64,000 nucleotides of DNA, from contig NZ_SRKZ01000011.1 in the NCBI RefSeq assembly GCF_004745865.1, positions 1-64,000 on the forward strand, in the 5' to 3' direction. This document shows, piece after piece, positions 1 through 64,000 of this stretch. Source of the stretch: Hymenobacter wooponensis. Lineage in GTDB: Bacteria > Bacteroidota > Bacteroidia > Cytophagales > Hymenobacteraceae. The notes under the pieces are model-generated. The model was given only the letters and a program-made list of their open reading frames with translations. It was not told the origin of the DNA and did not search any database. The stretch's first letter is position 1, and the number at the start of each line of letters is the position of its first letter. A program made the translations under genes and the position numbers.

Positions 1-1
1 C

Positions 2-187
2 CTGGGCTTCGTGTCGCGCCGGGCCCTGGACCGCGAGCTGGCGGCCGGGCTGCTCGAAATCGTGCCCATTGCCGGGCTGCACCTGGCCCGGCAGTTTGAG
101 GCGGTATCGGTGCAGGGGCAGCCACTGGCCCGGCCGGCGCAGCGCTTCCTGAGCTTCGTGCAGGGGCAGCTGAAGGGGGGCAAATAA
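2..187 (+). CDS. LysR-family regulator, C-terminal end (partial)
   Basis: An open frame enters from the left edge and stops at 185-187 after 61 codons. The visible residues (GFVSRRAL, then a hydrophobic strand, then a terminal helix ending in FVQGQLKGGK) look like the end of a LysR substrate-binding domain. LysR genes commonly sit beside YeiH-type exporters, and one follows at 943 with a palindromic operator in front of it, which supports the call. The helix-turn-helix lies outside the window, so the family is inferred from the tail and the context. Confidence 0.6.
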   Translation: MGFVSRRALDRELAAGLLEIVPIAGLHLARQFEAVSVQGQPLARPAQRFLSFVQGQLKGGK

Positions 188-313
188 AAAATGGTGATGC
201 TGGATAACTATTCGGTATCCGCTGAAAGCACCACTTTATGAGCAGCTTACGTACCATTGCAGCGTAGTGCGGACCGGGTGGTTCGCCCATCTTCACCCTA
301 CTTGCTTATACTC

Positions 314-715
314 ATGGAAAACACTCCGCAGCCCGCCCCAACCGATGCGCAACCCGCCGCCGAACCGGCCGCCCACGATGGCACCCCGCACTACGGCGAC
401 TTCGGCCACCCCGCCGACCCCACCGCGCCCCGCCACTACCAGGCCCTGACCAACGACGGCTCGAACGACAACCCCGACGAGTTCAGCGAATTTCGCGGCA
501 AAAATGCCTCAGCCACCGAGCAATACTGCCTACCCGGTGCTATTGCTGACCCAAATTTGCAGCGCGGGCACGTCGAGCAAAACCAGCACCCCGAAGCCAT
601 TGCCGCAGCCGAGGGGGGCAGCGACGCCGAAGAGCGCGCCGCCTACGCCCTCGACGACCCGCGCTACGCTGGCGGCGACGTATTCGATTTGAAAGACGAG
701 CAAACCGGCTTCTAA
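314..715 (+). CDS. Hypothetical acidic protein
   Basis: The product is 133 residues if translation starts at the ATG at 314; an in-frame ATG at 257 would add 19 residues of unlikely composition. It is rich in Pro, Ala, Asp and Glu, has no signal peptide or membrane segment, and carries blocks such as YGDFGHPADP and FSEFRGKNAS. It resembles short, probably disordered, stress-type proteins of Bacteroidota, but I do not recognise a family. A strong hairpin follows the stop, so it is probably monocistronic. Confidence 0.55.
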   Translation: MENTPQPAPTDAQPAAEPAAHDGTPHYGDFGHPADPTAPRHYQALTNDGSNDNPDEFSEFRGKNASATEQYCLPGAIADPNLQRGHVEQNQHPEAIAAAEGGSDAEERAAYALDDPRYAGGDVFDLKDEQTGF

Positions 716-740
716 GCCCTCAGACCAGTAGTTCATCCGT

Positions 741-777
741 CCAGCGGCCGGCTCGTGGTGTACGAGCCGGCCGCTGG
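741..777 (+). terminator. Intrinsic terminator-like hairpin
   Basis: A perfect 15-bp inverted repeat (741-755 with 763-777) and a 7-nt loop lie 25 nt after the stop at 715. The following T tract is weak (CGTTTCC), so termination is likely but not certain. Confidence 0.6.
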
Positions 778-871
778 CGTTTCCAGCCCTCGCGGCGGCC
801 GGCTTGGCCACGCAAAACGGACGCGCCACCCTGGCTCGGCCCGGGCAGTCAATAACTTTTGGTTATGCAGG

Positions 872-917
872 ATAATATTATTGGATAATCCAACCGGTGG
901 GCAACGCCGTATATTTG
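872..917 (+). promoter_or_regulatory. Operator palindromes and -7 box before the YeiH-type gene
   Basis: Two palindromes overlap by one base: ATAATATTAT (872-881) and TTGGAT-A-ATCCAA (881-893). A match to the Bacteroidota -7 box, TATATTTG, follows at 910-917, 26 nt before the ATG at 943. The AT-rich palindromes upstream of the promoter fit a LysR binding site, and the LysR gene at the window edge is the obvious candidate. No good -33 element is seen, as expected for an activated promoter. Confidence 0.55.
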
Positions 918-942
918 CCTCAGAAACAAACCGCTCCCGCTC

Positions 943-2013
943 ATGGCCCTCCCAGTTCAGCCCACGCCGCTTCAAGCTTCCACCCCGCTGCCCGCCCCTG
1001 CCCCGGCCGGGGAAACCGCCGCCCCCGAATTCAACGAAACCACCGGCTTCTTCCGGCACCTGCACACGCCCCGGGTGGCCTTCGGGCAGGACTTCACCTT
1101 GAAGCAGGTGGTGTTCGTGCTGTTCTTCGTGTTCTGCCTCACGCCCTGGGCCTCGCCGCCCATTGCCCTGGCGCTGGGCCTGCTGCTGGCCCAAACCATC
1201 GGCAACCCCTTCACCACGCAAACCAAGCAGGCCACGGCCAAGCTGCTCCAGTTTTCGGTTATCGGGCTGGGCTTTGGCATGAATGCCCACGCGGCGGTGC
1301 AGGCCGGCAAGGAGGGCATCATTTTCACGGTGGTGTCCATCTTCGGCACGCTGCTGCTGGGCCTGGTGGTGGGCCGGTGGCTGGGGCTGGGCAAGCACGT
1401 GGTGCATTTGATTTCGTGCGGCACCGCTATTTGCGGCGGCTCGGCCATCGCGGCCATCGGACCGGTGCTGCGGGCCAAGGACGAGGAAATGTCGGTGGCG
1501 CTGGGCACGGTGTTCGTGCTCAATGCCGTGGCCCTATTCGCCTTCCCGCCCATCGGCCACGCCCTGGCCATGACGCAGAACCAGTTCGGCCTGTGGTGCG
1601 CCATTGCCATCCACGACACCTCTTCGGTGGTGGGGGCGGCGGCGGCCTACGGCAACCAGGCCCTGGAAGTGGCCACCACCGTGAAGCTGGCCCGCGCCCT
1701 CTGGATTATCCCAATTTCCATCGGCACGGCCATGCTATTCAAGCAGAAGGGCGTGAAGGTGAAAATTCCCTACTTCATCTTTGGTTTCATCGCCGCCATG
1801 CTGGTCAACACCTTTATTCCCGCCGCCAAGCCCCTGGGCCCGGTGATGGTGAATCTGGCCAAAATCGGCCTCACGGTGACGCTGTTCTTTATCGGCGCGG
1901 GCCTCTCGGCCAAGGTGGTGCGCTCGGTGGGAATAAAGCCCTACGTGCTGGGCATTCTGCTCTGGGTAGTGATTTCGACCGGCTCGCTCTACGTGATTCT
2001 GCACACGGTCTAG
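943..2013 (+). CDS. YeiH-family (UPF0324) putative sulfate/sulfonate exporter
   Basis: The product is a 356-residue polytopic inner-membrane protein. A Pro/Ala-rich cytoplasmic N-terminus of about 50 residues precedes roughly ten hydrophobic segments. The family signature is clear: GLGFGMNA near 108-115 and CGTAICGGSAIA at 159-170, followed by the conserved AIHDTSSVVGAA block. Family members are annotated as putative sulfate exporters and are often under LysR control, which fits the partial LysR gene and the palindromes at 872-893. With tsdA directly downstream the gene probably belongs to sulfur-oxyanion metabolism. The substrate is inferred, not shown. Confidence 0.85.
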   Translation: MALPVQPTPLQASTPLPAPAPAGETAAPEFNETTGFFRHLHTPRVAFGQDFTLKQVVFVLFFVFCLTPWASPPIALALGLLLAQTIGNPFTTQTKQATAKLLQFSVIGLGFGMNAHAAVQAGKEGIIFTVVSIFGTLLLGLVVGRWLGLGKHVVHLISCGTAICGGSAIAAIGPVLRAKDEEMSVALGTVFVLNAVALFAFPPIGHALAMTQNQFGLWCAIAIHDTSSVVGAAAAYGNQALEVATTVKLARALWIIPISIGTAMLFKQKGVKVKIPYFIFGFIAAMLVNTFIPAAKPLGPVMVNLAKIGLTVTLFFIGAGLSAKVVRSVGIKPYVLGILLWVVISTGSLYVILHTV

Positions 2014-2153
2014 CCGCCTGAACGGGGCAGAGCGGCCGAATGGTAGCGCTTGCTTTGCCCGATTTAACTAATTGACTGTCTGCATTCCGCAAAACAAGTT
2101 GTTTTGCGCGCTGGCTGGCCATTGCCGCCTGTTTCACCTCTCTCCTTGGCCTC

Positions 2154-3284
2154 ATGGAAACCACTCCCGACCCCTCGCCTCGGCTGCAGCCGGAAGACAA
2201 GCAGGCCTTCATCAAAATCGCTGGCCTGCTGACCTGGGTGATTGCCCTGATGGTGCTGGTAGTAGCCGTGACGGCCTACATCGTCGTCTTCAACCCCAAA
2301 ACGCCCGACCTGCTGGCCGATGCCCCGGCCACGACGGCCGCCGCTGCGAGTGGGCCTGCGGCGGGCTTGCCTGACGTTGCCGGGGGGGCTGTGGGGAGCA
2401 AAACCAACTTCTTCCAGCCCGCCCGCTTCGTGCTCGACAGCGTGAAGCCCGACCCGGAGGGCCAGCTCATCCGCTACGGCCACGAGCTGATTGCCCACAC
2501 CGCCCACTACCTCGGCCCGCAAGTGGCCAACCCGGCCCTGCGGCTGGCCGGCAGCAACCTGGCCTGCCAGAACTGCCACCTGCAGGCCGGCCAGAAGGCG
2601 TTTTCGGCCCCCTACGTGGGCATCTGGGGCATTTACCCCACCTACAAAGGGCGCGAGGATGCCATCAGCACCCTGGAGGACCGCATCAATGGGTGCATGA
2701 CGCGCAGCCTCAACGGCCGGCCCCTGCCGGTGGACGGCAAGGAGATGAAGGCCATCATCACCTACATGAAATGGCTGGGCCGCCAGGTGCCAGTGGGGGA
2801 GAAGGTGAAGGGCCAGGGTTTTGTTAAGTTCACCATGCCCAACCGCGAGGCGAATCTCGGGCAGGGCAAAATCGTCTTCGCCCAGCAGTGCACCAGCTGC
2901 CACGGAGCCAATGGCCAGGGCCGCCTCAACGGCACGCTGGCCGCCGATGGCTACCAGTACCCGCCGCTGTGGGGGCCCGACAGCTACAACGACGGGGCCG
3001 GCATGCACCGCCTGCAAACGGCGGCCCGCTTTATCAAGGCCAACATGCCTTTCGGCGCCACGGCCGAGCACAGCATCCTCACCGATGACGCCGCCTACGA
3101 CGTGGCGGCCTACATCAACTCGCTGCCCCGCCCGCGCATGGCCCACCTGGAAAAGGACTACCCCAACCTGAAAAAGAAGCCCGCCGACTGCCCTTACCCG
3201 CCTTACGCCGACCGGTTTACGCAGCACCAGCACCAGTTTGGTCCCTACGCGGCGATGGAAGCGGGCAAAAAGGGCGGCGAGTAG
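2154..3284 (+). CDS. tsdA: Diheme c-type cytochrome, thiosulfate dehydrogenase (TsdA) type
   Basis: The protein has 376 residues and a single N-terminal membrane anchor (about 23-45), so the haem domains face the periplasm. Two c-haem motifs are present, CQNCH at 138-142 and CTSCH at 246-250. Between them is the family block around DRINGCM with Cys181; in characterised TsdA enzymes a cysteine in this region is an axial ligand of haem 1. KANMP at 295-299 matches the haem-2 distal ligand region. TsdA couples two thiosulfate to tetrathionate, or the reverse. Neighbours are a YeiH exporter, a DsrE-like protein and two binding proteins. Membrane anchoring instead of a cleaved signal is a variation. 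Direction of the reaction and electron acceptor are unknown. Confidence 0.8.
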   Translation: METTPDPSPRLQPEDKQAFIKIAGLLTWVIALMVLVVAVTAYIVVFNPKTPDLLADAPATTAAAASGPAAGLPDVAGGAVGSKTNFFQPARFVLDSVKPDPEGQLIRYGHELIAHTAHYLGPQVANPALRLAGSNLACQNCHLQAGQKAFSAPYVGIWGIYPTYKGREDAISTLEDRINGCMTRSLNGRPLPVDGKEMKAIITYMKWLGRQVPVGEKVKGQGFVKFTMPNREANLGQGKIVFAQQCTSCHGANGQGRLNGTLAADGYQYPPLWGPDSYNDGAGMHRLQTAARFIKANMPFGATAEHSILTDDAAYDVAAYINSLPRPRMAHLEKDYPNLKKKPADCPYPPYADRFTQHQHQFGPYAAMEAGKKGGE

Positions 3285-3358
3285 CCCCGCACCGATTTCC
3301 AGTTTCACCCCTTTCGTTTTCACCGCGCTGCTTCGGTGGTGCCCTTTCCCCAGTTGCC

Positions 3359-3853
3359 ATGAAACACCTGCTGCTGACCGCCGCGCTGCTCGCCGGCCTC
3401 ACCCTCTCGGCCCGCGCCCAGACGCCCGCCACCCGCAACGCCACCGCCATGCATGACCGCGAAGCTTTTCAAAAAGGTGCCTTCCAAGGGGCCACGGCCG
3501 ACCAGGCCCAGTACCATGTCATCTACCAGCTCGACAGCGACGACCCCAAGCTCATCCAGCAGACGCTGCGTAACATCGGCAACGCGCTGGAGGACAGCCG
3601 GCTTAAAGGCAAGCTCACCGTGGAGCTGATTGCCTTCGGCGGGGGCACCACGCTCTACCGCAAGGACCAGCCCTACGAGGCCCAGCTCACGGCCCTCAAG
3701 CAGAAAGGCGTGATTCTGGCCCAGTGCCTGAACACGCTGAAGGAAAGGAAAATGAGCAAGGACGAGCTGCTGCCGCTGATTTCCTACGTGCCCAGCGGCA
3801 ACGGCGAGCTTATTATCCGGCAGGCCCAGGGCTGGTCGCTGGTGCATCCGTAG
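3359..3853 (+). CDS. Exported DsrE-like protein
   Basis: The product has 164 residues with a signal peptide (cleavage likely after ARAQ, about residue 21). The mature part has the DsrE/DsrF fold pattern: HVIYQLDSDDPK, a central LIAFGGG strand-loop, and the conserved cysteine in LAQCLNT. DsrE-type proteins carry sulfane sulfur on a cysteine, usually in the cytoplasm, so secretion is notable. A paralogue of almost the same layout lies at 19087-19554 (-). It starts 74 nt after tsdA and 53 nt before the next gene, so it is probably in one operon. A role as periplasmic sulfane-sulfur acceptor is inference. Confidence 0.75.
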   Translation: MKHLLLTAALLAGLTLSARAQTPATRNATAMHDREAFQKGAFQGATADQAQYHVIYQLDSDDPKLIQQTLRNIGNALEDSRLKGKLTVELIAFGGGTTLYRKDQPYEAQLTALKQKGVILAQCLNTLKERKMSKDELLPLISYVPSGNGELIIRQAQGWSLVHP

Positions 3854-3906
3854 CGCCGGGCTCTCCGCTGCTTTCGTGCTTTTCTCCGCTTTCCTTACCC
3901 AACCCC

Positions 3907-4863
3907 ATGAAACCCCTTCCGCACCTGCTGCTGGCGCTGGCACTGGCCGCCCCGGCCGCCCTTTTCGCCCAGACCATGCCTATCCAAAAGCCCACGCCGC
4001 CCGAGCCGGCCCACCGCTTTGACCCGCCCTGGAACGCGCCGTTTCAGGCTGGAGTGCCCTTCACGGTGCCGGGCATCGACAACGCGCCCGACCTCTACGG
4101 CGACGTGGTGGACCCGCAGTTGGTGGTGTTTTTCGGGGGCAACCAGTTCATGGTGCTCGATGATTTGCTGAAGGAGTTCCGCAAGGCCCACCCCGAGTAC
4201 GTGCGCATTTTCGTGGAAACGCTGCCGCCCGGCATCCTAGCTAAGCAGATTACGCAGGGCAGCCTGGTAGTAGGCAACCTGCGCATCGAGCTGAAGCCCG
4301 ACGTGTACGCGGCCGGCAAAAACCGCATGGATATGACGCCGGAGTGGTTTGCCCGCACCACCAGCTACGCCCAGAACCGGCTGGCCATCCTCGTGCGCCA
4401 GGGCAACCCCAAGAAGGTGACCAGCCTGCGCGATTTGGGCCGGCCCGAGGTGCGCGTGAGCATGCCTAACCCCGAATGGGAAGGCATCGGCAAGCGCATC
4501 GAGGAATCGTACGAGAAGGCCGGGGGCGCGGCCTTGAAAACGGCCGTGATGACGACCAAAGTGAAAGCCGGCAGCACTTACCTGACCCAGATTCACCACC
4601 GCCAGTCGCCCCTGAGGGTGCTCTACGACCAGTCCGACGCGGCCCCGGTGTGGTACACGGAGGCCTTTTATCAGAAAATGCTGGGCCACCCGGTGGAAAG
4701 CGTGGCCATCCCGGCCAAGGAAAACATCATGGCCAACTACGTGGCCGGGGTGATGAAAGCCGCGCCCCACGCCAAGGCCGCCGAAGACTTTGTGGCCTTC
4801 CTTAACAGCCCAGACGGGCAGGCCGTGTACCAGAAATACGGCTTTTTGCCGCCCGTTAAGTAA
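3907..4863 (+). CDS. Periplasmic substrate-binding protein (ModA-like fold)
   Basis: From the ATG at 3907 the protein has 318 residues with a clear signal peptide ending LFAQ. The body has the features of type II extracellular binding proteins: VVFFGGNQFMVLDDLL, then ARTTSYAQNRLAILVRQGNP at the domain crossover, and a C-terminal FVAFLNSPDGQAVYQKYGF motif shared with molybdate, sulfate and phosphate binders. No ABC permease or ATPase gene is nearby, so it is an orphan binder. An oxyanion ligand such as thiosulfate or molybdate is plausible from fold and context only. Confidence 0.7.
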   Translation: MKPLPHLLLALALAAPAALFAQTMPIQKPTPPEPAHRFDPPWNAPFQAGVPFTVPGIDNAPDLYGDVVDPQLVVFFGGNQFMVLDDLLKEFRKAHPEYVRIFVETLPPGILAKQITQGSLVVGNLRIELKPDVYAAGKNRMDMTPEWFARTTSYAQNRLAILVRQGNPKKVTSLRDLGRPEVRVSMPNPEWEGIGKRIEESYEKAGGAALKTAVMTTKVKAGSTYLTQIHHRQSPLRVLYDQSDAAPVWYTEAFYQKMLGHPVESVAIPAKENIMANYVAGVMKAAPHAKAAEDFVAFLNSPDGQAVYQKYGFLPPVK

Positions 4864-4876
4864 CGCGCTAATACCC

Positions 4877-5641
4877 ATGAAAACATCCCCGCTTACCCGG
4901 CTCCGCCGCTTCGCTCTATTGCTCATGTCTCCTGCTCTGCTCGCGGCCGCGCCGGCCGCCGCCCAAACCCTGCACGTGTACGGCCCCGGCGGCCCGGCCA
5001 CGGCCATGAAGGAATGCGCCGCCGCCTTCACCAAACAAACCGGCCTGGACGTGGCCGTCACGGCCGGCCCCGAGCCCAAGTGGCTGGCCCAGGCGCAGCA
5101 GGACGCCGACCTGGTGTACGGCGGGGCCGAGTACATGCTCACCCAAACGGCGCTGGCCCACCCCGGCTTTATCGACGAAGCCAGCCGCACCAGCCTGTAT
5201 GCCCGCGAGTCGGCGGTGCTGGTACGCCCGGGCAATCCGCTGCACATCAAGCGGCTCGAAGACCTGGCCCGGCCCGGCGTGCGCCTGCTCGACGTGAACG
5301 GGGCCGGCCAGATGGGCATGACCGAGGACATGGCCCGCACCCCGGCCCTCATCAGCAACCTGCAGCACAACACCAAAACGTCGGTCAAAACCAGCGCCGA
5401 GGCCGTGGCCCTCTGGCAGCAAAAGCCCCAGGACTACGACGCCTGGATAACCTATGCCTCCTGGCAGCCGCGCCTGCCCGGCTCGGCCCTCGTGCGCCTG
5501 CCCCGCGACCAGCGCGTGAGTCGGGGCACGCCCATTGCCCTCACCCAGCGCACCACGCAGGCCGCCGCGGCCCGGCAGTTCGTGGCCTTTCTGCAGTCGG
5601 CCGACGGGCACGCCATTTTCCGCCGCAACGGCTGGGAATAG
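4877..5641 (+). CDS. Second periplasmic substrate-binding protein
   Basis: The gene begins 13 nt after the previous stop and encodes 254 residues with a signal peptide (cleavage after AAAQ). It begins its mature part LHVYGPGGPATAMKECA, the typical first strand-helix of ModA-like proteins, and ends FVAFLQSADGHAIFRRNGW, matching the tail of its neighbour. The two are distant tandem relatives. No transporter partner is encoded here. It may deliver or sense an oxyanion for the tsdA cluster (inference). Confidence 0.7.
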   Translation: MKTSPLTRLRRFALLLMSPALLAAAPAAAQTLHVYGPGGPATAMKECAAAFTKQTGLDVAVTAGPEPKWLAQAQQDADLVYGGAEYMLTQTALAHPGFIDEASRTSLYARESAVLVRPGNPLHIKRLEDLARPGVRLLDVNGAGQMGMTEDMARTPALISNLQHNTKTSVKTSAEAVALWQQKPQDYDAWITYASWQPRLPGSALVRLPRDQRVSRGTPIALTQRTTQAAAARQFVAFLQSADGHAIFRRNGWE

Positions 5642-5677
5642 GCCGGGCGTTGGCGGCCGGAAAGCAAACACGAAGAA

Positions 5678-5707
5678 CGTCCTGCTTCGGCTGCGCTCAG
5701 CAGGACG
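5678..5707. repeat. REP-like palindrome, copy 1
   Basis: Arms CGTCCTGCT (5678-5686) and AGCAGGACG (5699-5707) enclose TCGGCTGCGCTC. A longer relative with arms CGTCATGCT/AGCATGACG and the same GCTGCGCTC word (on the other strand) lies at 13030-13092. Both are intergenic. Palindromes of this type, I believe, are abundant in Hymenobacter genomes, possibly mobilised by RAYT transposases. Confidence 0.55.
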
Positions 5708-5757
5708 GGCAAATGGCTCTTGGTTTTCACTATTCCACCTTGCTTTCCCGCATTCGC

Positions 5758-5964
5758 ATGGCTATTCCTTCGCTTCCGATGCCGGTGCCTAGCACCCCGT
5801 TGCCCGCCGCCCCCCCGGCCGACCACGAAACGCCGCACTGGCTGTTTCGCTACGTATTCAGCCAGGACCCCAAGACCATTGCCAAACAGTACCTGCTTAC
5901 GGGCATGGCTTGGGCTCTGGTGGCGGGCACGCTTTCCACGCTGTTTCGCTTGCAGCTGGGCTAA
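5758..5964 (+). pseudogene. Cytochrome c oxidase subunit I, N-terminal fragment
   Basis: The 68-codon frame ends WLFRYVFSQDPKTIAKQYLL followed by TGMAWALVAGTLSTLFRLQLG and a stop. This matches the cytoplasmic start and first transmembrane helix of Bacteroidota haem-copper oxidase subunit I, which normally continues for some 500 further residues. Nothing resembling the rest (haem and copper histidines) follows. It is either a remnant of a deleted oxidase gene or a small membrane protein kept for its own sake. The frame is intact and the stop abrupt. Confidence 0.65.
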
Positions 5965-6029
5965 CAAAGCAAGTTTGAAAATACGGGCCGCCGTACCTGC
6001 GGCAACCGCTTCTCCATCATCCAAACCCC

Positions 6030-6317
6030 ATGACCCGTCTCGCTCAACACCCCGGCCTGCTCGCCCTGACCGGCCTGCTGCTCACCGCCATCAACCCACC
6101 GGGTCACGGCCAGGAAGGCGGCAAAATGCTCAAAAAAGAAGGCAAAACCGACGACAAGTTGCTGCGCGAAAACCGCCGCATGATGCGCGACGGCCGCGTG
6201 AACCACGGCCAAAGCCTGAGCAAAGAGCCCAAGCTCGTTCGGGAGGAAGACCGGCTGGACCATCGCCAGGCCCCCGCCCCGCGCAAAACCCGGCGGGCGG
6301 GCGGTTCGCCGCGCTAG
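6030..6317 (+). CDS. Small basic exported protein, unknown
   Basis: It has 95 residues. A hydrophobic stretch (about 8-25) followed by GHGQ looks like a signal peptide; the rest is highly charged and basic (KKEGKTDDKLLRENRRMM, then an Arg/Pro-rich tail). The stop is 3 nt before the next start, so the two are probably co-transcribed. No family is recognised. Confidence 0.5.
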   Translation: MTRLAQHPGLLALTGLLLTAINPPGHGQEGGKMLKKEGKTDDKLLRENRRMMRDGRVNHGQSLSKEPKLVREEDRLDHRQAPAPRKTRRAGGSPR

Positions 6318-6320
6318 CCG

Positions 6321-6971
6321 ATGGCCCAGTCTTCGTCCCACGCACCGCCCCTGGCCTACACTGAAGTAGCGGGCCAGAGCCTGCGCCGCATCGAGTCGCT
6401 CAGCGACGGCGTGTTTTCCATCGCCATGACCCTGCTCGTGCTCAACCTGCGGGTGCCGGCCGCCGCCCTCGTGCGCACCGAGGCCGACGTGGGGCCGGCC
6501 CTGCGGGCGCTGCTGCCCAGCATCGGGGGCTACGTGCTGGGGTTTCTCTCGCTGGGCATTTTCTGGGTGTGCCAGAGCACGCAGTTCACCTACCTGGCGC
6601 GCAGCGACCGCCGGCTGGCCTGGTGGCACATTGCCTTTCTGCTGGTGGTGGGGCTGCTGCCCTTTTCCACGGCGTTTCTCACCACCCATTTTCCCCTGCG
6701 CGGGGCCGTGCTGGTGTACTGGGCCAACCTGCTGCTGCTGGGCGGGGCGTTGCTGGGCAGCTACCGCTACGCCCAGCGCCACGGACTGCTGCGGCCCGAG
6801 CACGCGGCCGTGGGCCGGGCCCTGATGCGCCGCCTGGGCCTGATGCAGGTGCAGTACGCGGCAGCGGCGGGCCTGTGCTTGCTCAGCGTGCCGGCCGGGG
6901 CGGGGCTGCTGCTGCTGGTGCAGCTTAACTACGCGTTGGGCCTGGTGGCCGACCGCTGGCTGGGCGACTGA
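6321..6971 (+). CDS. TMEM175-family (DUF1211) membrane protein
   Basis: The 216-residue protein carries the family hallmark RRIESLSDGVFSIAMTLLVL at about 14-33, which in TMEM175 potassium channels lines the pore (FSD motif, here LSD). About five to six hydrophobic segments follow. Length fits bacterial members, which form tetrameric K+ channels. It follows a small exported protein by 3 nt. Confidence 0.8.
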   Translation: MAQSSSHAPPLAYTEVAGQSLRRIESLSDGVFSIAMTLLVLNLRVPAAALVRTEADVGPALRALLPSIGGYVLGFLSLGIFWVCQSTQFTYLARSDRRLAWWHIAFLLVVGLLPFSTAFLTTHFPLRGAVLVYWANLLLLGGALLGSYRYAQRHGLLRPEHAAVGRALMRRLGLMQVQYAAAAGLCLLSVPAGAGLLLLVQLNYALGLVADRWLGD

Positions 6972-7054
6972 AGAACCCATCGGGGCCAAATGGTGCCGCG
7001 TGGGTGGCCGTATACTCCCCCATTGCCTGTCCTATTTCCTTTCTGCTCCCTCCC

Positions 7055-7540
7055 ATGAAAAAACACCCCTGCCTGTACCTGGGCCTGCTGGCCGGCGTGG
7101 TCGCCATCACCGCCAATACGCTGGTGCTGAAAGCGGCCCCGCTGATGGCCGTCAACGCCGAAAGCGGTGGCCTGCTCAAGCTTGTGCTGCTGCATACCAC
7201 GCCGGTGTTGCCGGCCGGGCTGCTGCCCGTGGTCAAAGCCGAGGGCTTCAAGCTGCTGTTTCATTACCTCACGGGGCTGGGCATGGTGGGGCTGTACGTG
7301 CTGGTGTTCGAACCCCGGCTGCCGGGCAATGGCTGGGTAAAAGGCGGCCTGTTTTCGCTGCTGCCCTGGGTCCTCAACGGCTTCGTGGTGCTGCCGCTGC
7401 TGGGGCAGGGCTTGGCGGGCGGGCACGTGCTGACGGCCGGCGGCATGGCGTACTTTTTTGTTGCCAACGCGGTGTTCGGGCTGGTGCTGGGCGGGCTGTA
7501 TGTGTACCTGCGCCAGCAGCAGGAGGCGGCAGGGGTCTAG
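7055..7540 (+). CDS. Small integral membrane protein, unknown
   Basis: The start at 7055 (MKKHPC) gives 161 residues with four to five hydrophobic segments and no soluble domain; an upstream ATG at 7004 would add 17 residues and is less likely. The pattern (GLLAGVVAITANTLVLKAA, LGMVGLYVLVFEP, ANAVFGLVLGGLYVYL) is seen in uncharacterised Bacteroidota proteins. No function is assigned. Confidence 0.6.
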   Translation: MKKHPCLYLGLLAGVVAITANTLVLKAAPLMAVNAESGGLLKLVLLHTTPVLPAGLLPVVKAEGFKLLFHYLTGLGMVGLYVLVFEPRLPGNGWVKGGLFSLLPWVLNGFVVLPLLGQGLAGGHVLTAGGMAYFFVANAVFGLVLGGLYVYLRQQQEAAGV

Positions 7541-7628
7541 CAGCGCTTGTTTCCGTAAGCGTTTGCTAGTTAAATTTCCGCTCTTCTCGGCGCGCATTTC
7601 CGTCCTGCCCCACTATTTAAGTCTGGTC

Positions 7629-8291
7629 ATGAAAATCACCAAGTACATCCATTCCTGCCTGCTGTTTGAGCTCGACGGCCAACAAATTCTCTTCGACCCC
7701 GGCAAGTTTTCCTTCAACGAAGGCCTGGTGCAGCCGGAGGTTTTTAAGGACGTCTCGGTCGTCCTCATTACCCACGACCACCCCGACCACCTTGATGTGG
7801 TGGCGCTAAAGAAAATCGTGGCCCTGCGCCAGGCCGTCATCATTTCCAATCGTGAAGTGGCGGCCGAATTGAAAAAGCACGGCCTGGCCGTGCAAATCCA
7901 CGAGGAAGGCCCCCTGGAGTTGGGCGCGTTTCAGCTGCACGCCCTGCCGGTGCAGCACGAGGCCATTCTCGACAGCCCCTTGCCACAGATGACAGCCTGG
8001 CTGGTGAATGGCAAGGTGCTGAACCCGGCCGACTCTTTTGCCCATAATCTGCTCCCCTTCGCGGGCGTGGAGCTGCTCATTCTGCCCATCACCGCGCCTT
8101 TTCTCACGGAGCTGGTGGTGGCCGATTTCGCCCTGAAAATGCGGCCGCAGCAGATTCTGCCAGTGCACGACGGCTACATCAAGCCCTTCTTCGTGCAGCA
8201 GCGATACGCGAACTACGGGCCGTACTTTGAGAAGCACGGCATCACGTTTCACCGGCTGGCCGAACCGGGCGCGGCCATTACCCTCACGTAG
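7629..8291 (+). CDS. MBL-fold metal-dependent hydrolase (UlaG-like)
   Basis: The product has 220 residues. It opens with KITKYIHSCLLFE and a strand with LFDPG, then the metal motif THDHPDHLDV (about 49-58), typical of small UlaG/YtnP-like beta-lactamase-fold hydrolases. Later histidines in VQHEA and PVHDGY fit the remaining metal ligands. There is no signal peptide, so it is cytoplasmic. The substrate is unknown. The next gene starts 9 nt after the stop. Confidence 0.75.
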   Translation: MKITKYIHSCLLFELDGQQILFDPGKFSFNEGLVQPEVFKDVSVVLITHDHPDHLDVVALKKIVALRQAVIISNREVAAELKKHGLAVQIHEEGPLELGAFQLHALPVQHEAILDSPLPQMTAWLVNGKVLNPADSFAHNLLPFAGVELLILPITAPFLTELVVADFALKMRPQQILPVHDGYIKPFFVQQRYANYGPYFEKHGITFHRLAEPGAAITLT

Positions 8292-8300
8292 CCCACCCCC

Positions 8301-8582
8301 ATGCCGCTTACCCCCACCAACCCCCTCACCCTGTCGGACCGGCTGGCCCTGCAACGGACCCGGCTGGCCAATGAGCGGACCTTGCTCACCTACGTGCGCA
8401 CCAGCCTGGCACTGGTGGGCTTCGGGTTGGCGCTCCTTCAATTTCACCCCGAGCGGGGCGGCCGGTTGGGGTACTCCGCGCTGGCCGTGGCGGGATTGGT
8501 GCTGGCGGTAGGGCTGCTGCGCTTTCGGGCGCACCGCCGGGAGCTGGCGGCCTGCCAGCTCCCGGCTGGTGGCGGTAGTTGA
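8301..8582 (+). CDS. DUF202 (YidH-like) membrane protein
   Basis: The protein has 93 residues with the DUF202 signature RTRLANERTLLTYVRTSLAL followed by two to three membrane helices. The family has no established function. A second copy is encoded at 15858-16109 on the other strand. A bidirectional terminator follows within 50 nt. Confidence 0.8.
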   Translation: MPLTPTNPLTLSDRLALQRTRLANERTLLTYVRTSLALVGFGLALLQFHPERGGRLGYSALAVAGLVLAVGLLRFRAHRRELAACQLPAGGGS

Positions 8583-8631
8583 GCAACAAACACCCCCGGT
8601 GCTACCCGAGGCAAAAGCGTTTGCACCCATA

Positions 8632-8670
8632 AAAAAGGCCCCTGATGCGTCATGCACCAGGGGCCTTTTT
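8632..8670. terminator. Bidirectional intrinsic terminator
   Basis: AAAAAGGCCCCTG (8632-8644) pairs perfectly with CAGGGGCCTTTTT (8658-8670). The A and T tracts on either side let it end both the DUF202 gene (+) and the beta-propeller gene (-) that converge here. Confidence 0.9.
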
Positions 8671-8684
8671 GGTCAGCAGCCGGC

Positions 8685-10157
8685 TTACGGCTGCGTGAGC
8701 GTGACCGCGCCGGCCGGGTTCTTGTCGCCGAGCACCACCACGGCAAAGCGCCCCGCCAGCCGCAGCCGAATCTGGTAGTAGGCGTTGACTTCGACCGCGC
8801 CCTCGGCATCGGTTTTGAAGGCGATAACCGGTTCCGGGGCTACCAGCGCGGTTTTATTGTCCGATAAGTATAAGGTGTAGTTCGTGTTCGGGGCCAGCCG
8901 CTTGAGAGCCAGAATCAACTCGTCCACGTCTTCTACCGGCCGGATAACGGCCACGCCGCCTACCCCGGGTACCGGCTGCGTACCGACGGGTACCAGGCGC
9001 AGGTTAACGGGCGCGACTGGCACAAAGGCTTCCAGGTTGCCGGTGCCGGGACTGCCACCGCCGGCCTTCACCACGTAAATGATGGCGTTCGGGTCCTGGC
9101 CACTGGGAGTTTCGCTCAGCTTGGTATTGGTTTTGGTATCGATGCTCACCAGCGCGTCGCCGTATTCCAGGCCTACGTACACCTTGCTGCCGTCGCCATT
9201 GGGCCACACGCCGTGCGGATTGGGGCCCACCGGAATGGTGGCCACCAACTGGCGTTGGCGGGTGTATACCTTCACCGCGTTTTCGCCGCCCACGGTTACG
9301 TAGGCAAAGTCGCCGGCCGCCGCGCCGCTGAAGCGGGTGCCACCGCCGGGGCCGGCCAGGTTCACGTGGTTGGTGCCGGGGCCGGTGTCAATCACGCCCT
9401 CCACGGCGTAGGTCTGGGCATTCACCACCGTCACCTTGCCCACGTCCTTGTGCGTAAGCCATACCTGCTGGCCGTCGGCCGTTACGGCCAGGTTAGGGGA
9501 AAACTTGCTCACCACCGGTACGCGCGCTATTACTTCGCGGGTTTTCACATCCACCACATCCAGCTCGGCCGTGAAGGAGTGGTCCACAAAGGCCACCTTG
9601 CCGTCAGGCCGGAACACCACCATGCCGGGGCCCGGCGCAGTCTTGATGTTTTTCACGGCCTGCATTTTCTCCACGTCAATCACCGTTACGTAGTCGGCCC
9701 CGCGTACCGTCACCCAGAACTGCTTGCCGTCGGGCGTGAAAAAGCCCTCGTGGGGATTACGGTCCACATACACGGTGTTCTTAATGGCGTTGGTGGCCAG
9801 GTCGATGAACACCACCGCGTTGGTAAGGGTAGCAATGACGCCCAGCGTCTTGCCGTCGGGCGAGACGCCCATGCCGTGCACGTTGGTTTCCCGGTCGTAG
9901 AGCGGGCTCAGGAACTGGGGCCGCCCTTTACCCAGGCGAATCACGCCCAGCAGCTGGTTGGTGTTCGGGTCATGCACCGACACCGTGTTCGACGACTGGT
10001 CGGACGTGTACACCCGGTCGCTGGCGCTGGGCGCTTGAGGGCCGGGGTCGGCCGGCACTACCATGTCGGGCTGGGCATCCTCATCGTTATTTTTCGAGCA
10101 GGCCCCGAGCAGCAGGGTGGCCGCGAGGGCGAAAGTGGAGAAGTTAGTAATGCGCAT
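8685..10157 (-). CDS. YVTN/YncE-like beta-propeller lipoprotein
   Basis: The product has 490 residues. Lipobox LLLGACS near residue 20 marks a lipoprotein. The body has repeated blades with DRVYTSDQSSNTVSVHDP, VVFIDLATNAI, VTVIDVEKMQAVKNI and VTVVNAQTYAV, the pattern of YVTN seven-bladed propellers. A C-terminal beta domain follows a Gly/Pro linker near residue 375. A homologue lies at 11606-13012. Such surface or periplasmic propellers may bind ligands or proteins; the role is unknown. Confidence 0.8.
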   Translation of the reverse strand: MRITNFSTFALAATLLLGACSKNNDEDAQPDMVVPADPGPQAPSASDRVYTSDQSSNTVSVHDPNTNQLLGVIRLGKGRPQFLSPLYDRETNVHGMGVSPDGKTLGVIATLTNAVVFIDLATNAIKNTVYVDRNPHEGFFTPDGKQFWVTVRGADYVTVIDVEKMQAVKNIKTAPGPGMVVFRPDGKVAFVDHSFTAELDVVDVKTREVIARVPVVSKFSPNLAVTADGQQVWLTHKDVGKVTVVNAQTYAVEGVIDTGPGTNHVNLAGPGGGTRFSGAAAGDFAYVTVGGENAVKVYTRQRQLVATIPVGPNPHGVWPNGDGSKVYVGLEYGDALVSIDTKTNTKLSETPSGQDPNAIIYVVKAGGGSPGTGNLEAFVPVAPVNLRLVPVGTQPVPGVGGVAVIRPVEDVDELILALKRLAPNTNYTLYLSDNKTALVAPEPVIAFKTDAEGAVEVNAYYQIRLRLAGRFAVVVLGDKNPAGAVTLTQP

Positions 10158-10188
10158 GGAAAAATAAAATGGAGTGGAAGGGATGCTA

Positions 10189-10229
10189 AAAAACGAAGGC
10201 TGGCTCGTCGTGAAACGGGCCAGCCTTCG
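10189..10229 (-). terminator. Intrinsic terminator
   Basis: On the minus strand an 11-bp stem (10219-10229 with 10194-10204) is followed by a T6 tract (A run at 10188-10193 on the plus strand). It lies just past the stop of the lipoprotein gene at 10265. Confidence 0.8.
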
Positions 10230-10264
10230 GGCCGTTGCGGAGCTACGTCCTAAAATTCAGGGCC

Positions 10265-11494
10265 TTAGCGCGGGGCCGGGGTCAGCAGCTGGCCGTTGGC
10301 CACGGGGCTGATTTGCACTACCTGCGTGGCGCTGCCGGTTTTGCCCGCCGCGTCGGTCACGGCGGCTTTGATGGTGACGCTGGTTTTGCCGCCCAGCTGC
10401 AGGGTACCGCCCACGCTCCAGCCGAAGGTGGTGCGCACGAAGCCGCTCGGGTCCAACTCGCTGCCAGCCGTGTTGAACACCGGGGCCAGGTTGCCGCCGG
10501 CCGGAATCACGTTGCCGTTGGGCTGGAGCAGGGGCACGTCGAAGGTGACTTTCAGGCCCGGCACGTAGCGGTTCACGCCGGCGTTGGATTGCGTCTTGTC
10601 TTCAATCGTGCCGCGGTCAGCGGCGGGCTTGCCAAAGGTGCCGTCCCCGTTTTCGGCCACGTTGATGCCGTTGCGCGACTTATCGAGCGCCGACACCTGG
10701 ATGAAAAACAGCGCGCCGCTGGTGGGCGGGGCCGGCAGCACGCCGGCCGTCTGGATGCCGGGGCTGATGCTGGAGGGGGTGCGCGGGGCAATCATGGTCA
10801 CCGTGGGGCCGTCGGGGTTGTCCACCGTGCCGTAAGTGATGGGTTTGGGGGCGGGCGTCAGGGCCTCACCGCTGAGGGCCCCGTTGGGTCCGGGGCCTAC
10901 CTTCAGCAAGCGGGTGGCCGTGACCTTGCGGCCGGCGCGGTCCGTTACGGAAGTAGTCAGCGTGCAGCTGGTAGTACCGGCCGCCACCGACTCCAGCACG
11001 TGCCAGCTCACCCAGGTGGTCACGCCGGGGCCGGGCGTGTCGTCGGTGCCCGCAATGTTGAAGAGCGAGGCCAGGTTGGTTCCCTTGGGGATGGTGCCGC
11101 CGTCGGGCTTAATCAGGTCCACGTCGAGGCTGGCCGTGAAGCCGGGCAGGTTCACGTTGGGCTGGCCTAGGGCGGCGGTGTTGCGGATGTTGAGGCTTTC
11201 CTTGGTGGGGATGGTGACGGTGTCCTTGGTCACGATTTCCAGGTTGATGGCGAAGCCCGTGCCGTTGTAGTCGGCCGTGGTGGCGTTGCCCAGCCGCCCG
11301 CCGGGCATGATGGTCGCGCCCTCCACCGGCGAGACGATGTTGAGCACCGGCGGCGCGCTGGTGTCGGCGATGGCCTCGTTGTCTTTCTTGCAGCCGCCGA
11401 GCAGCAGCGCACACGCCGCCACCGGCAGCAGAAACCGTTTGAGCGACTGCGCCCGCGAGCTGATGCCAGTGTGTTGATTGAAAATGGATTGCAT
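10265..11494 (-). CDS. Internally duplicated lipoprotein, unknown
   Basis: The product has 409 residues. A long N-region precedes a hydrophobic stretch and lipobox LLGGCKK near residue 35. Two halves repeat the same layout: a strand with SLDVDLIKPDGGTIPKGTNL and FNIAGTDDTPG in the first, TFDVPLLQPNGNVIPAGGNL and FNTAGSELDP in the second, each ending with VTDRAGRK/VTDAAGKT and LTPAP. This suggests a duplicated beta-sandwich. Flanking propeller lipoproteins suggest a shared envelope function, which is inference. Confidence 0.65.
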   Translation of the reverse strand: MQSIFNQHTGISSRAQSLKRFLLPVAACALLLGGCKKDNEAIADTSAPPVLNIVSPVEGATIMPGGRLGNATTADYNGTGFAINLEIVTKDTVTIPTKESLNIRNTAALGQPNVNLPGFTASLDVDLIKPDGGTIPKGTNLASLFNIAGTDDTPGPGVTTWVSWHVLESVAAGTTSCTLTTSVTDRAGRKVTATRLLKVGPGPNGALSGEALTPAPKPITYGTVDNPDGPTVTMIAPRTPSSISPGIQTAGVLPAPPTSGALFFIQVSALDKSRNGINVAENGDGTFGKPAADRGTIEDKTQSNAGVNRYVPGLKVTFDVPLLQPNGNVIPAGGNLAPVFNTAGSELDPSGFVRTTFGWSVGGTLQLGGKTSVTIKAAVTDAAGKTGSATQVVQISPVANGQLLTPAPR

Positions 11495-11605
11495 GTTGTA
11501 GGGTTGTGGTTACAAGTGAATTCAGTTTAGATTAGCTCGGCATTGCAGCAGGAATGGTTGTCCCGGCGGCCATTAATGGCCTTTGGGTGGCCGTCCAAAG
11601 GCGGA

Positions 11606-13012
11606 CTATTCGGCCACCAAAACGGGTTCGCTGTCAGCGGCTTTGGGCGCGACGATTACCCGCGAAAACTTTTTGCCGGATGTATTCAAATCCCCGCCCG
11701 CGATGCGCTGCACCGGCCCCAGCGCCTGGCCCATGGCCCCGCCTTTGGCGTCGGTGCGCACGGTGGTCAGGGCGTAGTCGCGGGGGTAGGGTGCCTTGGT
11801 GCCGCTGGTCAGGAAGATGTCGTAGTCGGTGTTGGGCGTCAGGCCGCGCAGGGCGAAAGTGGCCAAATCCACCAGCCCTTCCGAGCGCAGGGTCATGGTG
11901 CCGGTGGCGGGGCCGGGAGTGGGCGGCTTCAGGGTGCGGACGATGGCGGGCTGGTCCACCAGCTGCCGGCCCAGGCCGGTGGCGCCGGCCGCGCCGGCCG
12001 GCACGGCGTTGGGCACGTACATCAGGGCCATCGGGGCCTGGCCGACTTTTATTTTGGCCAGCACTTTATTGCTCGCGGTGCTGATGGCCACGGCCGAGTC
12101 GCCGTTTTCCAGGCCCACGTACACCCGGCTGCCATCGCCCGAGGGCCAGATGCCGTGCGGCAGCGCCCCCACCGGAATGGTGGCCAGCTGCTTAAAACCC
12201 GGGGCGCGGCTGTACACCTTCACCACGTCCTCGCCGCCCACCGTCACGTAGGCCAGCTTGCCGGCGGCCACGTCCACCGTGGCCACGTGGTTGGAGATGG
12301 GGCCGGTCGTCAGCACGCCGCTGATGGTGAGCGTCTTGGTATCCAGCACCGACACCTTGCCCACGTCCTTGTGCGTGAACCAGATTTGCTGGCCGTCCCG
12401 GGTAGGGAAGATATTGGGCGAGAAGGGGCTCACCACGGGGACTTTTTTGATGACTTTGTAGGTGGCCACGTCCACCACCGCCAGCTCGGGCGAAAAGCTG
12501 GAGCACACGAAGGCGCGCTTGCCGTCGGGGCTGAAGGCAATCTGGCCGGGGCCGTTGGGCACGGGCACGCGGCGGGTTTCGCGCAGCGTGGCCACGTCGA
12601 TGACGGAGAGGTAGTCCTCGCCGCGCACCGTTATCCAGGCCTCCTTGCCGTCGGGCCGGAACGTAGCCTCGTGCGGGGCGCGGCCCACGTACACGCTGCC
12701 CCGGATGGCATTCGTAGCCGTTTCGATGAAAGTGACGTTATTGGAGCCCACCGACACCACGGCCAGCAATTTGTGGTCGGGCGAAGCGCCCAGGCCGTGC
12801 ACCAGCGCCTGCCCTTTGTAGAGCGCCGAGAGCAAATCGGGCTGCGGCTTGCCCAGCACAATCTGGCCCAGCAGCTTGTTGTCGACGGGGTCGATGACCG
12901 AAACGGTGTTGGAAATCTGGTCGGCGGTGTACACCCGGTCGCGGTGGCTCACGGCCTGGGCCGCGGCGGCGCTGGTAATGAGCAACAGACCGGGGAGAAG
13001 GGAAAATTTCAT
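11606..13012 (-). CDS. Secreted YVTN/YncE-like beta-propeller protein
   Basis: The product has 468 residues with a cleaved signal peptide (ASAAAAQA, near residue 20) in place of a lipobox. Blades such as RVYTADQISNTVSVIDPVDN, VTFIETATNAIRG, LSVIDVATLRETRR and AVVDVATYKVIKK match the neighbour at 8685-10157 closely over the propeller, so the pair arose by duplication. The C-terminal extension from about residue 350 is a separate beta domain with LTPNTDYDIFL, also paralleled in the neighbour. Periplasmic; ligand unknown. Confidence 0.8.
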   Translation of the reverse strand: MKFSLLPGLLLITSAAAAQAVSHRDRVYTADQISNTVSVIDPVDNKLLGQIVLGKPQPDLLSALYKGQALVHGLGASPDHKLLAVVSVGSNNVTFIETATNAIRGSVYVGRAPHEATFRPDGKEAWITVRGEDYLSVIDVATLRETRRVPVPNGPGQIAFSPDGKRAFVCSSFSPELAVVDVATYKVIKKVPVVSPFSPNIFPTRDGQQIWFTHKDVGKVSVLDTKTLTISGVLTTGPISNHVATVDVAAGKLAYVTVGGEDVVKVYSRAPGFKQLATIPVGALPHGIWPSGDGSRVYVGLENGDSAVAISTASNKVLAKIKVGQAPMALMYVPNAVPAGAAGATGLGRQLVDQPAIVRTLKPPTPGPATGTMTLRSEGLVDLATFALRGLTPNTDYDIFLTSGTKAPYPRDYALTTVRTDAKGGAMGQALGPVQRIAGGDLNTSGKKFSRVIVAPKAADSEPVLVAE

Positions 13013-13029
13013 TTGGGATTGGGAAAAAG

Positions 13030-13092
13030 AACGTCATGCTGAGCATGTGGCGCATCAAGCCAGGAGCGCAGCCGTAGTCGAAGCATGACGGT
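13030..13092. repeat. REP-like palindrome, copy 2
   Basis: Arms CGTCATGCT (13032-13040) and AGCATGACG (13082-13090) flank a variable interior holding GAGCGCAGCC. The reverse strand reads AGCATGACG-like ends with GGCTGCGCTC inside, the same layout as 5678-5707. It sits between two minus-strand genes. Confidence 0.55.
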
Positions 13093-13108
13093 TCTGATTG
13101 ATTGGGCG

Positions 13109-13543
13109 CTATTTGCCAGAACTCTGGCTCGCCACCGGATGCTGCTTCAGCCAGGCGGCCATCTGCTGAATCTCGACCTGCTGCTCGGCGATGATGCTTT
13201 GGGCGAGGCGGCGTAGGGCCGGGTCTTTGCCGTAGAGCAGTTGCAGGCGGGCCATGTCCACGGCACCCTGGTGGTGGGGCAGCATCATGGCCGCGAAGCT
13301 GGCGTCGATGTCGTTGGGGGTGGCGCCGGTCATGCGGCGCATGCCCTCGTCCATCACCACCATCACCGAATCCATGCCGTGCTGGAAGGCGGCGACCGGG
13401 GTGCCCGGGGCGGCCATGCCGTGGTTCATGTGCATGCCGGCCATGCCCGGCATCGGGGGGGCGCTGGCCGGGTGGTGTTGGGCGCGGGCCGCAACGGCTC
13501 CGCCGAAGGTGAGCGCCAGCAAAAAGAGGAGGGATTTGGTCAT
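13109..13543 (-). CDS. DUF305 Met/His-rich exported protein
   Basis: The start at 13543 gives 144 residues with a signal peptide ending AARAQ. The mature N-terminus (22-57) is rich in Met and His, as in copper-binding tails. The DUF305 helical domain follows: DASFAAMMLPHHQGAVDMA (about 80-98), LLYGKDPALRRLAQSII and EIQQMAAWL. DUF305 is ferritin-like and common in metal-stress loci. A role in binding copper or silver is inferred from composition. Confidence 0.75.
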   Translation of the reverse strand: MTKSLLFLLALTFGGAVAARAQHHPASAPPMPGMAGMHMNHGMAAPGTPVAAFQHGMDSVMVVMDEGMRRMTGATPNDIDASFAAMMLPHHQGAVDMARLQLLYGKDPALRRLAQSIIAEQQVEIQQMAAWLKQHPVASQSSGK

Positions 13544-13673
13544 GTCGTGCACTGGGGCCGCCCCATGAGCGGGGGGCTGGAGGGCTAACGCGCAACCCGG
13601 GGAAATGACTGCCGCCGGAGGGCCAACTGGACCAATACCAGTTTGAACCGGACTTCAACGGCCCGGCCTGGGC

Positions 13674-14453
13674 TCAGGCGAAGCGCTTGAGCAGTTGCTG
13701 CACCCCGGCGCTGTAGCTGCGCGAGGAGGTGACGTGCTGGCCGTTGGCCATGCGAAACAGGTACTCGCCATGCGACCAGTGCTTGAAGTCGACGATGTGG
13801 GCCGGGTTGACGATGCACGAGCGGTGGATGCGTAGGAACACGGCCGGGTCGAGCCGCTCGGCCAACTGGCCTAGGGCCGTGCGCAGCGGGTAGTGCCTGC
13901 CGGCCGCGTGCAGCAGCACGCCGTTGCCGGTGGCTTCGAAGTAGCACACCTCGGCGGCCGGCACGAAGAAGCTGCGCGCCGGCAGTTTCACCAGAAACTG
14001 GTCCTGGTAGTCGGCCGCCGGGGCGGTCCAACCGTGCAGCAGGGCCTCCAGTTCGGGGACGCGGGCCTGGTCCTGGCGCAGCGCCAGCTGCTGCTGCACC
14101 CGGCCTACGCAGTCGGCAAACCGGTCGGGGTCCAGGGGCTTGAGCAGGTAATCCACGGCGTGGAGGGCGAAGGCCTGCACCGCGTACTGGTCGTAGGCCG
14201 TCACGAACACCACCAGCGGGAGCGGCTGGCCGGCCGCCTGCAGCCGCCGCAGCACCTGCACGCCATCAAGGTCGGGCATCTGCACATCAAGGAAAACGAC
14301 GTCGTATGCGCCGGTGTGCAGGGCGGCGAGGGCCTCGGTGCCGTTGGCGGCTTCGCCTGTTACGGCCAGCGCCGGAAAATCGGCCAGCAGCTCGCGCAGC
14401 AGGCTGCGCGCCAGGGGCTCGTCGTCGACCAGCAGCGTGCGGATGGGGCTCAT
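13674..14453 (-). CDS. LytTR-family response regulator
   Basis: The start at 14453 overlaps the kinase stop by 4 nt (ATGA), showing translational coupling. The product has 259 residues. Receiver domain 1-120 has DDE at 10-12, phospho-acceptor D56 in FLDVQMP, T in VTAYD and K in LLKPLD. The LytTR DNA-binding domain covers about 150-255, with VCYFEATGNGV and LRIHRSCIVNPAHI. It is the partner of the kinase encoded just upstream; targets are unknown. Confidence 0.9.
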   Translation of the reverse strand: MSPIRTLLVDDEPLARSLLRELLADFPALAVTGEAANGTEALAALHTGAYDVVFLDVQMPDLDGVQVLRRLQAAGQPLPLVVFVTAYDQYAVQAFALHAVDYLLKPLDPDRFADCVGRVQQQLALRQDQARVPELEALLHGWTAPAADYQDQFLVKLPARSFFVPAAEVCYFEATGNGVLLHAAGRHYPLRTALGQLAERLDPAVFLRIHRSCIVNPAHIVDFKHWSHGEYLFRMANGQHVTSSRSYSAGVQQLLKRFA

Positions 14454-15562
14454 GCGGGCTCCGGGGTAACGCCGGCCGCCGCCCGCCGGAACGGGATGGA
14501 CAGGCGCAGGCAGTAGCCGCACGCCGGGGCCGACTCCACCGCCAGGGCATAGTCCGGGCCGTAGAGTGTGGCCAGCCGGCTTTCCAGGTTGCGCAGACCG
14601 ATGCCCCGCGCGGCGGTGTCGGCCGCGCCCCGGCCGTTGTCCTGCACCTGCAGCAGCAGCCGGTCGCCCTGTTTTTCGGCCCGCACGGCCAGCTCACCGG
14701 CCCCGGCGCGGGGCGCCAGGCCGTGGCGCACGGCGTTTTCTACCACCGGCTGCAGCAGCAGGGCGGGCAGCAGCGCCCCTTCGGTATCGGGGGCAATATT
14801 GTAGCGCACGGCCAGCCGGTCGGGGAAGCGGGTTTGCTCAATTTCGAGGTAGAGGCGGGTGAGGCGCAGCTCCTGTTCCAGGGTCACTTCCTGCTCGTCG
14901 GTGCCTTCCAGCACCAGCCGCAGAAACTGGCTGAGCTGGGCCAGCATGCGCCGGGCAGCTTTCACGTCCTGGCTCATCAGGGCCGACACGGCGTTCATGG
15001 AATTGAAGAGAAAGTGCGGCTGGAGCTGCATTTTCAGGGCCTGCAGCTGGGCCTGCACCAGCTGGGTTTCGAGCTGGGCGGCCCGCACCCGCCCTTCGCG
15101 GTACCGCTCGCGGTACTGCACGGCGTAGGCGATGCAGAGCAGCATCCAGTAAATGGGCACCCAGCTGTTGGCGTTGGCCACGACCTCGGCGAGGGAAACC
15201 CGGCCCGGCACGGCCCCGCTGCCGTGCATCACGGCGGCGTACACGAGGCGGTAAGCAAGCGTGAGGACGTAGCTGGCCGCCGCGTGGGCCAGCAGGTGCC
15301 GCAGCCGGTGGCGGCTCTCGAGGAGGTTGAAGCGGGCCGCCAGGGCAAACACCACCGGCGTGAGCAGCCCCCAAATCAGGCCGTGCAGCAGGCGCCCGCC
15401 CAAGGCCTCGCGCCAGTCGGTGGGCGTGCCGGCCGAGAGGTTCTGCACGAAAATCAGCAGCACCATGAACCCGCTGAACAGCAGCCACGCCAGGGCAATG
15501 GTGGCGCCGCTCACCAGAGGCGGGGTCTTCTGCGGTTCTGGGGGCCGGGCGGTCGTGCTCAT
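14450..15562 (-). CDS. LytS-type sensor histidine kinase
   Basis: The product has 370 residues. Four hydrophobic segments in the first 150 residues form a membrane sensor; a coiled stretch rich in Arg and Gln leads to the His_kinase motif LQPHFLFNSMNAVSAL, whose His is phosphorylated. The ATPase part has PVVENAVRHGL (N box) and DNGRG with GIGLRNLESRL (G boxes). It is co-translated with the regulator downstream. A near -7 box (TACCTTTA) only 8 nt upstream of the ATG hints at a very short leader. Confidence 0.9.
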   Translation of the reverse strand: MSTTARPPEPQKTPPLVSGATIALAWLLFSGFMVLLIFVQNLSAGTPTDWREALGGRLLHGLIWGLLTPVVFALAARFNLLESRHRLRHLLAHAAASYVLTLAYRLVYAAVMHGSGAVPGRVSLAEVVANANSWVPIYWMLLCIAYAVQYRERYREGRVRAAQLETQLVQAQLQALKMQLQPHFLFNSMNAVSALMSQDVKAARRMLAQLSQFLRLVLEGTDEQEVTLEQELRLTRLYLEIEQTRFPDRLAVRYNIAPDTEGALLPALLLQPVVENAVRHGLAPRAGAGELAVRAEKQGDRLLLQVQDNGRGAADTAARGIGLRNLESRLATLYGPDYALAVESAPACGYCLRLSIPFRRAAAGVTPEPA

Positions 15563-15857
15563 AGGCTTTAAAGGTAGCGAAACCCGCCGCTGCCGCGCTG
15601 GCCCGGCCTCCAGGTTGGCCTTTTTGGCGGGCCAATGGGCCTTCGGGCCGGTGTTGGGCGAGCTCGATTACCCCGCCGGGGCTAAGCGCACGGGAAGTTT
15701 GTGAAAAAGGTTAGCCGTAGCAGGCGCGGGCCTCCCGCCGAGAGTCAGACAATTCTCACTAGCCTGTTTAACCTTTGTACCAAACTTTTAACCAAGGCCA
15801 CTGTTGTGGCGGTATGGCGCTACCGCAAAACGTCGGCGTAGGGGCGGAGGTTTGAAG
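15563..15857. other. Intergenic region, no gene seen
   Basis: The 295 bp lie between the divergent kinase start and the convergent DUF202 stop. I see no credible gene. A plus-strand stretch near 15765-15795 is AT-rich (TTTAACCTTTGTACC and AAACTTTTAACC) and could be an old promoter, but no gene follows it. Confidence 0.5.
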
Positions 15858-16109
15858 CTACAGGCGGCACTTTTCAATTTCGCGCTGCCGCATGCGAAAT
15901 CGTACCCAGCCGATGACGAGCAGCAATGCGGCCAAGCCCACGGCCCAGTAACCCAGCGAGCCGGCCCGCACGGGGTGCAGCTGAATCAGGGCCAAGCCGA
16001 AGCCGAGCATGGCCAAGCTGGTGCGCACGTACGTCAGAAAAGTACGCTCGTTGGCCATGCGGGTGCGAGCGGCGGCCAGGCCCTGCTGATCATAAGCGGT
16101 AGGGGGCAT
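15858..16109 (-). CDS. DUF202 (YidH-like) membrane protein
   Basis: The product has 83 residues with the DUF202 signature RTRMANERTFLTYVRTSLAM and two following membrane helices. It is a paralogue of 8301-8582. It lies 46 nt after the SoxB-like gene on the same strand and may be the last gene of the long sulfur operon. Function unknown. Confidence 0.8.
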   Translation of the reverse strand: MPPTAYDQQGLAAARTRMANERTFLTYVRTSLAMLGFGLALIQLHPVRAGSLGYWAVGLAALLLVIGWVRFRMRQREIEKCRL

Positions 16110-16155
16110 CAGTAGAAATAAAGGGGGCCGTGGGGAACAAAGCAGGTGGATGTTG

Positions 16156-17592
16156 CTATACCACCTGAAAGGTTTCGTGGTTGCCGATGGCCAGCGGGCG
16201 GTGCTGCTCCAGGTAGGCGCGCATGGCCGCCACCACGTGGTGGCCGGTCTTGCGCCGCTCCCGCCCGAAGCGGAGCGGTACGCCCTGCGCGGTGATGAAA
16301 GCGGCCGTGTAGGTGCGGGCGGGGTCTAGCGGCTGGCCCTGCACGTACACGGTCTGCAGGCGGCTGCCTGGCGGGTTCTCGATCTTAAAGTAGGCTTTCA
16401 GGCCCAGAGCCCGCTTCACGTAACCCCCCATCTGGTGCAGGGGCTGCCCGCTGTAAGTGCTTTCCAGATTGGCTTCCAGCAGTTGCCGGACTTCGGCCCC
16501 GGTCAGCTGCACGGTTTCAACCTCGGGGTCCATGGGCACCATGTTGTAGAGGTCTTCCAGGCGCACCGGGCCGGGCGGCACGGGGACCCCGTAGCGCCAG
16601 CCGTTGGAAAAGTACAGGTCGGCCGGCACCCGGGCCCGCAGGCTTTCCAGCAGGAAATCATCCATGGGGCATTCCACCGCGGTACCCCGGTGCAGGCCCG
16701 TAGTCGTGACGCCCACCGTTTCCCGCAGGTAGGCATAGGGCAGCAGCGCCGCGTCAATGCGGGCCTGCAGGCCCGGGTCAGGCACCAGGTCGGCCGTGAC
16801 TTCGCGCAGTTCGTGCTCGTGGGCCGTGACGCGGCCACCTTCTATGGTCAGCGTGAGGCGGCCTACAAAGGAGCCGTGGGCGCCGGACTGGATAACCAGG
16901 CAGTCGCCGGCACGGAAGGGCTCATAGAGGCGGTTGTGGGTGTGGCTGCTCAGGCATACGTCCACGCCGGGGTGCGCCTGCAGCAAGGCTACATCCTGCG
17001 GAAAGCCGCAGTGGGAAAGCAGTACTACCAAGTCCACGCGTTCAGCCTGGCGTAGCTGGGCCACGTGGCGCGGCAGTTCCAGCGTACCATCGGTGAAGCG
17101 CAAGCCCTCGCCGAAATGGGCAGGCATCGTTTTGTCGACGATAGGACACGCAAGCCCGATAACCCCGACGCGCAGCCCGGCCGCCTCGTAGACCTGGTAC
17201 GGAGCGTATACCAAGTCCCCCGAGGTCTGGTCATACACGTTGGCCGCCAGCAACGGGTAGTTCAACTGGTCAACCAGCTGGCGTAGCTGGGCGGGGCCGT
17301 AGGCAAAATCCCAGTGGGCCGTCATGCCTGCCACCCCCAGCTCGTTGAGGATGGGCACTAGGATTTCGCCCTGGGTGTCCACCACCGGCCGGGTACCGTG
17401 GAAGGTGTCGCCCCCATCGAATAGCAGACTCTCCGGGTACTGCTGGCGCCACTGCTGCAACAGCGTGGCAATGCGGGCGTAGCCCCCACTGGGCCGGTAC
17501 GTGGGGCCGGCGGGCCCGTAAAACAGCTCCTGGTGCAGGTTCAGGTAGCCATGCACGTCGTTAAGCTGGAACAGGGAGAGGGTGGTGGGCAT
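16156..17592 (-). CDS. SoxB-like metallophosphoesterase (5'-nucleotidase family)
   Basis: The start at 17592 (MPTTLSL) gives 478 residues. The metallophosphoesterase domain shows NDVHGY (11-16), DGGDTFHG (59-66), LSHCG (192-196) and SSHTHN (215-220). Where true 5'-nucleotidases have GNH(D/E), this protein has AHWDFAYG (92-99), the form typical of SoxB thiosulfohydrolases (GHWEF). A 5_nucleotid_C domain covers about 300-460. There is no signal peptide, whereas classical SoxB is periplasmic, and no SoxYZ carrier is seen. Its place in a sulfur operon favours action on a sulfur substrate, but a cytoplasmic nucleotidase remains possible. Confidence 0.65.
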   Translation of the reverse strand: MPTTLSLFQLNDVHGYLNLHQELFYGPAGPTYRPSGGYARIATLLQQWRQQYPESLLFDGGDTFHGTRPVVDTQGEILVPILNELGVAGMTAHWDFAYGPAQLRQLVDQLNYPLLAANVYDQTSGDLVYAPYQVYEAAGLRVGVIGLACPIVDKTMPAHFGEGLRFTDGTLELPRHVAQLRQAERVDLVVLLSHCGFPQDVALLQAHPGVDVCLSSHTHNRLYEPFRAGDCLVIQSGAHGSFVGRLTLTIEGGRVTAHEHELREVTADLVPDPGLQARIDAALLPYAYLRETVGVTTTGLHRGTAVECPMDDFLLESLRARVPADLYFSNGWRYGVPVPPGPVRLEDLYNMVPMDPEVETVQLTGAEVRQLLEANLESTYSGQPLHQMGGYVKRALGLKAYFKIENPPGSRLQTVYVQGQPLDPARTYTAAFITAQGVPLRFGRERRKTGHHVVAAMRAYLEQHRPLAIGNHETFQVV

Positions 17593-17720
17593 AGGGGCAA
17601 GGAAAACCAGGTTCATGAGCCGGGCCGTAGCCCGCGTGACTTCTTGCTAACGTACTACGACTGCGCGTCCGGAGTTTTACGGGCAAAGGTTGCCGTGAGG
17701 GAAGGAACCCCGTGCCGTGG

Positions 17721-19058
17721 TTATCCCACACCGCTCGGCAAGGGCGGGGAATACGGACGGCTAAGCCAACGATATAGCAGCGTGCTGTTACCCCGGGAGG
17801 TGGGGGAGGAGCGAATGCAAGTAACCCCGGGCGTATCCAGCCCCTCCGGCACGGGCAGGCAGTACATGCGCCGCCGGATGACCAGAGCGGAAAGCACCGT
17901 CATGCCCCCGATGGCGGCCAGCGCGGCCCCTAGCCCGAAGGCATCAGCGAGCAGACCCGTCAGCAGCGCCCCGATGGAGTAGCCCGCGTCGCGCCAGAAG
18001 CGGAAGATGCCCACGCTGTGTGCCCGTTGCGGAAGCGGCGCGTACTCGGCCACGGCGGCCAGAAACGTGGGATATACCAGCGCCGTGCCCGCCCCCAGCA
18101 GCGCCGCCAACAGCAGAAACACGGGATAGGACGAGGTGAAGAGCATGGCCAGCAGCACCGCGCCCTGCAACAGCATGCCCCAGAACAGCAAGTCTTTCTT
18201 ACACAGCCGGTCGGCCAGCGGGCCGGTGACCAGCTGGCCCAGGCCCCAAACAGCCGGGTATACAGCCGCCACGGTGCCAATCTGCGTCAGGGTGAAGCCC
18301 TTACTGGCCAGCAGCAGCGGCAACAGGCCCCACACCATGCCGTCGTTGAGGTTATTTACCAGCCCTGCCTGCGTAACGGAGCCTAGGTTGGGGTGCCGCC
18401 ACGTCACGTCCCAGAAAGAAAGCGGCGGGCCGGTGGGAACAGCCGGGGCCTGCGCGGCTTCCAGGGCCACGTGGTGGCGGGTGTCGCGCACCAGCAGCGA
18501 GCCCAGCAAACCCAGCACCGCCAGCCCGATGCCGAGGTAGAACGGATAGGGCCGCAGGCCGTACTCGGTGGCCAGCCAGCCCGAGGCGAAGGCCGTGGCC
18601 GCCACGGCCAGGTAGCCGGCCGACTCGTTCAGGCCCATGGCCAGGCCGCGCTGCTTCGGCCCCACCAGGTCAATCTTCATCACCACGGTGCTCGACCACG
18701 CCAGGCCCTGGTTAAGGCCCAGCAGCACATTAGCCGCGATGACCCAGCCCCAGGTGGGCGCCCAGAGCAGCAGCAGCGGCACGGGCAGGCCGAACAGCCA
18801 GCCGATGAGCAGCAGGTTCTTGCGACCAATCTTATTGGCCCAGGCCCCCGCGTAGTAGTTGGCTACGGCCTTGGTGAGGCCAAAGACAACGATAAACGAC
18901 AGGATAGCCGAGCGGGCCACCAGGTGGAACTCCTGCTCGGCCAGCCGGGGCAGGATGCTGCGTTCCAGCCCCACCATCCCGCCCACGAAGGCGTTGATGA
19001 GCACCAGCAGCGCAAACTGGTGCCAGTTTTCACGCAGACCGAGTTGGGGAATTGCCAT
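17721..19058 (-). CDS. MFS transporter
   Basis: The 445-residue protein has about twelve hydrophobic segments in two halves, with NKIGRKNLLLIGWLFGLP as the loop 2-3 motif of the major facilitator superfamily and LADRLCKKDLL as its counterpart in the second half. The last 45 residues, after RRRMYCLPVPEG, are polar and of unusual composition. It stands between a DsrE-like gene (28 nt) and the SoxB-like gene; export or uptake of a sulfur compound is inferred. Confidence 0.8.
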   Translation of the reverse strand: MAIPQLGLRENWHQFALLVLINAFVGGMVGLERSILPRLAEQEFHLVARSAILSFIVVFGLTKAVANYYAGAWANKIGRKNLLLIGWLFGLPVPLLLLWAPTWGWVIAANVLLGLNQGLAWSSTVVMKIDLVGPKQRGLAMGLNESAGYLAVAATAFASGWLATEYGLRPYPFYLGIGLAVLGLLGSLLVRDTRHHVALEAAQAPAVPTGPPLSFWDVTWRHPNLGSVTQAGLVNNLNDGMVWGLLPLLLASKGFTLTQIGTVAAVYPAVWGLGQLVTGPLADRLCKKDLLFWGMLLQGAVLLAMLFTSSYPVFLLLAALLGAGTALVYPTFLAAVAEYAPLPQRAHSVGIFRFWRDAGYSIGALLTGLLADAFGLGAALAAIGGMTVLSALVIRRRMYCLPVPEGLDTPGVTCIRSSPTSRGNSTLLYRWLSRPYSPPLPSGVG

Positions 19059-19086
19059 TGAGTTGATAGGGTAAAGAAGCAGGAAG

Positions 19087-19554
19087 TTAGGGATGCACCA
19101 ACGCCCAGCCCTGCTGCTGCCGGATAATTAATTCGCCGTTGCCGGTGGGCACGTAGGAAATGAAGGGAAACAGCTCGTCCGGGCTGATCTGGCGTTCCTT
19201 CATCGTGTTCTGGCACTGGGCCAGCAGTACACCCTGCTGCTGCAAGGCCCGCAGCTCGGCCTCGTAGGGCTGGCTTTTGCGAAACACGTCGGTGCCGCCC
19301 CCGAACACGACCAGCTCCAGTTGCAGCTTGCCCAGCAGGCGCGGGTCAGCCAGCGCGTTTTTCATATTGCGCAGCGTTTGCTTAATAAGCTTCGGGTCGT
19401 CGCTATCGAGCTGGTACACGGCCCGGTACCGGGCTTTTTTTGCCACCGCTCCCACGAAGGCCGGCTTGTCCGGCGGGGTCGGGGTTTGGGCGGAAACCGT
19501 CAGGCTAAGGCTGGTCAGGAATAGCAATGCCAGCAATGAACGCAGAGAAAGCAT
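19087..19554 (-). CDS. Exported DsrE-like protein, paralogue
   Basis: It has 155 residues with a signal peptide ending TVSAQ. It shares with 3359-3853 the blocks AVYQLDSDDPKLIKQTLRN, VVFGGG and LAQCQNT, and the end ISYVPTGNGELIIRQQQGW, so the two are close paralogues placed in separate sulfur clusters. The conserved cysteine in LAQC is the candidate sulfur carrier. Confidence 0.75.
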   Translation of the reverse strand: MLSLRSLLALLFLTSLSLTVSAQTPTPPDKPAFVGAVAKKARYRAVYQLDSDDPKLIKQTLRNMKNALADPRLLGKLQLELVVFGGGTDVFRKSQPYEAELRALQQQGVLLAQCQNTMKERQISPDELFPFISYVPTGNGELIIRQQQGWALVHP

Positions 19555-19578
19555 AGGGCAAAGGAAAATAAGCAGTGG

Positions 19579-21036
19579 TTAGAACGCGTAATCCAGCGCC
19601 ACGGTCAGGTGGTGCAAATCAACTTTGTTGATGGCCCGGGCGGGCAGGTAGGAAGCCCGGTTGGCCCCCCACTTGGCCGCGTACAGCGTGCGCAGCCGCA
19701 GCCCGTCGGCCGCGCCGGTAAAGGCGTGCGTGGCGGTGAGATTGAGCTGGTGAAAATCCGGCAGGCTGTACTTGTTGAGCCGTGCTTCCCGCGACAGGCG
19801 AAAGTAGCCGTAGCCCGCTTCCAGCCGGGGCGCGCGCGGCCGCTGCCAGGCCACGGTGGCTCCCAGCGCGTGCACGTCACCGGCTCCTTCGATCCGCTCG
19901 CGGGGCAAGGTGGTGTAGAAGGGCTCCCGGCCCCATTCGCGCGGAAACAGAAACCGCCCGTGCGCCGTGAGCCGGGTATACTGCGCCGCGTACTGCCAGG
20001 CCCGGTGCTGATAGGCCAGGCGCCCGCTCAGGGCGCGGGCCTGCTCACCGGGCTCGCTGTACCGTTGATTGGTTGGCCCACCGGCTTGGCCGGTCAGGCT
20101 GCGCTGCCACAGCAGTTGGCCGCTGGCCGTCCAGCGGCCGGCGGGGCGCGCAAACGTGCGCGTGCCTTCCAGCCAGCTGGTGGCCAGCAGCCGGGGGGCG
20201 AAATACTGCCAAGCCTGCACGGTGGCGTGCGGCCCGAGCGTGCGCCGCACGCCCAGCACGGCCAGCCCGGGCGTGGGCACGCGGCCCAGGTAGTCGGCTC
20301 GGCTGCTGTCGGGGGCTACGCCCATCGAGTAGCGGCCCACAGCCTCCCCGAGAGTATACCACCGGTCCAGCGAGCGGGGGGCCACGTGGGTAAGCCAGCC
20401 GCCCTGCACCGTGGTGGCGGGGCCGGCTTTGGCCACCGCCCACAGGCCCTGCACGAAGTTGGGACTTAGCCGCGAGTCCTGGGAGTTGAGTAAAGGTGTG
20501 TCCAGTTGCTGCCGGCCGTAGGTGAGCTGCAGACCCGCCCGGGGCTGCCAGCTCACCCAGAGCTCCTCCACCTGGTGCAGAATCTCGCGGTGGTGGGGAT
20601 GCTCCTGGTCGAAGAGGCCCAGCTCGTAGCGGCTTTCCGGGCGGCCGGGCTCGGCGGCCAGGGTACTGGAAAACAGGTTTTTGAGGAAGAAGCCTTCCAC
20701 GCCCACCCGCACGCCGTGCCAGGCGCGGCTTTCGTAGCGCAGGCCCGCGCCCACGCCCTGGGCGAAATAGTCGGGGGCCGCGCCCCGGTTGCGGGTGGCC
20801 ATGAAAACGGTGCGGGCGTGGGCGTGGAACTCGCCCCGGCGCAGGGCCTCGCCCAGCGAGCGGGCCGCCGACGAATCGGCCTCTTCGGCCGTTTGCATTT
20901 CAGCCATTTGCGGTGCGGCCACTGCCGGAGCGGCCGGGGCCGGGTGAGCCAGCAGTGTATCGGGGGCCAGGGACTGGGCCACACTGAGCCGGGCGCTGGC
21001 CAGCAGCACGGCTCCCAGCAGAAACCAACGAGTCAT
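19579..21036 (-). CDS. OprD-like outer-membrane porin
   Basis: The product has 485 residues: signal peptide, an Ala/Pro/Glu-rich spacer of about 50 residues, then alternating beta-strand sequence ending LDYAF with the C-terminal Phe used for outer-membrane insertion. Features such as GVRVGVEGFFLKNLFSS, LQLTYGRQQLDTPLLNSQDS and TVQGGWLTHVAPRS are typical of OprD-family channels. Within this operon it may admit sulfur oxyanions or organosulfur compounds (inference). Confidence 0.75.
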   Translation of the reverse strand: MTRWFLLGAVLLASARLSVAQSLAPDTLLAHPAPAAPAVAAPQMAEMQTAEEADSSAARSLGEALRRGEFHAHARTVFMATRNRGAAPDYFAQGVGAGLRYESRAWHGVRVGVEGFFLKNLFSSTLAAEPGRPESRYELGLFDQEHPHHREILHQVEELWVSWQPRAGLQLTYGRQQLDTPLLNSQDSRLSPNFVQGLWAVAKAGPATTVQGGWLTHVAPRSLDRWYTLGEAVGRYSMGVAPDSSRADYLGRVPTPGLAVLGVRRTLGPHATVQAWQYFAPRLLATSWLEGTRTFARPAGRWTASGQLLWQRSLTGQAGGPTNQRYSEPGEQARALSGRLAYQHRAWQYAAQYTRLTAHGRFLFPREWGREPFYTTLPRERIEGAGDVHALGATVAWQRPRAPRLEAGYGYFRLSREARLNKYSLPDFHQLNLTATHAFTGAADGLRLRTLYAAKWGANRASYLPARAINKVDLHHLTVALDYAF

Positions 21037-21077
21037 CAGAAACGGGATAAGGGGAGCCGGCGGCCAGGCCGCGGCTA

Positions 21078-21488
21078 CTACATGGGCAGCCGCTCGCGCA
21101 GGGCGCTGTAGGTCCAGGTGCCGGCCAGCGCGGCCAGAATCAGCACGGCGGCTGAGGCCACGCCGCTGCCCAGCTGGGCAAACAGGGGGCCGGGGCAGGC
21201 GCCGGTCAGGGCCCAGCCCAGCCCGAAGATGGTGCCCCCGATCCAGGTGCCGTGGTTATACTTCTTGTCGGCCAGCTTGATTTCCTCGCCGTTGATGGTC
21301 TTGAGGTGGTTGCGCTTGATGAGCTGAATGGAAATCATGCCCACCAGGATGGCCGAGCCGATAACGCCGTACATGTGGAAGGCCTGGAAGCGGAACATCT
21401 CCTGGATGCGCCACCAGCTGATGACTTCGCTCTTGGTGAGAATAATGCCGAACAACACGCCCAGCACCAGGTATTTAAGATTTTTCAT
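21078..21488 (-). CDS. YeeE/YedE half-transporter (DUF6691-like)
   Basis: The product has 136 residues with four membrane helices and the signature GLGWALTGACPGPLFAQLG. YeeE/YedE proteins conduct thiosulfate or related sulfur species through cysteine relays; here the protein is split into two genes, the other being 22148-22708. The interposed methyltransferase gene is only 21 nt away on one side and 17 nt on the other. Confidence 0.85.
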   Translation of the reverse strand: MKNLKYLVLGVLFGIILTKSEVISWWRIQEMFRFQAFHMYGVIGSAILVGMISIQLIKRNHLKTINGEEIKLADKKYNHGTWIGGTIFGLGWALTGACPGPLFAQLGSGVASAAVLILAALAGTWTYSALRERLPM

Positions 21489-21509
21489 GTCAAGTAACAG
21501 AAGAAGAAG

Positions 21510-22130
21510 TTAAGAGCGTACCGCCAGCAGGCGCACGACAGTGGCCGGACCCGAGTGGAAGCTGCCTTCGTGCAGGACCACGCCCAGCTCGTGGTTTTCC
21601 CGCACCGTCAACTCGGCAAAGTCCGCGGCCAGGGTGTCAGGGGCGTAGAGCAGCTCGGCCGCCGTGGGACCACCGGAGGGCAAGCCCAGCTGCCGGGTAC
21701 TAAAGGCTTCCAGAATCAGGTGCCCCCCGGGTGCCAGGCTGCGGGCGGCGGCGGCGTGCACGGCCCAGCGGGCCACGGGCGGCAGGTGGGCGTAAATCAG
21801 GCCGATGGCATCGTAGGCGCCGGGCTGCTGCCAGCCCAGGCTGGTGATATCGGCCACCTGGTAGGTTAGGTGCACGCCCTGGGCTACGGCCAGGCGCTGG
21901 GCTTTGGCGCGGGCCTCGTCGCTGAAGTCCACGGCCGTTACCTGCCAGCCGCGCCGGGCGGCGTACACCGCGTTGCGGCCTTCGCCCTCGGCCAGCAGCA
22001 GCAAGCGGCCGGGCGGCAGCTTATCCAGCTGCTGGCGGAAGTAGGTGTTGGGCTCGGTGCCGTAGGCATAGGCCTCGCTTTCGTAGCGGGCATCCCAGAA
22101 CTCGGCGGCAGCAGGCAGGATGGTAGGCAT
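21510..22130 (-). CDS. Class I SAM-dependent methyltransferase (TehB-like)
   Basis: From the ATG at 22130 the protein has 206 residues. It starts AAAEFWDARYESEAYAYGTE, then LLLLAEGEGRNAVYAARRGW (SAM motif I), VTAVDFSDEA (motif II) and YDAIGLIYAHLP (motif III-like). This resembles TehB and thiopurine-type methyltransferases. Position between two half-transporters suggests methylation of sulfide or a thiol, but that is inference. Confidence 0.75.
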   Translation of the reverse strand: MPTILPAAAEFWDARYESEAYAYGTEPNTYFRQQLDKLPPGRLLLLAEGEGRNAVYAARRGWQVTAVDFSDEARAKAQRLAVAQGVHLTYQVADITSLGWQQPGAYDAIGLIYAHLPPVARWAVHAAAARSLAPGGHLILEAFSTRQLGLPSGGPTAAELLYAPDTLAADFAELTVRENHELGVVLHEGSFHSGPATVVRLLAVRS

Positions 22131-22147
22131 GGGGCAGTGGGGAAGGA

Positions 22148-22708
22148 TTAGAACAGCATCGGGTAGAACACCCACGTCATGAGCAGGCCGCCGACAAAGA
22201 AGGCGATAACGGCCACCAGCGACACCCACTGCAGATTCGAGAGGCCCGAAATGGCGTGGCCCGAGGTGCAGCCGCCGGCGTAGCGGGTGCCGAAGCCGAC
22301 GAGAAAGCCGCCCAGTACCAGGAACACCCAGCCTTTCCAGTTGGCCAGGTTTTCCAGGGCAAACAGCTCTTTGGGCAGCAGGCCCGAGAAATCGGTCAAC
22401 CCCATCTGCGCTTTCAGGTCGCGCACGGTTTCGGCCGAAATGGCGATGGTGTCGGGGTGGCCCAGCAGCTGGTAGCCCACGTAGCCGCCCAGGCCGATGC
22501 CGAGCACAAACCACAGGTTCCAGATTTCAGCGCGCCAGTTGTAGGTCAGAAACGGGATGCCGGCCGGCACGCAGGCGGCGCACACGTGGCGCAGCGAGGA
22601 GCTGATGCCCAGCGCTTTGTTGCCGATGAGCAGCAGGGCCGGCACGGTCAGGCCAATGAGGGGGCCGGCGATATACCAGGGCCAGGGCTGGCGAAGTAAT
22701 TCAAGCAT
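22148..22708 (-). CDS. YeeE/YedE half-transporter with GGCTSGH motif
   Basis: The product has 186 residues with about five membrane helices. The key motif [18 protein letters not shown] is the sulfur-conducting signature of YeeE/YedE; two further cysteines in HVCAACVP sit in the first half. It pairs with 21078-21488 to make a whole transporter. Upstream in the operon is a rhodanese, so imported sulfur can be passed on directly. Confidence 0.85.
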
Positions 22709-22802
22709 GAAGTCAGAAAGTCAAAGGGAATAGAGCTCCGGCCCGCCTGCAGCAGCGGCCGGCCGGAGTCCTTGATAAATCAGGAGGGGAAAAGGAAGCG
22801 GT

Positions 22803-23141
22803 CTAGCGGACCAGCTTTTCGGGCCAGTCCAGCACGCCCCCCAGCAGGTTGGCCACGGTAGTGAAGCCGGCCCCGGTGAGCTGGGCTGCGGCGGTTGCTG
22901 AGCGGGCCCCGCTACGGCAGTACACGTAGGTGGGCCGGGTTTTATCCAGGGCCGCTACGCGCCGGGCGAAGTCGGGCGCGGTGACGTCGAGGTTGACCGC
23001 GCCGGGCAGGTGGCCGCCGGCAAACTCGTCGGGCCGGCGCACGTCCAGCAGCACGATACCGGGCTGACGCACGGCGGCAGAAAACTCAGCGGGCTTCAAG
23101 TCCTGATAGGCTTTGGAAGCGGAATTAAAAAGACCAAACAT
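22803..23141 (-). CDS. Single-domain rhodanese
   Basis: The start at 23141 gives 112 residues. LLDVRRPDEFAGGHLPGAVN (31-50) and the active loop CRSGARS with Cys75 are complete. No signal peptide, hence cytoplasmic. Rhodaneses move sulfane sulfur to an acceptor; this one probably accepts sulfur from the YedE system or serves the persulfide dioxygenase encoded before it. Confidence 0.9.
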   Translation of the reverse strand: MFGLFNSASKAYQDLKPAEFSAAVRQPGIVLLDVRRPDEFAGGHLPGAVNLDVTAPDFARRVAALDKTRPTYVYCRSGARSATAAAQLTGAGFTTVANLLGGVLDWPEKLVR

Positions 23142-23222
23142 GGCGGGAACATAATTAGAGAGTGAAGGCAGGAGCGTAGCTGCCACCCGGCCAGGGCTGG
23201 GCGGCGGCACCCTCCGGCGGAA

Positions 23223-24578
23223 TTAGTGCGCGGCCGCAGCCGACTGGAAGGATTTCACGGCTTCGCTCAAATCCAGCACCTTGGTGCCGGGCAGCGCGTC
23301 GGCCACGATGCTGGAACCGGCCGCCGAGCGGTAGCCGCCGGCGCAATGCACCACCACCGGCTTATCGGTCGGAATCTCACCAGCCCGCTCGCGCAGCTCG
23401 GGCAGCGCAATGTTGAGGGAGCCAGCAAAAATGGGCTCGTCACGGTGCTCGGTGGCGTTACGGATATCCACGACGGTGTACTGCTCGGGATGCTGGCGGA
23501 ACTGCTCCACGTCCAGCACGGGCATGGTGGCTTCGGTAGCGGGCGTGCCCACCAGCGCGCCCTTAATCAGCGGCTCGTAGCCGATTTTGGCCGTTTTCTG
23601 AATCAGGTCTTCGAGCGTGGCCTCGTCGGCCGCAAGGAGATAGAACGGCTCCTCGGGGCCGACAATCGAGCCCAGCCAGGTTTCAAATTTGCCGCCCTGT
23701 TGAATGTTGATAGCGCCGTCCGCGTGCCCTTTTTTAAACTCGGCCTCGGGACGTGAATCGATGATGACCGCACCGGTTTCCAGCTTTGCGCCGGCGGTCA
23801 GGCGCGGCACCTGCTGCACGCTCGGCGCGTAGTCAGGCGCGCCGGCTTTGTTGAGGGCCACGTCGTAGCCGAAGTATTTGGGGATGAAGGGCTGGTCGGC
23901 CAGCAGCTCTTTCACGAACTCCGCCTCGCTCAGCTTGCGCAGCATGGGGTTGCCGAATTTCTCATCGGCAATCGTGCTGCTGTTGGCCCCGCTCAGGGCC
24001 TTGCCGCACAGGCTGCCCGCGCCGTGGGCGGGGTACACGAGCACCGTGCCGGCCAGCGGCATGAGCTTATCGCGCAGCGAGTGGTACATCTGCCGGGCCA
24101 GCTCCTCGCGCTTGGCAGTCATGTTGCCGGCACTTTCGCGCAGGTCGGGGCGGCCCACGTCGCCGATAAAGAGCGTGTCGCCGGTGAAGACGGCTTCGTC
24201 CTTTCCTTCTCGGCTGAGCACAATACTGATCGAGTCGGGGGAATGGCCGGGCGTGTTCAGGGCCCGGAACGTGAGCTTACCGACGGTGAACTCCTGGCCT
24301 TCGTCGAAGGCTTCGTGGGTGTAGTCGGCCCCCAGCAGCTTACTCACGCGGATGACGGCGCCGGTAGCCTGGGCAATTTCCAGGTGGCTGCTCACAAAGT
24401 CGGCGTGGGGGTGCGTTTCGATGATGCTGACGATTTTGGCGTCGTTGGCCTTCGCGTAGTCGTAATAGGGCTGCGGGTTACGGGCCGGGTCGATGAGCAC
24501 GATTTCGCGGGCCGACTCACTGAGGATAGCATAGGAGAAATGGGCCAGGCCCTTGTCTTCAAACTGTTCGATTTTCAT
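23223..24578 (-). CDS. Persulfide dioxygenase-like MBL protein fused to two rhodanese domains
   Basis: The protein has 451 residues. The MBL domain (1-240) has THPHADFVSSH at 55-65 and later TPGHS, FTGDTLFIGDVGRPD and PAHGAGS, the pattern of ETHE1/BlaR-type persulfide dioxygenases (iron in the site). Rhodanese domain 1 (about 260-350) keeps VIIDSRPEAEF but has LLAADEAT instead of a catalytic cysteine, so it is inactive. Rhodanese domain 2 (about 360-450) has CAGGYRS with Cys412. It oxidises glutathione or related persulfides to sulfite, which the TauE exporter encoded just before could remove. Confidence 0.9.
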   Translation of the reverse strand: MKIEQFEDKGLAHFSYAILSESAREIVLIDPARNPQPYYDYAKANDAKIVSIIETHPHADFVSSHLEIAQATGAVIRVSKLLGADYTHEAFDEGQEFTVGKLTFRALNTPGHSPDSISIVLSREGKDEAVFTGDTLFIGDVGRPDLRESAGNMTAKREELARQMYHSLRDKLMPLAGTVLVYPAHGAGSLCGKALSGANSSTIADEKFGNPMLRKLSEAEFVKELLADQPFIPKYFGYDVALNKAGAPDYAPSVQQVPRLTAGAKLETGAVIIDSRPEAEFKKGHADGAINIQQGGKFETWLGSIVGPEEPFYLLAADEATLEDLIQKTAKIGYEPLIKGALVGTPATEATMPVLDVEQFRQHPEQYTVVDIRNATEHRDEPIFAGSLNIALPELRERAGEIPTDKPVVVHCAGGYRSAAGSSIVADALPGTKVLDLSEAVKSFQSAAAAH

Positions 24579-24670
24579 GACGGAAAGCGGTTGGGAGGTG
24601 AGTGGAAGCGAGAAGAAAGCAACGCAGGAAAAGGAGTAAAACGAGAACTGCCGGGGGGAGGGTCAGCAGC

Positions 24671-25486
24671 TTAGGAGGTGAAGACCAGCTCGCGCAGCAG
24701 AATAAACGTACCCATGGCCAGCGTGAACCAGCCGAAGGCCGGCTTCAGCTTAGCGCCGGGAATGAAGCGGGCCAGATAGGTGCCCAGGACGATGCCACCC
24801 AAGGCGAAGGCCAGGAAGCCCGCCAGAAACGACCAGGCAATGGGCGTGCCCGCGCTGAGGTCGCCGGTAAAGCCAATCAGCGAGTTCAGGGCAATGATGG
24901 CCAGCGAGGTACCCACGGCCAGCTTCATGGGCAGGCGGGCCCCCAGCACCAGGGCCGGAATAATCAGGAAGCCGCCGCCCGCGCCCACGAAGCCCGTGAG
25001 CGTGCCCACCACCAGGCCGATGCCCAGCACCAGCGGGTAATTGAACGCGTGCTTCTGATGCAACTCCTCGTCGAGCACGACCTCGGCCTGCTTACTGCGG
25101 ATCATCGACGTGGCGGCTACGACCATCAGCACGGCAAAGGCCACCAGCACCAGTAAGTCTTTGGTGAACACAATGCTGCCCAGCGTGAACAGCTCGTGCG
25201 GGATGGCGGGCATCAGCAGCTTGCGCACCGCAAACACGGCCAGCAGCGAGGGTAGCAGAAAGACCACGGCCGTTTTCAGCGATACCAGCCCCTTGCGGAA
25301 GTAGCCCCAGGCGCCTACTACGGAGGTAGAGCCCACCACGAACAGCGAGTAAGCCGTGCTCAGCACCGGGCTCACGCCCATCAGATACACCAGCACCGGC
25401 ACCGTGAGAATGGAGCCGCCCCCGCCCATGATGCCGAGGGAGAGGCCGATGAAAATAGCCGCGAAGTAGCCGAGGTAATGTAACAT
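24671..25486 (-). CDS. TauE/SafE-family sulfite exporter
   Basis: The 271-residue protein has about eight hydrophobic segments in two repeats. It starts with [24 protein letters not shown] and repeats [17 protein letters not shown] near residue 165, the paired glycine motifs of the family. It lies between the ArsR gene and the persulfide dioxygenase, a common arrangement for export of sulfite made from persulfide. Confidence 0.88.
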
Positions 25487-25520
25487 GGATGAACGGGTGA
25501 ACGTATGTAGTTATGAAAGG

Positions 25521-25532
25521 TTGTTCATGTAT
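25521..25532 (-). promoter_or_regulatory. Putative ArsR operator, TauE side
   Basis: The minus strand reads ATACATGAACAA, identical to a word within the ArsR promoter at 25905-25916. It lies 35 nt upstream of the TauE start at 25486, so one regulator could control both transcripts. Confidence 0.55.
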
Positions 25533-25540
25533 TTCAGCAA

Positions 25541-25577
25541 AAAAAGCCGGCTCCCTTTACAGGAACGTGCAGCCGGC
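25541..25577 (-). terminator. Intrinsic terminator of the ArsR gene
   Basis: On the minus strand GCCGGCT (25571-25577) pairs with AGCCGGC (25546-25552), then a run of seven or more T follows. The left arm is within the last codons of the ArsR gene, so the regulator can be transcribed alone. Confidence 0.75.
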
Positions 25578-25880
25578 CAGGCACTGAATCACGTCCACTA
25601 CTTCGCGCATCTTCAGCGCGTAGAAAATGTTCTTGCCGTCACGGTGGCTGCTCAGGATGCCTTTAAGCTTCATACCGGTCAAGTGGTGGGACACTAAGCT
25701 CTGCTCGATATTCAATTCCTCGCTGAGTTCGGTCACGGACAGGCGCTCTTGGTTGGCGAGCAGCTGCACAATGGCGATGCGCGTCGGATGGGCCGTGGTT
25801 TTGAGAATGAACGCCACCTTCTCCATCTTCTCAGTGGTCAGGTTCAAGTCGGCAGGAGCGGTGGCAGTGGTCGTTTTCAT
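25557..25880 (-). CDS. ArsR-family transcriptional repressor
   Basis: The product has 107 residues. The winged helix shows ILKTTAHPTRIAIVQLL, LSVTELSEELNIEQSLVSHHL (recognition helix) and GILSSHRDGKNIFYAL (wing). The only cysteines are Cys100 and Cys104 in the C-terminal QCLAGC. Persulfide sensors of this fold (SqrR, BigR) also use a cysteine pair but with one in an earlier helix, so a C-terminal CxxxC sensor would be a variant. It heads the sulfur gene series and its own promoter overlaps a putative operator. Confidence 0.85.
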   Translation of the reverse strand: MKTTTATAPADLNLTTEKMEKVAFILKTTAHPTRIAIVQLLANQERLSVTELSEELNIEQSLVSHHLTGMKLKGILSSHRDGKNIFYALKMREVVDVIQCLAGCTFL

Positions 25881-25889
25881 AAGGTGCTA

Positions 25890-25920
25890 CAAATGTATGT
25901 TCATTTGTTCATGTATACAA
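25890..25920 (-). promoter_or_regulatory. ArsR promoter with operator
   Basis: Reading on the minus strand: TTG (25918-25920), 20 nt, then TACATTTG (25890-25897), a full match to the Bacteroidota -33/-7 promoter, 10 nt from the ATG at 25880. The spacer contains ATACATGAACAA and an adjoining ATGAACATA, imperfect repeats suited to a dimeric repressor. Confidence 0.75.
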
Positions 25921-25959
25921 GTTTGCTTCGTCTATTGGTTCCAAAAAAATTCTTTTCGC

Positions 25960-27618
25960 ATGTCAGTTTTCTCGCATAACCGGCCTGGCGCCTCTTTCTC
26001 GCGGCTTTTAGGCGCGTGGCGCGGAGTGGCGCTGGGCAGTCTGGTACTAGCGACGGCCTGGGGCCTGAGCAGTTGCCAGGGCTCCACTTCCCGGCCGCCT
26101 GTTCAGTCAGCCAGTGGCTCATTCACTATTCTGCACACCAACGATATCCACGGCCGGCACCGGCCCTTCGCCGTGAGTCCTGGCAACGCTACCGCCCAGA
26201 CCGGCGACGCGGGCCGCAGCCCGTCCTCGTTTGAGCGCGCCGGCCAGGTGGGCGGCTTTGCCCACCTGGCCACGGCCGTGCAGCGGGTCCGGCAGGAGCG
26301 GGGTGCCGGCAACGTGCTGCTGCTGGATGGGGGCGACACATTCAGCGACGACCTGCTGGCCAACCTGACCAAGGGCGCGGCCAACATCCGGCTGATGAAC
26401 GCGCTGGGCTACCAGTTCATGGCCCTGGGCAACCACGACTTCGACTACGGCACGGCCCGCACTCGCGAACTGCAAGAGCTGGCCCGCTTTCCCATGCGCG
26501 GGGCCAACGTCACGGAAAAAGCGACGGGCCAGCCGTTTCTGGGCGAACCGGCCAAGGTGTTTACCGTGGGCGGCCTGCGCGTGGGCGTGCTGGCGCTGGC
26601 CTACCACAACACGGCCCAGACCGGCAACCCCGACAATACCCAGGAGCTGACCTTCGGCAGCGGCCTGGAGGCGGCCCGGCGCTACGTGCCCGGCCTGCGC
26701 GCCCGCGCCGACGTGGTGGTGATTCTCTCCCACCAGGGCACCAAGGTGGATGAGTTGCTGGCGCGGGAGGTGCCGGGCATCGACCTGATCGTAGGGGCCC
26801 ACTCCCACGACCGGATTGCCCCGCCCCGCCACATTGGAAATGTGTGGGTAGTGCAGGCGCTGTCGGACGCGGCCGTGCTGGGCCAGCTTACCGTGCAGGT
26901 GCAGGAAGGCAAGGTGACCAGCGTGGAGGGCATCGCGCCCACGCTCTGGACCACGGAATACCCCGCCGAGTCGAAGATAGCGCAGCTGGTGGACTCGCTG
27001 CGGGCCCCGCACAAAGCGCAGCTGGAAGCAGTGCTGGCCACGGCTACCGGCCGCATCGGGCGGCAGTACAAGTCGGCCAGCCCCTTCGACCAGTTGGCCG
27101 GCGAGCTGCTGCGCGAAGCCACCGGCGCCGAGCTGGCTTTCCTGCCCGGCGTGGGCTACGGCGTGTCGCTGGAGCCGGGCCCCATCACCCGCGAAATGCT
27201 CTACACCCTGCTGCCCCACCCCTCCAAAGTGGTGACGCTGGAGCTGACCGGCGCGCAGGTGCTGGAACTGCTGGAGCAGACGGCCACCAACCAGAACCCC
27301 GGCAACGACCTGGCCCGCGTGGGTGGCCTGCTGCAGTCCAGTGGCCTGGACTGGGCGGCCGACCTGAACCAACCCACCGGCCAGCGGGTGCGCGGGGTGC
27401 AGGTAAACGGGCAGCCGCTCAACCCGCAGCGCCGCTACCCGGTGGTCACTCACAACGGCATGCTCAGCGGCATCCACCGCTACACCACCTTCGCGAAGGG
27501 GCAAAATATCCAGAAGCTGGACAAGGGCGTGACGGAGGTAGTGGAGGCCGGCCTGCGCAAGCGGGGCACCGTGGCTCCGCCCACGCTGGCACGGGTGCAG
27601 GTGGTGGTGGCGAAGTGA
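25960..27618 (+). CDS. 5'-nucleotidase-family lipoprotein
   Basis: From the ATG at 25960 the protein has 552 residues. Signal with lipobox LSSC (Cys39). The metallophosphoesterase domain has HTNDIHGRH (59-67), DGGDTFSD, GNHDFDYG (the usual Asn-His catalytic pair, unlike the SoxB-like protein at 16156), LSHQG and GAHSHD. A 5_nucleotid_C domain covers about 350-530. It likely hydrolyses extracellular nucleotides. The gene is divergent from arsR with 79 bp between starts. Confidence 0.85.
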   Translation: MSVFSHNRPGASFSRLLGAWRGVALGSLVLATAWGLSSCQGSTSRPPVQSASGSFTILHTNDIHGRHRPFAVSPGNATAQTGDAGRSPSSFERAGQVGGFAHLATAVQRVRQERGAGNVLLLDGGDTFSDDLLANLTKGAANIRLMNALGYQFMALGNHDFDYGTARTRELQELARFPMRGANVTEKATGQPFLGEPAKVFTVGGLRVGVLALAYHNTAQTGNPDNTQELTFGSGLEAARRYVPGLRARADVVVILSHQGTKVDELLAREVPGIDLIVGAHSHDRIAPPRHIGNVWVVQALSDAAVLGQLTVQVQEGKVTSVEGIAPTLWTTEYPAESKIAQLVDSLRAPHKAQLEAVLATATGRIGRQYKSASPFDQLAGELLREATGAELAFLPGVGYGVSLEPGPITREMLYTLLPHPSKVVTLELTGAQVLELLEQTATNQNPGNDLARVGGLLQSSGLDWAADLNQPTGQRVRGVQVNGQPLNPQRRYPVVTHNGMLSGIHRYTTFAKGQNIQKLDKGVTEVVEAGLRKRGTVAPPTLARVQVVVAK

Positions 27619-27725
27619 GCGGCTGTTTGCTGCAAAATCCGCGTTAGACGATTCGGCCGGATGGTTGTGATGCCCTTCATTTGTGCTCGTTCGTACAGCA
27701 GACTTCACCCCATTTCCCTTTCCCT

Positions 27726-28421
27726 ATGAGACACCTGGAGCAGCATCGCACGCATCGGATTGGTTGGTTACGGGCCGCCGTGCTCGGAGCCAACGACGGC
27801 ATTATTTCCACGGCCAGCCTGGTAGTGGGGGTAGCTGCCGCCAGCGCCACGCGGGAGAGTGTGCTGGTGGCCGGCGTGGCCGGGCTGGTGGCGGGGGCCA
27901 TGTCCATGGCGACGGGCGAATACGTCTCCGTCAGCTCGCAGGCCGATACGGAAGCGGCGGACCTGGCCCGGGAGCAGGCCGAGTTAACCAACGATGCCGC
28001 CGCAGAACACCAGGAACTTACCGCCATCTACGTGGAGCGCGGGGTGGAACCGGACCTGGCCGCGCAGGTGGCCGAGCAGTTGATGGCCCGGGACGCGCTG
28101 GGTACTCACGCCCGGGAGGAGCTGGGCATTTCCGAAACCATGAGCGCCAACCCCATTCAGGCGGCGCTGGCGTCGGCTGCTACGTTTACCGTGGGCGCGG
28201 CGCTGCCGCTGCTGGTCATTCTGGTGGCCCCGGCGACGTATCTGAGCTGGACGGTTTCCATTACCTCCCTGTTGTTTCTGGCTGCGCTGGGCGGGCTGGC
28301 CGCCTACGTAGGTGGGTCCAGCGTGCTGAAAGCGGCCGCCCGGGTAACCTTCTGGGGGGTGCTGGCCATGGCATTGTCGGCCGTGGTGGGCAATTTTTTC
28401 AACGTAACGCCCCAGGGCTAA
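27726..28421 (+). CDS. VIT1/CCC1-family transporter
   Basis: The protein has 231 residues. WLRAAVLGANDGIISTASLVVGV and AGAMSMATGEYVSVSSQ are the paired family motifs; a hydrophilic, acidic loop (about 80-140) with many Glu fits the metal-binding domain; three membrane helices end the protein. Family members move Fe2+ or Mn2+ out of the cytoplasm. Confidence 0.88.
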   Translation: MRHLEQHRTHRIGWLRAAVLGANDGIISTASLVVGVAAASATRESVLVAGVAGLVAGAMSMATGEYVSVSSQADTEAADLAREQAELTNDAAAEHQELTAIYVERGVEPDLAAQVAEQLMARDALGTHAREELGISETMSANPIQAALASAATFTVGAALPLLVILVAPATYLSWTVSITSLLFLAALGGLAAYVGGSSVLKAAARVTFWGVLAMALSAVVGNFFNVTPQG

Positions 28422-28621
28422 CGGGGACTGTCGGCCGGGTACAGTACCCAACAGTTTAGGTGGCCGGTAGCAGCCGACCGGAACGCTATTGACGAGGGCA
28501 GATAGTATGAAACCGGGGGCATATCCGGTGGCGGGCTGCAACCCTTCAGCGGGTCGCTGTGCCTTTGCCCCGGTTGCGTTCCGGCAAAAGTGTGCACCTT
28601 TGCACCTGGTCCCGTTGGTCT

Positions 28622-28993
28622 ATGTCTCGTCTGCTGACTCATCTGCTGTTGCTGCTCTATGCGGGTATTTACCTGCATTGCCAGCCACTGCCTGCCCGGG
28701 TCCTGACACCGCCTACGGACTATAGCAGCCAGCAGGCACCACCTCAGACCGGCCTCTGCAAGAAGAAGCTGCAAACCGTACAGGCGGACCCGCAGGCCGA
28801 CCACGCGCCGGTAGCGAAAGCCAAGCTGCTGCCGCTCGACCTCGCGCTGGGCGATGACTTCCCGGCCCTCTATTTCGGCCTCCTGTTTCCGGCCGACGAG
28901 CCCACGCTCAACCCTGCCCGCGGCCCGAATGCCGGCCCCGAGCAGTCGTTTGCCAACCACCCCAACAAGGCTCCGCCCGTTCGCTTTTCTTAG
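28622..28993 (+). CDS. Small exported protein upstream of an RND operon
   Basis: From the ATG at 28622 the protein has 123 residues with an N-terminal hydrophobic stretch (LLTHLLLLLYAGIYLHC). The rest is Pro-rich without recognised motifs. A terminator hairpin follows, separating it from the TolC gene. Similar short proteins precede heavy-metal RND operons in Bacteroidota, so a link is possible. Confidence 0.5.
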   Translation: MSRLLTHLLLLLYAGIYLHCQPLPARVLTPPTDYSSQQAPPQTGLCKKKLQTVQADPQADHAPVAKAKLLPLDLALGDDFPALYFGLLFPADEPTLNPARGPNAGPEQSFANHPNKAPPVRFS

Positions 28994-29020
28994 GAAAATG
29001 CGCAGTGGAGCCGGGTTTGT

Positions 29021-29066
29021 ACCCGGTTAATTGTCCCTGCCAGTAGGGGCGATGACCGGTTTTTTT
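29021..29066 (+). terminator. Intrinsic terminator
   Basis: CCGGT (29023-29027) pairs with ACCGG (29055-29059), with an inner CCCT/AGGG stem, followed by T7 (29060-29066). A short CCGGGT/ACCCGG hairpin overlaps its left side. Confidence 0.6.
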
Positions 29067-29232
29067 ATGCCCTGACCGGCCTGCCACCTTGTGTGGCACC
29101 TTTCTGCTGCCCCGGCCACCGGCCACCGGACAGCCCCGCTTTTTCCTGAGAGCCCCAGCAAATCTGCCTGTCAACTGGCCGGCTACGCCTCTGCGCGCCC
29201 GGCCCGGATTTCTGTCCTGACTTCTCTCAGCC

Positions 29233-30639
29233 ATGTTTTCTTTTTGTCATTTATCCCAGGGGCTGGTGCCGCCGGGCCGCTGGCTGCTGGCCGCCACGCT
29301 GCTGCTGGCGACAACGGCCAGCCACGCCCAGGTACCGGGCCGGCCGTTATCCTTAAAAGAAGCCCTGGAGCTGGCCCGCACCCAGGCCCCGCACCTGCAA
29401 GCCAAAGCCTACCAGGTGCAAGCCGCCGAGGCCGACCTCACCCAAACCAAAACCCAGCGCCTGCCCTCCGTACGGCTCAGCGGGCAGGTGAGCTACGGCT
29501 CCACGAACGCCGTTGCCGGCACCATGCTGCCCATAGGCACCATCATCCCCAGCAGCGGCTCGCTGAGCGGGGTCAACTCCTACAACGCCGTGTTCGGCAG
29601 TATGGGCACGGCCCTCGTGGAGTGGAGCCCGGTCACCTTCGGGCAGTACCCGGCCCAGCGGGCCCGCGCCGAAGCGGCCCGCGGCTACGCCCAGGCTGAT
29701 GCCGACAACGAGCTGTTCACCCAGCAGCTGCGGGTGGCCCAGACCTACCTCGACCTGCTGGCTACCCAGAGTTTGCGCCAAGTGCGCGAGCAGGACGTGC
29801 GCCGGGTAGCCGTACTCAAAAAGACCATCACCCGGCTGGCCCTGAACGGCCTGCGCCCGGGCGTAGACAGCACGCAAGCCCGTGCCACTGAGGCCCAGTC
29901 GAAGCTGGCATTGCTCAGCGCCCAGGAGCAGGAAGCCGACCGCCAGGCCCGCCTTTCGACCTTGCTAGGCCAGCCCGGCGCCACCTGGCAGCCCGACACG
30001 CTCTACAACCAAACCCTACCGCCCGCGCTGGTGCCGCCCGCCGCCACCCACCCCACGCTGGGGCTGCAGCAGCGGGCCGTGGCGCTGGGCCAGGCCCGCG
30101 AGACGGTCATTCGCCGCCAGTACCGGCCCCGGCTTTCCCTGCTGGGTGCTACCTGGGGCCGGGGCTCCGGCCTGGGCACTAATGGCCAGACTGACTACGG
30201 GCTGGGCGGGGCCGCGCCCACCCGCTTCAATTACGCCGTGGGCGTGGGCGTGGTGTTCGATCTGCTCGACTGGCCCCGCGTGCAGGCCCAGGCCAAGGCG
30301 GAAAACCTGCGCACCCAGGGCCTGCAGGCCGAGCACCGCCAGCAGCAGCTGGAGCTCAGCAACCAGGCCACTCTCGCTGAGCAGCGCCTGCAGCTGGCCG
30401 CCGAGCGCGCCCGCCAGGCCCCGCTGCAGCTCGCGGCCGCCCGCCAGGCCTACCGCCAGAAGCTGGCCCTTTACAACTCGGGACTGGCCACGGTAGTGGA
30501 TGTCACCCAGGCCCTGTACGGGCTGCAGCAGGCCGAGCAGGACCAGGTGCTCACGGCCAACGCCGCCTGGCAGGCCGTGCTGTTGCAAAGCGCGGCCGCC
30601 GGCGACTTCTCCTTCTTTTTCACCCACGTAACCCCCTAG
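29233..30639 (+). CDS. TolC-family outer-membrane efflux protein
   Basis: The product has 468 residues with a signal peptide ending SHAQ. LSLKEALELARTQAPHLQAKA is the usual opening; two long alpha-helical repeats (about 30-230 and 240-450) with heptad patterns form the trans-periplasmic tunnel. Gene order TolC, RND pump, adaptor with gaps of 4 and 27 nt shows an operon. Confidence 0.9.
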   Translation: MFSFCHLSQGLVPPGRWLLAATLLLATTASHAQVPGRPLSLKEALELARTQAPHLQAKAYQVQAAEADLTQTKTQRLPSVRLSGQVSYGSTNAVAGTMLPIGTIIPSSGSLSGVNSYNAVFGSMGTALVEWSPVTFGQYPAQRARAEAARGYAQADADNELFTQQLRVAQTYLDLLATQSLRQVREQDVRRVAVLKKTITRLALNGLRPGVDSTQARATEAQSKLALLSAQEQEADRQARLSTLLGQPGATWQPDTLYNQTLPPALVPPAATHPTLGLQQRAVALGQARETVIRRQYRPRLSLLGATWGRGSGLGTNGQTDYGLGGAAPTRFNYAVGVGVVFDLLDWPRVQAQAKAENLRTQGLQAEHRQQQLELSNQATLAEQRLQLAAERARQAPLQLAAARQAYRQKLALYNSGLATVVDVTQALYGLQQAEQDQVLTANAAWQAVLLQSAAAGDFSFFFTHVTP

Positions 30640-30643
30640 CCGC

Positions 30644-33600
30644 ATGTACGAACTCATCCGGTCGGCCCTGCAGCGGCCCCTCACCGTGGTGGTGGCCATG
30701 CTGGCCATCCTCTTCTTCGCCTTCGCCGCCGTGCGCGACATTGCCGTGGACATTTTCCCGAGCATGGACGTGCCGGCCATCTACGTGGCCGAGCCCTACG
30801 GCGGGCTCTCCCCCGAGCAGCTCGACGGCTTCATGGCCAACCAGTTCCAGAACAACTTCCTCTTCGTATCCGGGGTCAAGAAGATTGAAACCAAGAGCAT
30901 CCAGGGCCTGACGCTCATCAAGCTCTCCTTTTATCCCGGCACTGACATGGCCCAGGCCGCGGCCGAGGTGGCTACCCAGGTGTCGCGGGCCACGGCGTTT
31001 ATGCCGCTCGGTACCTTGCCCCCGCAGGTGGTGCGATTCGACGCCAGCTCCCTGCCCGTGGGCCAGTTGGTGCTGGAAAGCGAGAAAAGCTCGCTGACCC
31101 AGCTGCAGGATTTGGCCGCCAGCCGCATCCGGCCCATGTTCACCACCATTCCGGGCGTCACGTCCACGGCCCCGTTCGGCGGTAACATTCGCACCATCGT
31201 GGTCAAGGCCGACCCGGCCAAGCTGCGGGGCTACCAGCTCACGCCCGACGACGTGGTCAAGGCCATCGTCAGCAGCAACCAGCCCTCGGCGGCTGGCAAC
31301 GTGAAGATGGGCGACGTGGCCTACATGGCCCCGGTGAACTCGCTGATTGAAAACCCGGCCGATTTTCTGGACGTGCCCCTGCGCACGGGTTCTGGGCCGG
31401 GTGTGTATTTGCGCGACGTGGCCACGGTGGAAGATGCCGCCGACGTCACGACGGGCTACGCCGTCATCAACGGCAAGCGGGCTATTTACATGCCCGTCAT
31501 CAAAAAGGCCGACGCCTCGACCCTGAAAGTCGTGCAGCAGGTCAAGGACAAGCTGCCCACGCTGCGGGCCCTGCTGCCCGAGGACGTGAAGCTCAGCTAC
31601 GCCTTCGACCAGTCCACTTACGTGGCCAACTCGCTGAAAAGCCTGGTGACCGAGGGCATTCTGGGCGCGGTGCTCACCGGGCTGATGGTGCTCTTGTTTT
31701 TGCGCGACTGGCGCAGCGTGCTCATCGTCATTACCACCATTCCGCTCTCGGTGCTCTCGGCCGTGATTCTGCTCAAGCTCTTCGGGCAGACGCTCAACAT
31801 CATGACCCTGTCGGGGCTGGCGCTGGCCATCGGCGTGCTCGTGGACGAGGCCACGGTGACGATTGAGAACATTCACCAGCACCTGGAGCGGGGCAAACCC
31901 AAGGCCCACGCCATCTGGGACGCGGCCCGGGAAATTGCCCTGCCCAAGCTGCTGATTCTGCTCTGCATCCTGGCCGTATTCGCGCCCGCCCTGATTATGG
32001 AAGGCGTGCCGCGGGCCATGTTCCTGCCCCTGTCACTGGCGGTGGGCTTTGCCATGGTGGCCTCGTTTCTGCTCTCGCAGACGCTGGTACCGGTCATGGC
32101 CAACTGGCTGATGAAAGACCACGCACCGGCCGCCGGCCACGGGGCGCACAGCCATGAAGAGCCGGAGGGAAAACCCGGCTTTTTCGCTCGCTTCCAGGCC
32201 GGCTACCAGCGCCTGCTCGCCCGAGCCCAAGGCCGACAGCGCGGCGTGGTGCTGGGCTACCTGGCCTTGTCGGTAGTGGTAGTGGGAGCGGGGTTTGCCG
32301 TCATCGGCACGGACATCTTCCCGCAGGCCAACAGCGGGCAGTTTCAGCTGCGGCTGCGCGAGAAGGTGGGCACCCGCCTGGAGAAAACCGAGCAGACGGT
32401 GGCGGCCGTGCAGGCCATCATCAACCAGGAGGTTGGCCCCGACAACGTGGAAATATCCTCCACCTTCGTGGGCACCCAGCCGGCCAGCTTCGCGGTTAAC
32501 TCCGTGTTCGTCTTCACCGCCGGCCCCCACGAGGCCTTGATGCAGGTGGCCCTGAAAGAGGGCGTGCACGTGAACTTGAGTCAGCTCAAGGAGCGCTTGC
32601 GTAAGCGCATCCACGCCGCGCAGCCGGGCTTACAACTAAGCTTCGAGCCCATCGAGTTGGTGGAAAAGGTGATGAGCGACGGGGCACCCACGCCCATCCA
32701 GGTGAATGTGGGGGGCAAAAACCTGAAGGAAGCCGCCGGCCACGCCCGCAAGGTGCTGGCCGAACTGAAGCGAATTCCCTTCCTGCGCGACGTGCAGATT
32801 GCCCAGCCCCTGCAGTACCCGGCTTTGCGCATCGACGTGGACCGGGAGCGGGCCGCCCAGTTCGGGCTCACCAGCCAGGAAATCACCCAGTCGGTGGTGG
32901 CGGCCACGTCCTCCTCGCGCTTTACGAGCAAAAACCTCTGGCTCGACCCCAAGTCCGGCCTGGGCTACCAGGTGCAGGTGCAGCTGCCCGAAGACCAGCT
33001 CACCCAGCTCCAGGATTTGGAGGCGCTGCCCGTCAAGGCCGGGCAGGCCCGCCCTACCATTGGGGAGGTGGCCACCGTCTCGGCCCGCATGATGCCCGGC
33101 CAGATTGACCGCCAGGGACCTTACCGGCTGGTGAGCATCACGGCCAACGTGCAGGACCGCGACCTGGGCACCGCCGCCCAGGCCGTGCGTCGGGCCCTGC
33201 AACAAGTCGGGGAGCCCCCGCGGGGCGTCGTGGCCAACCTCGTAGGCCAGCCCCAGCTGCTGGAAGACACCATGAGCAGCCTGCAGACCGGGCTGGGCAT
33301 GGCCATCGTGGTGATTTTCCTGCTGCTGGCGGCCAACTTCCAGAGCTTCCGCCTCTCGCTGGTGGTGCTCTCGGTGGTGCCGGCGGTGGTGGCCGGCTCC
33401 CTGCTGCTGCTGCTGGCCACCGGGGCCACGCTCAACCTGCAGTCCTACATGGGCATGATTATGTCGGTGGGCGTGTCCGTGGCCAATGCCATTCTGCTCA
33501 TCACCAGCGCCGAGCACTTGCGGCACGAGCACCGCGACGTGGGGCTGGCCGCCCGCCTGGCCGCCGACACCCGCATCCGGCCCATCCTGATGACCAGCAT

Positions 33601-33811
33601 CGCCATGATTGCCGGCATGCTGCCCATGGCCTCGGGCTTGGGCGAGAGCGGCGACCAGATTGCCCCGCTGGGCCAGGCCGTTATCGGCGGGCTCATCGCC
33701 TCCACGCTGGCCTCGCTGCTGGTCCTGCCCCACGTGTTTGGCTGGGCCATGCGCCGCGTGGGCTACGAATCCGGCTCCCTGCTGCCCGCCCGCACCCGGC
33801 AGGCTTCTTAA
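30644..33811 (+). CDS. RND efflux pump, inner-membrane subunit
   Basis: The product has 1055 residues. It has the twelve-helix, two-repeat layout: helix 1 at about 14-32, large periplasmic loops, and the helix-4 signature LALAIGVLVDEATVTIENIH near 388-407. A cytoplasmic His-rich insertion (DHAPAAGHGAHSHEE) follows helix 6. The second repeat mirrors this with MSVGVSVANAILLITSAEH. It uses proton flow to expel substrates through the TolC and adaptor partners. The His-rich loop might bind metal; the substrate is not shown. Confidence 0.92.
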   Translation: MYELIRSALQRPLTVVVAMLAILFFAFAAVRDIAVDIFPSMDVPAIYVAEPYGGLSPEQLDGFMANQFQNNFLFVSGVKKIETKSIQGLTLIKLSFYPGTDMAQAAAEVATQVSRATAFMPLGTLPPQVVRFDASSLPVGQLVLESEKSSLTQLQDLAASRIRPMFTTIPGVTSTAPFGGNIRTIVVKADPAKLRGYQLTPDDVVKAIVSSNQPSAAGNVKMGDVAYMAPVNSLIENPADFLDVPLRTGSGPGVYLRDVATVEDAADVTTGYAVINGKRAIYMPVIKKADASTLKVVQQVKDKLPTLRALLPEDVKLSYAFDQSTYVANSLKSLVTEGILGAVLTGLMVLLFLRDWRSVLIVITTIPLSVLSAVILLKLFGQTLNIMTLSGLALAIGVLVDEATVTIENIHQHLERGKPKAHAIWDAAREIALPKLLILLCILAVFAPALIMEGVPRAMFLPLSLAVGFAMVASFLLSQTLVPVMANWLMKDHAPAAGHGAHSHEEPEGKPGFFARFQAGYQRLLARAQGRQRGVVLGYLALSVVVVGAGFAVIGTDIFPQANSGQFQLRLREKVGTRLEKTEQTVAAVQAIINQEVGPDNVEISSTFVGTQPASFAVNSVFVFTAGPHEALMQVALKEGVHVNLSQLKERLRKRIHAAQPGLQLSFEPIELVEKVMSDGAPTPIQVNVGGKNLKEAAGHARKVLAELKRIPFLRDVQIAQPLQYPALRIDVDRERAAQFGLTSQEITQSVVAATSSSRFTSKNLWLDPKSGLGYQVQVQLPEDQLTQLQDLEALPVKAGQARPTIGEVATVSARMMPGQIDRQGPYRLVSITANVQDRDLGTAAQAVRRALQQVGEPPRGVVANLVGQPQLLEDTMSSLQTGLGMAIVVIFLLLAANFQSFRLSLVVLSVVPAVVAGSLLLLLATGATLNLQSYMGMIMSVGVSVANAILLITSAEHLRHEHRDVGLAARLAADTRIRPILMTSIAMIAGMLPMASGLGESGDQIAPLGQAVIGGLIASTLASLLVLPHVFGWAMRRVGYESGSLLPARTRQAS

Positions 33812-33838
33812 CCTTCTCTTTTTCCAGACTGACTACTT

Positions 33839-35008
33839 ATGAATGCCTTCCTGAAATTGATTGCCCGTTCGCCCCGCTATACTGCCCTGCTGGCGGCGGG
33901 CCTGCTGCTGAGCGGCGCGCTCAGTAGCTGCTCGTCTGGTGCTTCGGAACCTGCGGCCGAGAAGCCCACGCCGGCCGCGCCGGCCGCCGTCACCACCTTC
34001 CGGCTGAGCGCCGCCCCGGCCGTGCGCCGGCTGCGGTTGCCTGCCGAGCTCAAGCCCTACGAGCAAGTGGACCTGTTTCCCCGCGTGGGCGCTTTTGTGA
34101 AGCAGGTGCTGGTGGACCGCGGCTCGCGCGTGAGCAAAGGCCAGACCCTGGCCGTGCTCGAAGCCCCCGAGCTGGCCGCCCAGCTGGCCCGGGCCCGCTC
34201 GCGCTGGCAGGCCGCGCAGGCCAAGCTTTCCGGCACCCGGGCCAGCTACGAACGGCTATTGCGCACCAGCCAGGAGCCGGGCACCATCTCGCCCAATGAC
34301 CTGGAGCGGGCCCGCGCCGAAATGCAGGCCGACCAGGCCAACGTGCAGGCCGCCTATTCCGAGCTGCAGGCCAGCCGGGAGCTGAGCAATTATTTGGTGG
34401 TAAGGGCTCCGTTCAGCGGTATCATCACGGCTCGCAACGTGTCGGCCGGGGCTCTGGTGGGGCCGGGCGGGGGCCAGCCGGCCGCGCCCATGTTTTCGCT
34501 GGAAAACAGCCGCACTCTGCGCCTGGAGGTGGCCGTGCCCGAGGCCGCGGCCGGCCAGTGGCTGCAGCCGGGCGCTTCGGTGCCGTTCACCGTGCCGGCC
34601 TTTCCCGGGCAGACCTTCACCGGCGTGTTCCGCCGCAATGCCAGCCGCCTGAGCCAGACGGTGCGCTCAGAGCTGGTGGAGATGGATGTGCCTAATGCCG
34701 ACGGCCGCCTGAAAGCGGGCATGTACGCCCAGGTGCTGGTGGCCCTGCCCACCGAAGCAAAAGCCGTCGCCGTGCCCACCTCGGCCGTGTTTGCCACCCC
34801 AGACGCGCCTAAGCAGGCGCAGGTAGTGCGCGTGCAGCAGGGGCGGGCCCAGTGGGTGCCCGTGCGCAAAGGTCAGCTGCTCAGCCGTGACACCGTGGTG
34901 GTGTTTGGGCCGCTGCAGCCCGGCGATGAGCTAGTCCGGGAAGCCGGTGAGCAGGTGCCCGACGGCCAGCCCCTCACGGTCGCGAAGGGTAAGCCCGCTG
35001 GGGTTTGA
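33839..35008 (+). CDS. RND periplasmic adaptor lipoprotein
   Basis: The product has 389 residues. Lipobox LSSC near residue 30 anchors it. The split lipoyl domain reads FPRVGAFVKQVLVDRGSRVSKGQ and VRAPFSGIITARNVSAG, separated by a helical hairpin (about 105-180). Barrel and membrane-proximal domains follow to the end. It links the pump at 30644 with the TolC protein at 29233. Confidence 0.9.
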   Translation: MNAFLKLIARSPRYTALLAAGLLLSGALSSCSSGASEPAAEKPTPAAPAAVTTFRLSAAPAVRRLRLPAELKPYEQVDLFPRVGAFVKQVLVDRGSRVSKGQTLAVLEAPELAAQLARARSRWQAAQAKLSGTRASYERLLRTSQEPGTISPNDLERARAEMQADQANVQAAYSELQASRELSNYLVVRAPFSGIITARNVSAGALVGPGGGQPAAPMFSLENSRTLRLEVAVPEAAAGQWLQPGASVPFTVPAFPGQTFTGVFRRNASRLSQTVRSELVEMDVPNADGRLKAGMYAQVLVALPTEAKAVAVPTSAVFATPDAPKQAQVVRVQQGRAQWVPVRKGQLLSRDTVVVFGPLQPGDELVREAGEQVPDGQPLTVAKGKPAGV

Positions 35009-35060
35009 TATATGAACGTTTTGTCATTTGTTTAGTGTTGCGCTCTTAAATCCTTTGACC

Positions 35061-35675
35061 ATGAATCGTAAGAATCTTCTCCAGTGGCTGCCGCTGGCTT
35101 TGTTTGCCCTCGTTTTGTTCACCCCGCTGCGCACCCCGGTTCTGGGTGGTATTCAGCGCGGCCTACTGGCCACGGGCCTCTGGAAGGCCGAAGTGCCGGT
35201 AGCCACGGTGGCTTCGGCAGCCGCGCCCATCACGCCGACGGGCGGGACGGCCGCCTATCCGCATAGCCTGCCGTTGACCACGCTAGATGGAAAATCCGTC
35301 AACCTGAGTGACCTCAAAGGCAAGGTGGTGTTCGTCAACCTGTGGGCTAGCTGGTGCCCGCCCTGCGTGGCCGAGATGCCCGGCATTCACGCATTGTACA
35401 AGAAAATGGACCCGAAAAAGGTAGCCTTCGTGATGCTCTCGCTGGATGAAAACCCCGCCAAGGCCCAGGCGATGCTCAAGCGCCAGGGCTATACCTTCCC
35501 GGTATATTTCCCCGCCGGCCCCCTGGCCCCGCCATTCGACTCCAACTCCATTCCTTCTACGGTCATTCTGGGCCCGGATGGGCAAGTGGCCGCCCGCCAC
35601 GACGGGATGGCCGAGTACGACACGCCCGAATTTAAGGCGGCCCTTGATGACCTGGCCAAGCAGGTGAAAAACTAG
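35061..35675 (+). CDS. TlpA-family thiol-disulfide oxidoreductase
   Basis: From the ATG at 35061 the protein has 204 residues, with an N-terminal membrane anchor (about 8-25) and a periplasmic thioredoxin fold: FVNLWASWCPPC (catalytic CPPC at 99-102), EMPGIHALYKKMDPKKVAFVMLS and a cis-Pro region NSIPSTVILGPDG. It starts 52 nt after the adaptor gene and may be in the same operon. Confidence 0.88.
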   Translation: MNRKNLLQWLPLALFALVLFTPLRTPVLGGIQRGLLATGLWKAEVPVATVASAAAPITPTGGTAAYPHSLPLTTLDGKSVNLSDLKGKVVFVNLWASWCPPCVAEMPGIHALYKKMDPKKVAFVMLSLDENPAKAQAMLKRQGYTFPVYFPAGPLAPPFDSNSIPSTVILGPDGQVAARHDGMAEYDTPEFKAALDDLAKQVKN

Positions 35676-35701
35676 CTCACTCAGGTATATTATGTAATTC
35701 G

Positions 35702-35733
35702 ACCGGGCAGCTTCCGATGGGAGGTTGCCCGGT
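35702..35733 (+). terminator. Hairpin after tlpA-like gene
   Basis: ACCGGGCA (35702-35709) and TGCCCGGT (35726-35733) form an 8-bp stem 27 nt past the stop, with an inner TTCC/GGGA pairing. The T tract is short. It also marks the switch to accessory DNA. Confidence 0.55.
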
Positions 35734-35812
35734 TTGCGTTACCTGCCGCACTATCCCCTGCGAATTCCGCGGGCTTTTTGACCTTCTTATGCCGTTGGGT
35801 AGTACCATTACG

Positions 35813-36193
35813 CTAAGCTGACTCGGCATCCTGCTGCTGCAGGAAAGCCCAATCCTCTGCCGAAAGCTGCTGCTGCATAAAGGCCGTGTACCCAAGGTCG
35901 CGGCGTTCCAGCACGTGGCGGCGGAAAGCCCAGCTGCTATTTGCCGCCGCGAAACCGGCGGCAGTCATCGCCTGACGCATCCGGGGCGGCAGCCCAGCCA
36001 GCCAGTGGTGAAAATCAACTTCTGTGAGGTGGCTATCCGCTAATTGGTGGTAGCGATACGCGGCATTGCCCACGCGCAACAGCTGCGCCTGCTCGGCACG
36101 TTCCGTTTCCGGCAGTTGCTGCAACGCCTGCACCTGCTGCTCGTGCAGGCGCGGGAGGGGATGCCGGGGAACAAGCAGGTCGTTGATGTTCAT
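35813..36193 (-). CDS. Hypothetical protein
   Basis: The product has 126 residues and is mainly helical, with the pattern HPLPRLHEQQVQALQQLPETERAEQ and FHHWLAGLPPRMRQAMTAAGF. It starts 15 nt after the small DNA-binding-like gene at 36208, so they are probably co-transcribed. No family recognised. Confidence 0.55.
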   Translation of the reverse strand: MNINDLLVPRHPLPRLHEQQVQALQQLPETERAEQAQLLRVGNAAYRYHQLADSHLTEVDFHHWLAGLPPRMRQAMTAAGFAAANSSWAFRRHVLERRDLGYTAFMQQQLSAEDWAFLQQQDAESA

Positions 36194-36207
36194 CGCAGCA
36201 CAAGATG

Positions 36208-36525
36208 TTACTCGGCCTTGTTGAGTGGCGTTTTACGAGCGTTGGGGTCGGCCGCACACTCCTGATACACTAGCTTGGCAATATCTAAGTACGGCACTTT
36301 CAGGGCCGCAGCAAGCTTGTGTAGCTCGTCCTGGGTCATGCCGCCCGGCTGGTCGTGGCGCTTATCGTAGGTGCGCGGATTGATGTTCCACAGGGCGACA
36401 ATATCCTTTTTCAGCATCCGGGTTCCGTCCAGCAGCTCCGCCAGCGTCGAAGCTTTAATAGTCAGGTCGGTGTTGTCTAACGTGACCTTAAAGGAAATGG
36501 GCGCGGGTGCGGAAGTGGATGCCAT
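36208..36525 (-). CDS. Small helix-turn-helix-like protein
   Basis: From the ATG at 36525 the protein has 105 residues. The segment LAELLDGTRMLKKDIVALWNINPRTYDKR followed by MTQDELHKLAAALKVPYLDIAKLVYQE has the spacing of an Xre-like helical DNA-binding fold. It lies 201 nt downstream of the RES-domain gene on the same strand. Xre-type proteins are the usual antitoxins of RES toxins, normally encoded upstream; here the order would be reversed. The role is inference. Confidence 0.5.
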   Translation of the reverse strand: MASTSAPAPISFKVTLDNTDLTIKASTLAELLDGTRMLKKDIVALWNINPRTYDKRHDQPGGMTQDELHKLAAALKVPYLDIAKLVYQECAADPNARKTPLNKAE

Positions 36526-36726
36526 AAGGAGGATGAAGGGTAATACCAGCCGGAAAGTTACCTCTTTGCTTGATGCGCTGGTAAATTCCTCATTGGGGAA
36601 TACGGTAAAATATGGCCCACTGGTGTAGTTGCACAACGAAACTCTCTATACTTCAATAATGACTAGTTCAATTGCACATTGATTGAGCCAAATAGTTAAC
36701 TAGCTATTGGCATACGCATGATAGTG

Positions 36727-37845
36727 CTATCCTCTATATGGGTGGATGGTTTCAAATTCCTTGGTTTGTAAGGCATCCTGAAGCAGTTGAGCGTGCTGAT
36801 TATCAGCAATAGCATTACTCAGTGTATGTGGGTCTAGGCTTTCGATTGTGATAGGAGATGATACCTGAATCTGCTTTGTGCGTACTGGGCACAACCCCTT
36901 TGAAGTAGAGCTATGCGCAGGGATAACCACATTGTAAGCATCAGCATAAGTTGGGTCTTCTGGGGATAACCGTGAAGATGAAAATGCTATTCCGCTAAAA
37001 AATCCACCTCTACCGCCACCTCGGCTAGTCGTGTTTACCCATTCCAAAACCAGTTGAGGGATAACGTATTCTTCGTGAAATCTGTCAGAATCTCGGACTG
37101 GGACACTCGTTGCCATCACTAAAGGCCAAGTGGCAAAGAACTTCATCAACTGACCATCATAGGAGTGTGGTCTGTCTATGTGCTTGCGACGCATTTCGCT
37201 GACATGATTGCGTAAATCCAATAACACAATTTGACCAATCTCATTACGTACTGCCTTAAGCTTTGCTGCATAAAGGCTTGGCGTCCAGCCAGGATTCCTG
37301 AGTTCTTTGTAAGCTAGGTGGACCGAACTTGCAGCATAGAGACAAGGGTAACCTGATATACTGAATCGCTGGTTAGCTACTAAGTAACGCCTGTCAAATG
37401 GGATGTGAAACATGCCAGCAGCATCTGGCGCATACGCGCTTTCTGACCGCAAGCGGTACAGCACATCGCTTTCGCGCAGTGTTTTGGAAGTAAGAAAAGA
37501 ATCAGGGGATAGCATGGCATACTGCTGGCCCTTCGTGCTTTGAGCAAAGAACTCGGCAAACATCTTATAAGCTACACTTGGACTGCCTTGATTGAAATAG
37601 CGTTGCAGTGCATGTATCAGAGCTTGATTTATATTCCTTACTGGGTGTTGGATGAAAGCAGTATTAGGTATTTGCCCCATATACATCTTACTGCCATCTA
37701 CCTCAAAATCATCCAGTTTATCGACAAGTAAAGTGTACTCTCTGATAGTCTGTATGACGTGCTGATAGTATGATTCCCTATCTTTTTCCCGCCAATCCTT
37801 TGGGATATCAAGAACTGGATGTTGGAGCAAATCATTGACTGTCAT
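36727..37845 (-). CDS. RES-domain protein
   Basis: The start at 37845 gives 372 residues (an ATG at 37887 adds 14). The first 120 residues are helical and unknown. The RES domain begins at VLYRLRSE (129-135, the Arg), continues GMFHIPFDRRYLV (144-156), SISGYPCLYAASS and AYKELRNP (the Glu, about 181), then a long C-terminal part of 150 residues. RES domains of toxins degrade NAD+. The MFHIPF type has a longer tail than MbcT/Xre-linked toxins. Base composition is clearly AT-richer than all neighbours, so it was probably acquired. Confidence 0.7.
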   Translation of the reverse strand: MTVNDLLQHPVLDIPKDWREKDRESYYQHVIQTIREYTLLVDKLDDFEVDGSKMYMGQIPNTAFIQHPVRNINQALIHALQRYFNQGSPSVAYKMFAEFFAQSTKGQQYAMLSPDSFLTSKTLRESDVLYRLRSESAYAPDAAGMFHIPFDRRYLVANQRFSISGYPCLYAASSVHLAYKELRNPGWTPSLYAAKLKAVRNEIGQIVLLDLRNHVSEMRRKHIDRPHSYDGQLMKFFATWPLVMATSVPVRDSDRFHEEYVIPQLVLEWVNTTSRGGGRGGFFSGIAFSSSRLSPEDPTYADAYNVVIPAHSSTSKGLCPVRTKQIQVSSPITIESLDPHTLSNAIADNQHAQLLQDALQTKEFETIHPYRG

Positions 37846-38022
37846 AGTGTGCAAGTGAGGATAAGCGGCGGTAAGAGCGAGATGCAAAACTATCCTGAAG
37901 CAAAGCTAGCCTGAGCTATAGCTTATGTCTGGTTTCTAATTCGGCAAATAAGACTTTGAAACGCAAGTTCATATAATAAACCTACGATGCTCCAGTAGCG
38001 AACAAAACAAGGGCGGTGGGGA

Positions 38023-38060
38023 GAAAAAAATGGCCCACCTCCCAGTCTGAGCGGGGGTGG
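38023..38060 (-). terminator. Intrinsic terminator
   Basis: On the minus strand CCACC (38056-38060) pairs with GGTGG (38035-38039) with an inner CCC/GGG stem, followed closely by T7 (A run at 38023-38029). It ends the transcript from 39134-38071. Confidence 0.7.
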
Positions 38061-38070
38061 ACCAGTTTAA

Positions 38071-38823
38071 TCAGACAGTCGGCGGGGCGTAGGGCGTAAA
38101 TCGGAAATCATACCAGCTACGCACCTCAACTGGCGTGTGGGCCACGAGGTAGGGAAAGGCGTGGCCCTCAATGGGAGCAATTTCGACGTAGTACTGCTGC
38201 GCCCCGTCTGGCTGCTGCCACAGGGTCACGGTGCCGTAGCCCTGGCCCTGTTCCGGGGTGGCCCGCTTGCCGGAATAGTAGGCGTACGAATCGTGCGGAT
38301 AGGTGCCCAAGTTCAACTCTACCGGCTCCCACGGGCATTCCCCGCTGCCGCCCATCTCTTCCTCAAACGCAAACCACCGGAGTAGCCCGCCCTGCGCCAC
38401 GATGCGCCCCCGGTACTGTGCGGGCTGGGGCTTCATTTCAGCAGCCAGGTCGCTCAGCGTCGCGTACTCGTCGGCCTGGTCAGTGGCCGTGAAGGGTACC
38501 CGCCCCGGAATGCGAAACGGGCCGGGGTGCTGGGCGGTCACGTCCTGCACCTGGTCAACGGTGCCGGCGACGAGTTCAAGAATCCGCGGTGCCCCTTCGG
38601 CGGGCACTTCCAAGTACAAGAAGTCAGTAAGGTATTTCCAGTTGCCAGCATCGGCCCGCTGCGCGGCATCCTGTTGGTCGGTGCCGGCAAACTCTTCTAT
38701 ATCATAGAAGCCATAGAAATCGGACAACTCGCCCCGGACTACAATAAGGCTACCGTTCTCGCGGTGCTGGAAATGGCAAACTGGCTGGTTGGAAGCGGGC
38801 ATTTCTGGGCTGGTCTTTTTCAT
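38071..38823 (-). CDS. Hypothetical protein
   Basis: The product has 250 residues, acidic, without signal or membrane segments. It contains FQHRENGSLIVVRGELSDFYG near the start and ends SWYDFRFTPYAPPTV. It follows 38847-39134 by 23 nt and shares its promoter repeat. Such single-copy unknowns are common in the accessory part of Bacteroidota conjugative plasmids. Confidence 0.6.
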   Translation of the reverse strand: MKKTSPEMPASNQPVCHFQHRENGSLIVVRGELSDFYGFYDIEEFAGTDQQDAAQRADAGNWKYLTDFLYLEVPAEGAPRILELVAGTVDQVQDVTAQHPGPFRIPGRVPFTATDQADEYATLSDLAAEMKPQPAQYRGRIVAQGGLLRWFAFEEEMGGSGECPWEPVELNLGTYPHDSYAYYSGKRATPEQGQGYGTVTLWQQPDGAQQYYVEIAPIEGHAFPYLVAHTPVEVRSWYDFRFTPYAPPTV

Positions 38824-38846
38824 CGGAGTAAGGGCTAGGGTAGGGA

Positions 38847-39134
38847 CTAATAGAGGTAGTTGGGGTGAGCGGCTGGGCCTAACTCACGGGCTTCTTTCTC
38901 AAGCTGAGCGTCTTCCCATTTCTCGCTCTCGGCAATGGCCAGGGCCTTCCACTTCATCAGTTGGGCCGCGTCAGTGGATTTGCTAATCAGGTCCTCCGCC
39001 TTCTGGCGGCGCTCCGGCGTGAAAGCCGGGTGGTTCAGCACGCGCCGTAGGTTGCTGCGGGCTGACTGTACCATCAGCATCAGGCCAGCATTGGAAAGCG
39101 TGGCAACGGGGGCGGGAGTGGGGGCGGTCAGCAT
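38847..39134 (-). CDS. Hypothetical protein
   Basis: The product has 95 residues and is helical (SNAGLMLMVQSARSNLRRVL, RRQKAEDLISKSTDAAQLMKWK). No family recognised. Its start lies 34 nt downstream of repeat A, and 38071-38823 follows directly. Confidence 0.6.
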   Translation of the reverse strand: MLTAPTPAPVATLSNAGLMLMVQSARSNLRRVLNHPAFTPERRQKAEDLISKSTDAAQLMKWKALAIAESEKWEDAQLEKEARELGPAAHPNYLY

Positions 39135-39168
39135 AGAAAGAGGGCTAAAGGGTGAGCGGCTTTGCTAT

Positions 39169-39231
39169 ACTTATTAAACGTAAATCATACCTAGATAGAT
39201 GCACTTTGTGCATTTATCTATGCGTTTTTTA
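39169..39231 (-). promoter_or_regulatory. 63-bp promoter-like repeat, copy A
   Basis: The plus strand starts ACTTATTAAACGT, then AAATCATACCT, then a variable middle with inverted TGCAC/GTGCA, and ends GCGTTTTTTA. It aligns without gaps with copies B (39989-40051) and C (42506-42568). On the minus strand it ends 34 nt before the ATG at 39134. Confidence 0.8.
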
Positions 39232-39258
39232 TTAGCAAGTTTCTGCGGAATGGACATG

Positions 39259-39287
39259 AAAAAAGCCGCCCGGTCGGGGGCGGCTTT
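39259..39287 (-). terminator. Intrinsic terminator
   Basis: On the minus strand GCCGCC/GGCGGC stems (39279-39287 with 39262-39270) are followed by T6. It is just past the stop of the gene at 39302. Confidence 0.85.
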
Positions 39288-39301
39288 CTTACCGGAAGTA
39301 A

Positions 39302-39955
39302 CTAGCGCAGCTGCTCGGATTTCATTAGAACAACGGTGCCGACTACTACATCAATCGGGCTGTACTGCTCGGGCGGGTAGGTGTCGAACCAAGCGGCCGT
39401 AGCCAACATATTGAGCGCGGACCCGCTGTATTTGCCGTTGTCGTCGATTACCAGAATATAGCCGGCAAGCGGGCCGTGCTGGAAATAGTGAATGTCCAGC
39501 GTATCAGCGCCGATAAGGGGCCGTAGCTGGTCGAATTTGAAGGTTTTGCCTTTGCTCGGGCGTATCTCGGTCAGGCTCCCATCCAAACCCAGCACCGTGG
39601 CAGTGCCCTCGGCCGGCACCATTGCGGTACGCTGGGCCAACAGGTACTCACCTAGCTCCCAGATGGTAGAAAATATGCGTTCGGTGCCCTCGATGCGGAA
39701 CGGGCCTAAGTAGTAAGCCGGCGTCGTCACCACCTGGCCGCGGGCGGTTACGCCGACCGTCGTTGCCAGCAAGGCCGCGCCGCGCTGGGTGACTTGCAGA
39801 AACACGGTAGCGGGGAGCTTCTTCCACCATGCGGCCACGGTCAGGTCGGCACCGGCACCACCGTAGAACATCTGCACATTGGACAGATTGAAAAAGTGGG
39901 GGCCAGCTAGAACGATAGGGTGCGCGGCGGGCTGGGGAACGGGGGTAATTTCCAT
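39302..39955 (-). CDS. Hypothetical protein
   Basis: The product has 217 residues. No signal peptide. It contains AHPIVLAGPHFFNLSNVQMF, ATVLGLDGSLTEIRPSKGK and a Pro/Tyr motif DTYPPEQYSP. It is a single-gene unit: repeat B is 33 nt upstream and a terminator follows. Family unknown. Confidence 0.6.
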   Translation of the reverse strand: MEITPVPQPAAHPIVLAGPHFFNLSNVQMFYGGAGADLTVAAWWKKLPATVFLQVTQRGAALLATTVGVTARGQVVTTPAYYLGPFRIEGTERIFSTIWELGEYLLAQRTAMVPAEGTATVLGLDGSLTEIRPSKGKTFKFDQLRPLIGADTLDIHYFQHGPLAGYILVIDDNGKYSGSALNMLATAAWFDTYPPEQYSPIDVVVGTVVLMKSEQLR

Positions 39956-39988
39956 ATCAGAAAGGGGGTTTAGATGCGTTTCCTACTT

Positions 39989-40051
39989 ACTTATTAAACG
40001 CAAATCATACCTAAATAGATGCATGTTATACATTTTTAATGGCGTATTTTA
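39989..40051 (-). promoter_or_regulatory. 63-bp promoter-like repeat, copy B
   Basis: The plus strand starts ACTTATTAAACGC, AAATCATACCT and ends GCGTATTTTA, with GATGCATG and ATACAT in the middle. It lies 33 nt before the ATG at 39955 (minus strand). Confidence 0.8.
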
Positions 40052-40091
40052 TACTTCGTTTTTCCCCACTGCCCCCGCTGGAATGGGCAAC

Positions 40092-40126
40092 AAAAGAGCG
40101 CAACAACCGGTAAGGCTGCTGCGCTC
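40092..40126 (-). terminator. Intrinsic terminator of the ArdC-like operon
   Basis: On the minus strand GAGCGCA (40120-40126) pairs with TGCGCTC (40096-40102), followed by T4 and a T-rich stretch. It is 54 nt past the stop of 40180-40602. Confidence 0.65.
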
Positions 40127-40179
40127 GGTGGCTTGATGGCGGCGGGGCTACGCGTGTAGTATGCACGCCACGCGCTCAG

Positions 40180-40602
40180 TCATCGCGTAGTGGTGCTGGT
40201 AGTGATTGGAACCCCAGCAACGGGCAAACCCTGTTCGGTGCGGATACTACGGCGGGGGCCGCTGGGCACCCTGGGCTCGAACCAATCCCGGTAGGCCGTG
40301 GTCAGCCGGTCAGCGACGACGGCCAGCCGCTCCGGGCTATGCTGCCCGGCGTCGGCCGGGGTACGCTTAATCCAGATGTGGCAACTGCCGCACCCTATCT
40401 GGTACGCGTCGCCCATCAGTTCCCGGATTGCGCCGGCCAGGTCGCGCAAATCATTCTGGTGGCTGTGGGCCTGCACATAGCGGCGCGCCTGCTCCAGCAA
40501 CTGCTTTTCGGCCTTATTGCGGGGTTGCTGCTCAATGGCTAAATATGCCTGCTGCGCAGCGTAGGTAAGGGCGATGGGGGCGAATTTCTCGGCTTGGCTC
40601 AT
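40180..40602 (-). CDS. Hypothetical protein
   Basis: The product has 140 residues. It is helical with IALTYAAQQAYLAIEQQPRNK and has a GCGSCHIWIK motif whose CGSCH could bind metal or haem, though no signal peptide is present. The last 40 residues are Arg/Thr-rich. It is the last gene of the operon that starts with the ArdC-like gene. Confidence 0.55.
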   Translation of the reverse strand: MSQAEKFAPIALTYAAQQAYLAIEQQPRNKAEKQLLEQARRYVQAHSHQNDLRDLAGAIRELMGDAYQIGCGSCHIWIKRTPADAGQHSPERLAVVADRLTTAYRDWFEPRVPSGPRRSIRTEQGLPVAGVPITTSTTTR

Positions 40603-40658
40603 CGGGGTACTGGTTAGGGATGAAGAAGCGGCCAGGCTGGTCAGGCCCGGCCGGCGGC

Positions 40659-40994
40659 CTAGCGCTGCGGGGCGCTGGCTAATGTGCGCGAGAGGTGCAG
40701 CACGTGGGCGTTGTGGAAGGCCTCGGCAAACACGCCGCGCCGGAAGTCGGCAGCCAGCTGGCCGACGTCAGCAAATTCGTAGCGCAGGCCCGTATCACCC
40801 AGCGGCACCAGGTATAGGTCAGCCTCCTCGGCATTGAAGCCGCCCACGTTGCGCCCGTCGCTCAGCAGCAGCGAAACGCCGGGCCGGTGGTCGGGTCCGT
40901 CAACGAACGTATAGGTTTCATAAATCAGCCCTACCGCCTTCTCAAAGGGGTAATACACGGCCTCGCCTACGGCTAAATCCTTATATTCTGGCAT
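40659..40994 (-). CDS. Hypothetical protein
   Basis: The product has 111 residues, acidic and soluble, with YKDLAVGEAVYYPFEKAVGLI at the start and DLYLVPLGDTGLRYEFADV in the middle. The next gene of the operon starts 56 nt on. No family recognised. Confidence 0.55.
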   Translation of the reverse strand: MPEYKDLAVGEAVYYPFEKAVGLIYETYTFVDGPDHRPGVSLLLSDGRNVGGFNAEEADLYLVPLGDTGLRYEFADVGQLAADFRRGVFAEAFHNAHVLHLSRTLASAPQR

Positions 40995-41028
40995 GGGTAG
41001 GTAGCATAAGATGGAAAAGAGAAGGAAA

Positions 41029-41319
41029 TCATACGAGAAGCAAGGCGTATTGGCCTCCCTGCTCCTCGCGGGTCATGCGCAGGCCCTCGCGGGCTATTGC
41101 CCGGGTCGCCCGAACCAGCTTTAGCAGCGCCTCGTACGCCTCGGGCGTGTCTATTTCCATCATCAGGCGCTCGGCTACCTCCTCGGTCAGCACCTCGCTG
41201 TTGATGCCCTTGCCAAGCTGCTGCATCATTACCTCCACGTCGGCGATGGCGGCTATTATCCGGTTGCGGTACTGGTTCCAACTGGGGTGCCGAATGGTGG
41301 GGGCTTCGCTGGCTTTCAT
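41029..41319 (-). CDS. Hypothetical protein
   Basis: The product has 96 residues, helical (RNRIIAAIADVEVMMQQLG, TPEAYEALLKLVRATRAIA). It is separated from the ArdC-like gene by 97 bp that contain a hairpin. No family recognised. Confidence 0.55.
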   Translation of the reverse strand: MKASEAPTIRHPSWNQYRNRIIAAIADVEVMMQQLGKGINSEVLTEEVAERLMMEIDTPEAYEALLKLVRATRAIAREGLRMTREEQGGQYALLLV

Positions 41320-41340
41320 CAGGAAAGAGACTATAATTAG

Positions 41341-41405
41341 AGCTAGGGCTAGAATTATGGCTAGGGCTAGGAGCTTTGGGGTAGCAGCGGCTTTGCTGCT
41401 ACCCC
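41341..41405 (-). repeat. CTAGGG tandem repeats and strong hairpin inside the operon
   Basis: AGCTAGGGCTAG-type units occur at 41341-41352 and 41360-41370 (plus strand). Next to them GGGGTAGCAGC (41378-41388) pairs perfectly with GCTGCTACCCC (41395-41405) around a 6-nt loop. It lies between the ArdC-like gene and the next gene, and could be a partial terminator or a processing or stabilising hairpin; there is no T run on the minus strand. Confidence 0.6.
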
Positions 41406-41416
41406 AGCCCTGAGAG

Positions 41417-42472
41417 CTAAGCGGCGGCTAGCCAGCTCAACTCAGCGGCGGCGTACTCGCGGCCGATGGCGTCAAGTTCGGGCGCTGCCTCGCTCGTGGC
41501 GGCCACCATCACCGCGCCGGGCTCCGGCAGCTGCAGCTGCTCGGCGGGCTGCTCTTGAGCCTGCGGCTCGTCCGGCTCGGTGGTGTGACCCAGAATGAGC
41601 TCGGCGGCTTTCTGGGCCTTGCTAGCGGCTTTTATGACTAGCTGCTTATCATTTTTCAGCCGCTCCAACCAGCTTTGGATATAGGCCACGGCGTTTTCCT
41701 CGGTCTGCTCGGTCGCAATGCCGGCGGCGGCACTCAGGAACGAAGCGCCCATTTCGGCGGTCAACTCCTCGCGGGCATAGCTCAGGCTTTGCTTGCCTTC
41801 GCCGGCGGTCAGGTCGGCGCGGTCAAGGCGGGCCTTGTGGCCGGTGCTGTGGGTCAACTCGTGGAAAAGCGTTTGGTAGTAGCCTTCCGACGTGGTGAAC
41901 GTCTCCGGCTTGGGCATATTCACAAAGTCCAGCGAAGGGGAGTAGTAGGCGCGCTGGTGCAGGTGTTGAATAGCGGGCTTACCGTCCCACGCCTCCACAA
42001 TACCTTCGGCTACCTCGCTGGGGGTAAATTCGCGCTTCACCACTTTGGGCAAATCAAACTCAATGCCCTCGATATCCTCCACCGAAAACACGGTGTAATA
42101 CTTTAGAAAGGGCATTTTCTCCTCTTTGCCGGTTTGCTTGTTCTCGCGGGTGGAAACGTTGTAATACACCACCTGATGGCCTTTGGCCCCCTTGCGGACA
42201 TTACCGCCCATTTCGAGGGCCTGTTTGAACGTCATGAAAAACGGCAGGGCACCGCTGAAATGCAGCAAAAACAGGTTGATACCACTATAAACGCGGCCGG
42301 TGGCGTAGTTGCGGGGCAAGCCGTAAACCGCGTTCCACGGCTTGCGCCACGGAATGATGCCGCCTTCGAGGGCCGAAATGATGCGGTCAGTCACAATCTG
42401 GTACACGTCGGGGCGGGCGGTGGCGGCCTTGCTGGTGGATTTCTTGGCGGCGGCTTTCGTGGTCTTTTTCAT
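41417..42472 (-). CDS. ArdC-like antirestriction protein
   Basis: The product has 351 residues. A Lys/Ala-rich start precedes the ArdC N-terminal ssDNA-binding domain: DRIISALEGGIIPWRKPW (29-46), NYATGRVYSGINLFLL and KKGAKG-like VRKGAKGHQVVYY. The metallopeptidase domain has HELTHSTGH at 204-212 with a downstream AREELTAEMGASFL (third zinc ligand Glu). ArdC proteins protect incoming conjugative DNA from restriction. The gene starts 33 nt after repeat C and heads a four-gene operon. The tail after 300 is low complexity. Confidence 0.85.
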   Translation of the reverse strand: MKKTTKAAAKKSTSKAATARPDVYQIVTDRIISALEGGIIPWRKPWNAVYGLPRNYATGRVYSGINLFLLHFSGALPFFMTFKQALEMGGNVRKGAKGHQVVYYNVSTRENKQTGKEEKMPFLKYYTVFSVEDIEGIEFDLPKVVKREFTPSEVAEGIVEAWDGKPAIQHLHQRAYYSPSLDFVNMPKPETFTTSEGYYQTLFHELTHSTGHKARLDRADLTAGEGKQSLSYAREELTAEMGASFLSAAAGIATEQTEENAVAYIQSWLERLKNDKQLVIKAASKAQKAAELILGHTTEPDEPQAQEQPAEQLQLPEPGAVMVAATSEAAPELDAIGREYAAAELSWLAAA

Positions 42473-42505
42473 GATAAGCGGTTGCTGTTGTGTGTGTTGT
42501 TATAT

Positions 42506-42568
42506 ACTTATTAAACGCAAATCATACCTTTACAGTTACATTATGTACATTTATTAAAGCGCGTTTTA
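42506..42568 (-). promoter_or_regulatory. 63-bp promoter-like repeat, copy C
   Basis: The plus strand starts ACTTATTAAACGC, AAATCATACCT and ends GCGCGTTTTA, with TTACATTATGTACAT in the middle. It lies 33 nt before the ATG at 42472 (minus strand). Confidence 0.8.
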
Positions 42569-42679
42569 CATAGATTTATGCCGCCTTTTTCCCCCACTGC
42601 CCCAATCGTTTCCCGATTTCGTTTGGCAGCATTGGGCACTAATTCTGGTATTCGGGCGGGCTGGAAAAAGCGGGCCTGC

Positions 42680-42789
42680 AGTCGTAACGACCAGCGGGAG
42701 TGAAGACAGCAGGCTTGTGTAGCGGCCGGAAAGCTGGTCTATAGTCGTAACGACCAACGGGAGCGGAGACAGCAGACTTGCTTTCCGGC
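42680..42789. repeat. Two 38-bp direct repeats with a palindromic core
   Basis: 42680-42717 and 42743-42780 match at 34 of 38 positions. Both begin AGTCGTAACGACCA, containing the palindrome GTCGT-A-ACGAC, and end with GACAGCAG and CTTG. A GCCGGAAAGC/GCTTTCCGGC inverted pair (42725-42734, 42780-42789) brackets the second copy. No gene lies in 42573-42930. This could be a binding site for a replication, partition or transfer protein. Confidence 0.6.
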
Positions 42790-42930
42790 GTGGCCCGTTT
42801 CGTGAGATACTGTGATGAAAAGCAAGCAGGCCAATGATTATTGGCACGTTGGTGTGGCTTTCTGCTACTATTATGAATGTGCTGAAGTGGGCATTTTGAC
42901 CAATTGAATACCCGGCTGCGCTGGTTTCCG

Positions 42931-43050
42931 TACCTTTGCCCCCGTAATGCCCTTTTTCCCTTCTCCTACTTTCAAGCTCACCCCACCCTGACGACCGGCT
43001 TAGAATGCCCTGGCCGCCCCATCCTGCTGGATGGGTGCGGCTTTTCTTTT
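42931..43050 (+). promoter_or_regulatory. Promoter, leader and attenuator-like terminator of the SulP gene
   Basis: TACCTTTG (42931-42938) matches the -7 box. A 14-codon frame rich in Pro and Phe runs 42947-42991. Then GCCGC-CCCATCC (43013-43024) pairs with GGATGGG-T-GCGGC (43029-43041) and TTTTCTTTT follows, a full intrinsic terminator ending 22 nt before the ATG at 43072. No plus-strand gene ends upstream, so it must act on the SulP transcript itself. Confidence 0.65.
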
Positions 43051-43071
43051 GCCCATTTTTCAGTGTGATTC

Positions 43072-44616
43072 ATGCAACAAGTAGTTCAGTACTTCAGCCA
43101 GTACAAAGTCAGTTACAAAAACGAAATTCTCTCGGGCCTCACGGTGGCCCTGGCCCTGGTGCCGGAAGCCGTAGCCTTTTCCCTCATTGCCGGGCTCTCG
43201 CCCCTAGTAGGTCTGTATGCGGCCTTCGTCATGGGCCTTGTTACCTCGCTCATCGGCGGCCGGCCGGGCATGATTTCCGGCGCCACCGGGGCCATTGCCG
43301 TGGTGCTGCTCGCTCTGGCCAAAAGCCACGGGGTGGAATACATCTTCGCCACCGTCATCCTGGCCGGCGTACTGCAAGTAGCCGCCGGCGTGCTGCGTCT
43401 GGGCAAGTTCATTCGGTTGGTGCCGCACTCGGTCATGTTCGGCTTCGTCAACGGACTGGCCATTATCATCTTCCTTTCGCAGCTGGTGCAGTTTCAGACC
43501 GTGGATGCGGCCGGCGCGCACCAGTGGCTCACGGGTTCGGCCCTTTACACCATGCTGGGGCTGGTAGGCCTCACCATCCTTATCATTGCCGGGCTACCGC
43601 GCCTCACCAAAGTGGTACCGGCCTCGCTGGTGGCCATTCTGGTGGTGTCCGGGCTGGTGATTGGGCTCGGCATTTCAACCAAGACGGTGGGCGACATCGC
43701 TTCCATCAAGGGCGGTTTTCCGCCGTTCCACATACCGGCCGTGCCGCTGACGCTGGCCACGCTGGGCATCATTTTCCCCTACGCGGCCATTATGGCCGGG
43801 GTGGGACTGATTGAGAGCCTGCTCACGCTCAACCTGATTGACGAAATCACCGAGACGCGGGGCAGCACCAACCGGGAGTGTGTGGCGCAGGGCGCGGCCA
43901 ACATCGCCTCGGGCTTTCTCTTCGGCATGGGCGGTTGCGCCATGATTGGCCAGAGCCTGATTAACATCTCCTCTGGGGCGCGGGCTCGCCTCTCGGGCAT
44001 CGTGGCAGCCGTCATGCTGCTGGTATTCATCATGTTCGGGGCCTCGCTGATTGAACGCGTGCCGATGGCAGCGCTCACCGGCCTCATGATTATGGTGGCC
44101 GTGGGCACATTCGAGTGGGCCTCGCTGAAAACCTTCGGCAAGATGCCGGTGTCGGACCTCATTGTTATGGTGCTCGTAACGGCCATCACCGTGCTGTTGC
44201 ACAACCTGGCCCTGGCCGTGCTCATCGGCGTGATTATCGCCGCCCTGGTCTTTGCCTGGGAGAATGCCAAGCGCATCCGAGCCCGCAAATACGTGGACGA
44301 AGCCGGCGTGCGCCACTACGAGATTTACGGACCGCTGTTCTTCGGCTCGGCTCAGGCCTTCGGCGAGAAGTTCGACGTGCTGGACGACCCGCGTGAAGTC
44401 ATCATTGATTTCAAGGAAAGCCGCGTGGCTGACATGTCGGCCATTGAGGCCCTGAACAAGCTCACCGAGCGCTACCACCGGGCCGGCAAAACTGTGCACC
44501 TGCGCCATCTCAGCCCCGACTGCCGCCGCCTGTTGGGCAAAGCTGATTCCATTATCGAGGTCAACATTATGGAAGACCCGCTCTACACCGTGGCCGGAGC
44601 CAACGTCATGTATTAA
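43072..44616 (+). CDS. SulP-family anion transporter with STAS domain
   Basis: The product has 514 residues. It opens EILSGLTVALALVPEAVAFSLIAGLSPLVGLY, the SulP signature, then GRPGMISGATGA and the LFGMGGCAMIGQS region of the core domain; about twelve membrane segments. The STAS domain covers about 415-510 (VIIDFKESRVADMSAIEALNKL). Transport of sulfate or bicarbonate is typical. It is flanked by conjugation-related genes, so it is cargo of the mobile region. A leader terminator suggests regulated expression. Confidence 0.9.
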   Translation: MQQVVQYFSQYKVSYKNEILSGLTVALALVPEAVAFSLIAGLSPLVGLYAAFVMGLVTSLIGGRPGMISGATGAIAVVLLALAKSHGVEYIFATVILAGVLQVAAGVLRLGKFIRLVPHSVMFGFVNGLAIIIFLSQLVQFQTVDAAGAHQWLTGSALYTMLGLVGLTILIIAGLPRLTKVVPASLVAILVVSGLVIGLGISTKTVGDIASIKGGFPPFHIPAVPLTLATLGIIFPYAAIMAGVGLIESLLTLNLIDEITETRGSTNRECVAQGAANIASGFLFGMGGCAMIGQSLINISSGARARLSGIVAAVMLLVFIMFGASLIERVPMAALTGLMIMVAVGTFEWASLKTFGKMPVSDLIVMVLVTAITVLLHNLALAVLIGVIIAALVFAWENAKRIRARKYVDEAGVRHYEIYGPLFFGSAQAFGEKFDVLDDPREVIIDFKESRVADMSAIEALNKLTERYHRAGKTVHLRHLSPDCRRLLGKADSIIEVNIMEDPLYTVAGANVMY

Positions 44617-44623
44617 CACCCAA

Positions 44624-44682
44624 CTGGCCACAACGAAAAACACCGCTCTGCAAATCAGGGCGGTGTTTTTCGTTGTGGCCAG
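44624..44682. terminator. Bidirectional terminator with 27-bp stem
   Basis: Arms 44624-44650 and 44656-44682 pair along 27 bp with a single G-T exception around a 5-nt loop; A5 and T5 tracts lie inside the stem. It separates the converging SulP and primase-like genes. Confidence 0.8.
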
Positions 44683-44709
44683 TCAGTTAGCTGGGCGCGA
44701 AGCGCCCGG

Positions 44710-47307
44710 CTACCGGGTGATTTCCTGGGTACGCTGCGGCTGGGCCATTTCGTAGCCCTTGCTGATTTCGCGGCGCTCGGCCCGGTCGCTGCTGTGCTCA
44801 ATCACGCTGCTGCCTGGCTGGCTGGCCACGGCATCGAGCGTTTGGCTGACGCGGGCAATTTCGGGCTGGTCTGTCCGGTACGAAACCTTCATCTCCGAGT
44901 GGCGAATACCCTGCGCATCAGTCGTGCTCTGAATGTTGCCGGTCTTCGCGCCGCTGCCGGACACAGCCTCTTTCACGGCTTCAGCCTGGCCGCGGGCACC
45001 CGGCGCGGGTGCAACCTCGTCCACCTTGATAATGACCTGCTTCTCGTCGCCCTGCGGCGCGGGTACCGCTTCAGCAGCCCGGGGCTCCGGCTGCCCCTCA
45101 GTTGCCAGCGTTGCTGGCGCCTGGTCCATGCTCCGGTCTCGGTTGTGGGGCTGAATGGCGGCGGCCTCGGCGACCACTTGGCGTGCTGCACGGTCGGCCT
45201 CGCTCTCGCTGACGCTAACGCCGGCATATACTTCCTGGCCGGCCTCGGCCCGGGCGTTGGTGTTCGTAATGATGGCGTGGATGATGGCAATATCAGGCTG
45301 GTCGTTACGATAGGTCATATCGAACTCAGCACGGCGGATGCCCTGCTCGTCAATCGTGCTGCGGATTTCGCTCGTCTTGTAGCTGTACGAACTGTTATCC
45401 AACACCTCCTTCCAGGCCTCGGCGCGGCCGGTGGTGTTGGGGGCAACTTCGTCAATCTTCCACGTCGCGGTTTTCTCCTCAGCGGCCAGCACGGTGGCCA
45501 GCGCCGGGGCTGGGTTTCGTTCGGCGTAGCGCGCCCGGTCACGGTTCTCCTGCTGCTCGGTTTCATCCACCTTGCGGCCGGTGGGGGCGGGGTTATCGTT
45601 GATGTACTCTTTCAGCAAAACCAACCCCGCATCGCGGGCGTGCACGAACTGCGCGGTGTGCGCGGCGGCTTCCTGCTCGGACTGGTAGGAGCGGAACGGG
45701 CGCGACTCCGGCTCCGCGCCGGCACTGGCGACGGCCGCGCCCAGCACGGCCTGATTGAATCGGCGGTCGTCCGCCTCGCGCTGCTCTTGCGCTTCCGGGG
45801 TGCTCTCGCGGCGCTGCTGCTCCTGCTGGCGCGCCAGTTGGCGCTTCTCCTGCTCTTGGCGGTGCTGCTCAGCGAGGCGCTGCTGCCGCTCCGCTTCGCG
45901 CTGCTGCTCGTCGCGCTGGGCCTGGGCGCGGATTTGCTCGGCATTCAGGCCCTGCCGGGTTAACTCCAGGTCGCGGTTCCAGTCTTTTGCTACCGGGTAA
46001 TCTACCCGCAGGAACGTCTCTTGCTGGCGCTCCGGCTCCGGGCGTAGCTGTTCGCGCTGCCGGTATAGCTCGTGGGTCAGCACCTCCAGCTGCGCGGTGT
46101 CGGCTTTGGCCACCGACAGTCGCAGTACCGTCTCCCGGTCGGAGCTGCGCTGCACCTCCAGGGCAATGGTGGGGCCGGCTTCCTGGGTGCCGTTCATCTG
46201 GCTCACCCGGTCACTAAGCTGCTGCACCTGCTGCGCGCCGGCTTCGGCCGAGTCGTGGTGATAGGTCACTTTCAAGCCCGTGTGGTACTTGTCGCTGGTG
46301 GCATGCCACTCCACCGGCCGCGTTGGCTCTTTGTAGGCTTCCTGCTCGGCCACGGGCACCAGCGGCCGGGCCGGGTGCAGCTCGTTCAGGTAGTTCATGT
46401 TGAACTGCCGCCCCCCGGCGTCACGGTCGTTGGCCAAGACGACCTCCCGGGGCTCCTGCTTGTCAATCACCCGCTGAATCAGGGCTACCTGGGCCTCGGT
46501 CGGTGTGCCGCTGGTAGCAATGTAGATGGTGTTTTTTTGGTCCTGGCCGCTTTTCAGTTGGTGGTGGGACAACGAATCAATGGCCGACTCGCTGACGATG
46601 ATGCGCTCCACCTGGGTGCCTTTCCCCTCGGTAGGGTGGGATACCCAAATGCCGTTTTTAGGCAATGGAAGCAGGTTTTTATAGTGCTCGTTCTTCTGCT
46701 CGACGCTGGCCAGCCCCTCGGCGTTGTATAAGGGAAAGGCCGTGTTCTTATGCTCGTTCTGCTGCGCGGTGAAGATGCGGCCCTGAAAAGCCGGGCTGTC
46801 GATAGTCTGGTCCTCGATGCCGCGGCCGTGCAGGTACGTGCGGTCGGTCAGTTCCCGCTTCACGCCCAGCACCTCGGAAATCAGCCGCGTCCGACGGTCT
46901 TCCTCGGCCTGGCGCTCGTGGTCGGGGTTGCCGACGGGCAACGCGTTAAGACGGGCCACGTCGGCCGCCGGGGCGTAGGCACGAGTTGGGGCAGGCCCGT
47001 CATTCAGATACTCGCGTAGCTGCTGGCGGACCTGCCCCAAATTCAGCCCGTGGCCATCACCGCCCCGGGTTTTCGCAAAATCAATGACGCTGCCCTTGTC
47101 CCGGTCGTCGCCGGTATTGAGGTACACCTGATGGTCGTCTTTGCGCGTGACGATGAGCACCTCCCCATCTTTTTCGAGCTGGTGCCAGTCACCGCGCTTG
47201 CCTTCCTTTTTTATCTGGTAGCCCTGCCGCTCGGCGTAGTCTACGAGGTCAATATCACGCTTGAACCGGTCAAGCTCGTTGGGGTCGTTCTCACGGGGTG
47301 CATTCAT
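44710..47307 (-). CDS. Toprim-domain (primase-like) plasmid protein
   Basis: The product has 865 residues. The N-terminus (10-100) resembles the DUF3991 fold: FKRDIDLVDYAERQGYQIKKEG and VYLNTGDDRDKGSVIDFAK. The Toprim domain (about 190-310) has IIVSESAIDSL with Glu240 and VLANDRDAGG with Asp294 and Asp296, the metal-binding residues. From about 450 a long Gln/Glu/Arg coiled coil follows, then two repeats of about 90 residues with TWKIDEVAPNTTGRAEAWKE and IIKVDEVAPAPGARGQAEAVKE. It probably primes transferred DNA. It lies behind the small regulator at 47412. Confidence 0.75.
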   Translation of the reverse strand: MNAPRENDPNELDRFKRDIDLVDYAERQGYQIKKEGKRGDWHQLEKDGEVLIVTRKDDHQVYLNTGDDRDKGSVIDFAKTRGGDGHGLNLGQVRQQLREYLNDGPAPTRAYAPAADVARLNALPVGNPDHERQAEEDRRTRLISEVLGVKRELTDRTYLHGRGIEDQTIDSPAFQGRIFTAQQNEHKNTAFPLYNAEGLASVEQKNEHYKNLLPLPKNGIWVSHPTEGKGTQVERIIVSESAIDSLSHHQLKSGQDQKNTIYIATSGTPTEAQVALIQRVIDKQEPREVVLANDRDAGGRQFNMNYLNELHPARPLVPVAEQEAYKEPTRPVEWHATSDKYHTGLKVTYHHDSAEAGAQQVQQLSDRVSQMNGTQEAGPTIALEVQRSSDRETVLRLSVAKADTAQLEVLTHELYRQREQLRPEPERQQETFLRVDYPVAKDWNRDLELTRQGLNAEQIRAQAQRDEQQREAERQQRLAEQHRQEQEKRQLARQQEQQRRESTPEAQEQREADDRRFNQAVLGAAVASAGAEPESRPFRSYQSEQEAAAHTAQFVHARDAGLVLLKEYINDNPAPTGRKVDETEQQENRDRARYAERNPAPALATVLAAEEKTATWKIDEVAPNTTGRAEAWKEVLDNSSYSYKTSEIRSTIDEQGIRRAEFDMTYRNDQPDIAIIHAIITNTNARAEAGQEVYAGVSVSESEADRAARQVVAEAAAIQPHNRDRSMDQAPATLATEGQPEPRAAEAVPAPQGDEKQVIIKVDEVAPAPGARGQAEAVKEAVSGSGAKTGNIQSTTDAQGIRHSEMKVSYRTDQPEIARVSQTLDAVASQPGSSVIEHSSDRAERREISKGYEMAQPQRTQEITR

Positions 47308-47411
47308 CGCGGGTAGCTTACTGATGGTCTTAAATGACCAGTAGCTCCGGGCGGGGAAAGAAAAGCGGTGAGAAGTACCGCTCGGCTACCAGGAAGGCTA
47401 TCCGGTCGTGG

Positions 47412-47822
47412 TTACGGGGTAGGGGATTCCGCGCCGCCCGTGGGGGCTTCGGATTCGGGAAGGGGAGGATTGCCACTGTCAAAGCACTTGAGCTGCTGCT
47501 GAAAAGTGGTCAGGGCTTCAACCGTGGGAAACAGGAAGCGGGGACTCTGGCTGTTGGGGGGGATGCGGATTACCTCCGTATCAACGGCCAGGCTGCGGAG
47601 CAGGCGCTGTAGTAAGCGCGGCTCTTCGCGTTTGAGGGAGTTGTTTTTCAGGCCCACGATGCTGGTGTAGGGCAGTTCGTGCTGTTCGCAGAACGACTTC
47701 AACTCCCCTTTGGCCAGCATCAACAGGCGGAACTGGGCGTAGCGGATAGCGTCGGCATAGGGGACGGAAAGCTTTAGGTCGGGGAAGCCCAGCGGGGCCG
47801 AAATGTGTGGAGATGGTACCAT
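47412..47822 (-). CDS. Putative DNA-binding protein of the conjugative region
   Basis: The start at 47822 gives 136 residues. LMLAKGELKSFCEQHELPYTSIVGLKNNSLKREEP has the spacing of a helix-turn-helix. The C-terminal 35 residues are Pro/Ser-rich. It is divergent from the transfer genes and precedes the primase-like gene by 104 nt, a position suiting an element-specific regulator. Confidence 0.55.
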   Translation of the reverse strand: MVPSPHISAPLGFPDLKLSVPYADAIRYAQFRLLMLAKGELKSFCEQHELPYTSIVGLKNNSLKREEPRLLQRLLRSLAVDTEVIRIPPNSQSPRFLFPTVEALTTFQQQLKCFDSGNPPLPESEAPTGGAESPTP

Positions 47823-48090
47823 GTAAACAGTTGGTGTTATAGTGCAAAAGGTGTGAGTGGACAGATGCTTACGCAAAGAATCCACAAAGACACAAATTGC
47901 AGCTAAACGCTGCAAACAGGTAACTCAAAAAGCCAAAATAGTACGATTAGCCGCCGGTCAGCTTAATGGGTGCGGAGGCTGCGGAAACGGAATACTGCGG
48001 CTAACGCAGAAACTCTTAAGAAGTTTAAAAGAATTACTTTAGAAATCTTTCAGAACTTTATCAGAACACAGGGCGTAAAGCATCGCCAGT
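47823..48090. other. Divergent regulatory region before the transfer genes
   Basis: The 268 bp are AT-rich compared with flanking genes. Features: a small hairpin CTGCG-GCTAA-CGCAG (47995-48009) and an AT-rich run (48010-48070) with AAACTCTTAAGAAGTTT. No gene and no clear TAnnTTTG box was found. It must contain promoters for both directions. Confidence 0.45.
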
Positions 48091-48864
48091 ATGCAAGCTG
48101 CCCTGTTCTTCCTGCTGGTACTTCTGCCCCTCGCGGCCCTGTTGGGGTTGGTGTGGTGGCGCTTCACCAGCAGCGGGAAGGGCAAGCCGGAGGTGCTGGT
48201 AGCCACCAGCAACCACCGGTCGGTGCGCTCCTTTCACTATGGGCCAAAGCCAACGCCCGCGCCGGCCGAAGCCGCGCCGCCCGTGTCAGCCGACAACCCC
48301 ATCTCGCGCTTGATGCCCGAAGAAGATTTTCGGGCCAAGGAGGAGCAGGAGCTACAGGCGGAAGCGGACCGCATGGAAGCCGACCAAATCACGGCGCGGG
48401 AGCTGGCGACTACGGAATCTGCGGTGGATGCTGCAGCTGAGAATGAGGCCGCTATACCAGCAGAAGTGCCGGCCACTGAGGAGGCAGAGGCCACGCCGGC
48501 CGATGGTGCGCCACCGGTAGTCTCTTCGGTTCACGCGCTAGGTACGGCGGCAGTGTCGGTTTTTGATAGGCTTGGTATCGACGAGCCGGAAAGCCCGACA
48601 ACTGCGGGCATGGAAGCAGCGGCAGTTCCAACTACTGAAACGGCCACTGCGGCTGACACTGCGAATTCAGCCCCGGTAGCTGCGGCAGATGATGCCGTGC
48701 CGGAATCCCTCTATGACAACCCGATTACGACGGCCGCCCCGACCAAAAATGACCAAGCCAATCAGTTGAAGCAGGTAGAACTACGCCAGCGCAAGCGGGC
48801 AGCCCTCGCGGCCAAGAATGCCAGCCAGAAAGCGGCGCTGACGGGGCTATATCCCGGAAAGTAA
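48091..48864 (+). CDS. Membrane-anchored, low-complexity protein of the transfer operon
   Basis: The product has 257 residues. One N-terminal transmembrane helix (LFFLLVLLPLAALLGLVWW) is followed by a long disordered part rich in Ala, Glu, Thr and Pro, ending in a basic helix (LRQRKRAALAAKNASQK). The layout, together with its place before traE, fits the poorly conserved first genes of Bacteroidota transfer operons. Function unknown. Confidence 0.6.
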   Translation: MQAALFFLLVLLPLAALLGLVWWRFTSSGKGKPEVLVATSNHRSVRSFHYGPKPTPAPAEAAPPVSADNPISRLMPEEDFRAKEEQELQAEADRMEADQITARELATTESAVDAAAENEAAIPAEVPATEEAEATPADGAPPVVSSVHALGTAAVSVFDRLGIDEPESPTTAGMEAAAVPTTETATAADTANSAPVAAADDAVPESLYDNPITTAAPTKNDQANQLKQVELRQRKRAALAAKNASQKAALTGLYPGK

Positions 48865-49167
48865 GCCGGCCCCGGCGGCCGGCACCCGGCCTACTTACGA
48901 GCAACTACCCATTCTCATTTCTACCCTCCCGCTATGCTACCTCACTCATCCCCGCTACCCGCCGCCCCGGCCTTCCCACTTCTTCCAGTGCCCGCCCCAG
49001 CCGCTCCCAGCTGCTTCTAAGCACCGGGCCAGGACCTATCTGGCTGGGGCGCTGCCGTGCGTCAGCCCTGCGCCAATTAGCCAACTGCTGCGCTGCGCCT
49101 AATCCGTTTTCCACCGCTTCCGGGGAGATAAGCGCCCTCACACTCCATTTCCAACACCCTTTCCCCC
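48865..49167. other. Intergenic region without a clear gene
   Basis: The 303 bp are C-rich. There is a GCCGGC/GCCGGC hairpin directly after the preceding stop (48867-48885). A 28-codon frame at 48934 is Pro/Ala-rich and unsupported. Nothing else is seen. Confidence 0.45.
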
Positions 49168-49548
49168 ATGTTCACCAACCCCCTTTTCCTGGCCAAGAAA
49201 TTGGCTGTTGCCGGACACGCCTACCAACCATCCAAAGCAGAGAAACGCGCCTACGCCATGCTGACGGCACTGGCGTTGTCCAACCGGGCGGCTTTTGCTC
49301 AAAGCGGTAGCGCCCAAGGTGCCCTCGAAGGAGTACAGGAAACCGTCGTGGGCATCGTGCAGGTCATTTTCGCCATTATCCTGATTATCGGCCTGATTCG
49401 CGTGGTCATGAAATTCGTGCAGGGTGCCCCGGATGCGCTCGGCTCCCTGGGCTGGCTCGTCGGCGGGGTAATTCTGTGGTTCGGTTTCCAGCTGTTCAAG
49501 GACGATTTGGTAGGTGCCGTAGGCGGCGGCGAAGGTGGCGTACGCTAA
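49168..49548 (+). CDS. traE: Conjugation protein TraE (DUF4134)
   Basis: The product has 126 residues. An unusually long N-region (about 30 residues) precedes a signal peptide ending AAFAQ; two membrane helices follow (VVGIVQVIFAIILIIGLIRVV and LGWLVGGVILWFGFQLF). This is the pattern of TraE of Bacteroidota conjugative transposons, related to VirB2 pilins. A start at 49258 would give a normal signal peptide. Confidence 0.8.
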   Translation: MFTNPLFLAKKLAVAGHAYQPSKAEKRAYAMLTALALSNRAAFAQSGSAQGALEGVQETVVGIVQVIFAIILIIGLIRVVMKFVQGAPDALGSLGWLVGGVILWFGFQLFKDDLVGAVGGGEGGVR

Positions 49549-49567
49549 GCCCTGAGTTTTCGCTCTC

Positions 49568-49894
49568 ATGCGCTCCTATAAGTCTATTGAGCGACCAGCC
49601 CAGGTCCTGGGCATGAATATTCAGGACCTGGGCATCATGGTTGGCCTGTTCATCGGTTCCGTGCTGCTGCTCGGATTTCTGGGGATGGCGGTCAAAATCC
49701 CCCGCATTATCTACCTGCTCGTCATCATCGTGGAACTGGGCCTCATTATGGGCCTGCGCTACCTGAGCCGCAAGCAAGCGCCCGGCTTCCTGATGGGGTG
49801 GCTCTCCTTCACCTTCATTCAGCCCCGCCGCCTGGCCGTGGGGCCTTTACCAACTCCCGCTCATGACAAAAAAGCCAAAAACCACCGCGTTTAG
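49568..49894 (+). CDS. traF: Conjugation protein TraF (DUF4133, VirB3-like)
   Basis: The product has 108 residues with two adjacent membrane helices (MVGLFIGSVLLLGFLGMAV, IIYLLVIIVELGLIMGLRY). YKSIERPAQVLGMNIQDL is the family start. The last 11 codons overlap the start of the VirB4 gene at 49863, showing translational coupling. VirB3 proteins anchor the ATPase at the membrane. Confidence 0.85.
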   Translation: MRSYKSIERPAQVLGMNIQDLGIMVGLFIGSVLLLGFLGMAVKIPRIIYLLVIIVELGLIMGLRYLSRKQAPGFLMGWLSFTFIQPRRLAVGPLPTPAHDKKAKNHRV

Positions 49895-52481
49895 CGCGGT
49901 GATGCCGGTGCATAGCTTCGAGGGCGACAAGGTCGTGTTCAAGGATGGGCGCGTCGGCGTGGGCTTCCTGGTCGAGCCGGCCGAAATGGAAAGCTGGACC
50001 ATTGAAGACTATGAGGCCTTCCAGGCCGCCCTCGTCGGGGTGCTGCGGGCACTGCCGGTGGGCAGCATCGTGCAGAAAACGGACATCTATTACGACCGGC
50101 CTTATCGGGAAGACAAAACCCAGCAGACCTACTTTGAAAACAAGATGAACAAGCACTTCTTCGAGCGGCTGGTGCTGTTCCAGAAGTCTTACTTGTTTGT
50201 CTCGTTTGCGCCGGCGGCGGTAAAGTCGCCCAAAACCAACGCAGTCAATGCCCTGGTGGCCCGCGCCGGCGAGGCCGTACTCAAGAATCCGTTTGCGCAG
50301 CTGGTGCAAACCTTGGAGGTGGCCGAAAGCGGCGCGGTCGAATTCATTCAGGGTATCAAGAACCTGGGCGGCGTCACCTTCGAGCGGCTCAGCAGCCAGG
50401 AAATCCACCAGTTGTACCTGCAGTACTTCAACCTCAATTTCGACGGCCAGCCAACCCGGCAGGAGCGCGAGATGGGCAACGATATGGGCACGTTCAGCGT
50501 GGGCGAGCAGAAGGTCAATGTCCTGTCGATGGTGGGGCAGGGCTCGGACGCTTACCCGGCCGTGAAAAACAGCTACGGCGTCACCGCGCCCATGCTCTAC
50601 CCGCTCACGCATATTCTCCAGTGCCCGCACGTGCTCACGCAGGCCCTGATGATTCAGGATACCCGCGCTGAGCTGAGCAGCCTGGATACCGACCGCAAGC
50701 TAAATGCCTCGCTTTCGTTCCTGGCCACCCAGGATAACCACCTGCGAGCGGCCGAAGTCGAGGAATTTACCGCCGAGGTTCGGGCCGAAAACAAGCAGAT
50801 TGTGGGCCTGCATCTCTCGGTTATGCTGTGGGATACCAACGATACCAGCCGGCGGGAAAACGTCGAGCGGGCCACGGCCGCCTTCCGCTATATGTTCGGC
50901 ACGGAAAGCGTCGTGGAAAGCTACCTGGCCCTGCCGGTGTTCTTCGGCCTGCTGCCGGGCAACGCCAACCAGGTGCCCGACCGCTGGCTGACCACCACCG
51001 CCGACCGGGGGGCCTGCTACATGCACTGGACCGCTACCTACAAAACCGACCCGGTAGGGGAATACCTCACGGACCGCTTCCGCAATCTGGTGCAGGTCAA
51101 CCTGTTCAACACGGCGCTGGACAATCAGAACGCCATGGTTATCGGGCCTTCCGGCTCGGGCAAGTCCTACACTTTCGGCAACCTGATTGTGCAGCGCTAC
51201 GAGAAGGGGGCGCGGCAAATCATCATGGACGTGGGCGGCACCTACCGCAACGTGCTGCAATCCCTGAATGGGGAGGATTTCGACAACACCTACTTCGAGT
51301 ACGACCCGCAGCGCCCGATTGAGTTCAACCCCTTCATCGTGCCGCGGGACAAAGCCAACGGGAACAAGTGGCTCTACAACGATGAGAAAACCAACTTCCA
51401 TCTGGCCCTGATTGCCGCCCTCTGGAAAGGGGGCAAGGATACGGGCCTGGATAAGTCGGAGCGCACCATCCTCAGCCGGTTTCTGATTGAATACTACGTG
51501 TATCTCAACGAGCACGACAAGCTGGGGCAGAAGGATGAGGAGTTTCCCGGCATGGAGAGCTTCTACCGCTTCGTGGAGCGCTACGACGCCGATATGCAAA
51601 AGCCGGTGTCGGTGCCCGGCGAAGGGCAGGAAGCGGACCCGCTGGACGGGGCGCGCCGGCAGTACCAGAAAAACATGAAGTACATCGACATGCACCAGTT
51701 TTTCCTGGTGCTGGGTCAGTACATCAGCGGCGGGCGCTACGAGCGGGTGCTCAACGCCAAGCGCGACGTGGATTTGAGCGAGTACCGGCTCATCTGCTTC
51801 GACCTGGCCAAAGTGCAGGCCGACCCCGACCTGTACCCGGTGGTGGCCATGCTCATCACCGAGCTGAGCCTGGACCTGTTCCGCAAGTTCCCGGATGACG
51901 TGAAGTACATCGCCCTGGACGAAGCCTGGACGATGCTCAGCGGGGTGCTCTCGGAGTTCATTGAATCCATGTACCGCACGATTCGAAAAACCAACGGCTC
52001 GGTGACCATTATTACCCAGGGCATCACCGAGATTACCAGCAGCAAGATTGGCCCGGCCATCATCAACAACTCGGCTACCAAAATTATCCTGCGCCACATC
52101 AACCCGGACTCGCTGGCCCAGCTGCAGGCGCCACTCGGTCTGACGGGCCACGAGATGGACCTGATTAAGTCGGTGCGCTCTACGGAAGCGTTGCGCGAGT
52201 TCTTCATCAAGCAAGGAGCCAAAGGGAAGGTATTTGCCCTGGAGGCCTCACCCCAGCTCGATGCTATCCTGACTTCCAAGCCGGTGGAGCGCAACCACCT
52301 CAACAAGCTGGTGAAGTTCTACCAGCAGACCAACCGCCGCCCCAAAGTGGACAAGGCCGGCCAGCTCGTGGTCGGCACCGATGGGGAGATACAGTACGAG
52401 GACGTGAAAGTGCAGCGCCTCGACTACGCCGTGGACCAGTTTGTCGAAGATAAGCAGAGCCGCAAGCTCGGGGGAAAATGA
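49863..52481 (+). CDS. traG: Conjugation ATPase TraG (VirB4)
   Basis: The product has 872 residues. N-terminal VirB4 domain (about 1-400), then Walker A GPSGSGKS at 428-435 and Walker B YIALDEAW with Asp686-Glu687. ITQGITEITSS and the LKSVRSTEALREFF-like end agree with CTnDOT-type TraG. It powers pilus assembly and transfer. It overlaps traF by 32 nt and the next gene by 4 nt. Confidence 0.92.
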   Translation: MTKKPKTTAFSAVMPVHSFEGDKVVFKDGRVGVGFLVEPAEMESWTIEDYEAFQAALVGVLRALPVGSIVQKTDIYYDRPYREDKTQQTYFENKMNKHFFERLVLFQKSYLFVSFAPAAVKSPKTNAVNALVARAGEAVLKNPFAQLVQTLEVAESGAVEFIQGIKNLGGVTFERLSSQEIHQLYLQYFNLNFDGQPTRQEREMGNDMGTFSVGEQKVNVLSMVGQGSDAYPAVKNSYGVTAPMLYPLTHILQCPHVLTQALMIQDTRAELSSLDTDRKLNASLSFLATQDNHLRAAEVEEFTAEVRAENKQIVGLHLSVMLWDTNDTSRRENVERATAAFRYMFGTESVVESYLALPVFFGLLPGNANQVPDRWLTTTADRGACYMHWTATYKTDPVGEYLTDRFRNLVQVNLFNTALDNQNAMVIGPSGSGKSYTFGNLIVQRYEKGARQIIMDVGGTYRNVLQSLNGEDFDNTYFEYDPQRPIEFNPFIVPRDKANGNKWLYNDEKTNFHLALIAALWKGGKDTGLDKSERTILSRFLIEYYVYLNEHDKLGQKDEEFPGMESFYRFVERYDADMQKPVSVPGEGQEADPLDGARRQYQKNMKYIDMHQFFLVLGQYISGGRYERVLNAKRDVDLSEYRLICFDLAKVQADPDLYPVVAMLITELSLDLFRKFPDDVKYIALDEAWTMLSGVLSEFIESMYRTIRKTNGSVTIITQGITEITSSKIGPAIINNSATKIILRHINPDSLAQLQAPLGLTGHEMDLIKSVRSTEALREFFIKQGAKGKVFALEASPQLDAILTSKPVERNHLNKLVKFYQQTNRRPKVDKAGQLVVGTDGEIQYEDVKVQRLDYAVDQFVEDKQSRKLGGK

Positions 52482-53620
52482 TGAGCAACTTTCTAATGGT
52501 GGCCTACGGCATCGACCCGGGCTTTTTGCGCGCCTGTGACCAGACCTTAGCCATTGTGCTCACGGCCTGTCGGTTTTTGACGCCCTCGCTGATGGGCATC
52601 GCCCTGCTCTACACCATCGGGCGCGGCTTTATCAGCGGTAGCGGCCTGGCAATGGACTGGGGGCCGATTATCAAGGCTACCTGGATATTCTTCCTGCTCT
52701 TTTTCTACCAGAGCCTGATTGATACCCTGGGTACCGGCATTGCGGCCTTTACGGCCCTGTTCTCTACCGACCAGTCCGCGGCCGAAGCGCTCAGCGCCCT
52801 GACCACGCCGCCGGCGGTGGCGGCAGCGGCCAGCAATGACAATATCGGTATGGGCGACATTGTATCGGGGGCGGCAGCCATGATTAGCAGCATCTCCGAC
52901 ACGCTCAGTTCCTTCACCTTCTCGGGCATTATGACGCGGCTTTTCACGGCCACTACCGTGCTTATCGTCCGGGAAATAATGACGTTCCTGCAACAGTTCA
53001 TCCTTGGCTTCCTCTACGTTTCCGGCCCTATCGCCATGACGCTTTCCGTCATTCCGGCCTTCGGTCAGCTGGCCATGAAGTGGCTGCAGAACTTCATCGC
53101 CGTACAGATGTGGGGGCTCACGTTCGTGCTGCTGGATACCATGTACGGCTTTTTTGCCGACACCCAGCGGGTAGCGGGCGGCATCCTGGCCAGCGGCGGG
53201 CCGGCCCAATCGGTGGATGACACCAAGTTCATGCTCATGTCGGTGGCCTTCGTGATGCTCTACATCATCGTGCCCTACCTCACGTCCATGTTTATCGGCT
53301 CCTCGGCCGTGCAGGGCTTCGCCGGCCAGATGGCCGGTATGGCAATGGGCGCGGCGACGACGGTGGCCGGGGTGGCGGCTCCCGGCGGGGGCGGTCTTGC
53401 CTCAGCCGTGGGTCGGGCAATGGGCAACGCTGGCGGCGGCGGTAGCAGTGGTAGCGGCAGTGCTGGCAGCAGTGGGGGTAGTTCTGGTGGCGGTGGCGGC
53501 AGCAGCGGGGGGAGCGGCGAAGCAAGTAGCTCCGCCTCCTCGGGCCTGCCCTCCATTACCATGTCGGACGCCCTGAACCCCTCCTACCGGCAGCGGGCCT
53601 CGGGCCTCTGGACTACCTAA
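52478..53620 (+). CDS. traJ: Conjugation protein TraJ (VirB6-like)
   Basis: The product has 380 residues. Six or more membrane helices lie between 20 and 290, with FFLLFFYQSLIDTLG and WLQNFIAVQMWGLTFVLLDTMYG typical of TraJ. The last 60 residues are an extreme Gly/Ser repeat, followed by ITMSDALNPSYRQ. The ATGATGA start overlaps traG. It forms the inner-membrane channel part. Confidence 0.82.
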   Translation: MMSNFLMVAYGIDPGFLRACDQTLAIVLTACRFLTPSLMGIALLYTIGRGFISGSGLAMDWGPIIKATWIFFLLFFYQSLIDTLGTGIAAFTALFSTDQSAAEALSALTTPPAVAAAASNDNIGMGDIVSGAAAMISSISDTLSSFTFSGIMTRLFTATTVLIVREIMTFLQQFILGFLYVSGPIAMTLSVIPAFGQLAMKWLQNFIAVQMWGLTFVLLDTMYGFFADTQRVAGGILASGGPAQSVDDTKFMLMSVAFVMLYIIVPYLTSMFIGSSAVQGFAGQMAGMAMGAATTVAGVAAPGGGGLASAVGRAMGNAGGGGSSGSGSAGSSGGSSGGGGGSSGGSGEASSSASSGLPSITMSDALNPSYRQRASGLWTT

Positions 53621-53734
53621 ATCCCCTCTTCTGAAAGGGTACTCTCTGCTGCTTACTCAAGGGGGCGGTAGGGAAGAAAATGCCCAAACGACCTGATTTC
53701 AACCTTCCAGCCTGACTTTCTAACCAGTTATACG

Positions 53735-54484
53735 ATGGATTCCGCCAAAGATTTGAGTACCTCCTTCTCCACCATGCGCAACCTGGCGCTGGGGAGTGTT
53801 TTAGCCCTGCTGCTAGTCGCCCTGGCCTCGGGCTTCCTAGTGTACCGGGCCTACGAGAACAGCGGTAAGCGCGTGTACGTCGTTTCGCAGTCCGGCTCGG
53901 TGGCGGCTCTTTCGGCCGGCACGGATGCCCACACCGCCTACGAGGCCCGCAACTTGGTGCGCCAGTTCATGCAAACCATGTTCGGCCACGACCAATACAC
54001 TTACAAGGCCAACCTGGATGCGGCCCTGCCGCTGATTGAGGGCCGCGGGGGCCGCCGGATTTACGAGGGCTTCACGCGGGGTCAGGTGCTGCAGAACTAC
54101 GAGCGGTACGCGGCCCGCAACGTCGTGACGGTGGATAGTGTGCTCGTGGACATGAGCAAGCGCCCCTGGGCCGGTCAGGTCTACATCAAGCAGCGCATTT
54201 TCATCGGCGGCCAACAGAAAGAGCCCCTCCCGCTGGCCGCCAAATTCAACCTGGAAGAAACCAACCGCTCGGATGCCAACCCCTACGGGCTGCTGATTAC
54301 CAACTTCGACTACATCCCCTACACGCCCACGCTGACGCGGGAAGAAACGGAGCTGCTGCAGTCGCAGGAAGCCGACCGGCAGCGTCGCCTGCAGGAAGCG
54401 CAAAGTGGCCTGGCCCCGGCCCCCGATGAGGCCCCGGCTCCGGCTGCTGCCACTCCTGCGCCGGCTGGCCCGGCTCCTCGCTAA
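53735..54484 (+). CDS. traK: Conjugation protein TraK (VirB8-like)
   Basis: The product has 249 residues: short cytoplasmic start, one membrane helix (about 17-37), periplasmic domain with YEARNLVRQFMQTMFGHDQYTY and FNLEETNRSDANPYGLLITNF. These blocks match TraK. A Pro/Ala tail of about 25 residues ends the protein. It lies 114 nt after traJ. Confidence 0.85.
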   Translation: MDSAKDLSTSFSTMRNLALGSVLALLLVALASGFLVYRAYENSGKRVYVVSQSGSVAALSAGTDAHTAYEARNLVRQFMQTMFGHDQYTYKANLDAALPLIEGRGGRRIYEGFTRGQVLQNYERYAARNVVTVDSVLVDMSKRPWAGQVYIKQRIFIGGQQKEPLPLAAKFNLEETNRSDANPYGLLITNFDYIPYTPTLTREETELLQSQEADRQRRLQEAQSGLAPAPDEAPAPAAATPAPAGPAPR

Positions 54485-54496
54485 CCCCTAAACCTG

Positions 54497-55399
54497 ATGT
54501 CAATCATGCCTAACTATATCCTGCCGGCCCTGCTGGGCCTGCTTTTTTCCGCTGCCGGGGCCTCGGCCCAAACCGCCCGCACCCAGCGCCCGCCCTCCTC
54601 GGTGGTGGTGGCCAATGAAACTCTGCTGGACGTGGCCGTTTCGGACAGCTCCACTACCTACCTCGTGTTCGGTGGCCCGGTGTCGCTCGTCGATGTGGGC
54701 ATGGCCAATAACTACCTGGTCAAAATCGAAGCAAATGCCGTGTTCGTGCGTGCCAAACGCAAGAATGCGCCCCCTACGCCCATGCTCATTCGCTACGGCT
54801 CGAAGTATTGGATGGGGCGTCTCGTGTTTGTCAACCGGCCGGTTCTGCAGCTCTATGACTTTCAGAAGGACGGTGCCCTGGGCATGAGCGGCACCGGCAC
54901 GGCGGCCGGCTCGGCCCCGGAAAACGAGCTGGCGCTGGACAAGGAGCTGGCGAAGAAAAACGAGGTCGAGGGCAAGCTCAGCAAGCTGCGCAAAGCCAAG
55001 GAAGAGCATCAGGCAGTAGCCGTGGTGGATAATGACCTGGTGCTGTCGCTGGCCAACGTACGCAACGACAAGGATTTCACCTACCTGCGTTTCAAGGTCA
55101 TCAACAAGACCAACATCGACTACAACGTCGATTTCACCGATTTTCAGCTGGTGGAAAACGCCCAGAAGAAGTTTCTGGCCCGCAAAAAGAACGAAGCGCG
55201 CCGGCCGCTGGCTCCCTCGGGCGGGCTGGCCAATCAGATTATCACCGGCCGCACCACCGGCTACCTGACCTACGCCATTCCCCTGTACGCGGCCACGGAA
55301 CGCGGCTACCTGGAAGTAACCCTGCGCGAACTTAACGGGGCACGGGTGCTGGTACTGCCGGTGCCATCGCGGGTCATTAACCGCGCCTCCACCATTTAA
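54497..55399 (+). CDS. traN: Conjugation protein TraN (DUF4138, VirB9-like)
   Basis: The product has 300 residues with a signal peptide ending ASAQ. VSDSSTTYLVFGGPVSLVDVG and NNYLVKIEANAVFVRAKR form the N-terminal half; LVLSLANVRNDKDFTYLRFKV, NIDYNVDFTDFQLVENAQK the C-terminal. This fits TraN. It comes before traM here, while in CTnDOT it follows traM. Confidence 0.83.
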   Translation: MSIMPNYILPALLGLLFSAAGASAQTARTQRPPSSVVVANETLLDVAVSDSSTTYLVFGGPVSLVDVGMANNYLVKIEANAVFVRAKRKNAPPTPMLIRYGSKYWMGRLVFVNRPVLQLYDFQKDGALGMSGTGTAAGSAPENELALDKELAKKNEVEGKLSKLRKAKEEHQAVAVVDNDLVLSLANVRNDKDFTYLRFKVINKTNIDYNVDFTDFQLVENAQKKFLARKKNEARRPLAPSGGLANQIITGRTTGYLTYAIPLYAATERGYLEVTLRELNGARVLVLPVPSRVINRASTI

Positions 55400-55419
55400 G
55401 GCCGCCGGCCCCTTTTACT

Positions 55420-56811
55420 ATGGAACCCATCACCTCCCCAAATCAGCCGGCCGTTCAACCGCCGAACCCCGATAATGAGCAGGAGCAACGGCCCGCGGCT
55501 GTGGTCGAGAAACGCACGCCCACCGAAATTCTGCGCACCAACTGGATGGCCTTTGCCGGCCTGCTGCTGGTGCTCGTGGTCGGTGGCCTTTTCCTGTGGC
55601 TGAAGTCTGCGAAGGAAGCCGCCCAACAGGAAAAAGAGCCGGTAGCGGCGGCCTCGGCCAACATCGAGCCGGAAATTGCCTCGCCCGAAACCTCGCCGTT
55701 TTCGCCCGTCGCCTCGCCTTCGGCCCAAATTGAGGCCCAGCGCCGCGCCGAAATGGACGCCAAATCGGCCCCGGCTACCCCAACTGATGAAGATGTAGTC
55801 GATGTGTTTGCCGTCGATACGACCGGGCAGGCGCTGCGTCGGCGGCGGCGCGCTCAGGCGGCGGCCCGTCGGGCCGAGGCCGCCCGCGTGGCCGCGGCCG
55901 ACGTAGATACCATCGAGACGACTATACAAGACCCGAGTACCGGCTCTTACCGCCCGGAAACGCTGGTGGTGCCCCGTCGCCGTATCACGGCCAGCGGCGG
56001 CGGTAGCCGGCGGCGTTCCTCTTCGGCCGCCCGTAGCCTGGTGCCGGCACGGGACGCGGACGGTACCCCGTTTGAAACCGACCCGGACGTGCTGGCGATG
56101 CTGGCTAGCTCCCCGCCCGAAACCCGCGCTGCCTATGAGCGCATGACGGGAAAACGCTACCGGGACCCCAACCAGACCGCGCAGCTGCTGGCCACCCGGA
56201 TGAATGCCCCCGGCATGGATGGCTTCAATACCGTCAAGGTGGGCGGGAGTTCCTCGCGCATGATGGCGCAGGGCAACTACCAGCAGCAACAGCAGCTCAC
56301 CCCCGACGTGTTTTTTAAGTGCGTCATCAACGGGGAGCAGAAGGTCCGCACCGGCTCGGTGGTCATTCTGCGCCTGCTGGAAGATGCCGTAGTCAGCGGC
56401 GTGACCTTCCCCAAAAACATGGTCTTCGCGGCCGTGGCCACGGTGGGTAATAACAACGTGACGCTGGAAGTCAACCGCCTCGGGCCCACGCGGGTCGATG
56501 CCGACATCTACGACTTCAATTACATGCCCGGCATCATGATTGACCCGGTGAAGCGCATTGCCAAAGATGCCTCGATGGCCGGCAGCGACCTGCAGCAGCA
56601 GACCACGCAGGAACTCAGTACCGCCATAGACCGCTCGGCCTCGGCCGCTAACTCGGTGGTGGGCGTCGGAGGCCGCGTCGCGGCGACGGTGCTCTCCCGG
56701 CCCAAAACGCGCACCAAGCTGCGCGACGTGCTGCTCCCCGATGGCTACCCCATCCTGATTACCACGGCGGCGGCCGGCCAGTTGGGGCCGGAAGCCGCGA
56801 GTGGCCGCTGA
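55420..56811 (+). CDS. traM: Conjugation protein TraM (VirB10-like)
   Basis: The product has 463 residues: Pro-rich cytoplasmic start, a single helix (about 46-65), a long variable region with Arg-rich patches, and the conserved C-terminal domain from about 285 (VFFKCVINGEQKVRTGSVVILRLLED, PKNMVFAAVATVGNNNVTLEVN). It spans the envelope in the transfer complex. Confidence 0.85.
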   Translation: MEPITSPNQPAVQPPNPDNEQEQRPAAVVEKRTPTEILRTNWMAFAGLLLVLVVGGLFLWLKSAKEAAQQEKEPVAAASANIEPEIASPETSPFSPVASPSAQIEAQRRAEMDAKSAPATPTDEDVVDVFAVDTTGQALRRRRRAQAAARRAEAARVAAADVDTIETTIQDPSTGSYRPETLVVPRRRITASGGGSRRRSSSAARSLVPARDADGTPFETDPDVLAMLASSPPETRAAYERMTGKRYRDPNQTAQLLATRMNAPGMDGFNTVKVGGSSSRMMAQGNYQQQQQLTPDVFFKCVINGEQKVRTGSVVILRLLEDAVVSGVTFPKNMVFAAVATVGNNNVTLEVNRLGPTRVDADIYDFNYMPGIMIDPVKRIAKDASMAGSDLQQQTTQELSTAIDRSASAANSVVGVGGRVAATVLSRPKTRTKLRDVLLPDGYPILITTAAAGQLGPEAASGR

Positions 56812-56842
56812 TTCCTTTCCGTTCACCTAAAAGCTTACGACT

Positions 56843-57730
56843 ATGAAAAAGCTCCTTTTGCCCGCTTTGCTGGCCGTTACGCTGGTTTTCTCCACTAAGG
56901 AGGCCTCCGCGCAAGCCGTAGTAAATGACCCACTGCACATGGGCATTCACATTGGCGACTTCGCCAAACGGCTGGCCCAGTGGACCGAAACCGTCAAGAA
57001 CTACCAGGTAGTAAAAGATGCCCGGCAGATTGCCGGCGTCACCAAGGATATTACCGGTCAGGTAAAGGACATTACCGACCAGACGCTGCAGCTGCAACGG
57101 CAGGTGCAGGCCGACTTACGGAAGGTGCAAAGCATTCAGGATTTACGCCTCTCCAACCCGCAGGAGCTGTTTGCGCGGGCGCTGTCCATGTCGGGCCGGG
57201 GCCAGAGCAACCAGTATATGCCGGTGTTTCAGAAAGCCGAACGCCTGCGGCAGGCCCTGCAGCTTAACAATCCCCAGCAGGACCTGAACACCGTGTACGA
57301 CGTGTTTTCCCGCTTTGGCGCGGGGGCCACGGCCGGCAACAACCGTATGAGTTCTTCCCAGTATCAGGCCAAGCGCGAAGAAGCCGCCGTTTCGACCTTC
57401 GCCTACGAGGAAATGATGCAGAAGAAGAAGATTGCCACCGCCTTCGGCTACTACAAGATTGCCGACGAAATGACGCAGCAAAGCATTGAAATGAATGCCA
57501 CGCTGAAGAATCCAGGCCGGTACGCCATGACGGAAGGCGAGCGGATGGCCGCCCTCAACTCCTCAAACGACAACATGATTAAGGCCATGCAGCTGCGCCA
57601 GGAAGCCGACCGGCTGTTGGCCGAATCCTCGCAGCCAGGTCCCTCGCGCCAGGCGGCGGAACTGGTGTACGCCGACGTGTTGGTCCAACAGTCACTCATT
57701 AAAATGGACCGCGCCCGTCCCCGTCGCTAA
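56843..57730 (+). CDS. VirB5/TrbJ-like conjugation protein
   Basis: The product has 295 residues with a signal peptide ending EASAQ. The body is helical, with heptads (VTKDITGQVKDITDQTLQLQ; MMQKKKIATAFGYYKIADEM) like VirB5 or TrbJ minor pilins. In CTnDOT-like systems a comparable gene (traI-type) lies upstream of traJ, so its position after traM is different. Assignment rests on layout. Confidence 0.55.
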   Translation: MKKLLLPALLAVTLVFSTKEASAQAVVNDPLHMGIHIGDFAKRLAQWTETVKNYQVVKDARQIAGVTKDITGQVKDITDQTLQLQRQVQADLRKVQSIQDLRLSNPQELFARALSMSGRGQSNQYMPVFQKAERLRQALQLNNPQQDLNTVYDVFSRFGAGATAGNNRMSSSQYQAKREEAAVSTFAYEEMMQKKKIATAFGYYKIADEMTQQSIEMNATLKNPGRYAMTEGERMAALNSSNDNMIKAMQLRQEADRLLAESSQPGPSRQAAELVYADVLVQQSLIKMDRARPRR

Positions 57731-57736
57731 ACCTGC

Positions 57737-58276
57737 ATGAAAAAGCTCCTGCTTGTGGCTCTTGCAATGGCTGGGGCCGGCACATCGCCGGCCCTGGCTC
57801 AACGCCACGTTAAACACATTTCCAGCTGGGGTGCCCATCTCGGGCGCTCCGAAAAGGGCGACTACTACGAGTTGAGCTACACTTCCATGCTCACCAATAA
57901 GCTGGCCCTGCGGGCCAGTGGCCTGCGGGATGCTGGCAACCTCGGCGCTCAGGGTGAATACTCGACCTATCAGGGCCGGCTGTTCATCGCCCCGCAACTG
58001 TTCCGCATTGGGGAGTTTGCCTACGTGCATCTGCTTATTGGGGCGGGGGCCGGCTACGAGCGCACCAACGAGAATCGCACGGGCGAGCTGGCTGCCGATG
58101 CCAGCGAGCCGCAACGCTTCACCTACGGCCCGCAAGCCGGGGCCGAAGTTGATTTCTTCCTCGGCAACCGCCTTTCCCTCGTGGCTACCGGCACGAAAGG
58201 CTACCTGTTCAACAACCCTTTAATCGACCAATGGCCCGGCAACGCGAGTGCCGGCCTGCGGTATCACTTCCGCTAA
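57737..58276 (+). CDS. traO: TraO-like outer-membrane conjugation protein
   Basis: The product has 179 residues with a signal peptide ending ALAQ. Alternating strands (YYELSYTSMLTNKLALRASGL, VHLLIGAGAGYER, LSLVATGTKGYLF, AGLRYHFR) form a small beta barrel ending in aromatic-basic residues. This agrees with TraO in length and pattern. The gap to the preceding gene is 6 nt. Confidence 0.65.
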   Translation: MKKLLLVALAMAGAGTSPALAQRHVKHISSWGAHLGRSEKGDYYELSYTSMLTNKLALRASGLRDAGNLGAQGEYSTYQGRLFIAPQLFRIGEFAYVHLLIGAGAGYERTNENRTGELAADASEPQRFTYGPQAGAEVDFFLGNRLSLVATGTKGYLFNNPLIDQWPGNASAGLRYHFR

Positions 58277-58292
58277 CCACCCTTTCTGACCT

Positions 58293-58676
58293 ATGAAACG
58301 ATTTGCCTATCTACTGCTGAGCTGCGCGGCCCTGGCCACCAGCTGCTCGAAAGACAACGATGCTACGCCCTCGGGGCCAAAAGAGTATCAGGTAGAATAC
58401 AAGGTTACCTCCAATGCCCCGGTATCGGATTACCTGAGCTACACCAACGAAAGCGGTGGCAGTACGACGCTCAGCAACACGCCCCTGCCAGCAAACTACA
58501 AGTTTAAGCGCACCATGAAGCAGGGCGATAACCTGACCATCCTGGCCAGCATCGACGGCGGCACGGCGGCCTCGGAAATCACCTGCTCCATCCTGCTGGA
58601 TGGCAAAGAGGTCAAGAAGGAAACCGGCCGGGGCGTCGATGCGCAGGCCGTGCCGGTGTACGTCATCGGGGAATAG
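58293..58676 (+). CDS. MmpS-like small lipoprotein
   Basis: The product has 127 residues with lipobox TSCSK (Cys18). The mature part, YQVEYKVTSNAPVSDYLSYTN and ITCSILLDGKEVKKETGRG, follows the beta-sandwich pattern of MmpS-type proteins seen in many Bacteroidota lipoproteins. As last gene of the transfer operon it may serve as surface or exclusion factor (inference). Confidence 0.6.
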   Translation: MKRFAYLLLSCAALATSCSKDNDATPSGPKEYQVEYKVTSNAPVSDYLSYTNESGGSTTLSNTPLPANYKFKRTMKQGDNLTILASIDGGTAASEITCSILLDGKEVKKETGRGVDAQAVPVYVIGE

Positions 58677-58919
58677 CTCTTCCTGCTTATGCTGACCAAC
58701 CTCAATTCATGCCTGCTCCCATTCATCGGGCTGTCAGCCGGTGCTGTCAGCATGGTCACGGTTGTGGCTGCTCGGCCGCGTGGCCACCAACCGGCGCTGC
58801 CCGCGCTGCTTCCTTATTGGCACCATCTGCCCGGTACCTCACGCTCAGCTTACTCAATTACTTTCAACTCTATTCTGTCGCTACAAACAGTGCGGATAAA
58901 TATTGTCAGTAGCTAATGG
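58677..58919 (+). other. Region without a convincing gene
   Basis: Two overlapping frames (58689-58916 and 58709-58912) exist, but neither has recognisable features; the first begins with hydrophobic residues and the second is Cys/Arg/Pro-rich. I leave both uncalled. The intrinsic terminator follows at 58920. Confidence 0.4.
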
Positions 58920-58953
58920 ATACCCGGCCGATTTCTGGCTGGGTATTTTTTTT
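58920..58953 (+). terminator. Terminator of the transfer operon
   Basis: ATACCCGGCC (58920-58929) pairs with GGCTGGGTAT (58937-58946, one G-T pair), followed by T8. It closes the operon that begins near 48091. Confidence 0.88.
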
Positions 58954-58965
58954 GCCGTACGTTTG

Positions 58966-59006
58966 AAAACAAGTTATGATAATACCCAATTATCATAACT
59001 TGTTTT
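58966..59006. repeat. Perfect 18-bp palindrome
   Basis: Arms 58966-58983 and 58989-59006 (right arm ATTATCATAACTTGTTTT) are exactly complementary around ACCCA. It lies 13 nt after the terminator and 48 nt before the next gene. Possible roles are a bidirectional terminator (T run follows), an operator, or a recombination site for the nearby integrase. Confidence 0.75.
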
Positions 59007-59053
59007 TTTATCTCAACTAAAGGCAAATACTACTGGTAAAAGCTTCTATCCCT

Positions 59054-59626
59054 ATGCGACTCTCACCCGCAATTTATAACAGCATGTCTGACTACGAAGA
59101 TGGCTACGAGGCTGGCCGCAACGCGCCCAACATTCGACAGTCCTATCAAAACGGTAAGGCTATTGGCAACGGACTAGCCGTGGTGCTGGGCCTGGGCTTT
59201 CGCTTGGTAGTCGAAACGCTGGTGCTGGCTCCGTTCCTAGTGCTGGGCCTGGTGCTGACAACCAACCTGGATTTTTTCGGGCCGGGTTTTGGGTATGCCC
59301 GGCTGCTGAGCATCGGGGCGCTGGCCTACGGCTTCTACGCGCTGCTCTATTTACTTAAAGGAGTGGCTATCGGCCTGCGCCTGCGCGGTACCCGGCACTG
59401 GCTGCTGCCGTTCACGCTTTGCCTGCTGGTGGCCTGCTTCATCCCGTCGCTGCTGTTGCACCTGTTCATCGTGCACACCGTCAAGGCCGCTCACCCGGTT
59501 TTGGTGTGGGTGGTGCCGGGGCTGTTCGCCCTCTACACGTATTCCCGCTACCGCTTCACGGAAGACATTGCCCCCAACCTCGTGCTCTGGGCTTACCGGC
59601 GCGGCTACCACTGGACTGTTAAGTAA
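59054..59626 (+). CDS. Membrane protein, unknown
   Basis: The product has 190 residues, or 180 if the ATG at 59084 (MSDYEDGYEAG) is used. A short acidic start is followed by four membrane helices between 40 and 165 and a basic end. The next gene starts 1 nt after the stop. No family recognised; similar small membrane genes occur at the end of transfer regions. Confidence 0.6.
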   Translation: MRLSPAIYNSMSDYEDGYEAGRNAPNIRQSYQNGKAIGNGLAVVLGLGFRLVVETLVLAPFLVLGLVLTTNLDFFGPGFGYARLLSIGALAYGFYALLYLLKGVAIGLRLRGTRHWLLPFTLCLLVACFIPSLLLHLFIVHTVKAAHPVLVWVVPGLFALYTYSRYRFTEDIAPNLVLWAYRRGYHWTVK

Positions 59627-59627
59627 T

Positions 59628-59927
59628 ATGAGTCAGCTGGAATTTGTTGAGCGCGTGACAATACAGGCGCTGGCCTACCTGCAGCAAGCCCGCGCTTATA
59701 AGCCCACGCCGGAAGAATACATCAAATGGGTGGATAGTCACCCATCGGCCATTCGGGTACTGCTGTTGCGGCGGGGCATGGCAGCGTGCTGGGCGGGCGG
59801 CTCCCCCTCGTTTCAGGATTTCATCCTCACCCAACGGGGCCACTCGGTACACGACTACACGGCCCACCAGCTCAGCGAAGCAGATTACCTGCGTTGGGTG
59901 AACTTCATGGACGACACCACCTTCTAA
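59628..59927 (+). CDS. Hypothetical protein
   Basis: The product has 99 residues, soluble, with AYLQQARAYKPTPEEYIKWV and QDFILTQRGHSVHDYTAHQL. It is directly behind the membrane protein gene and 48 nt before the integrase, so all three may be co-transcribed. Family unknown. Confidence 0.55.
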   Translation: MSQLEFVERVTIQALAYLQQARAYKPTPEEYIKWVDSHPSAIRVLLLRRGMAACWAGGSPSFQDFILTQRGHSVHDYTAHQLSEADYLRWVNFMDDTTF

Positions 59928-59975
59928 GCATGGCCGTGTGCATCCGCTGCTCAACTTTGCCCTTCCCTCCGAATT

Positions 59976-61028
59976 ATGAGTAAATCCCTACGCAACGTGC
60001 CAGCTGTAACGACGGGCTCATCAGTCGCTGCCAACTTGGCGCGGGCTTCCTCCAAAGTGGCCGGTTTCCTGGAAACGGGCCTGCAGGGTGCCGCCAACAC
60101 GGAGCGGGCTTATAAGTCGGACCTGAACACCTACGCCGAGTTTTGCGCGCTGCACGGATTTACGGCAGTGCCGGCCGACGTCACCACGCTGACGGAATAC
60201 GTGGCCTACCTGGCCTCCGAAAAGCCGACTCCCGATGCAGGGGGCAGTAGGGAGAAAAAGAAGGGGCAACAACCCCTCACCAGGCCGCACGCGCTGGCCA
60301 CTATCCGGCGGCACCTTGCCGCCATCCGCAAGGCGCATCAGCTCAGCGGCCACTCGATGCCGGCGACGGTGGATGCGCTCAACATCGTCATGGAAGGCAT
60401 TGCCCGCACCCTGGGCAAGCGGCAGGACCAGGCGCTGGCTTTTACCGTCGAGGAGTTGAAACAGGCCATTCGTAGCATCGACCTGGAAACGACGGCGGGC
60501 CTGCGGGACCGGGCGCTGCTGCTGGTGGGCTTCGCGGGGGCTTTCCGGCGCTCCGAACTGGTGGACCTCAACATCGAGCAGTTAGAATTCACGGAGCGGG
60601 CCTTGCTGGTGCATCTGGCCAAAAGCAAGACCAATCAGTATGGCGCGGTGGAGGACAAAGCCATTTTCTACGCCCCCAATGCAGATTTCTGCCCCGTGCG
60701 CTGCCTCCGGGCCTGGCTTAATCTGCTGGGCCGGACCAAGGGGCCGCTGTTCGTGAAGATTCCGCGGGCGACTCCGGGGCAGATGGCTGCCCCTTCGGAC
60801 AAGCGCCTTTCGGATATTTCCATCAACAAGCTGGTGCAAAAGCGCCTTGGCTCGGCTTACTCGGCTCACTCATTGCGGGTATCTTTTGTGACGGTAGCCG
60901 TGCTCAATGGGCAATCCCACAAGGCTATTAAAAACCAGACCAAGCAGAAAACGGATGCTATGATTGAGCGCTACACGCAGCTCAACAACGTGGTTTCGTA
61001 CAATGCTGCTCAATCTCTCGGGCTGTAG
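59976..61028 (+). CDS. Tyrosine recombinase (integrase)
   Basis: The product has 350 residues. N-terminal core-binding domain (about 25-130, with TERAYKSDLNTYAEFC). The catalytic domain shows R191 in FRRSEL, the K in LAKSKTN (216-218 region), H298 and R301 in AHSLRVSF, and nucleophile Y333 in IERYTQ. The usual second His/Trp position (GHK) is Gln324 in TKQKT. It could integrate the element or resolve multimers. No att duplication was identified. Confidence 0.88.
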   Translation: MSKSLRNVPAVTTGSSVAANLARASSKVAGFLETGLQGAANTERAYKSDLNTYAEFCALHGFTAVPADVTTLTEYVAYLASEKPTPDAGGSREKKKGQQPLTRPHALATIRRHLAAIRKAHQLSGHSMPATVDALNIVMEGIARTLGKRQDQALAFTVEELKQAIRSIDLETTAGLRDRALLLVGFAGAFRRSELVDLNIEQLEFTERALLVHLAKSKTNQYGAVEDKAIFYAPNADFCPVRCLRAWLNLLGRTKGPLFVKIPRATPGQMAAPSDKRLSDISINKLVQKRLGSAYSAHSLRVSFVTVAVLNGQSHKAIKNQTKQKTDAMIERYTQLNNVVSYNAAQSLGL

Positions 61029-61174
61029 CGGCAGAGCACCGCCTCTTCAATTCACTGCCTCGTTACTGTGCAAATCCGCCAGTGAGGCGCCCTGATTTAT
61101 AAACGGACGCTCTTGATAAGTAAGGGCGCTATTGACATCATGCGAATGTTCGTTTACTTGTGCAGAATAGCGCA

Positions 61175-61182
61175 TAGATTTG
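61175..61182 (+). promoter_or_regulatory. -7 promoter box before the PIN remnant
   Basis: TAGATTTG matches TAnnTTTG, 34 nt upstream of the ATG at 61217. A TTTA at 61153-61156 with 18-nt spacing may be the -33 element. It shows that the truncated gene once had its own promoter. Confidence 0.6.
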
Positions 61183-61216
61183 AGCGTCGATTCTCTACCC
61201 ACATATAAACAAACTT

Positions 61217-61258
61217 ATGCGCGTTCTCCTCGACACCAACATCGTTATCCACCGGGAA
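61217..61258 (+). pseudogene. PIN-domain gene, N-terminal 14 codons only
   Basis: The frame reads MRVLLDTNIVIHRE, the first strand and catalytic Asp (DTNI) of PIN-domain ribonucleases. From 61259 the sequence turns into transposase coding DNA in another frame. The rest of the PIN gene is not found after the transposase, so it has been deleted as well as interrupted. The original was probably part of the defence-type locus that continues with the helicase. Confidence 0.65.
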
Positions 61259-61259
61259 C

Positions 61260-62391
61260 GTGACGGTCGATACCCCGCGCTACTACTTGCCGCCCACCGA
61301 GGCGGGACCGAAGACCTTCAGTCCCCTGCAGCACCTGTTTCCGCAGCACGTGACGCCGGAGCGGTTGTATTTGGAAACCAAATGGGCCAGTTTGATTCCC
61401 TACCAGAAAACGGCCGATTTGCTCCACGACGTGTTGCCCATTGCTGCGAAGCTCACGGGCACGACCATTCAGCAGCACCTGCACGCGGTGGTCGAAGCGC
61501 AGGAACAGCAGCTGCCCGCGGAAGTGTCCTCTTTTCAGGGCGTTTGTCAGCGCGACCGCGAGGCCTTGCCGTGCCCGCCCCGCCCGCTGGTGGTCGGCCT
61601 CGACGGCGGCTACGTCCGGCACTGGCATAAGAAAGGTTGTTTCGAGGTGATTGCGGGCAAAAGTATTCCCGCCGAAGGGACTGCCAAATGCTTCGGTTTC
61701 GTGCAGGAGCGATGCCAAGCCGCGCCGACGGGTGTTCGAGGTCCTGCGCTCGCAAGGCTTACAGGCCAATCAGTCCGTGGAATTCTTTACCGATGGCGCC
61801 TCCATTCTTCGGTCGCTGACCAGTTATTTGAGTGCGGAGTCCACCCACATCCTGGACTGGTTTCACCTGACCATGCGCCTGACGGTGCTGCAGCAGTACG
61901 CACTGGGCTTCGCTCATGTCGACGCGGCCGGTGCAAAAGCGCTGCAAGACGGCTTGACCAGCATCAAATGGCACCTCTGGCATGGCAACGCCGAGCGGGC
62001 CCTGGAAAAGATACTGGACCTGGACGATATCCTGGCTACGCACCAAGACGACCCGCTCGTAGCCAAGAAATACAGCAAGTGCAAGCCGTTGGCCCGGCTA
62101 CTGGCTGATTTTCACACCTACGAGGAGCAAAACAGCGGCTTCATCGTGGACTACTCCGAGCGCCAGCGCTACGGCGAACGCGTCTCCACCAGCTTTGTGG
62201 AGTCGGCGGTAAATCAGGTGCTGGCCAAGCGAATGGTGAAGCGGCAACAAATGCAGTGGACCAAAAAGGGCGCGCATCTGCTCATACAGGCCCGTACCAA
62301 GGTGCTCAACGAGGAATGGGAAGACTGTTTCCGGCAGCAGTATCCGGACTTCCGGTCAGTGCCAACGGAACCGATGCAGATGGCCGCCTAA
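61260..62391 (+). pseudogene. ISKra4-family transposase, truncated and frameshifted
   Basis: Frame 1 (61260 to about 61710) carries TFSPLQHLFPQHVTPERLYL, ETKWASLIPYQKTADLL and GLDGGYVRHWHKKG (first Asp); frame 2 (about 61705-62391) carries DAKPRRRVFEVL, FFTDGASILRSL (second Asp) and ESAVNQVLAKRMVKRQQMQW (Glu). The switch falls near 61707, where FVQERDAKP would need two extra bases. About 100 N-terminal residues expected in the family are missing and no terminal inverted repeats are apparent. The element is dead. Confidence 0.8.
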
Positions 62392-62656
62392 ATCCATTGC
62401 CCCACACTTTTTGATGCTCTCCATACAAGCCTTCCTATAACAGCCTTTTTAAGCTAGATTCAGACACCTCAATAATGTCAACGTCATTCATAGTTAAGCC
62501 TAGTTAGGGACCGCAAAGTGTATGATTGCCAATTTTATTGGTTTTGAATCAACTAAAAATATTGGCAAAGAGCGCTTCTTGCCTTCGTCGGCTTTACAGC
62601 TACCTTTGATACTGTCCCAAGTTGGCCTTTTTTGGTAGAAGCTTTTTTTGCCCACT
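62392..62656 (+). promoter_or_regulatory. Intergenic region with helicase promoter
   Basis: The 265 bp are AT-rich. TTG (62579-62581), 19 nt, then TACCTTTG (62601-62608) is a full -33/-7 promoter 48 nt before the ATG. The right end of the insertion element must lie in the first part but cannot be placed. Confidence 0.7.
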
Positions 62657-64000
62657 ATGCTTAGTCTCGATGCTATCCGTCCCCGGATGTTTTTACGGGG
62701 TATTTTGTCCGACCAGATTGTTCAGGTGATTGCGCTGGAGCATGCTGGACCTGATGCGGCCACATTGTATTTTAAGGGGGCAGACGGGCGTCCAAGCGAA
62801 CAGTTTTTATCCCGCGCCGACGAAGCCAAGCTGGACGAAGCAGTAGCAGAACAACGCCCGTGGACGTTTACCGGCGATGCCTCTCAGTTCATCTTGGCGA
62901 CGGAGGCCCACCGCATTCGCCTAGCCCACTTGTTTGACCCGATGATGGCAGTCCACACATCGGACGTGGAACCGCTACCCCATCAGATTACAGCGGTCTA
63001 CGAAACCATGTTGCCTCGTCAACCATTGCGGTTCGTGCTGGCAGATGACCCAGGGGCTGGAAAAACCATCATGGCAGGCCTCCTAATCCGGGAGCTAACC
63101 ATGCGGGCCGATGCTCAGCGCGTCTTGATTGTTGCTCCTGGTAGCCTGGTCGAACAGTGGCAAGATGAACTGCTGCAAAAGTTTGGGTTGGAGTTTACCA
63201 TTTTCTCCCGTGACCTCATCAACCAGTCGCCTACAGGCAATGCCTTCGCGGGCCACGACCGGCTGATTGCCCGGCTGGACCAACTTAGTCGAAATTGCAC
63301 TTCGGGAAAAGACGAGCCACCAGGCCCCTTAGAGGAGCTACTAGATGCTTCCCGATGGGATTTGATTATTGTCGACGAGGCCCATAAAATGGCCGCGCAT
63401 TGGAGTGGGCAGGAGGTAAAGCCCTCCGACCGGTACCGACTTGGCATGAAGTTGGGCAAGTTGACCCGCCACTTCCTGCTAATGACTGCTACGCCGCATA
63501 ATGGCAAGGAGGAGGACTTTCAACTGTTCATGTCGCTACTTGATTCGGAGCGATTTGACGGTAAGTTTCGGGATGGAGTACACCGGGCTGACGTGTCGGA
63601 CTTGATGCGCCGCATGGTTAAAGAGGACCTGCGCACGTTCGACAATAGGCCTCTTTTTCCAGAGCGTAAGCCTTATACGGTACTTTACGATTTGTCCTCC
63701 GCCGAGCAGGCGCTCTACGACGCGGTGACGCAGTACGTGGAAAACGAAATGGATAAGGCCGACCTTATCACGGATGGGCGTCGGCGCAGTGTTGCAGGCT
63801 TCGCACTGACTTCGTTGCAGCGCCGCTTGGCTTCTAGCCCGGGTGCTATCTACAAGTCGCTACGGCGGCGTCGGGAGCGACTTGAGGAACGGGTAGTGCA
63901 GGAATTGGCCCGCGTCGGAGCCGATGGAAGTATTGTGGCCAGCTTCACTTCGTTTGACTTGCCAGACGATTTGGATGAGGACCTGCCAGCGGGCGAATAC
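62657..64000 (+). CDS. SNF2/DEAD-type helicase of a defence island (partial)
   Basis: The frame runs 448 codons to the window edge with no stop. It has [31 protein letters not shown] (Walker A PGAGKT at 132-137), IIVDEAHK (DEAH at 240-243) and [22 protein letters not shown] (motif III), then [14 protein letters not shown] and [30 protein letters not shown]. Relatives of about 900-1100 residues occur with DNA methyltransferases in DISARM class 1 (drmD) and DUF1156 loci. The AT-richer composition than the sulfur region points to transfer. The rest of the system is outside the window. Confidence 0.8.

Follow-up and report, generated by a model that had tools for sequence, protein, structure and literature searches.

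A probable complete Hma (Type-1 BREX-related) operon on a probable conjugative plasmid of Hymenobacter wooponensis, followed by a separate candidate defence gene

Hma was named as a candidate defence system in PMC8565338 (in the part that treats it), and the corresponding section of PMC12839542 classes it alongside BREX, under the name of Type-1 BREX-related (BR) system. It is thought to be a restriction–modification (RM)-like defence that marks self DNA and destroys unmarked DNA: according to the proposal outlined in that section of PMC12839542, self is marked in BR systems by the methylase, scanning and assembly fall to the DUF499 ATPase, and degradation to the helicase–nuclease; an experimental study backing an antiphage role of HmaA is also cited there. 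Some Hma members carry an N-terminal HEPN domain on HmaC, and for BR proteins more generally a TUDOR domain, an inactive REase and a C-terminal RRM have been described. Type-2 BR systems have a DUF3780 gene and an N-terminal HKD nuclease on the helicase, whereas Type-3 BR and BREX systems have PglZ and iSTAND/BrxB-type genes; the ATPase, methylase and helicase of BREX type 3 are homologous to those of Hma (PMC12839542, same section). A related SNF2 helicase (DrmD) is found in class 1 of DISARM, a system that has DrmB (DUF1998) and DrmC (phospholipase D, PLD).

The DNA analysed here – a window of 64,000 nucleotides, positions 1-64000 of the 89,352-bp contig C2 (one of 20 in a 6.0-Mb genome), whose coordinates continue those of the window – ends inside the first gene of such an operon. 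This gene, hmaA (62657-66235, plus strand; 1192 aa), has its first 448 codons within the window (62657-64000) and about 2.2 kb beyond its edge. On the same strand, and wholly outside the window, it is followed by hmaB (66254-69118), encoding a DUF1156 methyltransferase, by hmaC (69166-72027), encoding a DUF499 ATPase, and by a gene for a predicted membrane protein of 515 aa that we call gene 4 (72109-73656). Pfam assigns SNF2, Helicase_C and a C-terminal NOV_C domain (residues 1056-1144) to HmaA, DUF1156 to HmaB and DUF499 to HmaC. The PADLOC profiles of the family match all three proteins nearly end to end, with 1688 bits for HmaA (residues 1-1183 of 1192), which excludes a chance open frame, 1471 bits for HmaB (3-953 of 954) and 1269 bits for HmaC (3-952 of 953). 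We conclude, with high confidence, that the locus is a complete Hma (Type-1 BR) operon, hmaA–hmaB–hmaC, in the cargo region of a probable conjugative plasmid, and that gene 4 is separate from it.

An earlier note, made from the window's letters, had proposed that the helicase at the edge starts a defence locus, and that this acquired-looking operon continues past the edge. Both ideas are borne out: HmaA matches at 1688 bits from the ATG at 62657, and hmaB and hmaC come next. The note suggested reading on for methyltransferase and DUF499 genes, which are both there with full-length PADLOC matches, and for DUF1998 and phospholipase D genes, neither of which was found. It would have been given up had no defence-type genes followed; hmaB and hmaC do follow.

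Compared with the Hma or Type-1 BR set, the operon has the same three genes in the same order, with full-length matches: an SNF2 helicase with a C-terminal nuclease domain, a DUF1156 methylase and a DUF499 ATPase. No difference in the core was found; here a solitary gene of another family comes after hmaC. There is no room for a HEPN domain on HmaC, as the profile match begins at residue 3. Of the Type-2 features, neither DUF3780 nor HKD has a Pfam match in the four proteins from hmaA to gene 4, and PglZ has no PADLOC or Pfam match in the same four, between which the gaps measure only 18 bp (hmaA–hmaB), 47 bp (hmaB–hmaC) and 81 bp (hmaC–gene 4).

The catalytic motifs are intact. In HmaA, motif reading and homologue alignment find the Walker A, DEAH and motif VI of the motor, together with a nuclease motif D...LEVKG that appears as IEVKG or LEVKG in 12 of 12 aligned homologues; from these motifs, the C-terminal NOV_C domain is a predicted PD-(D/E)XK nuclease. 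HmaC has GGGKTH and the DE of Walker B. Conservation was judged in 12 HmaA, 16 HmaB and 21 HmaC homologues, where the columns were present and with gaps set aside; two HmaA homologues have QRMGRIHRYGQ in place of QRFGRIHRIGQ, three HmaB homologues have DPPYYDA in place of DPPYYDN, and HmaC homologues differ from one another in Walker B around the DE. No sequence relative of HmaB or HmaC was found in the PDB at E≤0.001. The methylase motif of HmaB, DPPYYDN, is likewise intact. A DPPY motif favours amino-methylation. The Hma methylase is termed m5C in the relevant lines of PMC8565338.

Because it is taken from the proposal in PMC12839542, we infer rather than observe the mechanism of this operon. 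HmaB would place N6-methyl marks on host DNA at target sites, and HmaC, an ORC/BrxC-like AAA+ ATPase, would scan DNA and assemble the complex. HmaA would then translocate as an SNF2 motor on unmethylated incoming DNA, which its C-terminal PD-(D/E)XK nuclease would cut. Modification, sensing, cutting and phage resistance are thus attributed to this operon by analogy with the family literature; what is observed is which genes it has and in what order, that they belong to the family over their full length, and that their catalytic motifs are intact.

Contig C2 also carries TraM and DUF4138-type conjugation genes, a TraG-type coupling protein, ParA and a Rep3-type initiator, and because of these conjugation, ParA and Rep genes we read it as probably a conjugative plasmid. 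Eight Hymenobacter plasmid records share short parts with the stretch L002:1-16500. Beyond gene 4, a Fic protein is encoded on the minus strand at 74522-75931 (L002:16523-17932), with a Pfam Fic match of 4e-12 and a match to the VbhT model of 1e-39 that lies under the model's cut-off. An ORF with a P-loop at its start, also on the minus strand (82778-83758; L003:4779-5759), is presumably zeta-toxin-like. Near the conjugation genes, both are possibly effectors passed between cells by conjugation.

The probable conjugative plasmid and the nearby Fic-type gene lend some appeal to the idea that hmaABC serves plasmid competition or maintenance – by blocking incoming plasmids or in an addiction-like manner – more than phage defence. 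We regard this as improbable: in its section on these systems, PMC12839542 treats the family as phage defence and cites experimental support for HmaA, and an RM-like system would hit both phage and plasmid DNA.

Gene 4 is parted from hmaC by a strong hairpin with a 14-bp stem (72052-72083). The listed ORF is 13 codons longer, and the start at 72109 is preferred because Bacteroidota homologues begin at the same ATG and the extension runs through the hairpin; hydrophobic stretches cover residues ~16-35, 38-70 and 91-113 of the longer ORF. Lying 81 bp past hmaC on the same strand and inside the same pair of insertion sequence (IS) ends, gene 4 could be the membrane effector of a four-gene Hma variant, and transmembrane proteins in known systems are indeed believed to be effectors (PMC9122126, in the passage concerned). 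However, blastp and the family profile find a gene 4 relative at none of the 21 Hma places fetched, 16 of which extend 1 kb or more past hmaC; the ORFs read near the 62% identical relatives (L016, L017, L018) and near the relative in L021 include no Hma genes; and the hairpin stands between the two genes. A four-gene system is therefore unlikely, and the idea of gene 4 as an Hma subunit was rejected as the main reading on its absence from the 16 informative Hma loci: judged from these comparisons, gene 4 is hardly an Hma subunit, and we keep to a three-gene operon with a separate neighbour.

That the locus is a DISARM variant has next to no probability and was rejected on gene content: HmaA does match the DrmD models (367 bits in PADLOC, 409 bits in NCBIfam), but the NCBIfam score is under the cut-off of 610, the DrmD scores are far below the 1688 bits of HmaA, the methylase is of the DUF1156 type, and no DUF1998 or phospholipase D gene was found among the operon proteins scanned with PADLOC and Pfam. 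Where the earlier note had placed the helicase family with methyltransferases in DISARM-like or DUF1156 systems, the second half is exact and the first, with no DUF1998 or PLD gene, falls away. Its 'good promoter' for hmaA is a weaker point, a scan of 600 bp around the start finding 0 sigma-70 promoters against 0.9 expected. A possible Bacteroidota-type promoter, TTG-N19-TACCTTTG (62579-62608, plus strand), fits what we take to be the consensus of that phylum. As for the 'AT-richer DNA', this is true of the hmaA leader (40% GC) and not of hmaA itself (~53-60%, against 55-62% in the flanks); clearly AT-richer are the middle of hmaB (47-50%) and gene 4 (45-47%).

The same note was right that the helicase adjoins an integrase and a dead IS. 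The tyrosine recombinase gene (59976-61028, plus strand; Pfam Phage_integrase 1.7e-8) is 81% identical in DNA to a Hymenobacter plasmid gene and adjoins the Hma block, for whose movement it is a candidate only. It is followed by a remnant of a PIN-domain gene of ~12 codons (61217-61252, plus strand, by translation), with a weak PADLOC match to residues 1-16 only, and by a truncated, frame-broken element of the ISKra4 family (61253-62422, plus strand), with IS homology starting at 61253. The transposase (~61253-62390) is broken into two frames, each matching its own part of the NCBIfam model. A PIN toxin was rejected as a component of the system, and the suggestion of a variant system with the PIN remnant dropped, the stub being ~12 codons fused to the dead, truncated IS.

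The ISKra4 element ends in a 27-bp right terminal repeat (62396-62422), of which a second direct copy lies at 73716-73742, 59 bp past gene 4 and in the same orientation. We read the 27 bp as an IS terminal repeat because, with one mismatch each, they form the inverted ends of an intact element in Hymenobacter sp. NBH84, whose ISKra4 transposase is accompanied by genes for a resolvase and pRiA4b ORF-3. The hma block and gene 4 thus sit between two right ends of the IS, which suggests a transposition spanning everything from the left end, now missing, to the more distant of the right ends. A 2.9-kb Hymenobacter element of ISKra4 type (L086:1290-4172) has resolvase and pRiA4b ORF-3 genes between such 27-bp ends, and a 114-bp pair of these ends on contig C4 (L088:286-399) resembles a miniature derivative.

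The occurrence of Hma in the genus and the phylum is patchy. Counting the own genome, HmaC has relatives in 5 of 120 genomes from the genus at E≤1e-50 and, at E≤1e-100, in 17 of 395 from the phylum; relatives of HmaB occur in 54 of 72,556 PLSDB plasmid records (E≤1e-100), 16 of them from Thermus. The A–B–C order recurs in the other Hma loci fetched; of the 12 whose fetched stretch includes both hmaA and hmaB, 9 have one to four extra ORFs between these two genes. In five loci from one genus of Bacteroidota (L064, L065, L066, L070 and L071), the genes that recur at this place are presumably, from their sequences, AAA-type ATPase and HNH-like genes. Two loci (L074 and L075, from genomes G207 and G270) have hmaA and hmaC homologues with no hmaB detected between them, followed by recombinase-like ORFs, and are possible methylase-less Hma variants. 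The extra ORFs between hmaA and hmaB fit the statement, in the relevant passage of PMC12111858, that Hma operons host embedded defence genes.

Gene 4 itself has no match in Pfam, NCBIfam or PADLOC 2.0.0. Of its homologues, 8 were compared with PADLOC and gave nothing at E≤1, while 9 compared with Pfam had insignificant matches at most. Gene 4 does match phrog_13820 (function unknown; 5.3e-13 over residues 4-386), as do all 8 of the homologues scanned. Phage and prophage proteins of enterobacteria form the core of this PHROG model, against which the E. coli-type homologue (L023) scores 1099 bits; gene 4 is a distant, plasmid-borne member. In the alignment the family shares the motif W.PVGD ... 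F..MV.E.I ... HMWL.Y, with invariant H, W, L and Y. The predicted model of the Bacteroidota homologue L018 is poor (pLDDT 64) and that of L023 better (pLDDT 75); both are almost wholly helical. Foldseek at E≤0.001 gave no PDB match for either model and no BFVD match for that of L018, and no sequence relative of the family was found in the PDB at E≤1. The top VIA-align rows are helical repeat proteins (Z of 12.3 for Sec7, 11.2 for condensin and 11.1 for the SSU processome), and since they reflect a common arrangement, no function can be assigned from them. Among the plasmid and E. coli matches listed, relatives carry the annotation hypothetical, and a literature search found no mention of phrog_13820 or of three homologue accessions; WP_064317491 is a neighbouring toxin gene and no gene 4 homologue.

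Members of the family are found in bacteria, archaea and prophages. Gene 4 has a match in 3 of 395 genomes of the phylum, and its family profile in 2 of 291 of the order, own genome included in both counts. Relatives with 62% identity occur in Olivibacter sp. XZL3 and an uncultured Cytophagaceae metagenome-assembled genome (MAG), one with 61-62% in Thermoflavifilum thermophilum (genome G007), and others with 50% in two further MAGs; at ~20% identity follow proteins from Klebsiella plasmids and phages, Agrobacterium, Sphingomonas, Rhizobium and Halobaculum. The Thermoflavifilum relative is flanked by attC-like repeats and accompanied by an integrase gene, which may point to an integron. This locus (L018:1-21542) is an integron-like cassette array with, 5.8 kb on from the gene 4 homologue, TIR and short Argonaute genes, and with type I RM genes upstream. 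On Rhizobium leguminosarum pRLN3 (L010:9164-12478), the homologue is directly followed by a hypothetical gene of about its own length (553 aa) that has no PADLOC or PHROG match.

Viral contigs hold no match for the homologues of own, haloarchaeal or alphaproteobacterial type or for that of L013. The E. coli version, which comes from viral contigs, is present in 84 of 5426 complete E. coli genomes, and 8 of its 87 places were opened. Four are islands with inovirus-Gp2-type genes, and one each is a Rac-type prophage, a plasmid with phage-type replication genes, a shortened copy adjoining IS1, and a P2-like prophage in which the gene is flanked by tail-fibre assembly genes on one side and sheath genes on the other. 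This slot, which we take to be the position of fun in P2, is probably the 'fun' defence hotspot. A second P2 defence hotspot, holding fun, is reported in the pertinent part of PMC9519451.

Known defence genes lie near several of these relatives: PD-Lambda-1 is two genes away in L021, with a PD-(D/E)XK/NucC-like gene between; SPARTA-type TIR and short Argonaute genes are 5.8 kb away in L018, which also has a type I methylase; and a type I REase, a type IIG enzyme and Shedu are found in L016, L009 and L008, respectively. The Rhizobium locus gave only partial GajB-like helicase matches, and the Halobaculum and Cytophagaceae MAG loci nothing strong in the single neighbours scanned with PADLOC; a restriction endonuclease neighbouring the enterobacterial relative in L032 has no PADLOC match. 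Strong PADLOC matches (E≤1e-100) are thus found near six of nine loci (own, L021, L018, L016, L009 and L008; not L010, L011 or L017), a count that covers loci scanned at least in part, with neighbours picked by eye. Outside this count stand L007, L013, L019 and L020, the loci from enterobacteria, and those from Klebsiella, G014 and two MAGs.

As a control, 88 ORFs of at least 200 aa were taken from eight arbitrary 20-kb segments of three genomes. Among them, each of three PDC-M16A models has a single matching ORF (E≤1e-100), which may be the same ORF for all or a different one for each, so that between one and three of the eight segments are positive; when ten ORFs of 827-1141 aa were scanned one at a time, the matching ORF was not among them. 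The one-sided Fisher p value is 0.036 with one positive control segment and 0.24 with three, or 0.059 and 0.31 without the own locus, neither the gene 4 loci nor the control segments having been drawn at random. The association with defence genes is therefore suggestive: it reaches significance only if a single control segment is counted as positive, and the sets are non-random, so an excess is not established, and for this reason we lowered our estimate for a stand-alone defence gene from even to a little short of even.

On that tentative footing, gene 4 may be the plasmid copy of an unnamed stand-alone, membrane-tethered defence family of Bacteroidota, Proteobacteria and haloarchaea, travelling singly via plasmids, integron-like cassettes, defence slots of prophages and islands. 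The helical solenoid of the protein would sense something made by the phage, and the membrane helices at its N terminus would deliver the block, be it membrane disturbance or injection exclusion. The gene is a candidate, its role read from context.

The Hma operon described here is a standard member of a published defence family rather than a new one, and its interest lies in extending the range of a known system to a probable Hymenobacter plasmid. The real novelty of the locus is confined to gene 4. Neither it nor the homologues tried match a PADLOC or Pfam model, yet its family has one E. coli copy in a probable defence hotspot and others near defence genes in unrelated phyla.
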